From Baffinella frigidus (lineage: Eukaryota; Cryptophyceae; Cryptomonadales; Baffinellaceae): a stretch of 40,189 bases of DNA. Position numbers and translations under genes: made by a program. Below the pieces are notes generated by a model, which saw nothing but the letters and a program-made list of their open reading frames with translations, had not been told where the DNA came from and searched no databases. The DNA lies in contig MU646322.1 of assembly GCA_026770585.1 (NCBI GenBank), positions 501,341-541,529 on the forward strand, given 5' to 3'. Positions 1 to 40,189 of the stretch are shown piece after piece (position 1 is the stretch's first letter; each line of letters opens with the position of its first letter).

Positions 1-656
1 GCGGCGCCCGATGGAGGCAAACAACACCAAGGGCAACGGAGGCAACTGACACCAGGGCTGACCAACGAGGCACGCTACCAGCGGGGGGCGGTCGACTTGC
101 GGGCCTGTGGGGGGGGGGGGGCTCAGCTCTGCCTGGGTAAAGCTGGGCTCGCCATAAAAGCATTTTAGTTGCCCGTTTGTACTGGAGTTTCTGCGCCAAG
201 GGTCTTTGATGGTCAGCCCAGTTGTATTGAGGCAGAGCTGCCACCCGCAACCCGTAGCAGTTTATAACCGGGTCGGGTACTGTAGTAACTTTCAGCCAAA
301 CCAAGGATGTCTTCTTGAATCTCTCCGTCAGCAATTCACGGGTCCCTAGCACGTCCTACCGTAGGGTCGTACGAAAAATCATCAAAAAAATCATTCCCGG
401 ATTCTTGCAAGGGTCCGGGAAAAGCTGCTACGGGTTGCTGGTAGTGGGAGGCGGCAGAGGGAGCTTGACGCAGGGGAGGCGACGCCCACTGCTCCAGGGG
501 TGACCAACCACACACCCAATCGACGAAGCAAGGAAGCAAGCAAGCACGGAGCGCCTCTGCATCGAATTGGTGGGGGGGGGTGACGCATAGGCACGCCACC
601 AACCATGCAAGCAGGGGGGGGGCTTGAGGCAGGGGAAGCGGCGCCGGCTGGACCCT
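1..656. other. No gene recognised
   Basis: I see no convincing exon here. It holds a poly-G run at 109-121 and further short G runs near 570 and 617. The short open frames have no domain, no splice-site support and overlap on both strands, so I treat them as chance. Confidence 0.5.
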
Positions 657-705
657 AGACCCGAAACCCGAAACCCGAAACCCGAAACCCTAAACCTTAA
701 ACCAA
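657..705. repeat. Telomere-like repeat, CCCGAAA/CCCTAAA
   Basis: Short run of CCCGAAA and CCCTAAA units, the complement of TTTCGGG/TTTAGGG. It is one of about 17 such interstitial arrays in the window. Confidence 0.85.
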
Positions 706-754
706 CACCGGGGATAACGGAGGCAACCACCACCGGGGACAACCAACCAAGCTA

Positions 755-916
755 ATAGGGTAACGGCCTGAAAATGGGGTAGTTAGGCCTACGGCATTGC
801 CTAGGACCTCCTACCGTAGGCCGATACTTTCTGGTCCTAGGATCCCTCGGCCTACGGTAGGAGGTCCTAGGCAATGCCGTATGCCTAACTACCCCATTTT
901 CAGGCCGTTAGCCTAT
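755..916. mobile_element. MITE family H, copy 1
   Basis: About 60 bp of the left end (ATAGGGTAACGGCCTGAAAA...) is repeated in inverted form on the right, ending CCTAT. The inner arm carries CCTACCGTAGG. No coding capacity. A second copy is at 35362-35530 and a half copy near 17142-17208. Confidence 0.85.
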
Positions 917-1034
917 GAAAGCACGCTACGAAGCAAGCGGGCACGGAGCGCCCCTGCTAGCGAGCGGGCCGCGCAGGGACGGAGCGCGGTCGTGTGGTAC
1001 CAGCACGTGTGTTGTGTCACACAAGTGTTTCTGT

Positions 1035-1247
1035 ATGGTAAAACTAGGGAACGACCGCTGGGACATAACAGCGGAAACGCTGCGGAACATAAGAGGTACC
1101 GAGGGTGGAGTAGAGGAGGGTGTCGAGGAGGTCGCGTCTTCCCCCCAGAGGAGACGCAAAGCTCGGTCCCGCGAAGCGCCCGAGGCATGCCGCCACCCCG
1201 CGTGGCACCCTGAATCCCATAGAGTTTTCACCATCGGTTGGGAGTGA
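1035..1247 (+). CDS. Possible small protein or exon, acidic with basic cluster
   Basis: ATG-initiated open frame of 70 codons. I do not recognise the protein. The middle is acidic (EGGVEEGVEEVA) and is followed by a basic cluster, PQRRRKARSREA, that resembles a nuclear localisation signal. This composition looks more like coding sequence than the other frames nearby. There is no clear acceptor or donor and no homologous copy in the window. It lies between a family H MITE and a TA/GA microsatellite, so it may equally be a chance frame or a fragment of a larger gene. Confidence 0.3.
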   Translation: MVKLGNDRWDITAETLRNIRGTEGGVEEGVEEVASSPQRRRKARSREAPEACRHPAWHPESHRVFTIGWE

Positions 1248-1337
1248 TTCTGCTCACTCGGGAGAGAGAAAAGTGGGTATTGGGATAGTGGGATCTTCCG
1301 ATTCCAACATCGGGACATAGCCGGGCTGTGTCGAGAG

Positions 1338-1404
<67 letters not shown>
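1338..1404. repeat. (TA)n(GA)n microsatellite
   Basis: About nine TA dinucleotides run straight into about 25 GA dinucleotides. Both strands are open through it by composition only. Confidence 0.97.
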
Positions 1405-1407
<3 letters not shown>

Positions 1408-1515
1408 GGGGGTGGACAGCACCGAGTGGGTTGCAAGGGGTACGCTGCATGCAAGGTCGAAAAGTTGAAACTCTCAGCGTTGCTCGCCCCGATGAAAGGA
1501 GCGCTGGGGAGACCT

Positions 1516-1655
1516 CTAGCTTTGCCTCATTCAGGTTGACTGTCAAGACTGTTCTCAAGTTGACATGCTGGGTGTGCGGTACAAATTCGTCAACGTTGGA
1601 GCGGGGAAGAGCCCGGGCTCACCAAACTGGCGGGCCTAAATAGACTGGGGGAGAA
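1516..1655. mobile_element. MITE family B copy
   Basis: Starts CTAGCTTTGCCTCA and contains the family core GTGCGGTACAAATTCGTCAA and the GGGCTCACCAAACTGG stretch. The right end (AGACTGGGGGAGAAGC) has decayed compared with the ACTGAGACAGAGCTAG end of other copies (5033, 10655, 30059). Confidence 0.75.
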
Positions 1656-1663
1656 GCACGGTC

Positions 1664-1817
1664 TTATCCGGGAACATGTTTAATTGAGAAGAAAATGGTC
1701 TATCGAACCGAGTTCTGGTCCTAATTAAATTTATTTGGGGCCCTAATTAACCTTCGCCCAACTCCTATAAACAAATAGGGATCCATTTTCTTTCAAATTA
1801 AACATGTCCCCGGATTA
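1664..1817. mobile_element. MITE family N, copy 1
   Basis: TIRs read TTATCCGGGAACATGTTTAA on the left and the inverse, ending CATGTCCCCGGATTA, on the right. AT-rich centre with CCTAATTAA motifs. A second, closely similar copy is at 21183-21336. Confidence 0.88.
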
Positions 1818-1900
1818 GGTCGCCATCCCCGCCCACGCTCAGCCTCTGCCCCTGTGCAGGATCGTATCGAAAATCTCCAGCTATCGTAAGGTATCGATAC

Positions 1901-2080
1901 CTGAACACTTCCGAAACCTCCTCCGCAGCTGAGGAGGGCAGCCGCGCCCGCATCCAGCTGCGGATCCGCGCCCCGCCCCCTGTCTCCGCCACGCCGAGCC
2001 GCTGCAGCGCCCGGCCCAGCACCGCCGCGTCCTCCGGCTGGATCCCCACGGCGTCCCCCCCTTGTTGCAATGCAGTGCCT
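1901..2080 (-). CDS. Exon of unrecognised gene (helical module, copy 2)
   Basis: On the minus strand an acceptor (TTGCCGCAG, boundary at 2081/2080) opens a frame that reads through to CAG|GTATCG at 1901. The product contains IQPEDAAVLGRALQRLG, then ARIRSWMRARLPSSAAEEV, and looks helical. A paralogous block lies 0.9 kb upstream in transcript direction (2880-3031): both share a P-x-D...AL-R-G pattern followed by RIRS and PSS. The 500-base telomere-like array at 2138-2637 sits between the two and would be intron. The frame also stays open past the donor to about 1818, so the 3' boundary is uncertain. I do not recognise the family. Confidence 0.45.
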
Positions 2081-2137
2081 CTGCGGCAACCAGGGTGGTG
2101 GAGGGCTATCAGGCCTGGGACGTCGCGAAGCGCTGGC

Positions 2138-2431
2138 AGCGCATGGGGTTGGGGTTTGGGGTTTAGGGTTTAGGGTTTAGGGTTTCGAGTTTAAGGTTTG
2201 GGGTTTAGGGTTTACGGTTTAGGGTTTAGGTTTTGGGGTTTAGGGTTTGGGGTTTAGGGGTTTAGGGTTTAGGGTTGAGGGGTTACGTCTTTGGGCTTAG
2301 GGCTTAGGGTTTGGGGTGTAGGGTTGAGGGTTGAGGGCTGAAGGTTGAAGGTTTAGGATTTAGGGTGTAGGGTGTGGGGTGTAGGGTGTAGGGTGTAGGG
2401 TGTAGGGTGTAGGGTTTAGGGTTTTTAAGGT

Positions 2432-2464
<33 letters not shown>

Positions 2465-2637
2465 ATTGAGGGTTGAGGGTTGAAGGTTGAGGGTTGATGG
2501 TTGAGGGTGTAGGGTGTAGGGTGTAGGGTGTGGGGTGTAGGGCTTAGGGCTGAGGGCTTAGGGTTTACCGTTTAGTGTTTAGGGTTTAGGGTTTAGGGTT
2601 TAGGGTTTAAGGTTTAGGATTTAGGGTTCAGGGTTTC
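2138..2637. repeat. Large degenerate telomere-like array
   Basis: About 500 bases of TTTAGGG-like units with blocks of TGTAGGG (around 2365-2415) and TTGAGGG (2430-2510). It separates the two related minus-strand exon blocks at 1901-2080 and 2880-3031, consistent with intron sequence. It is inside the window on both sides, so it is not a chromosome end. Confidence 0.95.
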
Positions 2638-2879
2638 CTGTTCGCGGCCGGTGGATGGGTAGCGGAGCCGGGTGTTCCCTGGGTATATGGTTGTCAAATC
2701 TCGGGAGGCGGGGGGGCGTAGTCGGACACTTCGACCGAATCCTAGAATGCCCGCCCCCAAGACTTTCTATCGCCGGAGCTGGGTGGTGTCTCGGGCCATG
2801 GCGTTCTGGGATTCGGTACCTCTGGAGGGATTTGGGGGGAGGCGACGAGGTATAGGAATTTGCTCCTGCTGAGGAGGAG

Positions 2880-3031
2880 GGGCGCCGCCATGGCGAGGAA
2901 GGGTCGCGGGACGAGACAACTGAGCGGATGCGATCCGCTGCAGGGGATGTGTGGAGCCCGACTCGCTTGAGGGCGCTCTCGACCCGCTCTGTATCGCCCG
3001 GAAGCAGCGGGGAAGACATGCTCGACAGCGC
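2880..3031 (-). CDS. Exon-like block, paralogous to the 1901-2080 exon (copy 1)
   Basis: A minus-strand acceptor (GAGGCCAG, boundary at 3032/3031) precedes a frame with PGDTERVESALKRVGLHTS, then ADRIRSVVSSRDPSSPW. It aligns by eye with the exon at 1901-2080: a P-D pair, AL-x-R-x-G, RIRS and PSS at comparable spacing. After PSS the two copies match at nucleotide level only with a small insertion, so this copy may be frameshifted or may end at an unmarked donor. It could be a duplicated exon of one gene or a decayed copy. No function is assigned. Confidence 0.35.
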
Positions 3032-3737
3032 CTGGCCTCGCACAGTCCCCCCCGTGCCGATTCCGTGCAGATCCTTGCTCTGAACGGTCGCCGGCGAGGA
3101 TAGCTATCTCCTTCCCAAGCAGAACCTGAGACGCGATGTGAGATGCAACTCGGATTCTGAAAACCTCCGCAGTCCTTGAGGAGGGGAGGAGCGTAACACG
3201 CTCACGTGACGCGAAGACGAGAGAGGAGTCTCAAGTGATCGTCTCCCTCAAAAGAGTGCTGCGGGATCTACAGCGACCGAGCGGCGGTGGTAGTTCGGGG
3301 ACCGCCTTTCCCTTCCCAAAACGACCGAGGATTTTCGGGGAACTCCGGGGATTTAGAACATTTCAACCGAAGTCATCACCTGCCCTCAAATTTAGAATCT
3401 TAAGTCAAATATCCGGTAACTTTGCCATAAGTCGACTTATGGTGAAATGTCCTGGCATAAGTATTTTGCGCCGCCCACCTTGGGATCGAGAAGAGATGGC
3501 GAAGGAGGTGAGGAGCGCTGTGGCTGTCCGCACTGTTGATTGGATGTGACGTCTCGCGCAACTGCCGTTTGGTTGCCCGAACAGCGACTTTCTCATCACC
3601 GTTCGTCTAGGTTTCGGATGATCCCCAGTCTAGGTTTCGGATGATGATCGCGAATGCATGACCCGCGTAGGTTCCATGGTGAAACGATAGGACCGCCCCT
3701 ACCCGCGGACCACGCCTGGGGCAAACGTGCAAGCTCA
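3032..3737. other. No gene recognised; short palindrome
   Basis: I see no supported exon. The perfect palindrome CCATAAGTCGACTTATGG lies around 3425-3442. Open frames at 3235-3549 lack an ATG start and any domain. Confidence 0.4.
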
Positions 3738-3793
3738 GAACGCAGGTGCTGAGTTCCCACGCCTCGCTGGAGGGCGGCGGGATCCTGTGGACT
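3738..3793 (+). pseudogene. Truncated duplicate of methyltransferase exon 1
   Basis: An acceptor-like CAGAACGCAG is followed by a frame reading VLSSHASLEGGGILW, which parallels VYTTLEGGGILWN of the intact exon at 3922-4032, about 180 bases downstream. The similarity stops after the TGG codon, where repeat sequence related to the 5140-5210 region begins. It is an extra, broken copy of the exon start. Confidence 0.65.
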
Positions 3794-3921
3794 GTCAAAT
3801 GTCAAGTCAGTCAACCCGAGTGAGGCCGAGCTAGGATCTCGCCCGCTGCGTGTGGTCTTTTGTAGTCCCCGTGCATCAACCCCTGTGTTTAGGTTCTGGT
3901 CAAACACACGGCCGCCTCCAG

Positions 3922-6007
3922 GTGTACACGACACTCGAGGGCGGTGGGATCCTGTGGAACGCGAGCGGGGTGCTGGGGGAGTACCTGGCAGCGAAGCGGA
4001 AGGAGGACATTGCGGGCAAGCACGTCCTGGAGGTATTACTGCAACTTCTTGGGAATCACTAGGCATGGTGACGACGAGTAGACCAGTCTGGGTGGTCAAG
4101 GACGCCACATCGCGAACCAGCCACAGCCACCACACTAGAACATCGGCCCGCCATGGCTAATGTCATGCGGAGCGTTGTTCCACGCCCCGACGCCCGCTCT
4201 TCCACGACCCGACGCCCGCTCTTGAACGCAGAGCATATCCGCGTGCTCGTGACCTCTTTTTCGTCTCTATGACGGTGGGTTCGTCTCCCTCGTCTCCTAC
4301 CATTATACTCTTAGGTCAACTAAGAGAGGCGCGTGCCCTCCATGGCGATCTTGATCACCTAGCTCTGCCTCCCACCAACCCTCACGGGCGGACCAAGTCG
4401 ACGATTTTCGACCTTTTGTGCAAAGCACTTTTAAAACTCTCAAAACCTACCCTATTTGTGGGTCCATGGGACTTTTGACCTTACATTGTTTTTGTAAGCC
4501 CTTCGATTTCGGGGGGTCTTCAAGGAAGAAATGACTCCAAGAATTCGATGAACTGTTTTTTTCGTGAGGGCTGGTGATCACTCGCGCTGAGGAAACTCCT
4601 GGCGGCTGACATTAGTCATTAGTCATTAGTCAGGGGCCTAAACCACGAACCCAAAACCCCAAACCCTAAACCAGCTCGGCGCCGGCCTGGGGCATCTCTC
4701 TCTGGCGCTCGCGCGGATGGGCGCGCACGTCACCACCACAGAGAGCGCGTGCGAGAAGGGGGGCGGGGACGCGTGCGCGTGCTGGGGCTGCCTCGAGCAG
4801 CTGCGGCGCTCGCTTGTTTCGCAGCTGGGGGAGGGCCATGGTCGCCATTCCCGCCCGCGCTCAGCGTCTAGCTCTGCCTCAGTTAATATGGGCGCCTCCT
4901 CGCATACCTTTAGATGCTCTTTCTACTGGTCTGTGTGAACGGAGTCCGATCTAAATGTATTTAATGAGGAGCACAGATTAAGTGAGGCAGAGCTAGAGCA
5001 TCTCCCCGTGTGCAAGATCGTGACGAGGATCTCTAGCTCTGTCTCACAGTCTGATTCAAGCTCACCAATTTGGTGCGCCTGGGCTCTTTTCCACTCCAGA
5101 GTTGTCAGATTTGTACCGCAAATCCAGCATATCAACTTGAGAATGGTCCGCTAACCCGAGTGAGACTGAGCTAGATCCTCACCCGCTGCCCGTTCGCTGT
5201 CTGCTCTAGTCCCCTTGAATCTCCGCAAAAGTATTAATCAATTGCTGGTGGGCAACGAAATTTACTACACGATTGGGCCATACAACTAATAGTAAAGCAT
5301 TTGTTTAGTAAATTTCTTTGCGCCAAAAGCAATTCATTAACACTTTTGCGGAGATGACCTTGGTGCATCGACCCCGCTCTGCATGATGGCCCTAGTCAAC
5401 CCATCTGTGCGCTGAGGTCCTCGTCAAACGCGGCCTCCTCACGAGAGTAAAAAATATGGCCACGCTGGCTATGATCCTAACACACCCGCGTGTTTCTCTA
5501 TCTCTGCCCAGACGCAGCATCGGTGGGATGGGCAAACACGGCGGCCGTGTTGATAGTAACACAGGTCTTTCTTCCTAGTCAAACACGGCCTCCTTAGGAG
5601 GGTAAACATGGTGGCTATGCCGATTGTGGTCCTAACACAACCGAGTCCCCCTAGGTGCATCAACCCCTCTCTCCTTTCAAGTCGTGTTCCCACCAAACCT
5701 ACTTCTCACAACAATGGGTTTTACCTTTGTAGACGGCCTCCGGAGAGTACACATGGTGGCCATCTTGGTCGTGGTCCCACGTGGATATAACCGGGTGTTT
5801 CTCTCTCCACAGATGCACTGGATGCAGGGAAACGCGTCAAGGTGGCGCGCGGGGAGGGGAGCAGCGGAGCAGAGGGGTCGGTGCGCGTGGTTGAGCTGGC
5901 GTGGGGGCCGGAGGCGTACCAGCGCCCAGGCACGTCCCCTTGCATGTCCCTTGTCACGTCCCTTGGTCACGTCCCTGTGCATGTCTCTTGGCACGTCCCT
6001 TGCTGGC

Positions 6008-6046
<39 letters not shown>

Positions 6047-6575
6047 TGATTTGGCGGGTGGCGGCGGAAGAAGCCCAAGGCACGCGAAACTCACGAAGCG
6101 TACTCCCAGGGCTCTGACGGCCCCTGCAGGCTCCCTCCATCGTGCCACCCACTCGCCCTTGGAGGTGGCTCAAACAGTGCCCTGGGAAATTTTTGATTTA
6201 CCTTGACATCGGGGTCGGATCCGACCCCGATGCAAGGTAAAATCCAAGACCTTCCAGGGCACTATTTGAGCCACTTGGGATGGCTAGTGGACTGCCAGTG
6301 GCTTGAGCCTGAATCGCTGCCAAGCTCCCTCCCGACATGCAACTTTTAGCGTCGGGCTGTGCCCTGTCGCCTTCAGGGGAGGGAACACATGTGGGGCGTG
6401 TTGGTTTCGATCCGTAATAAACGCACTTTCCCCTCTTGCCAGGGGCGCTCAAGGCGGAGGCGGACGGGGGGGAGAAGGTGGAGGGGCTGGTGATGTCCGA
6501 GGTGGTGTACAACCAGGCGGAAGAGTCGCTTTACGATGATGAGTTCCACGACAACCTGGTCCGCCCTCCGACCGA
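3922..6575 (+). CDS. METTL21-like protein methyltransferase (Methyltransf_16), four exons, partial
   Basis: Exons: 3922-4032 (37 codons, phase 0), 4675-4840, 5813-about 5925, and 6443-about 6575. Exon 1 holds GGGILWNASGVLGEYL, matching the family's W...LA-YL segment, and ends GKHVLE|GTATTA. Exon 2 continues with LGAGLGHLSLALARMGAHVT, the S-adenosylmethionine-binding glycine motif (ELGAG-x-G). Exon 3 has VRVVELAWGPEAY, like the family's V-LxWG strand. Exon 4 has GLVMSEVVYN, the counterpart of the SDVVY motif (here SEVVY). Phases of exons 1-2 and 2-3 join correctly; I could not resolve the donors of exons 3 and 4. The N-terminus and C-terminus are missing. Family members methylate lysine or similar residues on chaperones and translation factors; the substrate here is unknown. 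Introns contain MITEs and telomere-like repeats. Confidence 0.8.
4614..4674. repeat. TCATTAG triplet and telomere-like acceptor of methyltransferase intron 1
   Basis: Three CATTAGT units are followed by a short CCCTAAA-like run. The run ends AAACCCTAAACCAG, whose final AG is the acceptor of exon 2 (4675). The telomere-like sequence therefore supplies the splice acceptor. Confidence 0.7.
4868..4996. mobile_element. MITE with family B termini
   Basis: TIRs CTAGCTCTGCCTCAGTTAAT and its inverse ending GAGGCAGAGCTAG. The interior differs from family B proper. Flanking sequence (GGTCGCCATTCCCGCCC... and ...GTGTGCAAGATCGTGACG) resembles the unoccupied stretch at about 1819-1880, which acts as an apparent empty site. 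Confidence 0.8.
5033..5174. mobile_element. MITE family B, reverse-oriented full copy
   Basis: CTAGCTCTGTCTCACAG left end and GTGAGACTGAGCTAG right end, with the family core TTTGTACCGCAAATCCAGCA in reverse orientation compared with the copy at 1516. Confidence 0.85.
5219..5355. mobile_element. MITE with ATCTCCGCAAAAGT TIRs
   Basis: Terminal repeats of about 28 bases (ATCTCCGCAAAAGTRTTAAT...) in inverted orientation. The inside holds a second inverted pair, AAATTTACTACAC / GTTTAGTAAATTT, a motif shared with elements at 12592, 18383 and 39289. Confidence 0.85.
5370..5800 (+). repeat. Diverged tandem repeats in methyltransferase intron 2
   Basis: Units carrying GTCAAACRCGGCCTCCT, then GGGTAAAMATGGTGGC and GTGCATCAACCCCTCT, recur at about 5370-5480, 5565-5670 and, more diverged, 5715-5780. 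A related piece lies at 3866-3920, just before exon 1. Confidence 0.6.
5931..6041. repeat. CACGTCCCTTG minirepeats and (AG)n microsatellite
   Basis: Five or six diverged copies of CACGTCCCTTG at 5931-6003 are followed by about 16 AG dinucleotides at 6010-6041. This follows exon 3 of the methyltransferase and blurs where that exon ends. Confidence 0.85.
6165..6274. mobile_element. MITE family P, copy 1
   Basis: GTGGCTCAAACAGTGCCCTGG and the inverse CCAGGGCACTATTTGAGCCAC form the ends. The centre is the palindrome TCGGGGTCGGATCCGACCCCGA flanked by a TTTACCTTG / AAGGTAAA pair. A related element is at 34978-35151. Confidence 0.88.
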
Positions 6576-6765
6576 GTTTAGAGTTCTGGGTTTAGGAGTT
6601 TGTAGGGTTCAGGGTTTAGGAGTTTGTAGGGTTCAGGGTTTAGGAGTTTACAGGGTTCAGGGTTGGGAGTTTGGGAGTTTGGGAGTTTAGGGTTCAGGGT
6701 TCAGGGGGTAGGGGGTAGGGTGTACTGTTTACTGTTTACGGTTCAGGGGTTGGGGGTTAGGGGGG
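6576..6765. repeat. Telomere-like array following methyltransferase exon 4
   Basis: GGGTTTAGGAGTTTGTAGGGTTCAG-type units, three copies of about 28 bases, then TTTGGGAG and TTCAGGG units. The array starts within a few bases of the end of exon-4 coding similarity, consistent with an intron that opens in telomere-like sequence. Confidence 0.9.
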
Positions 6766-7026
6766 AGGCGGCCAGACCCACCAGGCACCACCTCCTGGCG
6801 CGCCTAGTGCTCTGCCAGGGCGGAGTTTTTGTATCGGGCAACTCAAGGCGAAATCGATTTTCGAAGTACCCATTACCTCGTTTCTAAGTTGACAGATTTT
6901 GTGGGCGAATGGACTTTTACAAAATCTCTGGATTTGCAGTGTAGTGAGCGATGCCTCCGAAGAGTACACGTTTTGGGACGTGCCCTGCGGATCAGTTGGG
7001 ATGTATCGAAGCAGTGCCCTGGATTG

Positions 7027-7196
7027 CCACACGAGGCTACCCAGGCGAACAGAATAAAAGGGACTTTTAAAGTTTTGTAGGGAAATGATCACGTTACCGA
7101 CCGATCAGCGGTCGGTCGGTTATAACTCACTTATGGATAGGCCCTACTTGTACAGCCACCGGGTTTTATTCTGTTCGCCTGGTTAGCCTCGTGTGG
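7027..7196. mobile_element. MITE related to family E
   Basis: CCACACGAGGCTACCCAGGCGAACAG left and its inverse ending CTCGTGTGG right. The interior has its own palindrome around GACCGACCGATCAGCGGTCGGTCGG. Ends match family E, the centre does not. Confidence 0.85.
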
Positions 7197-7269
7197 TGGG
7201 GCGTGTGATCTGAGCGTTTGCTTCTGTGATCGCGGACCAATCCTTATCACACACATCCTTTTGAGGGTA

Positions 7270-7380
7270 CAGGGGTTTCTCGCGAATAAGGACACGTACC
7301 GTCCCTATCCTATGCGCCTAGGCATAGTCACACCGTAGGACCCTGGGGCTGTGGGTGTCCGTATTCGCACGTAACCCCTG
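7270..7380. mobile_element. TA-flanked MITE resembling family A ends
   Basis: CAGGGGTTTCTCGCGAATAAGGACAC left and GTGTCCGTATTCGCACGTAACCCCTG right, flanked by TA on both sides. Same CAGGGG...CCCCTG tips and TA target as family A but a different body. The inner GGACACGTACC resembles 10793-10886. Confidence 0.8.
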
Positions 7381-7630
7381 TAGTGATCTCTCCGGTCAAG
7401 GAGGCCTTCTCGGGTGGGAAAAGCGGTCACCATCCAAGATCCTTCGGGGAGGTATTTCGTGTCTGAAATTGGAGCCGTTGTCTGAATTTGGAGCCATTTT
7501 CAGACAAAAATGACTTTTGAAATATTTTCTCAACAAAATTGACTTTTGAAATACCCTACCCAGCAATCCTGGGTGGATCTTGCACGTGATGCGGTGATAC
7601 GCGCGTTTTTTGTCTAGCTGAAGCGTGCTT

Positions 7631-7811
7631 CCACACGAGGCTATCCATGCGAACAGATTCATAAGTTAATTATTGGATTATTGCCCAGGAAACACGCCAA
7701 AAGTCAGTATTTGATCACGTTTCTGTACGGACATCCGTACGGAAACGTGATCATTTCCCCACAAATTTTAAAACGTTCTTTTATTCTGTTCGCATGGATA
7801 GCCTCGTGTGG
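7631..7811. mobile_element. MITE family E, copy 1
   Basis: CCACACGAGGCTATCCATGCGAACAG and its inverse at the ends. The perfect central palindrome is TGATCACGTTTC-N-CCGTACGG-N-GAAACGTGATCA. Near-identical copy at 18853-19033, diverged copy at 12777-12956. Confidence 0.92.
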
Positions 7812-7959
7812 TTGGGCCATGTACACCCCCGCCACACAGTGGTCTTCCAATTCGAATTCGACTGGAACTTCCACACGAGAACGCTGGAGGGGCCTATCTG
7901 GAGGGGCCTATTTTTTTGGGTCGGAACACGTGGTGGCCATGGTAGACATGATGCGTTGA

Positions 7960-8080
7960 CCACTTAAGAAATGTTAACTTAAGTCGGGAGGCTTATACAG
8001 CCACTTAAGAGATCGGCCACTTAAGAAATGTTAACGTACCTAAGAATTGTTAACTTAAGGTCGGTAGGCTTATACGCCCT
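7960..8080. repeat. Inverted/direct repeat cluster with CCACTTAAG
   Basis: CCACTTAAGAAATGTTAAC occurs twice (about 7960 and 8018), each followed by TTAACTTAAG and GGCTTATAC motifs. It is probably a rearranged MITE related to family G (the GGCKTATACGCCCT motif at 13285). Confidence 0.55.
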
Positions 8081-8131
8081 CAACAAATACATCATATGGT
8101 CTGTCTGGTTGAAGCGGGCTATGCGTCGCAG

Positions 8132-8165
8132 GCCTGGACTGTGGAGAAGTTTTTGTCGCGGCCAG
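8132..8165 (+). CDS. Small exon candidate before a telomere-like intron
   Basis: CGTCGCAG acceptor, a frame reading AWTVEKFLSRP, then donor CCAG|GTCGCC and within ten bases a CCCTAAA array. The context repeats the exon/telomere-like-intron pattern seen elsewhere. The frame may also start further upstream. Product not recognised. Confidence 0.3.
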
Positions 8166-8175
8166 GTCGCCCTGC

Positions 8176-8413
8176 ACCCTAAAACCTAAAGCCTTAACCC
8201 TAAACCCTAAACCCTAAGTCCTAAACCCTAAACCCTGAACCCTAAACCCTAAACCCTAAACCCTAAACCCTAAACCCTAAACCCTAAACCCTGAACCCAA
8301 AACCAAAAAAATAAAAATAAAAACCCTAAACCCTAAACCTTAAACCCTAAACCCTAAACCATAAACCCTAAACCCTAAACCCTAAACCCTAAACCCAAAA
8401 CCCCAAACCCAAA
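8176..8413. repeat. CCCTAAA telomere-like array
   Basis: About 30 units of CCCTAAA with a short A-rich interruption near 8300. One of the most regular arrays in the window. It ends shortly before the family J MITE. Confidence 0.95.
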
Positions 8414-8446
8414 ACGGACCTCCTCTCGCCCCAGTGAGCTCCTCTA

Positions 8447-8655
8447 CCACTCGAGGCTGGAAGAGGGAGTATTTTAAATGCGACGTTGTTAAATTTATCA
8501 CCAGTCACGGGCAGGCTTGGTCACGTACCTGACAGATTTCTGTCAGATACGTGACTAAACGCCCCTATTTGTGTGAAAATTACTACACACCTCTTTTTTT
8601 GTCACTCGTAACAGAATCCCTGTTTTAAAATAGTCACATTTCTAGCATCGAGTGG
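8447..8655. mobile_element. MITE family J, copy 1
   Basis: CCACTCGAGGCTGGAAG left end, GCATCGAGTGG right end. The interior includes CTGACAGATTTCTGTCAG and AAAATTACTACACA. Second copy 37977-38187 and a solo right end near 17270-17333. Confidence 0.9.
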
Positions 8656-9179
8656 TATAGCGAACTTCTCTCAAGTGAACTCAAGATAAGTCAACGTCTG
8701 TTCAGTAAACTCCTCTCCACTGGACTCCTTCGCCGTATGATTGGAACCTAGTCTTCGTGGGAGGCTAGGTTCCAAAGTCAATTGCCCAAGGGACAGTTGA
8801 CTTAAGATAAAACATCCCTGTTTTCCCGTGTTTGGTGGCCGTTTCGGCATCAACAACCCCCTTCACGAATTCGCGTGGCAGGTTGGGGTGCATACAACAC
8901 TCGAGAATGCTCGAGGATGCTTTTTACATGTAGGGTTCTAAACGTTTGTACCAGGATAGGGCATTCCAACCTCACGCCTGGTATAATTTTTAGTTTTGTG
9001 ACCAATTTTTCATGAAAGTTCCTACACAAGTACTTACGTGTAGAGCATCTCACGTTTAAACAGGCCCCTCTAGCATTTTCGTGTGGCATGTTGGTAGTAA
9101 TGCAGGTCTCTCGCGTGGCAGGCGCGTCGGGGATATATTGCGGGCATGTTGGAAGTAACACAGTTCTCTCTCGCGGCAG
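8656..9179. other. No gene recognised; palindromes and a GTGGCAGG repeat
   Basis: Palindrome GGAACCTAG...CTAGGTTCC around 8739-8774. GCGTGGCAGG and YATGTTGGWAGTAAYRCAG motifs recur at about 8873, 9080 and 9145, the last giving the acceptor of the next exon candidate. Confidence 0.4.
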
Positions 9180-9258
9180 GCGCGGTGGGATACAACGTGT
9201 TCGTGGACAGGCCCTTCTCCTTCATGTTTTTCGCCAAGCTTCAAGAACTCCCCGGACG
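9180..9258 (+). CDS. Exon candidate, VGYNVFVDRPFSF
   Basis: Pyrimidine-rich CAGTTCTCTCTCGCGGCAG acceptor, then a frame with VGYNVFVDRPFSFMFFAKLQ, ending near GGACG|GTCCGT. The NVFVDRPFSFMFF stretch is faintly like the C-terminal strand of serpins (DRPF-F-F), but this alone is not enough for assignment. The acceptor sequence is itself repeated upstream twice without the coding part. Confidence 0.35.
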
Positions 9259-9279
9259 GTCCGTCTGGACGGACTTTAG

Positions 9280-9366
9280 ATTCTTTTTTGTTTAAAACCC
9301 CGTAGGAGGAGGGGTGTTTCCTACCGTATGCTAAGGGGTCCGCTGGCGTTAGCTTCTGGCATTACC
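9280..9366. mobile_element. MITE family I, truncated reverse copy
   Basis: Holds the family's GTTTAAAAC...CGTAGGAGGAGGGG block and the end GCTAAGGGGTCCGCTGGCGTTAGC...GGCATTACC, in reverse compared with 16701-16868. Confidence 0.7.
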
Positions 9367-9461
9367 CAGCTCTGCTTCACTCGGGTTGGCTGACTGTTCT
9401 TACGTTGATATGCTGGGTGTGTGGTACAAATCCGTCCACTTTGGAGCTGGAAAGAGCCCAC
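9367..9461. mobile_element. MITE family B, truncated copy
   Basis: CAGCTCTGCTTCACTCGGGTTGGC, then GATATGCTGGGTGTGTGGTACA; similarity ends at about GGAAAGAGCCCA, so the right end is missing. Confidence 0.7.
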
Positions 9462-9599
9462 ATAGACAGAGACAGCGCTACAGGTCCCTGGGGCGCGCCC
9501 ACCTCGATTCGCCTGAGGGGTTTTCGGAACGCGGTTTGTCAGTCGGAGTATCCCTCAAGTAGCGATAAGCCTATTACGCTCCAACGTAGGCCCAGGTAG

Positions 9600-9651
9600 G
9601 GAGGGGCCTACGACCTGCTGGGGGTCACACACGACCCGCGCGCCACTTCAG
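9600..9651 (+). CDS. Exon fragment: start of a J-domain (DnaJ-like)
   Basis: After the acceptor-like CCCAGGTAG the frame reads GGAYDLLGVTHDPRATS. The YDLLGV opening followed by a short acidic turn is the classic start of helix I of J-domains, the Hsp70-partner domain. The following codons (GIRSQRVYR) only weakly resemble the next helix and the frame soon stops. The exon therefore probably ends near here or is broken. The HPD motif is not seen in the window. Confidence 0.45.
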
Positions 9652-9671
9652 GGATACGCTCCCAACGTGTC

Positions 9672-9932
9672 TACCGTGCGAGTGTATGGTGGCATGTCGT
9701 TTGAGGTGACACCAATGGCAGGGATCGCGCGGCATCCACTTATCATCCACTTAGCAGCTCATAAGAAACCGCACCCCCCCTAGAACCACCATAAGGCACT
9801 AGGCATAGGCCTACTGTAGGGTCCTAGGGGGGGGCGGTTTCTTATGAGCGTGGTACCCCTGTACCGTGCGGGTGTATGGTGGCATGTCGTTCGAGGTGAC
9901 ACCGATAGCAAGGATCGCGCGGCATCCACTTA
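9672..9932. repeat. 70-bp direct repeats flanking a family A MITE
   Basis: The stretch TACCGTGCGAGTGTATGGTG to GCGCGGCATCCACTTA occurs at 9672-9742 and again at 9862-9932, one on each side of the family A copy at 9758-9861. The second copy runs into the family D element. Confidence 0.85.
9758..9861. mobile_element. MITE family A, left end truncated
   Basis: Starts inside the left TIR at CTCATAAGAAACC and ends with the intact right end GTTTCTTATGAGCG...CCCCTG followed by TA. Confidence 0.85.
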
Positions 9933-10063
9933 GCAGCCACCGGGGGCTTCACGGATACAGTCCTCTAATTTTCTTGTACTAGAATCTTATCTATTGCACT
10001 CTCACCTAACCGGAATTTCGCCTTGAATTCAGGGTGAAAAGGTCTTCGGTCACTGCTAAGTGG
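9926..10063. mobile_element. MITE family D copy
   Basis: CCACTTAGCAGCCACCGGGGGC left end and inverse CTGCTAAGTGG right end. The interior has GGATACAGTCC and TTGTACTAGAATCTTATCC, shared with copies at 16373, 17934, 19908 and 39526. Confidence 0.9.
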
Positions 10064-10122
10064 GGGGCGCATTTGATCCAGGCGTGCCATCAGTCAATAA
10101 ACACCTGTCTATCCATCTCCCC

Positions 10123-10587
10123 NNNNNNNNNNNNNNNNNNNNNNNNNNNNNNNNNNNNNNNNNNNNNNNNNNNNNNNNNNNNNNNNNNNNNNNNNNNNNN
10201 NNNNNNNNNNNNNNNNNNNNNNNNNNNNNNNNNNNNNNNNNNNNNNNNNNNNNNNNNNNNNNNNNNNNNNNNNNNNNNNNNNNNNNNNNNNNNNNNNNNN
10301 NNNNNNNNNNNNNNNNNNNNNNNNNNNNNNNNNNNNNNNNNNNNNNNNNNNNNNNNNNNNNNNNNNNNNNNNNNNNNNNNNNNNNNNNNNNNNNNNNNNN
10401 NNNNNNNNNNNNNNNNNNNNNNNNNNNNNNNNNNNNNNNNNNNNNNNNNNNNNNNNNNNNNNNNNNNNNNNNNNNNNNNNNNNNNNNNNNNNNNNNNNNN
10501 NNNNNNNNNNNNNNNNNNNNNNNNNNNNNNNNNNNNNNNNNNNNNNNNNNNNNNNNNNNNNNNNNNNNNNNNNNNNNNNNNNNNNNN
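10123..10587. other. Assembly gap (465 N)
   Basis: Run of N. Frames said to cross it have no content. Confidence 1.
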
Positions 10588-10592
10588 CCCCC

Positions 10593-10643
10593 GAGGTGGG
10601 GCAGGTAGCGGAGGGGGGCTGCGATGACGAGGATGACGCTAAG
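10593..10643 (+). CDS. Exon 3' part emerging from the gap
   Basis: The frame EVGQVAEGGCDDEDDAK ends at a strong donor, AAG|GTACAG. The 5' part is lost in the gap. Acidic, unrecognised. Confidence 0.4.
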
Positions 10644-10654
10644 GTACAGGGGTT

Positions 10655-10784
10655 CTAGCTTTGCCTCAGTCGGGCTGGCGGGCTATTTTTAAGGTGGCAT
10701 GCTGGGTGGGTGGTGCACATCCCTTAACGTTGAAGCGGGAAAGAGCCTGGCCGCACCAAACCAAATAAACTGAGACAGAGCTAG
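10655..10784. mobile_element. MITE family B, full copy
   Basis: CTAGCTTTGCCTCAGTCGG left and CTGAGACAGAGCTAG right, with the GGCATGCTGGGTGGGTGGT core. Confidence 0.88.
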
Positions 10785-10792
10785 GGTTGATT

Positions 10793-10886
10793 CGAAATTA
10801 AGGACACGCACCGCCTTGTGGTTCTAAGGTAGGGCCAGTCCTAGGAGTATACGCCCACCCTAGGGACGGTGCGTGTCCTTAATTTC
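10793..10886. mobile_element. Palindromic MITE, CGAAATTAAGGACACGCACCG
   Basis: Left arm CGAAATTAAGGACACGCACC is repeated inverted at the right (GGTGCGTGTCCTTAATTTCG). The centre carries CCTAGG motifs. Confidence 0.85.
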
Positions 10887-11124
10887 GTGTAACCCATGTA
10901 TGAGAGAACAGACCGTGTACAAATAGAGAACAGACCGTTTACCAATACCAGAATGGCCACCATGACTTCCCGGTGGCTAGGTTTCCGCAGTTTGGTCGTA
11001 GATTTCCCGCTATTGATCACGCAGTATTAGGCTGCGAGCGATTCAGCAGACAGAAGAAAAAGGGAAGCTTGCAAGCCTCCCTCTGTGTGAGGACCAGCAC
11101 TCTATGTGCCAAGTTGAGACCGTA

Positions 11125-11241
11125 CAGGGGTACCTCGATGATAAGAAACCGCCTCCCCCTAGGACCCTACAGTAGGCCTAAGCCTAGGGCCCTATGGAGG
11201 TCCTAGGGGGGGGGCAGTTTCTTATGAGCGAGGTACCCCTG
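11125..11241. mobile_element. MITE family A copy
   Basis: CAGGGGTACCTCGATGATAAGAAACCGCC left, inverse ending CGAGGTACCCCTG right. TA precedes the left end; TG follows the right. Confidence 0.93.
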
Positions 11242-11284
11242 TGCGCTGCGCGTTGCAAGTTTACCTCCACAGCTATTCGCGCTA

Positions 11285-11401
11285 CAGGGGTACCTCGCTC
11301 ATAAGAAACGCCCACCCATATAGGACCACCATAGGGCCCTAAGCATAGGCCTACTGTAGGGTCCTAGGGGGGGGCGGTTTCTTATGAGCGAGGTGCCCCT
11401 G
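11285..11401. mobile_element. MITE family A copy with TA on both sides
   Basis: Complete element only 43 bp after the previous copy. TIRs CAGGGGTACCTCGCTCATAAG; the centre is ATAGGGCCCTAAGCATAGGCC, then TACTGTAGGGTCC. Confidence 0.95.
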
Positions 11402-11403
11402 TA

Positions 11404-12074
11404 CGGGGTGCCTCCCCTAGGACACTGTATTGGTCACGCATCATTAAGGTGAAATCGCACGCTGCGTGTGGCAGGTTTACCTTCACCGGATCGTGCGACG
11501 CCAGACGGAAGAGGCATCATGATTCATGCTTGGCTTTCGAGAACCCGTCCGCAGCGACTGTCCCTGGCATCTGGGGGGGGAATACATGTAGTTTTTCATG
11601 GTGGAAGCGTGGTTGTGTGGCCGCTGTGTCCAGCTTGTGCGGTCATTCCTCATCAATCGATGCATCTGCTGACATGTAGATCACACACATGTTCACAGCG
11701 CAGCGTTTGCGTAAACCGTGGGTTGGGGCTTTGGCAAAAAGTATAGGAGCGAGGTCTCGTCCACACCTGAAGTCTCAACAGCAGGCGCAGCGCCACCCTT
11801 CTGGGAACACGCCCACCCTGGATGGAACATTATGGTATTTTGAGCATTCTCAAGTCAACTCCCCTTGAGATGCACGCCGCAATGCGGCTGCCCCGTGATG
11901 AATGGATCTGGTACAAAAAGGCCTAATATGTATTTTAGTGGTATAAATCATGTCAACTTTTGCGATAAAGGGTTATTCGGGATTGGCCGCAAGTCCCCTC
12001 CAGGGTGGCCCCGTGCAGGAATAGCCGGTGCGACTTTACACGGGACTTGTCCCCAGAACCCTCGCGAGGACTCA
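11404..12074. other. No gene recognised
   Basis: No MITE end or exon signal that I can defend. Frames around 11449-11746 overlap on both strands without domain content. Confidence 0.4.
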
Positions 12075-12205
12075 GCAGCTTCAGGTCCTTCAGGTTCTTT
12101 TAACTCCCACCATAGGCGGACACCGGAACTGGTTCTGTAGAAAGGCCATGCTTCCTTTCGGATCACATCAAGCCCCCCCCTCCCCTGTACAGAGGATCGC
12201 GAGCT
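12075..12205. repeat. Dispersed repeat V, copy 1
   Basis: Shares AGGCGGACACCGGAACTGGTTCTG and TGCTTCCTTTCGGATCA with 31760-31870. A shorter version is at about 35930-35990. No inverted ends were seen. In the first two loci a family A element lies within 150 bp. Confidence 0.75.
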
Positions 12206-12214
12206 GTAGCAACT

Positions 12215-12333
12215 CAGGGGTACCTCGCTCATAAGAAACCGCCCCATCCTAGGACCCTACAGTAGGACCATGCCTAGGGCCCTACGGTGGTCCTAGGGGG
12301 GGGGGGCAGTTTCTTATGAGCGAGGTACCCCTG
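12215..12333. mobile_element. MITE family A copy
   Basis: CAGGGGTACCTCGCTCATAAG left and CGAGGTACCCCTG right with the usual CCTAGGAC / GTCCTAGG inner arms. The flanks are CT and CA rather than TA. Confidence 0.93.
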
Positions 12334-12497
12334 CACTACTTCCCCCATAAAACGCCACTCCCACACACCGTGGCCTACATCCAGCGATGTTCCGTTGGGA
12401 TAGCCTAGTGACTATACGTCTGCGTCGTTTGACCAGGCCTCAACTTGGCGTGAATCCACTGATTTTACAGTGAATTCACTACCTCGAGACATAGCCA

Positions 12498-12562
12498 CTA
12501 GGAAGGGTCTAAGGCCTTGCGCTTGTTGTTCGGAGCGTTCTTGGCCGTCTGCACCTCGATTC
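12498..12562 (-). CDS. C-terminal exon, basic tail
   Basis: Minus strand: acceptor ATCCACCGCAG, then two bases completing a codon, then IEVQTAKNAPNNKRKALDPS and a TAG stop. The length fits exactly two bases plus 21 codons. The Lys/Arg/Asn-rich end is typical of a protein terminus. I do not recognise the gene and see no upstream exon nearby; a MITE (12592-12754) begins 30 bases upstream, in the intron. Confidence 0.5.
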
Positions 12563-12591
12563 CTGCGGTGGATGTATGGTCTCAATCTCAT

Positions 12592-12754
12592 CCCGCCAGG
12601 CATTTCTTTTAAATGGTTCGGAATTCCCGGAATGCATAAAAATTACTACACAATTGGTCACGTCCAGGGCTGGACACGACTGATTTGGTCATTTGTGTAG
12701 TAAATTTCGTCGATTCGGGGACCTCCGAACCATTTCAATCGAATGCCTGGCGGG
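12592..12754. mobile_element. MITE with CCCGCCAGGCATT TIRs
   Basis: Long TIRs: CCCGCCAGGCATTTCTTTTA, AATGGTTCGGA, then AAATTACTACACAA, all present inverted on the right side. Confidence 0.9.
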
Positions 12755-12776
12755 ATTAAATCAGAGGCCCAATCAG

Positions 12777-12956
12777 CCACACGAGGCTATCCATGCGAAC
12801 AGATTAATGAGTCAATTATTGGATTATTGCCCAGGAAACACGTCAAAAGTCAGCAATTGATCACGTTTCCGCCGGAAAAAGCTGCAGGGAACGTGATCAT
12901 TCCCCACATTTTTAAAAAATGTCCTTTTTTCTGTTCGCATGGATAGCCTCGTGTGG
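12777..12956. mobile_element. MITE family E, diverged copy
   Basis: CCACACGAGGCTATCCATGCG ends. The central palindrome is changed to TGATCACGTTTCCGCCGG...GAACGTGATCA. Confidence 0.9.
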
Positions 12957-13284
12957 AGAGGCGCGCGGGCCTGTGCTATGCGACCTCAAATTTGGAGCCG
13001 TCCAAATTCTCGATTTGATTTGAATCAAAATTACTACACACGTTTCACCCGTGTGGAATGTCCCGTCTTTTTCCGGACCATAGTCCATCTATTCAAAAAA
13101 TTAGTACCACGAAACCGAGTTAACTAACCCGGTTCAAAGTCCGGGCGAGATTTCCTCTTAATCCTGTTAATATATTCTTTTCTGAGATCAGATAGCTGTG
13201 TGCTGCAACGCGGGACCAGGTTCTGATCGGCCAGGAGTTTGTGTTGGGTTGGGCAAACATGGCGATTCCTCTCTGTTAGCCATC

Positions 13285-13434
13285 AAGTGGTGAGTAGGCG
13301 TATACGCCCTACCTTAGGGCCCTACGGTAGGCCCTACGGTAGGACGCCCTACAGTAGGGCCCTACGGTAGGCCCTACGGTAGGGCGCCCTACCGTAGAGG
13401 GTCTATGTCAACCCCCTCGCCACTTGGGAGATAA
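13285..13434. mobile_element. MITE family G copy
   Basis: CAAGTGGTGAGTAGGC left and CGCCACTTGGG right. The centre is a run of alternating CCCTACGGTAGGG-type palindromes, apparently expanded in tandem. Related copy at 29917-30002. Confidence 0.75.
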
Positions 13435-13465
13435 ATCAGAATGCTCTGAATGCGCAGGCGTGGCG

Positions 13466-13574
13466 AGAGAGAGAGAGAGCGAGCGAGCGAGAGAGGGAGA
13501 GAGAGAGCGAGAGAGAGAGAGAGCGAGCGAGAGAGGGATAGAGAGAGAGAGAGACACACACACAGCGAGCGAGC

Positions 13575-13608
<34 letters not shown>

Positions 13609-13722
13609 GAGAGAGAGAGAGAGAGATGGAGAGAAATGGAGAGAGATGGAGAGAGATGGAGAGAGGGAGAGAGCGCGCGCGCGAGAGAGAGAGAGAGGGT
13701 GAGGGAGAGATAGAGGGAGACT
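13466..13722. repeat. (GA)n-rich microsatellite
   Basis: About 250 bases of GAGA with GAGC, CACA and GATGGA variants. The long open frames reading RERERE or SLSLSL are products of this repeat. Confidence 0.97.
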
Positions 13723-13777
13723 GGCGCTGGAGTGGAGGGCTGCCTGGCAGAGCGCATACTCAGAGGTGCCAGATTCG

Positions 13778-13885
13778 TGGTTTGGGGTTTCGGGTTTGGG
13801 GTTTGGGGTTTAGGGTTTCGGGTTTAGGGTTTCGGGTTCAGGGTTTAGTGTTCAGGGATTGGGCACTGTGGTTTAGGGATGCCAC
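13778..13885. repeat. Telomere-like array
   Basis: TTTGGGG, TTTCGGG, TTTAGGG and TTCAGGG units. No clear exon found on either side. Confidence 0.9.
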
Positions 13886-13905
13886 TGAGGGATGCCACGG
13901 TGCCT

Positions 13906-14000
13906 TCGCGAAACAGTCCATCTAAAATATTATGGTACAAATCTTATCCATTGCTGGGGATCCTAACCGAAACGCGCCCGGATATCCGGGCGAGAGATTA
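13906..14000. mobile_element. MITE family D, degenerate left part
   Basis: ACAGTCCATCTAAAATATT, then GTACAAATCTTATCCATTGC and CCCGGATATCCGGG, as in family D copies at 17934 and 19908. Neither full end is intact. Confidence 0.6.
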
Positions 14001-14151
14001 ATAATTTATTGCCAAACAACCAGCGTCAGCGCCGCACATGCTACGCATTGTGCCACTTACTGTACCCCGTGTCGGCCGCTCATACGAGCATTTTCCGGAT
14101 GGATTCTAACTCCACCTCCTACCGGGCGAGAAAGATGTCAGTGGCTGCTAA

Positions 14152-14313
14152 CCACACGGTGGGCTTCGAGGGCTTCGACTACGCTAGATTTAGCGGTAAC
14201 GTGACCAAATCGACTCAAGTCAATACGTGTCAATTTGCATCAGAAAATCCTTCAAGTTAACTATCCTCAAGGCAACTTGACTTTTGATGAAATGTCCGTA
14301 GTCCACCGTGTGG
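14152..14313. mobile_element. MITE family T, copy 1
   Basis: CCACACGGTGGGCTTCGAGG left and TAGTCCACCGTGTGG right, with AACTTGACTTTTGATGAAA inside. Second copy 36234-36371. Confidence 0.85.
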
Positions 14314-14325
14314 TTGGGGGTTCAC

Positions 14326-14407
14326 CGAGGTTGACCAAAAACTGGTTGTTGGCAATGATGTTGGCGTCCCGCTCGCGCTCGTACTCCGATTTCTCGGCGA
14401 CTTCCTC
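14326..14407 (-). CDS. Exon with EYERERxxNIxxNxxFLxxL motif
   Basis: Minus strand: acceptor CTCGCGCGTAG, 27 codons plus one base, donor CTCG|GTGAAC. The product reads EEVAEKSEYERERDANIIAN, then NQFLVNL. A segment of this shape (E-Y-E-x-x-R-x-x-N-I-x-x-N-x-x-F-L-x-x-L-G) occurs near the N-terminus or before zinc-finger or WD40 regions of many plant and algal nuclear proteins; this is from general knowledge and does not fix the family. The donor lies 13 bases from the end of a family T MITE, so the MITE lies in the following intron. Confidence 0.6.
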
Positions 14408-14775
14408 CTACGCGCGAGAGCTAAATGTCATTTTTCGCCCTGCGTCTTTCTAAAAACATCTTCACGCCGCCCTGCGTCTTTCTAAAAAAACATTTACGCT
14501 CTGCGCCTTTCTAACATTTCCCCCTGAAATCGACAAAAGTTGACGGAAATGCCCGCCAAAAAAAACGCTGACCTGACCGACGACTTCCTCCTACGCCATG
14601 TGATGCATTTGTGAAGGGTGTATGAGCCTACTGATGGTGAAAATAACTTTTGAAAATGAATTGAAGGGAGAGCTAAATGTCATTTTACGCCCTGCGTCTT
14701 TCTAACAATTTCCCTTGACCCTTGAAAGCGACAAACGTTGACGGAAATGCCCACAAATAGTTGACGTTGGCCTGA
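14395..14775. repeat. Tandem duplication including the exon edge
   Basis: The block CGACTTCCTCCTACG...GAGCTAAATGTCATTTT...CTGCGTCTTTCTAA...TTGACGGAAATGCCC occurs at about 14398-14560 and again at about 14580-14755. CCTGCGTCTTTCTAA itself recurs several times. The second block carries a copy of the acceptor and first bases of the exon at 14326-14407. Confidence 0.75.
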
Positions 14776-14841
14776 CTTCTAACCGCATGATAGGATATTA
14801 TATCCTCCAACCGCGTTTCATTTGGTATGATGTAAACCCTA

Positions 14842-15004
14842 CCCGCACAGCGGACTTCGAAGGGGGTTTGAACAACCCCTGAGCGATAAGACCTAGGACC
14901 CTACCGAAGGCAATCCGTGGGGACATAGGGAGGGTTCCTACGGATAAGGTAACGGAAAATCGGCCCGGTTTGGGCCGAAAATGCCTTCGTAGCCCGCTGT
15001 GTGG
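14842..15004. mobile_element. MITE family C copy
   Basis: CCGCACAGCGGACTTCGAAGG left and CTTCGTAGCCCGCTGTGTGG right. Carries ATAAGACCTAGGACCC and GGATAAGGTAACGG internal landmarks. Confidence 0.92.
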
Positions 15005-15146
15005 TGTAGTCACAAAAGCCTATATATCGGATAAGGTAACAGGGAGCGTGCCGTGCTTGGCGTAGTGCCCACCGAGACAAACGTCGAGCGCGTCACGCCT
15101 CAACGCAAACGTGGAGCCGCTGTCAACTTCAGGTAACAAGCTACCA

Positions 15147-15283
15147 ACCCTCACAGCCTGGGCAAATCGTCGATTTTGAGGTCGCGTATTTCCCTTGGAG
15201 GCTGCCGGATTCCGGCGTCCGTGGAGCCATTTTGCCTTGAAATTGAAAATTGAAAATCATCGAGTTGCCCAGGCTGTGAGGGT
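15147..15283. mobile_element. MITE with CCCTCACAGCCTGGGCAA TIRs
   Basis: CCCTCACAGCCTGGGCAA..CGTCGATTTT left, inverse AAAATCATCGAG.TTGCCCAGGCTGTGAGGG right. Single copy seen. Confidence 0.85.
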
Positions 15284-15329
15284 TTAGCTCTCCCTTCAAT
15301 TCATTAAATGGGTTGGTGGAGGGAACCGC

Positions 15330-15860
15330 AACTTTCGGCAACAGTGGATCCACCTCAGGTCCAGCGGCTTCAGCTTCTGTCCAGACCCTACGGTAGGCAA
15401 CCCGTAGGGGCATAGGGGGGTTCCTACGGATAAGGTAACGGTGAGCGTGCCAATCTTGGCGTACTGGTCAGCCACATAGCAGCCAACGGGGGCTTCTGTA
15501 GATCCTTCCTACCGAACGGCGTGTCGGTGGGCTATGTTGGGCGAAATCGAAACCTCAGGACCTAAAGGGGCACCTCCTCGGGTGCAGCGGCTTCTGTCAA
15601 CGCAAACGTGGAGCCGCTGTCAACTTTAGGTAACGGTGTAACCGCCGTCAACTTTCGGCAACAGTGGATCCACCTCAAGTGCAGCGGCGTCAGCTTCTGT
15701 CCGCCGGGTGAGTGTGCCATGCCACACAGCGGCCTTCGTCCGGATCTCAAATAACCCCTAAGCGAAGGGATTTCGAATAACCCCTAAGCGATAAGACCTA
15801 GGATCCTACGGTAGGCAACTCGTAGGAACATAGGGGGGTCCCTGAACCTGAAGGACCTAA
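15330..15860. repeat. Broken family C pieces and short direct repeats
   Basis: Family C middle at 15385-15442 and left half at 15720-15846, without right ends. GGCAACAGTGGATCCACCTCA occurs at about 15338 and 15657, and CAACGCAAACGTGGAGCCGC at about 15101 and 15597. No gene recognised. Confidence 0.7.
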
Positions 15861-15996
15861 AGGGGTACCTCCTCGGGTGCAGCGGCGTCTGTCCGCCGGG
15901 TGAGCGTGCCGTGATGGCGGTAGTGGGCATAACACGCGCTGCAGAGACAGCGCCCGACCAGCCAGGACCAGTCCTGCGCCGGGAGCAGGCGTCAGG

Positions 15997-16122
15997 CCAC
16001 GCCAGAGGGCTCGAGGGAAACCGACGCCTGATCCACGCCAGATCCGGCGTCGTTAACTTGAGTATCCAAGGGATTTCCCCTGAAAGATGTCAAAAGTGGA
16101 TGTTTCGAGGCCTCTGGCGTGG
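15997..16122. mobile_element. MITE family W, copy 1
   Basis: CCACGCCAGAGGGCTCGAGG left and CGAGGCCTCTGGCGTGG right, with GAAAGATGTCAAAAGTGGATG inside. Second copy in reverse at 20445-20570; a decayed relative lies at about 17555-17680. Confidence 0.88.
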
Positions 16123-16135
16123 CGTGCGTGGCAGG

Positions 16136-16207
16136 GTAATGGATACGATTCTAGTACAAATCCTTTAGATGGACTGTATCCGTGAAGCCCGCAGTGGCTG
16201 CTAAGTG
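16136..16207. mobile_element. MITE family D, half copy
   Basis: GTAATGGATACGATTCTAGT to GTGGCTGCTAAGTGG, the reverse-oriented half of family D. The other half is absent. Confidence 0.75.
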
Positions 16208-16372
16208 GGTGGGGAGACTTCGGAGACAGACCCGTTTGCCCGCGATGCTGTCCTTCTTAACGATCCCAGTCTGTCGGCCCGTGCCACTCCCTGGGAACTC
16301 CGACTTCTTGCAGAGAAGGTACTATGAGTGTCCGGCGAATACGTTCACGGCAAGGCTCATGACCTGGATGTT
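16190..16372 (+). repeat. Duplicated intron/acceptor block, copy 1
   Basis: GAGACAGACCCGTTTGCCCGC through CTTCTTGCAG|AGAAGGTAC parallels 16510-16627 (GAGACAGACCCGTTTCCCC ... CTTCTTGCAG|AGAACGTAC). After the acceptor this copy reads RRYYECPANTFTARLMTW and is not clearly coding. Confidence 0.6.
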
Positions 16373-16511
16373 CCAGTTAGAAGCCACCGGGGGCTTCACG
16401 GATACAGTCCATCCAAACGATTTGTACTAGAATCTTATCCATTACCCTAGAATCTAACCGGAATTTCCCCTTGAATTCAAGGGGAAAAGGTCCTCGCTCG
16501 CTGCTAAGTGG
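16373..16511. mobile_element. MITE family D copy
   Basis: Left end slightly changed (CCAGTTAGAAGCCACCGGGG), right end CTGCTAAGTGG. Contains CCCCTTGAATTCAAGGGG. Confidence 0.9.
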
Positions 16512-16618
16512 GGAGACAGACCCGTTTCCCCGCGTTGCTGTTCTTCTGAATGACCCCCCTCTTGCTGTGAATGACCCCCCTCTTGCTGCCCTTGACACCC
16601 CCCTCTGGCTTCTTGCAG

Positions 16619-16665
16619 AGAACGTACGCGCACGTTCCGTCCTCCTGGGTGCGGGTTGACGTCCG
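16619..16665 (+). CDS. Exon candidate, RTYAHVPSSWVRVDV
   Basis: Pyrimidine-rich CTCTGGCTTCTTGCAG acceptor, frame RTYAHVPSSWVRVDV, donor GTCCG|GTTTAC. The putative intron opens directly with telomere-like GTTTACGGTTTAGGGTG. Unrecognised product. Confidence 0.4.
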
Positions 16666-16700
16666 GTTTACGGTTTAGGGTGTCGGATTTACGGTGTTGG

Positions 16701-16868
16701 GTAATGCCACAAGCTAACGCCAGCGGACCCCTTAGCCTACGGTAGGAACCCCCCCTCCTCCTACGACGTTTAAAACAAAAAGGACTTTCAAAGTCGTATG
16801 AAGAGGGCTCCTACCGTAGGCAATCCGTAGGCTCTAAGTACCTCGCTGGCGTTGGCTTTTTGCATGAT
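16701..16868. mobile_element. MITE family I copy
   Basis: AATGCCACAAGCTAACGCCAGC left, inverse-like GCTGGCGTTGGCTTTTTGCAT right. The middle is GACGTTTAAAACAAAAAGG between CCTACGGTAGGA and CCTACCGTAGGC. Second full copy 26011-26176. Confidence 0.88.
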
Positions 16869-16971
16869 GGGGTGCAGTCCGTCTAGTTCCGGGTGTGCGG
16901 TTTCGGGTGTCCGGAGTCCGGTTCAGGGTTAAGGGTGTCGCATTTACGGTGTTAGAGTACCGGAGGTCCTA

Positions 16972-17089
16972 CAGGGGTACCTCGCTCATAAGAAACCGCC
17001 CCCCCCCCAGGACCCTACAGTAGGCCTATGCCTAGGGTCCTATGGTGGTCCTAGGGGGGGGGCAGTTTCTTATGAGCGAGGTACCCCTG
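16972..17089. mobile_element. MITE family A copy with TA on both sides
   Basis: Complete TIRs; flanked TA...TA. Confidence 0.95.
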
Positions 17090-17141
17090 TAAGGCGGCTG
17101 GCTACAGGAGACGCGAATGGCGCAGCATTGAGCACTGCTTG

Positions 17142-17333
17142 GGCCCTACGGCCTACCGTGGTCAATACCGTAGGCTCAATTGCCCTGGTTTCAGCTCGTT
17201 GCCCTATGAACACGGGCACTGCGTGTGTACATCCCTTTTTGCCACCCCCCCCGATGTGCTACACAGCGGTCCACTTGTAAACGACTTGTAAAGTTAAAAC
17301 TTTTAAAATAGTCACATTTCTAGCCTCGAGTGG
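17142..17333. mobile_element. MITE remnants: half of family H and end of family J
   Basis: 17142-17208 carries GGCCCTACGGCCTACCGTGG, then CAATACCGTAGGC and TTGCCCTAT, as in family H. 17270-17333 matches only the family J right end (TAGTCACATTTCTAGCCTCG, then AGTGG). Confidence 0.7.
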
Positions 17334-17688
17334 TTGGAAGGTTCGGTACTCCGAATCCGCGTGTCGTCCTTGCTGCCAGCCCTCACCCCACTCGGTGGAC
17401 CACGCACGTTTCATCAAAAGTCAACTCGCACACATGCGATTTCCACACTGCACAAGACGAGTCGATATGGCTTGGCGTTTGAGCCATTTCGCACTTTTGA
17501 GGCTTTGAAATAGCATCAATCTTTTAGATGGACAGTTCCCGAAATTAAATCTATTCAGGTCGAGTGCAACCGACATCTCATCTAAGTCAGATCTGGCGTA
17601 CGTGACTGTCGGTGTCAAGCAATTTCCCTTGAAAGATGCCAAAGGTGGATGTTTCGAGCCCTCCTTTTTCTGGCGGGGCACGCCGTTC

Positions 17689-17849
17689 GACACAGCGAAC
17701 TGCGCAGGGATTTTGAATAACCTCTAAGCGGTAAAACCTAGGACCCTACGGTAGGCAATCCGTAGGGGCATAGCGGGGGTTCCTACAGATAAGGTAACGG
17801 AAAGCTGGCCCGATTTGGGCCGAAAATCCCTTCGTAGCCCGCTGTGTGG
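17689..17849. mobile_element. MITE family C copy
   Basis: GACACAGCGAACTGCGCAGG left and CTTCGTAGCCCGCTGTGTGG right; near-full-length. Confidence 0.92.
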
Positions 17850-17933
17850 AGGGCGCGATAGCCGGGAATCGGGCCCGACGCGCTGAGCAATTTCAGGGAA
17901 TCTCGCCACTTACCAGCGACCGAGTTCAATTCG

Positions 17934-18072
17934 CCACTTACCAGCGACCAAGTTCCTTTGCCCCCGGATATCCGGGGGAAACGCGGTTAGAATTCCAGGG
18001 CAATGGATAAGATTCTAGTACAAATAGTGTACACGGACTGTATCCGTGAAGCACCCGGTGGCTGCTAAGTGG
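17934..18072. mobile_element. MITE family D, reverse copy
   Basis: CCACTTACCAGCGACC left and GGTGGCTGCTAAGTGG right; CCCCCGGATATCCGGGGG palindrome inside. The left tip is repeated just outside (CGCCACTTACCAGCGACCG at 17904-17922). Confidence 0.9.
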
Positions 18073-18212
18073 AAGCCCCAAACCCAGCCCCGACCGAGAA
18101 AAGCTCTAATAGTCTATTCTCAAACCTCAGATTCGCCTTGCCAGCCAGTCGAACTCGACAGTGCCGGACTAGAAATGGCTCAACTCTGGACCTGGTGTAA
18201 TCGGACCCTGAG

Positions 18213-18361
18213 CCGCTGCCGAGCGAGGACGTGACGCAATTTCAAAGGATTTTAAAAACATTCACCTGAATCCTAAGGGAAATCGACTTTTAAAATAAAA
18301 AAGCTGAGACCAGATTTCCGGCCTCGGCTTTTAAAAACGTGCTTAGGTCGCTCGATAGCGG
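18213..18361. mobile_element. MITE family K, copy 1
   Basis: CCGCTGCCGAGCGAGG left, inverse-like TCGCTCGATAGCGG right. AAAGCTGAGACC / GGCCTCGGCTTTT forms the centre. Copies at 18650 and 29472. Confidence 0.82.
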
Positions 18362-18382
18362 GCTGGTGGAGGGCCCCAAGAG

Positions 18383-18515
18383 ACATAATTTATAAACTTG
18401 GTTCAATGAAACTTATTACACAGAACGGTCTTTATTTGCAATATTAAAGCAAACGTGTAGTAATTTTGATTGAAACCAAGTTTGTAAATTTCAAGTGTTT
18501 CCATATGAGGTCCCA
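18383..18515. mobile_element. MITE family L, copy 1
   Basis: CCCAAGAGACAT flanks both sides. Inner inverted AATTTATAAACTTGGTTCAA / TTGAAACCAAGTTTGTAAATT. The centre (CACAGAACGGTCTTTATTTG...AAACGTGTAGTAATTTT) matches 39289-39435. Confidence 0.85.
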
Positions 18516-18649
18516 AGAGACATGGCACCAGAAAGAGGGCAATTCCCCTTCCACAAGGTGCAAACCTCCCACCCACCCTCACGGAAAGACCAAACTATCG
18601 AGTTTTTGGAGCCATTTTTACCTTGGCAGGTGTCGGATTCCGACTCCTT

Positions 18650-18806
18650 CCGCTGCCGAGCGAGAACAGGGCACACTTTTAAAGGGTTTGAACCCCCTTT
18701 AAAATTGTGACCTGAATCCTGCAGGAAATGGACTTTTAAAATGAAAAAGCCAGGTCCAGATTCTGGACCTGGCTTTTAAAAACGTTCTTCTTTCGCTCGA
18801 CAGCGG
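18650..18806. mobile_element. MITE family K, copy 2
   Basis: CCGCTGCCGAGCGAGAAC left, TTCGCTCGACAGCGG right; AAGCCAGGTCCAGATTCTGG, then ACCTGGCTTTT, palindromic centre. Confidence 0.85.
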
Positions 18807-18852
18807 TCAGGGCGATACGAAAGATTGAAGTTCGAGGGTTTGAACGGACTGT

Positions 18853-19033
18853 CCACACGAGGCTATCCATGCGAACAGATTCATAAGTTAATTATTGGAT
18901 TATTGCCCAGGAAACACGCCAAAAGTCAGCATTTGATCACGTTTCCGTACGGACATCCGTACGGAAACGTGATCATTTCCCCACAAATTTTGAAATGTTC
19001 TTTTATTCTGTTCGCATGGATAGCCTCGTGTGG
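18853..19033. mobile_element. MITE family E, copy 2
   Basis: Nearly identical to 7631-7811, including the TTTCCGTACGGACATCCGTA palindromic centre, implying recent activity. Confidence 0.93.
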
Positions 19034-19093
19034 GTGGGGGTTGGTGGTCAGGTGCGAGAACGTCAAAACACCTAGCTCTGTCCCACTTAGATG

Positions 19094-19203
19094 TGGGCTC
19101 GCCGTTATTTCGCCCCCCCCCGAAATTTCACAGGTGAATTTCATGGGGGGCGAGTAACAATTCACCCGTGAAATTTCGGGGGGGGCGAAATAATGGCGAG
19201 CCC
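19094..19203. mobile_element. Palindromic MITE, GGGCTCGCCRTTATTTCGCC
   Basis: GGGCTCGCCGTTATTTCGCC with CCGAAATTTCAC left, perfect or near-perfect inverse right. It ends eight bases from the donor of the exon at 19212-19331, so it sits at the very start of that intron. Confidence 0.9.
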
Positions 19204-19211
19204 AAATTTAC

Positions 19212-19331
19212 CTCTGTGCGAAGAAACGATTGGCCCATCCAGTCGCGCCACCACTTGTCCCATGGCGCCGGCAAGGCCCCGAGGGAGCGTTTGTTCCGTG
19301 TTTTGACGAACGCGTCCCAGCCCCCCCACTT
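19212..19331 (-). CDS. Trp-rich exon, 40 codons
   Basis: Minus strand: acceptor CCTGTCCGCAG, exactly 40 codons in phase 0, and a strong donor GAG|GTAAAT. The product contains KWGGWDAFVKTRNKRSLG and ALPAPWDKWWRDWMGQSFL. This composition, the ideal donor and the length divisible by three support a real exon. I do not recognise the family. The exon start and its acceptor are present twice more upstream in the transcript (19466-19498 and 19599-19637) as truncated copies. Confidence 0.6.
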
Positions 19332-19465
19332 CTGCGGACAGGCCCATCTCACACAACGTATTTTTAAAAGGGGTTTCTCTAAAGTCAACTTTCCCACAAA
19401 ACCGTCAACTTAATGTTTTAATAAGTAATAGTCAACAATAAGTTGACGCTTTTATGGGGGAGTTG

Positions 19466-19637
19466 ACGCGTCCCAGCCCCCCCACTTCTGCCGGCAGGCA
19501 CAGTTGTGAGCCTGGTGGAACGAATCTCATACGGGAACACTTATAATTTATAAACACAGTTGTGAGCCTCAGTCGGACAGGTGACGAGCCTCGGTGGTTG
19601 ACGAACGCGTCCCAGCCCCCCCACTTCTGCGGACAGG
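19466..19637 (-). pseudogene. Two truncated copies of the 19212-19331 exon start
   Basis: GACGCGTCCCAGCCCCCCCA followed by CTTCTGC recurs at 19464-19490 and 19601-19629, each with the acceptor side (CGGCAGG or GGACAGG). Each keeps about 22-28 bases of exon and the AG, then diverges. Family L-like AACACTTATAATTTATAAAC lies between them at about 19538. Confidence 0.75.
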
Positions 19638-19688
19638 AACAGGGGGAAAAGCAAGATTCATCAAGCAGTAAACACGACGTTGTTCGTT

Positions 19689-19861
19689 AGAGCGCTGTGC
19701 AGAGAAGTTGGCCACGGGAAATAATGGAAAATTGAGAAATTGGAGCCATTTTGTCGACGTTTGAGAAATTTAGTACCATGAATTTCTCAAAAGTGGACAA
19801 AATGGCTCCAGTTTTCCCTTTTTCCCATTTTCCGGTGGCCATCTTCTCTGCACAGCGCTCT
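19689..19861. mobile_element. MITE with AGAGCGCTGTGCAGAGAAG TIRs
   Basis: AGAGCGCTGTGCAGAGAAGT, GGCCAC and GGAAAA form the left arm, all inverted on the right. The inner palindrome is TTGAGAAATT...AATTTCTCAA. Confidence 0.9.
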
Positions 19862-19907
19862 CACGAGGAGGCCGAGACGCGAGAGCTCTAGCAGCCCTTT
19901 CCACCCT

Positions 19908-20046
19908 CCACTTAGCAGCCACCGGGGGCTTCACGGACACAGTCCATCTAAACTATTTGTACTAGAATCTTATCCTTTCGCATTGGATTCTAACCGAATT
20001 TCCCCCGGATATCCGGGGGGGAAGGAACTCGGCCGCTGCTAAGTGG
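19908..20046. mobile_element. MITE family D copy
   Basis: CCACTTAGCAGCCACCGGGG left, GCTGCTAAGTGG right, CCCCCGGATATCCGGGGG inside. Confidence 0.92.
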
Positions 20047-20106
20047 ACGGGGTTGTTTGGGGAATGGAGCGCGGGAATGCCATGTCAACACCGCCCCGCG
20101 TGATTA

Positions 20107-20190
20107 TCTTTGTATACATTGTATACTTGGTGATATATGACTCTGGGTAGGTGACTCTCTAGAGCATCATTCTGCTCTCGCGTGTCGCCT
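20107..20190 (-). repeat. Dispersed repeat S, reverse copy
   Basis: Contains GTATACTTGGTGATATATGA and CTCGCGTGTCGCCTCCC. The reverse complement matches 23106-23212 and 39160-39252. Confidence 0.75.
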
Positions 20191-20444
20191 CCCTGAGTCT
20201 ATCACTGGAATATCGTAAGCTGTACCCGGAAAGCCGAGAAGAAAGAAGACAAAGTATGCAGAGATTGCGTCGTACTGCACTTTAATCTCGGACCACACCA
20301 GATTATGGCCCGCTATCTTAGGCTTCCACGCTTAAGATAAGGGTGGATATGCGATCTTGGGCATAAAATCAAGTCTTAGATGAGTGTATGTATGGCCAGA
20401 TTATGGTGTGTTTCTAGATGAACTTTGAAGGGGAATGGCATCTG

Positions 20445-20570
20445 CCACGCCAGAGGGCTCGAAACATCCACTTTTGACATCTTTCAGGGGAAATCCCTTG
20501 AATACTGAAGTTAACGACGTGAAATCTGACGTGGATAAGGCGTCGGTTTCCCTCGAGCCCTCTGGCGTGG
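20445..20570. mobile_element. MITE family W, copy 2
   Basis: CCACGCCAGAGGGCTCGAAA left and CTCGAGCCCTCTGGCGTGG right. Confidence 0.9.
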
Positions 20571-20639
20571 TGGGAACCTCGGCGGTGGCTACGAAGATGT
20601 CGACTGCGGCGAAAAACCGTACTGTCTTGTTTTTGGGAG

Positions 20640-20724
20640 TTTTCGCTTGGTTGCGGTGACTGCTCGTTTGTGCCAGCCCAGCGTGTTCGAGAAGCGCGAA
20701 GTCCGCTTCATCCAGCAGAAACAC
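20640..20724 (-). CDS. Exon with Walker-B-like VFLLDEAD motif
   Basis: Minus strand: an acceptor at the end of a long CT tract (CTCTCTTCAG) opens a frame reading VFLLDEADFALLEHAGLAQ. Four hydrophobic residues followed by D-E-A-D is the Walker B signature of P-loop ATPases or helicases; the following A-L-L-E fits an AAA+ type as well as a DEAD-type enzyme, and I cannot choose. Walker A is not in the window; it would lie upstream, beyond the microsatellite and gap. The donor is not resolved: the frame stays open into a family W MITE. Confidence 0.5.
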
Positions 20725-20726
20725 CT

Positions 20727-20769
20727 GAAGAGAGAGAGGGAGAGAGGGAGAGAGAGAGAGGGATAGAGA

Positions 20770-20821
<52 letters not shown>
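20727..20821. repeat. (GA)n microsatellite at gap edge
   Basis: GAGAGG and pure GA units run into the N gap. On the minus strand this is the pyrimidine tract of the Walker-B exon acceptor. Confidence 0.95.
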
Positions 20822-21051
20822 NNNNNNNNNNNNNNNNNNNNNNNNNNNNNNNNNNNNNNNNNNNNNNNNNNNNNNNNNNNNNNNNNNNNNNNNNNNNNNN
20901 NNNNNNNNNNNNNNNNNNNNNNNNNNNNNNNNNNNNNNNNNNNNNNNNNNNNNNNNNNNNNNNNNNNNNNNNNNNNNNNNNNNNNNNNNNNNNNNNNNNN
21001 NNNNNNNNNNNNNNNNNNNNNNNNNNNNNNNNNNNNNNNNNNNNNNNNNNN
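20822..21051. other. Assembly gap (230 N)
   Basis: Run of N adjoining a microsatellite. Confidence 1.
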
Positions 21052-21182
21052 ACACCCTTGCAGAATAGCCCGAAAACGGGCTATTCTTCCAAAAGTTGAC
21101 CTCGCGGCAGTGAGGAGTTGACTTTTGCGATTGACCACCCTCAGGTCTAGCGTAGACCGTCGCGCCAGCAACTCGCCGATTT

Positions 21183-21336
21183 CATCAGGGAACATGTTTA
21201 ATTTAAAAGAAAATGGCCCATCAAACCGGGTTCTTGTCCTAATCAAATTTACTTAGGGCCCTAATTAACCTTCGTCCAACTCCTATGAACAAACAGGGAT
21301 CCGTTTTCTTTCAAATTAAACATGTCCCCGGATTAG
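21183..21336. mobile_element. MITE family N, copy 2
   Basis: AGGGAACATGTTTAATTTAA left; ATTAAACATGTCCCCGGATT right; about nine in ten bases match 1664-1817 by eye. Confidence 0.9.
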
Positions 21337-21392
21337 ATTGATTCAATCCGGTGTCGGGTCAAAAGACGCCAGTCTGGTCAAACACCTGTGTC

Positions 21393-21509
21393 AGCCCTGA
21401 GAAGTGAACCAAATCGAGCGATCGCAAAAGTTGATTTCCCCTGGGTGGTAAATCCTGAGGATTTTGCCCACACGTCTCCATATCGCGATTCGGTTCACTT
21501 CTGAGGGCT
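21393..21509. mobile_element. MITE family O, copy 1
   Basis: AGCCCTGAGAAGTGAACCAA left, TTCGGTTCACTTCTGAGGGCT right; GTTGATTTCCCCTG inside, as in 30861-30993. Confidence 0.8.
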
Positions 21510-21579
21510 GGTGGAAGTGTCAACCGAGGCCAGCGCGTGCACCCACCGTCGCGCCAGCAACCCGCCGATTGGTTTTGGG

Positions 21580-21604
21580 GGGCTAGGGTTTAGGGTTTAG
21601 GGAT
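21580..21604. repeat. Short TTTAGGG array
   Basis: GGGTTTAGGGTTTAGGG, 13 bases after the stop codon side of the coiled-coil exon. Confidence 0.8.
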
Positions 21605-21616
21605 TCGCCAAAGCCC

Positions 21617-21981
21617 TCAACCACAGGAGCCAGTCGTGGTCCCGTCATGGCTGCATACTTCTTTGGCGTCGACGTCGCTCACGGTCGAGTTGAGACTCCG
21701 CTCCTTCTGCTCCAGCTGCCGCCTCTTCTGCGCCCGCTCCTCCTGCCCCTCCTGCTCCAGCTTTTCCTGCCGCTGCTGCTCCAGCTTTTCCTGGCGCTCC
21801 TTCAATAGCTTTCCCTGCCTCTGCTTGAACCGCGCTCCCTCCGTTGCTGATCCCCATTCGTTGCTGCTGCTCCTGGGCTGCGAGGCATCCTCCTCCGTGG
21901 CGTGTTCCACAACCTGTTGCTGTCTCCGCTCCTCGTCGTTCATGGTCGACAGCTTGCGAGCCTCAACTCCAGCCAGATCCT
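21617..21981 (-). CDS. C-terminal exon, Glu/Gln/Arg-rich coiled coil
   Basis: Minus strand: the pyrimidine tract TTTTTTTTGTCGCCAG forms a textbook acceptor at 21982/21981. The frame then reads DLAGVEARKLSTMNDEERRQ and continues with repeated units KLLKERQEKLEQQRQEKLEQ, ending KEVCSHDGTTTGSCG and a TGA stop at 21617. The repeated (R/Q)EKLEQ heptad-like pattern predicts a coiled coil of about 45 residues. Codon third positions are G/C-rich. A second possible start is the ATG at 21943. The family is not recognisable from low-complexity sequence; the opposite-strand frame (Ser/Cys-rich) is its shadow. Confidence 0.5.
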
Positions 21982-22174
21982 GGCGACAAAAAAAACTCAA
22001 AAAACCCGTCGGATACAGGAAAGATCTGGAGAGGGTCTCCTTTTCCCTTCCAGATCTGGAGGCGGGATCCAGAGGGGAACGCACCACGCGCGTGACAGGT
22101 ACGTTGAGCACCCCCGGCAGCGCGACCGAACAGCGGTGTCCTCAGGTGAGTGAACCTTGAGAAAGGACCTCTGT

Positions 22175-22617
22175 GTTTAAGAGCTTCAATCACGAATACC
22201 CCACAAGGTGAGAGGGGTTGTGTGGGGGTGTGAGATGAGACAGATGTCAAACCAAACGCATGTAGAGGTTTCCCCCAATGTACGGAAGTCAGCGAGCGAG
22301 AGAGTGAGAGAGGTGGATGTGTAAGGGTTTCCCCTAGGTTACACAGTGGGGGGAGGAGATCGGGGATTTTGAAAATCCCTACCTCAAGGACCTAAAGGTG
22401 TTAACGCTTGTCTCAGTGATTTTCTGTTGTTGTTCCTGACGCTTGGATTGCCCTGAATTTCGCTGACTTCCGTACGTTAATCCCAACAATACCACATTCA
22501 TCTCCTTTCATCTTTGTCAATCTTTGGTGGCCATCTTTGGTGTCTAACTGATCTCACCTCACACCCCTACACAACCACTCTCACCTTGTGGGGTATTCGT
22601 GATTGAAGCTCTTAAAC
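22175..22617. mobile_element. Foldback element, two nested inverted repeats
   Basis: Outer arms of about 72 bases: GTTTAAGAGCTTCAATCACG with CCCCACAAGGTGAGAG (22175-22247), inverted at 22546-22617. Inner pair ACGGAAGTCAGCGA (about 22281) and CGCTGACTTCCGT (about 22461). No coding content. Confidence 0.88.
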
Positions 22618-22650
22618 TTCAACCATGGGATACCATGAGCCTCATTAAGG

Positions 22651-23450
22651 CTGACTTGGGTTCGGTGCGTGTGCGAGTGCGATCCTATTTTGGAATAGCT
22701 AAAGGACAAACACCCCAAGAGAGCCACCCTGTATCCCTTCCTCACGAGCCTCTGCACTGGAGAGCGAAACGCGATCCGAAAGCAAAAATGCTTTCTCTGT
22801 AGTCCTTTCTACGGAAGGGCGTGTCGTTGGCATATGTTGGGATAAATTAAAACCTAAAGGACCTAAAGGAACTCTACCTGACTTGGGTTCGGTGCGTGTA
22901 AGTGAGCATGGGAGCGATGTCTTATACCTTCACCCACCCCAAGAGAACCACCCTGTATCCCCTCTTCACGAGCCTCTGCACTGGAGAGCGAAACGCGATC
23001 CGAGAGCAAAAATGCTTTCTCTGCAGTCCTTTCTACGGAAGGGCGTGTCGTTGGGCTGTGTTGGGAGAAATTAAAACCTAAAGGACCTAAATGACCTGGA
23101 CCACTGCCTCGTGTTGCCTCGGGGGAGGCGACACGAGACAAGAAGATGTCGAAAGGTCACCTACCCAGAGTCGTATATCACCAAGTATACAACGTATACT
23201 AAGATAAAATACCCCTGATTTGCACCGGGCGTATCTCGAGCAATGGCTCCAATTTTGGGGCGTTTCATGTCCTACTTGGAAGCAATCAAACACCCCAAGA
23301 GAACCGCCCTGTATCCCCTCTACACGAGCCTCTGCACTGGAGAGCTAAACGCGATCCGAAAGCAAAAATGCTTTCTCTGCAGTCCTTTCTACGGAAGGGC
23401 GTATTGTTGGCGTATGTTGGGAGCATTTAAAACCTCAAGGACCTAGAGGA
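22651..23450 (+). repeat. Three-copy tandem repeat of about 230 bp
   Basis: Units at 22651-22878, 22879-23093 and a partial one at about 23285-23450. Each holds CACCCCAAGAG-RCC-CCTGTATCCC, CTCTGCACTGGAGAGC, and AAAAATGCTTTCTCTG. The third is separated by a copy of repeat S. No gene recognised. Confidence 0.85.
23106..23212 (+). repeat. Dispersed repeat S, copy 2
   Basis: GAGGCGACACGAGACAAGAAG to GTATATCACCAAGTATACAA; inserted between units two and three of the tandem repeat. Confidence 0.75.
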
Positions 23451-23571
23451 TTTGCCGAATCATGGTGAAGGACCTAAGGATCGTGTGTGGGTAGAGCGAG
23501 TCTCTCATTAGTTGACACCTTTTTGGGGTCGAAAAACTTTCAAACCTCCAAACTCTTTAGTCAACTTACCT

Positions 23572-23611
23572 GAAATTTACCACAACGAAATTTATGCTGT
23601 GGTAAATTTCA
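23572..23611. repeat. Palindrome TGAAATTTACCACA
   Basis: TGAAATTTACCACA / TGTGGTAAATTTCA, a short hairpin-forming sequence 20 bases before a coding-like stretch. Confidence 0.85.
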
Positions 23612-23775
23612 AAAATGCTTTCACACCCTTCCCTCGAAACACATGGGCGGTCATTGACAACCCCAGTGAACCAGCCCTATCCAACATCATTCGGAAATGC
23701 CGGACTTCAGCGGAACACAACATCGCCGTCATGCTCATCATCGGTGACTCTCTTCCAGACACGCCCCATCCGTGA
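23612..23775 (+). CDS. Coding-like fragment, NTWAVIDNPSEPALSNI
   Basis: The open frame reads NTWAVIDNPSEPALSNIIRK, then AEHNIAVMLIIGDSLPDTP, and stops. The order x-V-x-D-N-P-S followed by a helix and a hydrophobic strand (IAVMLIIG) is reminiscent of the motif IV region of N6-adenine methyltransferase-like proteins, but the usual second proline and aromatic residue are missing, so I do not assign it. Its last 30 bases are the left arm of an inverted repeat (23743-23912), whose right arm reads the same GDSLPDTP outward on the other strand. No splice site defined. Confidence 0.3.
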
Positions 23776-23912
23776 ACTGTGCGATATGGCAGGACACAAG
23801 GTGCTAGGGACAGAAAGGGGGCGGAGATGTTTGGGAGTTTTCTTTTGATGTGGGATGATTTGTTTAAGAATTTGGGGCAGTCACGGAGGGGCGTGTCTGG
23901 AAGAGAGTCACC
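23743..23912. repeat. Inverted repeat, GGTGACTCTCTTCCAGACACG
   Basis: GGTGACTCTCTTCCAGACAC and GCCCC left, inverse right (GGGGCGTGTCTGGAAGAGAGTCACC). 120-base loop without recognisable content. Confidence 0.88.
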
Positions 23913-24084
23913 GACCAAAACACTTTTTTAAAAACCTGTTCGGGTACAGGAAAGATCTGGAGAGGGTCAGCGAGCAATCGACTGATCCAATTGGGGCAAA
24001 TGACTGATCGGGTGTTTCTGACCCTTGACCAACATCTGGTCGTTGATGTGTAACCTGAACAAGCGAAGGTTCAACCTTTACCTC

Positions 24085-24135
24085 AAACCATAAACCCCAA
24101 AATCCTGAACCCTGAAATCCAAACCCTAGACACTC
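24085..24135. repeat. Degenerate CCCTAAA-like array
   Basis: CATAAACCCCAAAATCCTGA, CCCTGAAATCC and AAACCCTAG units. Confidence 0.7.
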
Positions 24136-24226
24136 AACACAAGATTTAATCAACCCTCTGGTACTAAATTAAGAAAACGAGGGGCCCAAATCCGGTCTGT
24201 GTTCTTAAGTTCTGGTTTCTTATCTC

Positions 24227-24394
24227 TTATGTGGCCAGTAGGCTCATACGCCCTACGGTAGGGCCCTAGGACCTTCATAGGGCGACTTAGGGTGAATATT
24301 CACCGTACATGTATGGGCACTTAAAAGGGATAGCCCAGATACCCCTGTAGGGGCCTAGGGGGGGGGAGGCTGTCTTATGAGTGAGGTACCCCTG
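24227..24394. mobile_element. Rearranged element with a family A right half
   Basis: 24343-24394 carries CCTAGGGGGGGGG, TCTTATGAGTGAGGTACCCC and TG then TA, the family A right half. The left part has GGCTCATACGCCCTACGGTA, as in family G. Confidence 0.65.
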
Positions 24395-25030
24395 TACAGG
24401 GCCCGCGGGTTCGCTGCCCTCAGGAGCCCTTGTGATTCTCAAGGCTCATAGACTATTGTGTCAAGACATGCGTTAAGGTCCCGCCTGACTAGCATGCCCT
24501 GAACCTCAGCTGCTAAGCCTGCTTGCGTCCAAAGGAGGAGGAGTGCTGCGACGCACACGCAAGCTGGGCAGCGCTTCTGGTTTAGTCAGGATTCGCCGCG
24601 CAAGCGCACAGCTGTCAGTCCTCCCCTGCATGGCCACGCCCTAAGGCGGTGAAGTGCTAGACGCACACGTGGCTAGCAGGAGAGGGCATCAAGCATCAGC
24701 GCACAACCCACCGAACTGTTCGCGAAGCGCGGTGGGGATGAGCGAAGTTAAAAGACCAGGGGCTGATGTTTCGGCTTTGTACTCAACATGGGAGGAGCTG
24801 GCGTGCCAGTCCTCCCTTGGACTGAAGGTTGGGGAATCCCGTGTCGGACCCCCCACTTTTCCCTTGAGCCGGAACCGAAACGGTTCCTGCTCCTAAAAAA
24901 ACTCCCCGAATTCGGCAGTTTGGATTCGGACTTAAGAATTCCGACAACTTAAGAATTCCGGGCAGACCACACTAAATTGCACAAGCAATCTGCGGGGTTG
25001 GAGCCCCTAAGGCTGTAGGAGTAGTCCTAG
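24395..25030. other. No gene recognised
   Basis: Begins with CAGGGCCCGCGGGTTCGCTGCC, then CTCAGGAGC, shared with the outer part of repeat R (28943-28975). CAGTCCTCCC occurs twice. A hairpin-like TTAAGAATTCCG pair lies around 24932-24960. Confidence 0.4.
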
Positions 25031-25312
25031 CCACACAGCGGGCTACGTAGGGATTTTCTGGACAGATTCTAACCCACATCGGGCAGGATATCTGTAGGAG
25101 CAGGCTACGTCCCTACGGATGGCCTACAGGGGTACCTCGCTCATAAGAAACGCCCACCCCCCTAGGACCACCATAGGGCCCTACGCATAGGCCTACTGTA
25201 GGGTCCTAGGAGGAGGCGCTTTCTTAGGAGCGAGGTACCCCTGTACCGTACGGTCCTATGGATTATCCACTCATGGGTTCTTCAGAAAATCCCGTTGTAG
25301 TCCGCTGCGTGT
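25031..25312. mobile_element. MITE family C split by a family A insertion
   Basis: Left end CCACACAGCGGGCTACGTAGG at 25031, right end GTTGTAGTCCGCTGCGTG ending at 25312. The two halves are separated by the complete family A element at 25127-25243. Confidence 0.8.
25127..25243. mobile_element. MITE family A, nested in family C
   Basis: CAGGGGTACCTCGCTCATAAG to CGAGGTACCCCTG with TA on both sides. Confidence 0.94.
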
Positions 25313-25322
25313 TCGGACCCTA

Positions 25323-25444
25323 CAGGGGTACCTCGCTCATAAGAAACCGCCCCCCCCCAGGAACCTAGTAGGGCTGTGCCTAGGGTCCTACATGTATGGT
25401 GGTCCTAGGGGGTGGGGCGGTTTCTTATGAGCGAGGTGCCCCTG
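25323..25444. mobile_element. MITE family A copy
   Basis: Full TIRs with TA on both sides; the centre has an ACATGTA insertion. Confidence 0.94.
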
Positions 25445-25599
25445 TACTGTAGGGCGGTGCGTGGTTATATCCGCGATCCCTGGCACGTCTTTGGGTTCTT
25501 CATGTCAAAGCCACCCCGCAGACCCCTAGATCTAGCGACGAAGCCCCTCGATCTAGTAACTGGGCAGATATCCCGCCGCTCCCCCAGACTTCGCCCCCC

Positions 25600-25662
25600 C
25601 AGCAGGTGTGCGCCGTCCTAAATTCCCGCCCTGCGAGAATTTAGGACGGCTCACACAGGCCT
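25600..25662. mobile_element. Short palindromic element
   Basis: CAGGTGTGCGCCGTCCTAAA and TTC, inverted as GAATTTAGGACGGC and CACACAGGCCTG. About 63 bases. Confidence 0.7.
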
Positions 25663-25732
25663 GCGAAATCCCAGCAGCAGCGTCCGCCCTGCACTGTTAT
25701 CCAGCCCCCCCCCGTGTTGTCCGTGTCCGCGC

Positions 25733-26572
25733 TTACAGCGCCGCGAACGCGGCGTTGTTGTAGATGCTGGTTTGGGGTGTGCGGTTTAGGGTTCAGGGTT
25801 CAGGGTTTAGGGTTTAGGGTGTAGGGTTTAGGGTTTAGGGTGTAGGGTTTAGGGTGTAGGGTTTGGGGCTTCGAGATTAGGGTTTAAACATGGCCGCGTT
25901 GGCGTCGGCGCCCGGGATGGTTTGGGGTTTGGGGTTTGGGGGTTTGGGGTTTGGGGTTTGGGGTGTAGGGTGTAGGGTGTATGGTGTAGGGATTAGAGTG
26001 CAGGGCTTAGGAATGCCACAAGCTAATGCCAGCGGACCCCATAGCCTACGACAGGAACCCCCCCTCCTCCTACGACGTTTAAAACAACAAGGTCTTTATG
26101 AGTTGTAGGAGGGGGGCTCCTACCGTAGGCAATCCGTAGGCTCTAAGTACCTCGCTGGCGCTAGCTTTTCGCGTGATTAGGGTTCAAACCTGGTCGCGTC
26201 GGCGTCGGCGCCCGGGATGGTGGCCGCCGCGCCGGTGGAGTAACCCCTGGTTTCGGGTTTCGGGTTTAGGTTTCGGGTTTCGGTCTAGGGTTTAGGGTTT
26301 AGGGTTTAGGGTTTGGCGGTGTGGGGTTTCGGTTTAGGGTTTAGGGTTTAGGGTTCACAATCCAAGTTTGGTACGCCGTTTCGGGTGTAGGATTTTTACT
26401 GGGAGATGGGCGCGTATGTGGAGGCCGGGAAGGTCCAGCCCGCGGAGCAGGGCGCGCCAGCGCCCGAATCGCCGCCGCGGCACGAGTGCATGTCCATCAC
26501 GTTGAAGTCGGTCGCGCCATCCATGGCGTCCAGCCCCGCCGAGGAGAGGTAGGCGCCGTAGGCCGGGTCCAT
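25733..26572 (-). CDS. Small conserved protein, gene M (unrecognised family), three exons
   Basis: Minus-strand exons 26400-26572, 26190-26246, 25733-25766 (173 + 57 + 34 bases) give 87 residues and a TAA stop. The ATG sits in an ideal context (CTCGCCATGG). The product begins MDPAYGAYLSSAGLDAMDGA and contains DMHSCRGGDSGAGA-PCSAGW, SQGYSTG and SIYNNAAF. Two cysteines, acidic N-half, no signal peptide or membrane segment. The paralog at 27463-30646 matches at 57 of the first 80 residues by hand count, without gaps. Donors are CCA|GTAAAA and ACCAG|GTTTGA; both acceptors are AAACCAG at the end of telomere-like sequence. Intron 1 (153 bases) is almost entirely telomere-like repeats; intron 2 (423 bases) also holds a family I MITE. 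Function unknown. Confidence 0.8.
25767..26010. repeat. Telomere-like arrays in gene M intron 2
   Basis: GGTTTAGGGTTCAGGG, TGTAGGG and TTTGGGG units at 25767-25880 and 25919-26010, split by a duplicate exon edge. The array supplies the acceptor CCCCAAACCAG of exon 3. Confidence 0.92.
25885..25921 (-). pseudogene. Truncated duplicate of gene M exon 2 end
   Basis: Minus strand CCATCCCGGGCGCCGACGCC, then AACGCGGCCATGTTTAAACC, copies the last ~35 bases of exon 2 and the start of intron 2. The donor CAG|GTTTGA has become CAT GTTTAA and is lost. A telomere-like array and a family I MITE separate it from the functional exon. Confidence 0.8.
26011..26176. mobile_element. MITE family I, inside gene M intron 2
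   Basis: GAATGCCACAAGCTAATGCC left and CGCTGGCGCTAGCTTTTCGC right; core GACGTTTAAAACAACAAGG. Confidence 0.9.
26248..26398. repeat. Telomere-like array forming gene M intron 1
   Basis: TTTCGGG and TTTAGGG units from 26250 to about 26356. The intron is little more than this array plus 40 bases. Confidence 0.9.
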
Positions 26573-26611
26573 GGCGAGAGACTGCGCAGCAGCGGGCGGT
26601 TCAGGGAGAAA

Positions 26612-26662
26612 GTGATGGGGAGGGAGAGGGAGAGGGAGAGGGAGAGGGGAGAGGGATAGCGG
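26612..26662. repeat. (GGGAGA)n microsatellite
   Basis: GGGAGAGGGAGAGG units, in the 5' flank of gene M. Confidence 0.92.
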
Positions 26663-26824
26663 GAGACGTTGTAACCATCTGGAGGGCTGCTGGGGGTTCG
26701 ACGCAGCGGTCTGGAGTATGCGTGCCGTTCCGACCCACACGCGCAACGCCAGGGCTGGGGTTTCTCTGGGAATTGCTGCGGTTTGGCGTCCTCGCGATCA
26801 AGGAGTGCAACGAAAAGTGCGAGG

Positions 26825-27260
26825 AACGCAGTCGTCTGGCCAACACCCAGACTCTATCCTGAGGGCAGTGAGGCCGCGGGCCCTGTAGCCGCCGCTGTCC
26901 CACGCCGTGGCACAGACTACACTTCTCGTGCTCTCATTCCTGCCGTGGCTCATCAGGCTGGGGTGGGAGGAGAGACCCGGAAGGGAACGATAGCGAAGAG
27001 CATTTCGCAGGATGGCCGTTCAGATTCAGTCAACTCGCCTGGATTTTTCGCTAAAATCGAAAATGTCGGGTTCCCGCCGCCTTCTGCCCCACAGTTGTTG
27101 ATCTAGGGGTTCCCTGGCTTCTTCCTAGCGATCTCTTGATGGGCTAGAGGATGCTGCTCGCAGAGCTTTGTGCCTGCGAAAGATGGGGTCTGCGAGCATG
27201 TCGTGTGTGGGAAACTACCTTTGACATTGCTGTCTCTTCCGGCATCTCCACTTCCAGCCT
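26825..27260. repeat. Long repeat R, left (direct) arm
   Basis: Runs from CGCAGTCGTCTGGCC through GGGCAGTGAGGCCGCGGGCC and GTGGCTCATCAGGCTGGGGT to GACATTGCTGTCTCTTCC. The reverse complement is at 28553-29014, with high similarity over roughly 400 bases. It lies between the divergent genes M and P, so it also covers their shared upstream region. Confidence 0.85.
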
Positions 27261-27462
27261 CTTTCTCTTCGTGTTTTTGCGGTGAAAGAGATGCAATGCA
27301 ACGCCACCATATGCGCTGTTGCTGTCTCCAGGCGCGCTGTCGGTGGCAACACTCCACGCTCTGTGCCTGCCGAGACTGGAGTTTGCGGGGCGCGGGAAGT
27401 TTGCCAGATTCGCGAGCTCTGATCGAGCTTCTCGCTGGCAGATGCTTTTCTCGGTGCTTATT

Positions 27463-30311
27463 ATGGATCCCGCCTACACGGCGTTCCTCGCCAACAACGG
27501 GCTCGATAAGATGGACGGTATGCCGCCGTCTCTGCACCCCGCCAGACTTTCCTTTCCCCTTGTCCCTCCCAGGAGGACGGTGGGAGGTACTTGCGAGGGT
27601 TCTCATGCCTGACCGGACGCAGGTGCCACCGACTACCACGTTGACGACATGCACTCGTGCCGGGGGGGCGATTCGGGCGCTGGCGCCGCCTGCTCCGCGG
27701 GCTGGGACTTCGTTGCGGTGAACACCCCCTAGCACCTCCTGTTCCCAACTCTGCGAATCTCCAATCAGAGGTGGAATCAGGGAGACGGGAGTCGCTGCCA
27801 GGCTGTGTTGGTCTGGGAGCTGAAGTGACTAGCAGCGACGGGAATTTGCGGGTTCGTTGCGGTGACCCCCCCCCCCCCGCCCAACCACCTCCGGTAGGGA
27901 ACGCGGGAAGGGCGAACCAGAGGTGGAATCGGGGAGGAGGGCGCCTAGCTCTGCCTGAGGTTTATACTGGCTCGTCCTAACCACGCCAGAGTCTTGGGAA
28001 GGGTCGCCAAAAGTCAATTCATCCGCAAGGCAGTGGTTTTCAAAGTCAACAAGCGCGGATATCCGCGCTTTATAATTCCAACCGCCTCATCCAATCTGGC
28101 GTGGAAAGGCTTTCTATTCGCCCGTTTGTACCGGATTTCTGCTCTTCAATACGTTTAAGGACGAGCCAGAATGAAACTCAGGCAGAGCTAGGGCGTCGCT
28201 GCCAGGCTGTGTTGGATCTAGGAGCTGCAGCGACCCCGCATCAGTACCGATTCAACCCGTCGCTGCTGGAGCGCGCCATGCTGATTTAGAGATTGTTCTA
28301 CTTCTTTATTGCTCTCGAGACTGGAGATGAGTGGTCCAAAAGTCAGTGTGCCCTCTTGCCACTGGGGGGACAGGGCTCGCACTCACCTGCTACGCGGAAC
28401 GACCGTCTAGAATTCGGGAGTTGCGGTCCAGTGGTTCCTCGTAGGTGTAGACTTTGCGCGTCCGCCGCACACCATCGCACCTGCCTGCACCGTTCCCCCC
28501 CTCCCATACTCCACACCCGCGCACCCCCCCCCCTTCCCATCCTAAGAAAAGCTCAAACTAGGCTAGCTGGAAGAGCCTCTGTGGAAGAGACGGCAATGTC
28601 GCAGCCAGGGAGTTTCCCACGAACGACATGCTCGCAGACCCCTTCTTTCGCACACACAGCGCTGGAGGCAGCATCCTCTTACCAATCAAGACATCGCTAG
28701 GAAGAAGCCGAACAACAACTATTGGGTAGAAGGTTGCGGGAGCCCGACATTTTCGGCCTTGGGGCGAAAAATGGGTCCAAGGGCAGGAGTTGACTGATTT
28801 TGAACGGTCATCCTGCGCCATGCTCTTCCCTATCGTTCCTTTCTGGGTCTCTCCCCCCACCCCAGCCTGATGAGCCACGGCAGTCAGGCGATCATTGTAA
28901 ATTCAGTGTAGTCTGTGCCACGGCGTGGGACAGCGGCGGCTACAGGGCCCGCGGCCTCACTGCCCTCAGGAGCTCTTGTTAAGGTCTTGATGTTGGGCCA
29001 GACGGCAGTCGTCGTACCCGCCCCATCCGTCGGTTAATGGCTGTCAGCAGAACGCTATCCGTCGGTTAATGGGGACACACGAACCGCGTGACCACCGCGT
29101 GACACCCCCTGACACACGACCCCTCACCCTCCCCCCCCCCTCCAGTCGCTCTACTCGCCGGCGTCGCAGGGCTACTCGACCGGCCCGGCGGCCCGCGTCC
29201 CGGGGACTGTGGGGTAAGTCCCTGTGCCCCCACTCCGAAGGCTACAGGGACCACTTTTGAACCGGGATTGAATCCGTTTCTTGGATTTGTATGGAATTTG
29301 GTCACGTTACGCCCGGATATCCGGGCACGACGGTGACCCGTGGCCGTTTGAGCCGACCCTGAACTCTCGGTTTCTATGGATTTGTAGAGGGTTACTCGAC
29401 TGATCTTGCGGCCCGCGTCCCGCGTCCCGGGCACCATAAGGTAAGCTCCGTGCCCTAAACCCTAAACCCTACCGCTTTCGAGCGGAGAGGGAACACCTTA
29501 AAAGGTTGTCAGGACTTTCTTCTGAACCCAAGGCCAAATTCTGGCCTTGACTGTCTTCCATGTGCCGAGGTCGCTCAAGAGCGGTTGATCACTCTCCGGG
29601 TCCGGACCCTAGTCTCCTATGGATTTGTAGAGGGCTATTCCACCGACCCGGCGGCCCGCGTCCCGGGCACTATTGGGTGAGCTCCCTAAACCTCAACCCT
29701 AAACCCTAAACCATAAACCATAAACCATGAATCCTAAACCCTAAACCCTCGTTTCCTAAGGGGTTGTAGAGGTTCTGGGGCGGAGAACTGAGATGGACGG
29801 ATCAGTCCCCACCGTCGGAAGGTTTGCTGCGCGATTTAGTACTAATTTGACCAGTTTGCTGCGTAAGCCCCGTGCCCCAGGCTCCCCTGCTTTGTTTTTT
29901 CTTGTCCCTGAAGTGGCGAGGCGGTCAAAATTGACCGCCAAGAGGTCCTAGGCAGGTCCTAGGGCCCTACGGTAGGGCATATGGACCTACTCGCCACTTG
30001 GGATACATTACTCTCCAGCCTTGAGTTCAGTGATCCACCAGTCTGAGCTAGGAAATTCCTAGCTCTCCTTCACTCGGGTTGGCAGACTTTTCTCAAGTTG
30101 ACACGCTGGCTTTGCGGTACAAATTCGTCACCTCTGGAGCTCAAAAGAACCCGGGCTCACCAAATTGGTGAGCCCAAATAGACTTTCCTGCGCCACCAAC
30201 TGATGACTAACCCCTCAACACTAAACCCTAAACCCTCAACACTAAACCCTAAACACTAAACCCTAAACCCGAAACCCTAAACCCTCAACCCTCAACCCTC
30301 AACCCCCAACC

Positions 30312-30350
<39 letters not shown>

Positions 30351-30353
30351 ATC

Positions 30354-30406
<53 letters not shown>

Positions 30407-30416
30407 ACCCCCAACC

Positions 30417-30455
<39 letters not shown>

Positions 30456-30646
30456 ATCCTCAACCCCAAACCCCAAACCCCAAACCCCAAACCCCAAACC
30501 CCAAACCCTAAACCCTGAACCCCAAACCCCAAACCCTGAACCCTGAACCCTAAACCCCAAACCCCAGAACCCAGACCCCAAACCCTAAGACCTAAACCCT
30601 GAACAGGGACCCGGACTCGATCTACAACTCCGTAGACTTCAAGTAG
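27463..30646 (+). CDS. Small conserved protein, gene P (paralog of gene M), four exons
   Basis: Exons 27463-27517, 27623-27717, 29146-29213, 30607-30646 (55 + 95 + 68 + 40 bases) join in frame to 85 residues ending SIYNSVDFK and TAG. It starts MDPAYTAFLANNGLDKMDGA and holds DMHSCRGGDSGAGA-ACSAGW, SLYSPASQGYSTG and DPDSIYN, aligning without gaps to gene M. Splice signals: GACG|GTATGC, GCGCAG-type acceptor, GCG|GTGAAC, CCCTCCAG acceptor, GTGGG|GTAAGT, and TGAACAG acceptor at the end of a 400-base telomere-like array. If exon 2 is not spliced, a TAG at 27732 would give a 54-residue form. Intron 2 holds a B-type MITE and the right arm of repeat R; intron 3 holds two decayed copies of exon 3. Function unknown. 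Confidence 0.78.
27844..27935 (+). pseudogene. Duplicate of gene P exon 2 end and intron start
   Basis: GGGTTCGTTGCGGTGACCCC and ACCTCC...GAGGTGGAATCGGGGAG parallel 27707-27785 (GACTTCGTTGCG|GTGAACACC ... GAGGTGGAATCAGGGAG). The donor copy is still GT. Confidence 0.65.
27945..28191. mobile_element. MITE with B-type tips containing a nested MITE
   Basis: Outer ends CTAGCTCTGCCTGAGGTTTA, then CTGGCTCGTCCT, inverted at the right. Inner element 27981-28104 has CCACGCCAGA / TCTGGCGTGG tips like family W. Flanks GTCGCTGCCAGGCTGTGTTG at 27791 and 28194 are also duplicated. Confidence 0.85.
28553..29014. repeat. Long repeat R, right (inverted) arm
   Basis: Inverse of 26825-27260, from GGCTAGCTGGAAGAGCC to GGCCAGACGGCAGTCGTCG. 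It lies in gene P intron 2. Together the arms enclose exons 1 and 2 of gene P in about 2.2 kb. Confidence 0.85.
29388..29676 (+). pseudogene. Two decayed copies of gene P exon 3
   Basis: 29388-29440 and 29631-29676 copy the 3' half of exon 3 (GGCTACTCGACCGGCCCGGC to the donor). Both are preceded by GGATTTGTAG and followed by GTAAGC or GTGAGC, so both keep splice-like ends. Their lengths (53 and 46) would break the frame if included. A fourth, very short trace (GGGTTGTAGAGG) is at about 29762. Confidence 0.75.
29472..29584. mobile_element. MITE family K, copy 3
   Basis: CCGCTTTCGAGCGGAGAGG left, GTCGCTCAAGAGCGG right; AAGGCCAAATTCTGGCCTT centre. It splits the spacer between the two exon-3 copies. 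Confidence 0.8.
29686..29752. repeat. CCCTAAA array in gene P intron 3
   Basis: CCCTAAACCATAAACC units; begins nine bases after the donor-like GGTGAGC of the exon-3 copy. Confidence 0.85.
29917..30002. mobile_element. MITE family G copy
   Basis: AAGTGGCGAGGCGGTCAAAA left, ACTCGCCACTTGGGAT right; GGTCAAAATTGACC and CCCTACGGTAGGG inside. Confidence 0.7.
30059..30190. mobile_element. MITE family B copy
   Basis: CTAGCTCTCCTTCACTCGGG left; TTTGCGGTACAAATTCGTCA core; the right end is degraded after AAATAGACTTTCC. Confidence 0.8.
30206..30604. repeat. CCCTAAA/CCCTCAA telomere-like array, 3' end of gene P intron 3
   Basis: About 55 units, mostly CCCTCAA in the middle and CCCCAAA toward the end, finishing CCCTGAACAG, the acceptor of the last exon of gene P. 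Confidence 0.95.
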
Positions 30647-30656
30647 AGCACTCTCT

Positions 30657-30843
30657 CCTGGGAAATCTCTTCTGAGAAATCTTTTCTGGGAAATCTCTTC
30701 TGAGAAATCTCTTCTGAGAAATCTCTTTTGAGAAATCTCTTTTGAGAAATCTCTTCTGAGAAATCTCTTCTGAGAAATCTCTTCTGAGAAATCTCTTCTG
30801 AGAAATCTCTTCTGAGAAATCTCTTTTGAGAAATCTCTTCTGA
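30657..30843. repeat. 14-bp tandem repeat
   Basis: About 13 copies of GAAATCTCTTCTGA. Starts 11 bases after the stop of gene P, in its 3' region. Because 14 is not a multiple of three, all minus-strand frames show the same 14-residue periodic peptide, so the long frame there is not evidence of a gene. Confidence 0.95.
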
Positions 30844-30860
30844 TTGCTGGGAGCTCTCGG

Positions 30861-30993
30861 ACCCACCAGCCACCAGAAGTGAGCCACAGCAAACGTTGAT
30901 TTCCCCTGCAGGCTAAACCCTCAGGGTTTAGTCTGCAGGGGAAATCGACGTTTGCCATTCTTCGATTTGGTTCTCTTCTGGTGGTTGGTGGGT
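30861..30993. mobile_element. MITE family O, copy 2
   Basis: ACCCACCAGCCACCAGAAG left, CTTCTGGTGGTTGGTGGGT right; perfect central arms around AAACCCTCAGGGTTT. Confidence 0.88.
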
Positions 30994-31065
30994 CAGAATG
31001 CACTTGTGAGTGCTCCGCAAGTGTGCGGGTGTATTTATTTTGGTGGGGGTCCACCGGAAGTGCGA

Positions 31066-31113
31066 GAGTGTGGTGTGGTGTCGTGTCGTGTCGTGTGGTG
31101 TGGAGTGGTGTGG
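31066..31113. repeat. GTGTC/GTGTG microsatellite
   Basis: Pentamer GTGTC and GTGTG units. Confidence 0.85.
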
Positions 31114-31196
31114 GGGTGGCAGGTTGGGTGTCTGGAGTGAAGGATCTCAACTGTCCGCCCACGGCTGTGCATCTCTCTCTCAGGGGTTACTCGAAA

Positions 31197-31412
31197 TCAA
31201 GGTCACACAAATTACGGTCACGCACCACACATTGAGATGTGGACGTAAATAAACTAAGGTCCGCACACCGGGGGCTTTTTATGTGGACCTTAATTTTAAG
31301 GTGCAGGTCCCTCTCGGACCTTGACAATTTCAGGTCCGCACACACCACGTCGTCCGTGGACCTTAATTATTTAAGGTCGGCACACCAGGGTCCTCAAAAT
31401 GGTGTGACCTTT
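31197..31412. repeat. Clustered AAGGTCCGCACACC repeats, both orientations
   Basis: AAGGTCCGCACACC-like units at about 31256, 31334 and 31374, with inverse GGACCTTAATT units between them. Probably several short foldback copies in tandem. Confidence 0.7.
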
Positions 31413-31635
31413 CAGCGCTGTGCCAGGGGTATGCGAGCATGCCGTGTTTGGCAAACTCCCTGGCTGAGAAATTGCCGTCTCTTCCGGACTGGGTTGCTTC
31501 CCTTCTTCCAGCCAATGGCTCCAACATCTGCCGAGGCGGGCCCATCCCCGGATAGTCCTCACATCCGGCAGGGGCTCTTCCAGCTAGTCTGGTTTGCTGA
31601 ATGTGTTGGCGGTGAAAGAGTTGCAATTGAGGGGC
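31413..31635. repeat. Repeat R, partial third copy
   Basis: GCGAGCATGCCGTGTTTGGC, then AAACTCCCTGGCTG and ATTGCCGTCTCTTCC match the inner part of the R arms. It carries an insertion around 31500-31565 (CAGCCAATGGCTCCAACATC) found inverted at 35275-35335. Confidence 0.7.
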
Positions 31636-31740
31636 ACCAGAAAGAAACTGCCCCCCCCATAGGACCACCATAGGGCCCTAGGCATAGGCCTACTGTAAGG
31701 TCCTAGGGGGGTTTAGTTTCTTATGAGCGAGGTACCCCTG
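31631..31740. mobile_element. MITE family A, left tip lost
   Basis: Starts AAAGAAACTGCC and keeps the full right end CGAGGTACCCCTG followed by TA. Confidence 0.85.
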
Positions 31741-31759
31741 TACGTGTGAGCAGGTTAGG

Positions 31760-31870
31760 TCCTTGAGGTTTTTCGAGCTCCAACATAGGCGGACACCGGA
31801 ACTGGTTCTGCAGAAAAGCTATGCTTCCTTTCGGATCAGATTCAGGCCCTCCGGTGCAGAGGATCGCTGC
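31760..31870. repeat. Dispersed repeat V, copy 2
   Basis: TAGGCGGACACCGGAACTGG, then TTCTGCAGAAAAGC; see 12075-12205. Confidence 0.75.
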
Positions 31871-31998
31871 AGAAGAAAGTAAGTCCTGGCAGAGGCTCGG
31901 TGTTTCCGACGGTGAGAGAGAGCAGCGGATTTCGGGTTTCTGGGAGGAGAGGCCACCCCACGCATCAAGGCTTAACTTCGAGTGAGGGCTGTACGCTA

Positions 31999-32116
31999 AG
32001 GGGTACCTCGCTCATAAGAAACCGCCCCCCCCCTAGGACCCAACAGTAGGGACCATGCCTAGGGTCCTACGGTGGTCCTAGGGGGGGGGCGGTTTCTTAT
32101 GAGCGAGGTACCCCTG
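31999..32116. mobile_element. MITE family A copy
   Basis: First base changed to A (AGGGGTACCTCGCTCATAAG) after TA; right end CGAGGTACCCCTG followed by CA. Confidence 0.92.
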
Positions 32117-32198
32117 CATCCAAGCACGCCGAAAGTTTGGGTGGTGTGTCAGCGCCTCCCGGGGCCGGAACGCGTCCAGCCAACGTCTATCCCTCTCT

Positions 32199-32241
32199 CA
32201 CACACACACACACCAACACACACACACACACACACACACAC
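32199..32241. repeat. (CA)n microsatellite
   Basis: About 20 CA dinucleotides with one CACC interruption, followed by CTCTCTCT and a run of 13 G. Confidence 0.97.
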
Positions 32242-32464
32242 TATCTCTCTCTAGGGGGGGGGGGGGCTACGTCTATGGCGGAAGGGCTCCGCTCGGGCGC
32301 TCGAGACACACAGAGATATCGTGTGCGAGCAAGGCTTCACTGAGGAGAACAGGGGTTCTTGCACGAGCGGGGGAGATACACTGGCGGATCACCACTGGGG
32401 GATCAGTTTGTGTCTTCTATATCTCCTTATGTGGACGTGACTGTGTAAAGTCACTCCGGTCATC

Positions 32465-32508
32465 CTACACGGCGTAGTATCCCCAGAACGTCGGCACTTC
32501 GGCGTAGC
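32465..32508 (-). CDS. C-terminal exon, YAEVPTFWGYYAV
   Basis: Minus strand: GAAG|GC boundary then a frame YAEVPTFWGYYAV and a TAG stop. Upstream in the transcript lies a 690-base pyrimidine-rich tract (32512-33205), which would be the end of an intron. The aromatic-rich tail looks coding but the family is not recognised. The stop codon and following 40 bases recur inverted at 35197-35241. Confidence 0.4.
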
Positions 32509-32511
32509 CTT

Positions 32512-33205
32512 CATGCGGGGGACGGGAGGAGGGAGGCGGGGGAAGAGAGGGGCGAGGAGGCGGGAGGAAGGCGGGAGGCGGAAGGAACGGTGCGGAAGGA
32601 GGGGAGTGGGAGGAGGGAGGTGGGACGAGGAGTAGGAGGGAGGGAGGCGGCGGGAGGGAGGAGGGAGGGACGAGAGGCGGGAAGGAGGCGGGATGAGGAA
32701 GTGGTGAATAGGAAGGCGGGAACAGGCAGGAGAGAGGCATGAGGAGGGAGGAGGGATGATGAAGGGAGACGGGTGGAGGGAGTGGAGGATAGGAAGGAGG
32801 GAGGTGGGAGGAGGGGGGTGGCAGGAGGAAGGAGGTGGGCAGGAGGGATGCGTGTGGAGGAAGGGAGGAGGGTGAATGAGGGAGTCATGAACCGGAGGGA
32901 GTCAGACGGGTGGGGGGGGGAGGGGGGGGGGATGGGAGAGACAGGAGGAAGGAGGAGTGTGGAGGGAGGAAGGAAGCGGGAGGTGGGAGTGGTGAACAGG
33001 AAGGAGGGAGGCGAGAGGAGGGGGGCGAGGGGAGTAGGGGCAACAAGGGAGGCAGGAGAAGTGGTGCGTGTGGAGGAAGGGATGCGGGATGAGGGAGTGA
33101 AGGATGGAGGCGCGAGGAGGGCAGCCTGTAGAGCAAGGGAGGCAGGGGGGGGGGTGCGTGTGGAGGAAGAAGGGAGGCTGGAGGAGGGATGAGTGCGGGT
33201 GAAGG
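32512..33205. repeat. Polypurine tract, GGGAGGA-rich
   Basis: Nearly 700 bases with very few pyrimidines on the plus strand, made of GGAGG, GGGAGG and GAAGGAGG. The long open frames on both strands (Arg/Glu/Gly or Pro/Ser/Leu) come from this composition. Confidence 0.95.
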
Positions 33206-33727
33206 AGGCAGGCGCCAGCGGGGTAGCGAATGCCGGCTGCACAGATGCTAGAGGCGCAGACGCGCCTGCGTGCGCGAGGGAGCACGCCTGTTGGGGGGGG
33301 CGGGTTGTCGGTGATCTGTTTCTGGAAGGCTGTCAGAGAGGCCTGGGTGACATCTGCTGATGCTTGGGATGCCAGGGTCCAGTGATGGCATTCTTTAAGT
33401 CGTGTCCTTCGCGGTTGGACTGTAGGTCCTGACTTATGCTGGACATTATGTGCGGCATGGTGTAACCAAGAAAGGCAGACGGTGGCGACTCTCTGGGCAA
33501 CGGGGTGGGTGGCAGCAACGTACCGCAACTGCGAGAAGAACTGCAGAGCACCTCATCCTTCTACTTTGCTAGCTGCTATGCCTGCACCACAGAGATGGTG
33601 TTAGGTGTCTGGGACGCGTTCCCCGGCTCCACCTCCTGATCCTCGTGTGTGGTTCCTAAATTCCTTTAGGACTACAATCACAGATTTTGCCTGTCAAACA
33701 AAAATCTCGAGATTTTGACCATCAAAT
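33206..33727. other. Unassigned region upstream of the nuclease gene
   Basis: Minus-strand frames contain coding-looking pieces (ADVTQASLTAFQKQITDN; SAFLGYTMPHIMSSISQDL) in two different frames, without clear splice sites. They could be remnants of a gene. The last 60 bases are AT-rich and may hold the promoter of the next gene. Confidence 0.3.
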
Positions 33728-33802
33728 TTGGACCACCGGTATTTTTTTTCTCAAAAAATAGAGCTCAAAATTACAACGCAACAGGAAGAGGCAGGCCGAG
33801 AT

Positions 33803-34831
33803 ATGGTGTTTCACAAGGCAGGTCTACTTCTCGCTATGCTGGCGATGCAACACTGCGACGCAGGGGGGCCTGATTTTCATGCGGCTTCAGGTCGAGGGCG
33901 AGTTCTGGCCTTCCTGCGCTCCAGTCAGAGACCGCTCTTTCAGCCCCATCGCCTGATTCTTGAAAGCAAGCCTCCCCGCTTGATGCTTGGCAAGGACGAT
34001 GCGATGAGTGAGGACGACGCGCTCAATCGCAAGATCAAACTTTACATCGACCGCCTGCCCCAAGTGATAGCCCAGCGTGAGAAGTCGAGACTTGACAACG
34101 AGGCAGAAGTCGCGGCTGCTGCTCTCTCCGAAGCCGCTCGCACCATGGCTCTCTACTCTGCACCCGAGCGTGAGGCAGAGACACACGCAGTCTTGGACGC
34201 CATCACACGCGGCAAGGCACAGCACGTGGGCGCCGCGGCGGAGATCGACCTCAGCGCAAATTCGCACACCTCCTCCATCATGGAGATCCGCGACCTCGCT
34301 GGCCTCGACACGCATCTGCCAGGCATCTGCGCCCGCATCTTTGCGGCACTGGCGTGCAGAGAGAACGAAAGGACCTACCAGGGCTGCCTGAAGCTGGACC
34401 TCGAGAGCGCTGGCGTGCGGGTTGATCAAGAAGTGCAAATTTCCTTGATCTACAAGGGGCAGCCGGTGGGCAACAGGAGGTGTGACCTGCTGCTCACCAC
34501 CGCGGACGGGCAGCGCGCGGTCATCGAGATCAAGGCCGTGGGGGCTGGGAGGCTCGACGCCACGCACATGCGGCAGCTCTACTTTTACATGCTTCACATG
34601 GGCGTCGACCGCGGCTATCTCATCAACTTTCCTCACCAAGGCGGGTTCCCAGACGTGCCGGCGTCAAACGTCTTCTCGCAGGAGAGGCTGTTGGGGTTCG
34701 TCGACGTACCCACGTCCAACCAGAGTGCGAGGTTGTCGGGAGCCCACCACACTGTGGAGGTCGTCAAGGTGGTCAGAACGGTGAGCACGACGACACAGAC
34801 ATCAACTTCGTGGCCCGAGAGCTATTGGTGA
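33803..34831 (+). CDS. GxxExxY-family protein (PD-(D/E)XK nuclease superfamily)
   Basis: Intronless, 342 residues from the first in-frame ATG (G at -3 and +4). The open frame extends 25 codons further upstream but with no ATG, after a TGA at 33716. The start MVFHKAGLLLAMLAMQHCDA looks like a signal peptide and is followed by an Arg-rich stretch (FLRSSQRPLFQPHRLIL), so import into the secretory path or an organelle is possible. The family domain covers residues about 185-295: RENERTYQGCL replaces G-x-x-E-x-x-Y (first Gly is Arg), then D in RRCDLLL and E-x-K in AVIEIKAV, the three nuclease-core positions, and QLYFYM. YLINF follows. Such proteins occur in bacteria, algae, stramenopiles and large DNA viruses; their exact role is not established. 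Residues 40-160 are unassigned. Confidence 0.85.
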   Translation: MVFHKAGLLLAMLAMQHCDAGGPDFHAASGRGRVLAFLRSSQRPLFQPHRLILESKPPRLMLGKDDAMSEDDALNRKIKLYIDRLPQVIAQREKSRLDNEAEVAAAALSEAARTMALYSAPEREAETHAVLDAITRGKAQHVGAAAEIDLSANSHTSSIMEIRDLAGLDTHLPGICARIFAALACRENERTYQGCLKLDLESAGVRVDQEVQISLIYKGQPVGNRRCDLLLTTADGQRAVIEIKAVGAGRLDATHMRQLYFYMLHMGVDRGYLINFPHQGGFPDVPASNVFSQERLLGFVDVPTSNQSARLSGAHHTVEVVKVVRTVSTTTQTSTSWPESYW

Positions 34832-34843
34832 AGGCCTGAAGCG

Positions 34844-34871
34844 GCTGAAAATGACTTCGCAGCCCGCTGTG
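34844..34871. mobile_element. Solo right end of MITE family C
   Basis: GAAAATGACTTCGCAGCCCG, then CTGTGTGG, 13 bases after the stop of the nuclease gene; the rest of the element is missing. Confidence 0.7.
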
Positions 34872-34977
34872 TGGCTAGCGGCTGCCGGGAATGCAGATAT
34901 TTATTACACTCACGAAAAATCCCTCCACGCCTGTCCGTGCGCTCGAGTCCTATTCACACGGAACGCGGCTCACCCTA

Positions 34978-35151
34978 CCAGCCCTCGAGAGGTTACTCAA
35001 ATTGTGGTCTGGAGCTTTTCTGGGAAAGTTACCCACTGGTACAAATTGGTCGAATAGATGGACATCTTTTCCAGATCTGGGGTCGATGCAAGGTAAAATG
35101 GCTCAAAGTCCGGACCACAATTTGAGCGACAGAGCGACCTCCCAGGGCTGG
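34978..35151. mobile_element. MITE family P-like, copy 2
   Basis: CCAGCCCTCGAGAGGTTACT left, inverse-like ...CCTCCCAGGGCTGG right; inner CTCAAATTGTGGTC / GACCACAATTTGAG; GGTCGATGCAAGGTAAAATG as in 6165-6274. Confidence 0.85.
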
Positions 35152-35196
35152 TGGCTGGCCTCCTGCCTCCCTTCACACTCTACACGCTGTGTGAGC

Positions 35197-35345
35197 CCGG
35201 TGTAGGATGACCGGAGTGACTTTACACAGTCACGTGGGCCGCAATTGCGGTTGAGGACTACATGTATCCAGGGATATGCCCGCCTCGGCAGACGTTGGAG
35301 CCATTGGCTGGCGAGAAGTTGGAGCCATTGGCTGGAGAACGACCC
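35197..35345. repeat. Inverted copies of 32425-32472 and 31500-31565
   Basis: 35197-35241 is the inverse of ACGTGACTGTGTAAAGTCAC and TCCGGTCATCCTACAC. 35250-35345 is the inverse of CCAGCCAATGGCTCCAACAT, CTGCCGAGGCGGGC, itself partly duplicated (GTTGGAGCCATTGGCTGG twice). Together with the left pieces they bracket the nuclease gene. Confidence 0.8.
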
Positions 35346-35361
35346 CCGTCAGAGAGATTTC

Positions 35362-35530
35362 ATAGGGCAACGTCCTGAAAACCGGGTAGTTAAGCCTACT
35401 GTATTGCCTACATGTACGGTAGGTCGTAGGGCCTAGGGGGTCCTATGAACCACTAGGTCCTAGGGGCCCTACGGCCTACCGTAGTCGATACCGTAGGCCT
35501 AACTACCCGGCTTTCAGGACCTTGCCCTAT
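35362..35530. mobile_element. MITE family H, copy 2
   Basis: ATAGGGCAACGTCCTGAAAA left, TTTCAGGACCTTGCCCTAT right; CCTACATGTACGGTAGG and CCTACCGTAG inner arms. Confidence 0.88.
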
Positions 35531-35582
35531 TAGATTGGTAATTTATTGCCAAACAACCAGCGCCAGCACCGCACATGCCCTG

Positions 35583-35699
35583 CAGGGATACCTCGCTCAT
35601 AAGAAACCGCCGCCCCCTAGGACCCTACAGTAGCCCTATGCCTAGGGCCTTGTGGTGGTCCTAGGGGGGTGGCGTTTTCTTATGAGCGAGGTACCCCTG
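35583..35699. mobile_element. MITE family A copy
   Basis: CAGGGATACCTCGCTCATAAG to CGAGGTACCCCTG followed by TA. Confidence 0.93.
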
Positions 35700-36020
35700 T
35701 ACGATGTGTGCTACTTACTGCACCCCATGACCCCCGTCAGAATATGGTGCCGCACATTCGGCAGAGGTCTTGATCGTTCTTTTCGCGTCGCGCAGCCGCG
35801 CTGTTCGTAGGCCCCGCCCCTGTTCCACCGTACATGTATCATGCATTAGCGCTGGTGTAACCCGACCAAGAGCATACTTACAGGCCGACGGATCCTCAAC
35901 TCTGAACCCTAAACCCTGTTCCACCACGAGATCCTTTAGGTCCTTTCGCTTCTTTTAAACCCCACCATAGGCGGACACTGCAACTGGTTCTGATGCAATA
36001 GCACTGGCATAACCCGACTA

Positions 36021-36138
36021 CAGGGGTACCTCGCTCATAAGAAACGCCCCCCCCCCCTAGGACCTCCATAGGGCCCTAGGCATAGACCTACTGTAGGGTC
36101 TTAGGGGGCGGCGCTTTCTTATGAGCGAGGCACCCCTG
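36021..36138. mobile_element. MITE family A copy with TA on both sides
   Basis: CAGGGGTACCTCGCTCATAAG to CGAGGCACCCCTG, TA...TA. The adjoining AACCCGACTA flank resembles the end of a repeat V copy at 35930-36000. Confidence 0.94.
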
Positions 36139-36233
36139 TAGTCTTGCAAGGCGTTTACGGAAGGGAATGCATGGTGTCCATGTTGGTATCGAATCGTGTT
36201 AAACGCGCTGTTTCGCCGCGTCGTGCATCAGTT

Positions 36234-36371
36234 CCACACGGTGGGCTACGAAGGTTTCGTTGGGGCTGGAATTCAGGGTGTTACGTGACCAGAGTGCACC
36301 AGAAAACCCTTGAAGTTAATTGCATCAAGGCGAGTTGACTTTTGATGAAAGGTTCGTAGTCTACCGTGTGG
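36234..36371. mobile_element. MITE family T, copy 2
   Basis: CCACACGGTGGGCTACGAAGG left, GTAGTCTACCGTGTGG right. Confidence 0.87.
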
Positions 36372-36653
36372 CTAGGGTAACTCGACCAAGAGCATACTAA
36401 CAGGCTGAAGGATCCTAAACTCTGAACCCTGAACCCCACCCTGTCCTTGAACCTATCCTGAACCCACAACCCGCAACCCTCAACCCTCAACCCGCCCCTG
36501 TTTCACCGAATGGAGCATTAGCACTGGTGTAACCCGAATAGCCGTACACGGCGGTCACTCGAGGGAATACAAGGTGGGCATGTTGGTTTCGAACCGAAAT
36601 GAACACACTTTCTCTCACTGAGAGCATTTACACAGGCCGACGGGTAAGGGCTC

Positions 36654-36813
36654 CCACCGCGGGCTACGAAGGGATTTTCGGCCCAAATCGGGCCGACTTT
36701 CCGTTACCTTATCCGTAGGAACCCCCCTATGCCCCTACGGCATTGCCTACCGTAGGGCCTAGGGACTATTCACTAGGGGGTTATTCAAAATCCCTTCGAA
36801 GTCCGCTGTGTGG
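36654..36813. mobile_element. MITE family C, reverse copy
   Basis: CCACCGCGGGCTACGAAGGG left and CCTTCGAAGTCCGCTGTGTGG right; GTTACCTTATCCGTAGGAAC inside. Confidence 0.92.
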
Positions 36814-36954
36814 AACAGGCCGACAGACGAGAGCTCCCACCTTAGCGAGAAATTCCAACTTCCACACGATACACGAACGAGGCAACCCCCACCCCTCACC
36901 CCTCACCCCTGCCCCTGAACCCCAAACTCTCAGCTCCAATCATACCTCATCCTC

Positions 36955-37425
36955 ATCACGGTTCGGGTTTCGGGTTTCGGGTTTCGGGTTCCGGATTTCT
37001 GGTTTCGGGTTCATGGTTCAGGGTTCAGGGTTTAGGCTTTCGGGTATCGGGTGTCGGGTTTCGGGTTTGGGGTTTCGTGTTCCGGGTTTCGTAATTCGGG
37101 TTTCGTGTTTCGGGTTTCGTGCTTCGTATTTCTCGGGTTTCGTGCTTCGTTTTTCGAGTTTCGTATTTCGTGTTTCGTATTTCGTATTTCGTGTTTCGTA
37201 TTTCGCGTTTCATGTTCCGGGTGTCGTATTTCGTATTTCGCATTTCGTGCTTCGTGTTTCGTGTTCAGGGGTTCAGGGTTTCGGGTTTCGGGTTTCGGGT
37301 TTCGGGTTTCGTGTTTCGTGTTTCGCATTTCGTATTTCATATTTCCTGTTTCGTATTTCATGTTGCGTATCTCGTGTTTCGTGTTTCGTGTTTCGGCTTT
37401 CGGCTTTCAAACCTGGCCGGTACCC
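36955..37425. repeat. TTTCGGG/TTTCGTG/TTTCGTA array
   Basis: Over 60 seven-base units. Unlike other arrays most are TTTCGTR rather than TTTAGGG. Long frames through it read RVSGFGF or ETRNTK and are composition artefacts. It abuts the CAG|GTTTGA boundary (37425) of the coding-like stretch at 37426-37617. Confidence 0.95.
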
Positions 37426-37514
37426 CTTCTCAACGTCCGCGCCAGGCACCCCCCGGTGCCTCGCGCGGTGAAAGTTTTGACCATCAAAATTTTGACCATT
37501 AATTTGACCGGCAC

Positions 37515-37617
37515 CGTCCCCGCCTCGCTCGGTGCGCTTGAGAGTTGCGTCGATGCGCACCATCCCGCCGAGGCCCTCACGTTCGAGTGAGAGCCGCACG
37601 ACAGTCCCCGCCGCCCC
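37515..37617 (-). CDS. Exon candidate, TVVRLSLEREGLGGMVRI
   Basis: Minus strand: acceptor GTGGCTTGCAG follows a TTTAGGG-type array (37638-37905). The frame reads GAAGTVVRLSLEREGLGG, then MVRIDATLKRTERGGD, ending at GACG|GTGCCG. The frame remains open further, to a second donor CAG|GTTTGA at 37425, through an AT-rich palindromic piece (TTTTGACCATCAAAATTTTG). Unrecognised family. Confidence 0.4.
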
Positions 37618-37637
37618 CTGCAAGCCACGCGGTGTTG

Positions 37638-37905
37638 AGGGTTTAGGGTCTAGGGTTTAGGGTTTAGGGTTTAGGGTTGAGGGTTGAGAGTTTGGGGTTT
37701 AGGGTTTAGGGTTTAGGGTTTGGAATTTAGGGTTCAGGGTTTAGGATTTGGAATTTAGGGTTCAGGGTTTAGAGTTTAGGGTTTAGGTTTTAGGTTTTAG
37801 GGTGGAGGGCTCAGGGTTTCGGGTTTCGGGTTTCGGGCTTCGGGTTTCGGGTTTCGGGTTTCGGGTTTCGGGTTTCGGGTTTCGGGTTTAGGGTTTAAGG
37901 TTTAG
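37638..37905. repeat. TTTAGGG/TTTCGGG telomere-like array
   Basis: About 35 units. TTTAGGG dominates the left, TTTCGGG the right. Confidence 0.95.
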
Positions 37906-37944
37906 CGAGAGGGGCCTGGGCGGGATACCGAAACCCAAAAAGGT

Positions 37945-37976
37945 GGGGACGTGCCTGGATGACTCTCAGGGTGTCC
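37945..37976 (-). pseudogene. Fragment of the PDZ-like exon
   Basis: GGACGTGCCTGGATGACTCT and CAGGGTGTCC match 38668-38697 (GAACGTGCCTGGATGACGTG and CAGGGTGTCC). The family J MITE interrupts it at 37977. Confidence 0.75.
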
Positions 37977-38187
37977 CCACTCGAGGCTGGAAGAGGGAGT
38001 ATTTTAAATGTGGGGTTGTTAAATTTAGTACCAGTCACGGGCAGGCTTGGCCACGTTGCTCCCATATATACGGGAGATACGTGACCGAATGCCCCTATTT
38101 GTGTGAAAATTACTACACAACTCTTTTGTTTCCTCACTTGTAAAAGAATACCTGTTTTGAAATAGTCACATTTCTAGCCTCGAGTGT
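37977..38187. mobile_element. MITE family J, copy 2, inserted in the exon fragment
   Basis: CCACTCGAGGCTGGAAGAGG left, TTCTAGCCTCGAGTG right; nearly the same interior as 8447-8655 except the central hairpin (CCCATATATACGGG in place of CTGACAGATTTCTGTCAG). Confidence 0.9.
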
Positions 38188-38389
38188 CCTGCCGCGCTTG
38201 CGGTACTACACTCTGAGCCATCACATTTCACCTAAGTCAACCCCCCCTGAAAGCCAGTGCCTTAAGTCAAATTTCTGCTCCCAGACCTGGTCCATCTGAA
38301 CGAAATGGCAACTTACTGCCGAGGATCAACTTTCTTGACTCAAGGTAAAATATCCTGGGTAGCAGCGTACTAGGATCCCGTCAATGTCG

Positions 38390-38425
38390 TAACCCTCAAC
38401 TCTCAACCATAAAACCCTAACCCCC
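38390..38425. repeat. Short CCCTAAA-like run
   Basis: AACCCTCAACTCTCAACC units, then an acceptor-like TGTTTGCTTTACAG at 38426-38441 with no recognisable exon after it. Confidence 0.6.
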
Positions 38426-38496
38426 ACTGTTTGCTTTACAGTAACCCCCCCCCCGCTTCTCCGGATCAAAAGCCCCCCCCCCACCACCAGGTGCGA

Positions 38497-38643
38497 GATA
38501 GATAGAGAGAGAGGGAGGGAGGGAGGGAGGGAGAGAGGGAGATAGAAGGAGAGAGAGAGAGTGTGTGTGAGAGCGAGAGAAAGAAAGAGAGAGAGAGACC
38601 GAGACAGAGAGAGAGAGACCGAGAGAGAGAGAGAGAGAGAGAG
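38497..38643. repeat. (GA)n / (GGGA)n microsatellite
   Basis: GAGA, GGGA and GAGACC units. Frames through it are artefacts. Confidence 0.97.
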
Positions 38644-38669
38644 CACCCTCCCCACACACATCTGGGAAC

Positions 38670-38748
38670 GTGCCTGGATGACGTGCAGGGTGTCCTGGAG
38701 TGCTTGGGGAACAGGAATCCCGTCGATTTCGCACAGGTGATCCCCCAC
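38670..38748 (-). CDS. PDZ-like exon fragment
   Basis: Minus strand: acceptor CGTGCGGCAG, then VGDHLCEIDGIPVPQALQDT followed by LHVIQA, to a possible donor GGCAC|GTTCCC. V-G-D-x-L-x-E-I-D-G-x-P-V followed by a short helix ending in a hydrophobic I is the central part of PDZ domains, which bind peptide tails. The frame is also open upstream of the acceptor (KFPYRVRQ). The carboxylate-binding loop is not seen. Three further partial copies lie at 37945-37976, 38372-38389 and 38869-38925. Confidence 0.5.
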
Positions 38749-38868
38749 CTGCCGCACGCGGTATGGAAACTTCACGACAGTTGACTAAACAGGCAAGTTT
38801 GTACCACGGCGGTTACTAATCTGAGCAGGCTTGTACTGTACACGTGGAAAAACTCCTAGTAGCCAACT

Positions 38869-38925
38869 GCCCTGGAGCGCTTGCGAAAAGAGGATCCCGT
38901 CGATTTCGCACAGGGTGTCCCCCAC
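38869..38925 (-). pseudogene. Partial copy of the PDZ-like exon
   Basis: Minus strand: CTGACAG|GTGGGGGACACCC; reads VGDTLCEIDGILFSQALQ, then diverges. Acceptor kept. Confidence 0.65.
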
Positions 38926-39146
38926 CTGTCAGCAGGCACGGACGCGATCTGTCAGCATGGACGTGACCTGTCAGCAGATACGGACGTGACCACGCCAGAT
39001 CACTAGTGGAAATTTCAGAACGCGCCGTTTCGTTTCGTGGTACTCAATGGGTGTGCGTGACCCGGTGAGACGCAGGTCCACCTGTCAGTAGGCACGGACG
39101 CGATCTGTCAGCACGGACGTGACCTGTCAGCAGACATGGACGTGAT
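38926..39146. repeat. CTGTCAGCA..GGACGTGA repeats in two clusters
   Basis: Units CTGTCAGCAGGCACGGACGC and CTGTCAGCAYGGACGTGAC, about 22 bases, three in each cluster (38926-38992, 39080-39146), 90 bases apart. Confidence 0.85.
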
Positions 39147-39159
39147 GATAGACTCAGGG

Positions 39160-39252
39160 TTGGTTGGCCTTAGGTCACACGAGAGAGAAGATAATCTCGA
39201 GGGACCTTCACAGAGTTGTATATCACCAAGTATACAACGTATACGAAGATAG
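39160..39252 (+). repeat. Dispersed repeat S, copy 3
   Basis: GGTCACACGAGAGAGAAGAT to TATATCACCAAGTATACAAC and GTATACGAAGATA. Confidence 0.75.
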
Positions 39253-39288
39253 CACATGGACGTGACGGGGCAAGTCGCTCTCCACGTC

Positions 39289-39435
39289 AATTTCATACGC
39301 AAACACTTATAATTTATAAACTGGATTCAATGAAATTCACTACACAGAACGATCTTTAATAGTAATATTAAAGCAAACGTGTAGTAATTTGATTGAAATC
39401 CAGTTTATAAATTATAGGTGTTTCCGTATGAAATT
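39289..39435. mobile_element. MITE family L, copy 2
   Basis: AATTTCATACGCAAACACTT left, inverse ...AGGTGTTTCCGTATGAAATT right; AATTTATAAACTGGATTCAA arms. Confidence 0.9.
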
Positions 39436-39525
39436 CTTCCAACATCACTCTGAGTGGAAGGGCGGCTCGCGTGGTCGCGCTCAGCTGGATTCCGCTCTGT
39501 AACATCCAGGAGTTTGTGATGATTT

Positions 39526-39675
39526 CCACTCAGCAGCCACCGTGGTCCTTTCTCCCCGGATTTCCAGGGGGGTTTCCGGGGGGAATGTCAGTTGCAGTCC
39601 ACACCAATGGATAAGATTTGTGAGAGAATCGTTTAGATGGACCGTTTTCCGAAGTCGCCGGTGGCTGCTAAGTGG
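39526..39675. mobile_element. MITE family D, reverse copy
   Basis: CCACTCAGCAGCCACCGTGG left, CGGTGGCTGCTAAGTGG right. Confidence 0.9.
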
Positions 39676-39719
39676 TATTCGTATCCAATTGTTCTCATCA
39701 GACGAGAGAGGATTCGTGC

Positions 39720-39779
39720 CTGCACACGGCCGTCGAGCGCCGCGGGCAACCCCGGCTCCAGCGCCACCACCACGATCGT
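39720..39779 (-). pseudogene. Truncated duplicate of the 40065-40131 exon
   Basis: Minus strand IVVVALEPGLPAALDGRVQ. The end is CAG followed by GCACGA, so the donor is GC instead of GT, and the acceptor side is lost. A family C MITE lies between the two copies. Confidence 0.65.
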
Positions 39780-39898
39780 ATGGGTGGGTTTGGTGCCACG
39801 GCAAAGCTACGTCGAAGCCAAGATAGCAAACTCTACCCATAAGATAGCACAAAACGGTGTTGTAAATTGAATCTGTTTCCGCCTTGGAGTGTCCCCCG

Positions 39899-40044
39899 GC
39901 TCCACATGAAGGGATGCTCGGCCCATTTCGGGCCGAGTTTCCGCTACCTTATCCATAGGAACCCCCCTATGTCCCTACGGGTTGCCTACCGTAGGTCTTA
40001 TCGCTGAGGGGTTATTCAAAATCCCTTCGAAGTCCGCTGTGTGG
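39899..40044. mobile_element. MITE family C, reverse copy
   Basis: Left end worn (GCTCCACATGAAGGGATGC), right end CCTTCGAAGTCCGCTGTGTGG intact. Confidence 0.88.
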
Positions 40045-40064
40045 GTTGCGTTAGATGCGCGCAC

Positions 40065-40131
40065 CTGCACACGGCCGTCTAGCGCTGCGGGCAACCCCGG
40101 CTCCAGCGCCACCACCACGATCGCCGTACCC
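40065..40131 (-). CDS. Exon, GTAIVVVALEPGLPAALDGR
   Basis: Minus strand: acceptor CTTTCTGGCGGGGCAG, one base plus 22 codons, donor CAG|GTGCGC. The intron upstream in the transcript is telomere-like (40145-40189). The product reads GTAIVVVALEPGLPAALDGR-VQ; a hydrophobic strand followed by an acidic turn. Family not recognised. A broken copy lies at 39720-39779. Confidence 0.5.
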
Positions 40132-40144
40132 CTGCCCCGCCAGA

Positions 40145-40189
40145 AAGACCCGGTTAGGGTTTGGGATTTGGGTTTTTGTTTGGAGGGGG
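40145..40189. repeat. Telomere-like sequence at window edge
   Basis: GGTTAGGGTTTGGGATTTGGG and a few further units, continuing out of the window. Confidence 0.75.

Follow-up and report, generated by a model that had tools for sequence, protein, structure and literature searches.

Two sequences, A and B, lie head to head in the window (the whole stretch of 40,189 nucleotides of Baffinella frigidus DNA that was analysed; the assembly it comes from totals 382 Mb in 1364 contigs). With a probability of about 0.82, both are protein-coding and descend from one lineage-specific gene through an inverted duplication. Gene A is on the minus strand (26572-25733), has three exons and encodes 87 amino acids. 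Gene B is on the plus strand (27463-30646), has four exons and encodes 85 amino acids. The two start codons are 890 bp apart. We infer that a single ancestral gene was duplicated in inverted orientation. Both copies would be transcribed outward from the space between the start codons, and each would yield a small, acidic, glutamate-free protein lacking a membrane stretch. Such a head-to-head pair of paralogous protein genes had been proposed in a preliminary description, and the proposal is now supported by frame-specific purifying selection, by introns that are unrelated except for simple repeats and by the lack of any family match. The pair adds a two-member protein family that has no recognised relative and for which the sequence evidence of coding is good.

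The gene models and the features around them are listed in Table 1. The joined coding sequences of A and B are open and divide evenly into codons (88 and 86, respectively, including the stop). All five introns have GT-AG boundaries. Exon 1 of A runs from codon 1 to the second base of codon 58. The coordinates given in the preliminary description proved exact, with stop codon TAA closing A at 25733 and stop codon TAG closing B at 30646. A 14-bp tandem repeat of 13.7 copies (30652-30843) begins six bases past the last base of the B stop codon.

Table 1. Positions, in the window, of the exons, introns and copies of genes A and B and of the telomere-like arrays.
Feature	Position	Strand	Remarks
Gene A exon 1	26400-26572	-	ATG at 26572; open frame; donor GTAAAA; homology to B exons 1-3
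Gene A intron 1	26247-26399	-	GT-AG, 153 nt; telomere-like array 26249-26356 reaches the acceptor
Gene A exon 2	26190-26246	-	Encodes GYSTGAAATIPGADADAT
Gene A intron 2	25767-26189	-	GT-AG, 423 nt; telomere-like arrays 25769-25991 reach the acceptor
Gene A exon 3	25733-25766	-	SIYNNAAFAAL; stop TAA at 25735-25733
Partial copy of A exon 2 tail, within A intron 2	25890-25921	-	tblastn, 8/9 residues, E 1.2
Intergenic stretch between the A and B ATGs	26857-27240	+	Has an inverted copy in B intron 2
Gene B exon 1	27463-27517	+	Starts with ATG
Gene B intron 1	27518-27622	+	GT-AG, 105 nt
Gene B exon 2, conserved core	27623-27717	+	Matches A over 90 nt (84% at the DNA level)
Gene B intron 2	27718-29145	+	GT-AG, 1428 nt
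Inverted copy of 26857-27240, in B intron 2	28583-28971	-	81%; 44 nt identical at its end
Gene B exon 3	29146-29213	+	From joined exons and own-genome protein search
Gene B intron 3	29214-30606	+	GT-AG, 1393 nt; telomere-like arrays 29684-29749, 30207-30604
Exon-3 copy 3b, in B intron 3	29390-29440	+	Similarity spans two frames
Exon-3 copy 3c, in B intron 3	29633-29676	+	AG and GT flanks; in-frame exon 3 substitute
Gene B exon 4	30607-30646	+	Protein end DPDSIYNSVDFK; stop TAG at 30644-30646
Telomere-like arrays (TTTAGGG and variants)	652-703, 2152-2636, 6579-6706, 8176-8415, 13774-13857, 25769-25991, 26249-26356, 29684-29749, 30207-30604, 36962-37408, 37634-37905

When the two proteins were compared by BLASTP, 58 of 84 residues were identical (69%) and 66 of 84 were positive, with zero gaps. 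The shared start MDPAY and the ungapped alignment described earlier were both confirmed, and the identity counted by hand (57 residues over 80) becomes 58 over 84. The most conserved block comprises residues 17-46, of which 26/30 are identical, and it includes H29, C31 and C42, kept in both proteins. Similarity in the tails consists of GYSTG, SIYN and F.

To the surviving frame the preliminary description had given more weight than we do. It argued that a reading frame preserved across five splice junctions would not be expected by chance. The joined frames are indeed open, but the argument is weaker than claimed because the junctions had been picked to preserve the frame, and the pattern of substitutions is better evidence. 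Between A and B, 179 of the 252 aligned coding bases are shared and 73 differ, and the differences fall 21, 19 and 33 times on codon positions 1, 2 and 3. The same kinds of change were put at random sites of A or of B in 5000 simulation runs. In this simulation, which ignores neighbour effects and repeated hits, 45.0 ± 2.9 amino-acid differences were expected with the changes placed on A and 46.1 ± 2.9 with the changes placed on B, compared with 26 observed. Not one of the 5000 runs in either direction gave 26 or fewer. The BLOSUM62 sum was 312, against 167 ± 21 and 158 ± 20 in the simulations of the two directions. In a six-frame test of the joined sequence, the proposed frame had z -6.5 and the remaining five had -1.3, 1.2, -2.0, -3.7 and 1.2; the frame with z -3.7 is antisense and contains stops in A and in B. 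The pN and pS values were 0.24 and 0.46. At the level of this sequence comparison, the results show frame-specific purifying selection on A and B, clearest in codons 1-57. The third-position excess is confined to these codons (13, 11 and 24 differences at positions 1, 2 and 3) and is absent from codons 58-84 (8, 8 and 9), which leaves amino-acid similarity, frame and splice signals as the support for the last junctions.

Similarity at the DNA level was examined by blastn with low-complexity masking, using 25000-32000 as query against the whole window. A and B share one exon stretch (26429-26518 and 27622-27711, 84%). Among the matches listed, the introns of A and intron 3 of B are alike solely in telomere-like simple repeats. 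Similarity running equally through the introns had been named beforehand as the finding that would speak against the genes. Because the DNA similarity of A and B is one exon stretch and their introns are alike in simple repeats only, the similarity does not run in this way. Intron positions are coding bases 173 and 230 in A and 55, 150 and 218 in B, with none in common; the last intron of A and that of B could be the same one with its boundaries moved by four codons. Copies 3b and 3c both correspond to the second part of B exon 3. Spliced instead of exon 3, copy 3c would yield an in-frame protein of 77 residues. Copy 3b changes frame, whereas the A and B exons proper align without an indel over 84 codons. 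Shorter pieces of the repeat at 26857-27240 are present at 31425-31487 and 24395-24433.

A recently dead pair would likewise retain older marks of selection, and one of the two could be live and the other a young pseudogene or fragment whose selection signal predates its death. This would agree with the exon copies and repeats within both genes, with the tail that carries no codon signal and with the different intron positions. We consider it unlikely, as both frames are intact, with no indel or stop over the 84 common codons and with GT-AG at every intron.

Slightly less probable again is that A and B are parts of a longer protein of known kind, with other exons missed. The frames of A and B are both open 5′ of the proposed ATG, and B has a second in-frame ATG at 27442, from which the protein would gain the hydrophobic residues MLFSVLI, so an upstream exon or leader is possible; more exons could also hide in the long introns. 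However, a translated comparison of both sides gave, among the matches listed, no extra common exon other than repeats, and a Pfam match is absent. The protein similarity begins at MDPAY and spans from the ATG to just short of both stop codons. As a point where similarity starts, MDPAY favours the proposed ATGs without proving them.

The surroundings are rich in tandem and dispersed repeats, and a non-coding or repeat-derived duplication might resemble genes by chance. This reading is very improbable because of the substitution test; moreover, it is the exons that are similar, and in one frame the changes are biased towards synonymous ones.

We searched several collections for relatives of the two proteins. 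Protein B used as query against the protein database returned no candidate, and an alignment of A and B returned 11 candidates, none of them at E ≤ 1. No Pfam family matched A or B at E up to 10, nor did any NCBIfam or PHROGs family at E up to 1. These profile searches bear out the earlier statement that the signature is unrecognised. PDB gave weak matches only (E 0.2 or worse), with antibody chains and a designed influenza haemagglutinin stem. Of 49 pattern stretches found in viral contigs with the A and B alignment, none was confirmed, and a degenerate DNA pattern for MHSCRGGDSG had no match there. Protein A as sole query gave no match in phages. The same DNA pattern matched prokaryote contigs once, in a Pirellulales record, with 9/11 residues common to A and B and E 6e-4 in a search of that single locus. 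We took this match to be chance because the locus had been selected by that very pattern; its frame is antisense to a 328-codon open reading frame. A literature search covering titles and abstract beginnings found no paper treating this subject.

The motif of chymotrypsin-like serine proteases is CxGDSGGP. That A and B are a fragment of such a protease, suggested by a likeness between this motif and their CRGGDSGA around C31-W46, is extremely improbable: Pfam at E up to 10 and the PDB searches contained no protease, no chymotrypsin-like profile matched, the Cys-Asp spacing is one residue too long and both proteins are far shorter than a protease domain. Just a look-alike of the serine loop is present.

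The best reading, at the sensitivity used, is that A and B form an orphan, lineage-restricted family of two members. A real gene without an assigned function is a common situation among lineage-specific genes. In our judgement, the collections searched consist mainly of prokaryotes, viruses and unspliced predictions. Few spliced eukaryotic proteins are among them, so the searches may have overlooked a relative in another protist. An algal or protist origin of the pair is plausible. A search for the dinoflagellate spliced leader gave 1 match with 3 mismatches, compared with 0.44 expected.

In its own genome, the family was found again at its own locus. The 64 core bases used as a DNA query matched two places, A and B. 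With protein A there were four matching places, two in each gene; with protein B there were five, namely copy 3c, the first three exons of B and exon 1 of A. These searches returned A, B and exon copies only; further members may be hidden, because only 31,285 of 219,912 bases retrieved from outside the window could be read and the own-genome searches may face the same masking.

The predicted A and B proteins have masses of 8.6 and 8.7 kDa and are acidic, with pI values of 4.05 and 4.16, and glutamate-free. Neither has a hydrophobic or membrane stretch; the largest 19-residue hydropathy means are 0.42 and 0.72. The working part would most likely be the central block, residues 17-46. The role we favour for its cysteines is a putative disulfide, or the binding of a metal or a partner, with the remainder of the protein flexible, a conjecture to which we give rather low odds. 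Single-sequence AlphaFold2 on A exon 1 alone produced no confident fold (mean pLDDT 43.8, pTM 0.12), and on this prediction a folded domain is neither supported nor excluded.

Interstitial telomere-like arrays are numerous and spread across the window. In three of the five introns of A and B, a CCCTAAA-like array runs up to the acceptor. These acceptors, the lack of a common intron position at 69% identity and the spare exon 3c led us to a doubtful reading, namely very fast intron turnover in which the arrays would supply introns with new 3′ ends and assist in the copying of exons. Presumed exons stand at array ends elsewhere as well, in a methyltransferase-like gene of the window and in coding-looking stretches of L021, L023 and L029. 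We counted the arrays ending in CAG. There were 8/39 in the readable bases, compared with 8.8% of 1792 control places (P 0.018), and 5/20 outside the window (P 0.026). The opposite, non-C-rich strand of the same arrays ended in CAG in 7/39. When any AG was counted, 11/39 array ends had one, against 18/39 in the reversed control. Because the opposite strand gives a nearly equal CAG count, the association of the arrays with acceptors is not established and is only a lead.

Several other features were observed in the window. Presumed exons of a SAM-dependent methyltransferase lie at about 4675-6570 (+), and the first of them starts directly behind a CCCTAAACCAG stretch. Joined by guess, these exons matched a single PDB entry at E up to 10 (7oas, E 0.047) and no Pfam family. 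A 370-codon open frame at 33719-34828 (+) contains a PD-(D/E)XK nuclease domain (PF13366, E 2.2e-19). Among the matches listed (7999 candidates), just one relative reached E ≤ 0.001, a JGI protein with 58% identity over 92%. A dispersed repeat, palindromic and MITE-like, about 120 bp long and with ends TTTCTTATGAGCGAGG, occurs within 9838-36130, where its motif has 19 matches with at most 1 mismatch, compared with 0.00 expected. A 26-base piece of this repeat was absent from the viral and prokaryote contigs searched. Runs of N are present at 10123-10587 and 20822-21051, 695 bases in total.

Like A and B, algal and protist orphan gene families are small and intron-bearing, with copies conserved within one genome. 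A and B also resemble them in having no relatives in the searches made. Unlike such families, A and B have no common intron position, and B has exon copies, of which 3c is an in-frame substitute. If array-driven intron turnover were shown genome-wide, A and B would be a clean case of intron remodelling between gene copies. A published account of Amorphochlora amoebiformis (PMC12730881) describes lineage-specific intron gain and a genome of 214 Mb with 27% GC and TAACCC telomeres. Compared with that genome, the assembly that holds A and B is larger (382 Mb against 214 Mb) and has TTTAGGG-like arrays, in contrast to the TAACCC telomeres. The likeness lies in unshared intron positions, which there differ between species and here between two copies.
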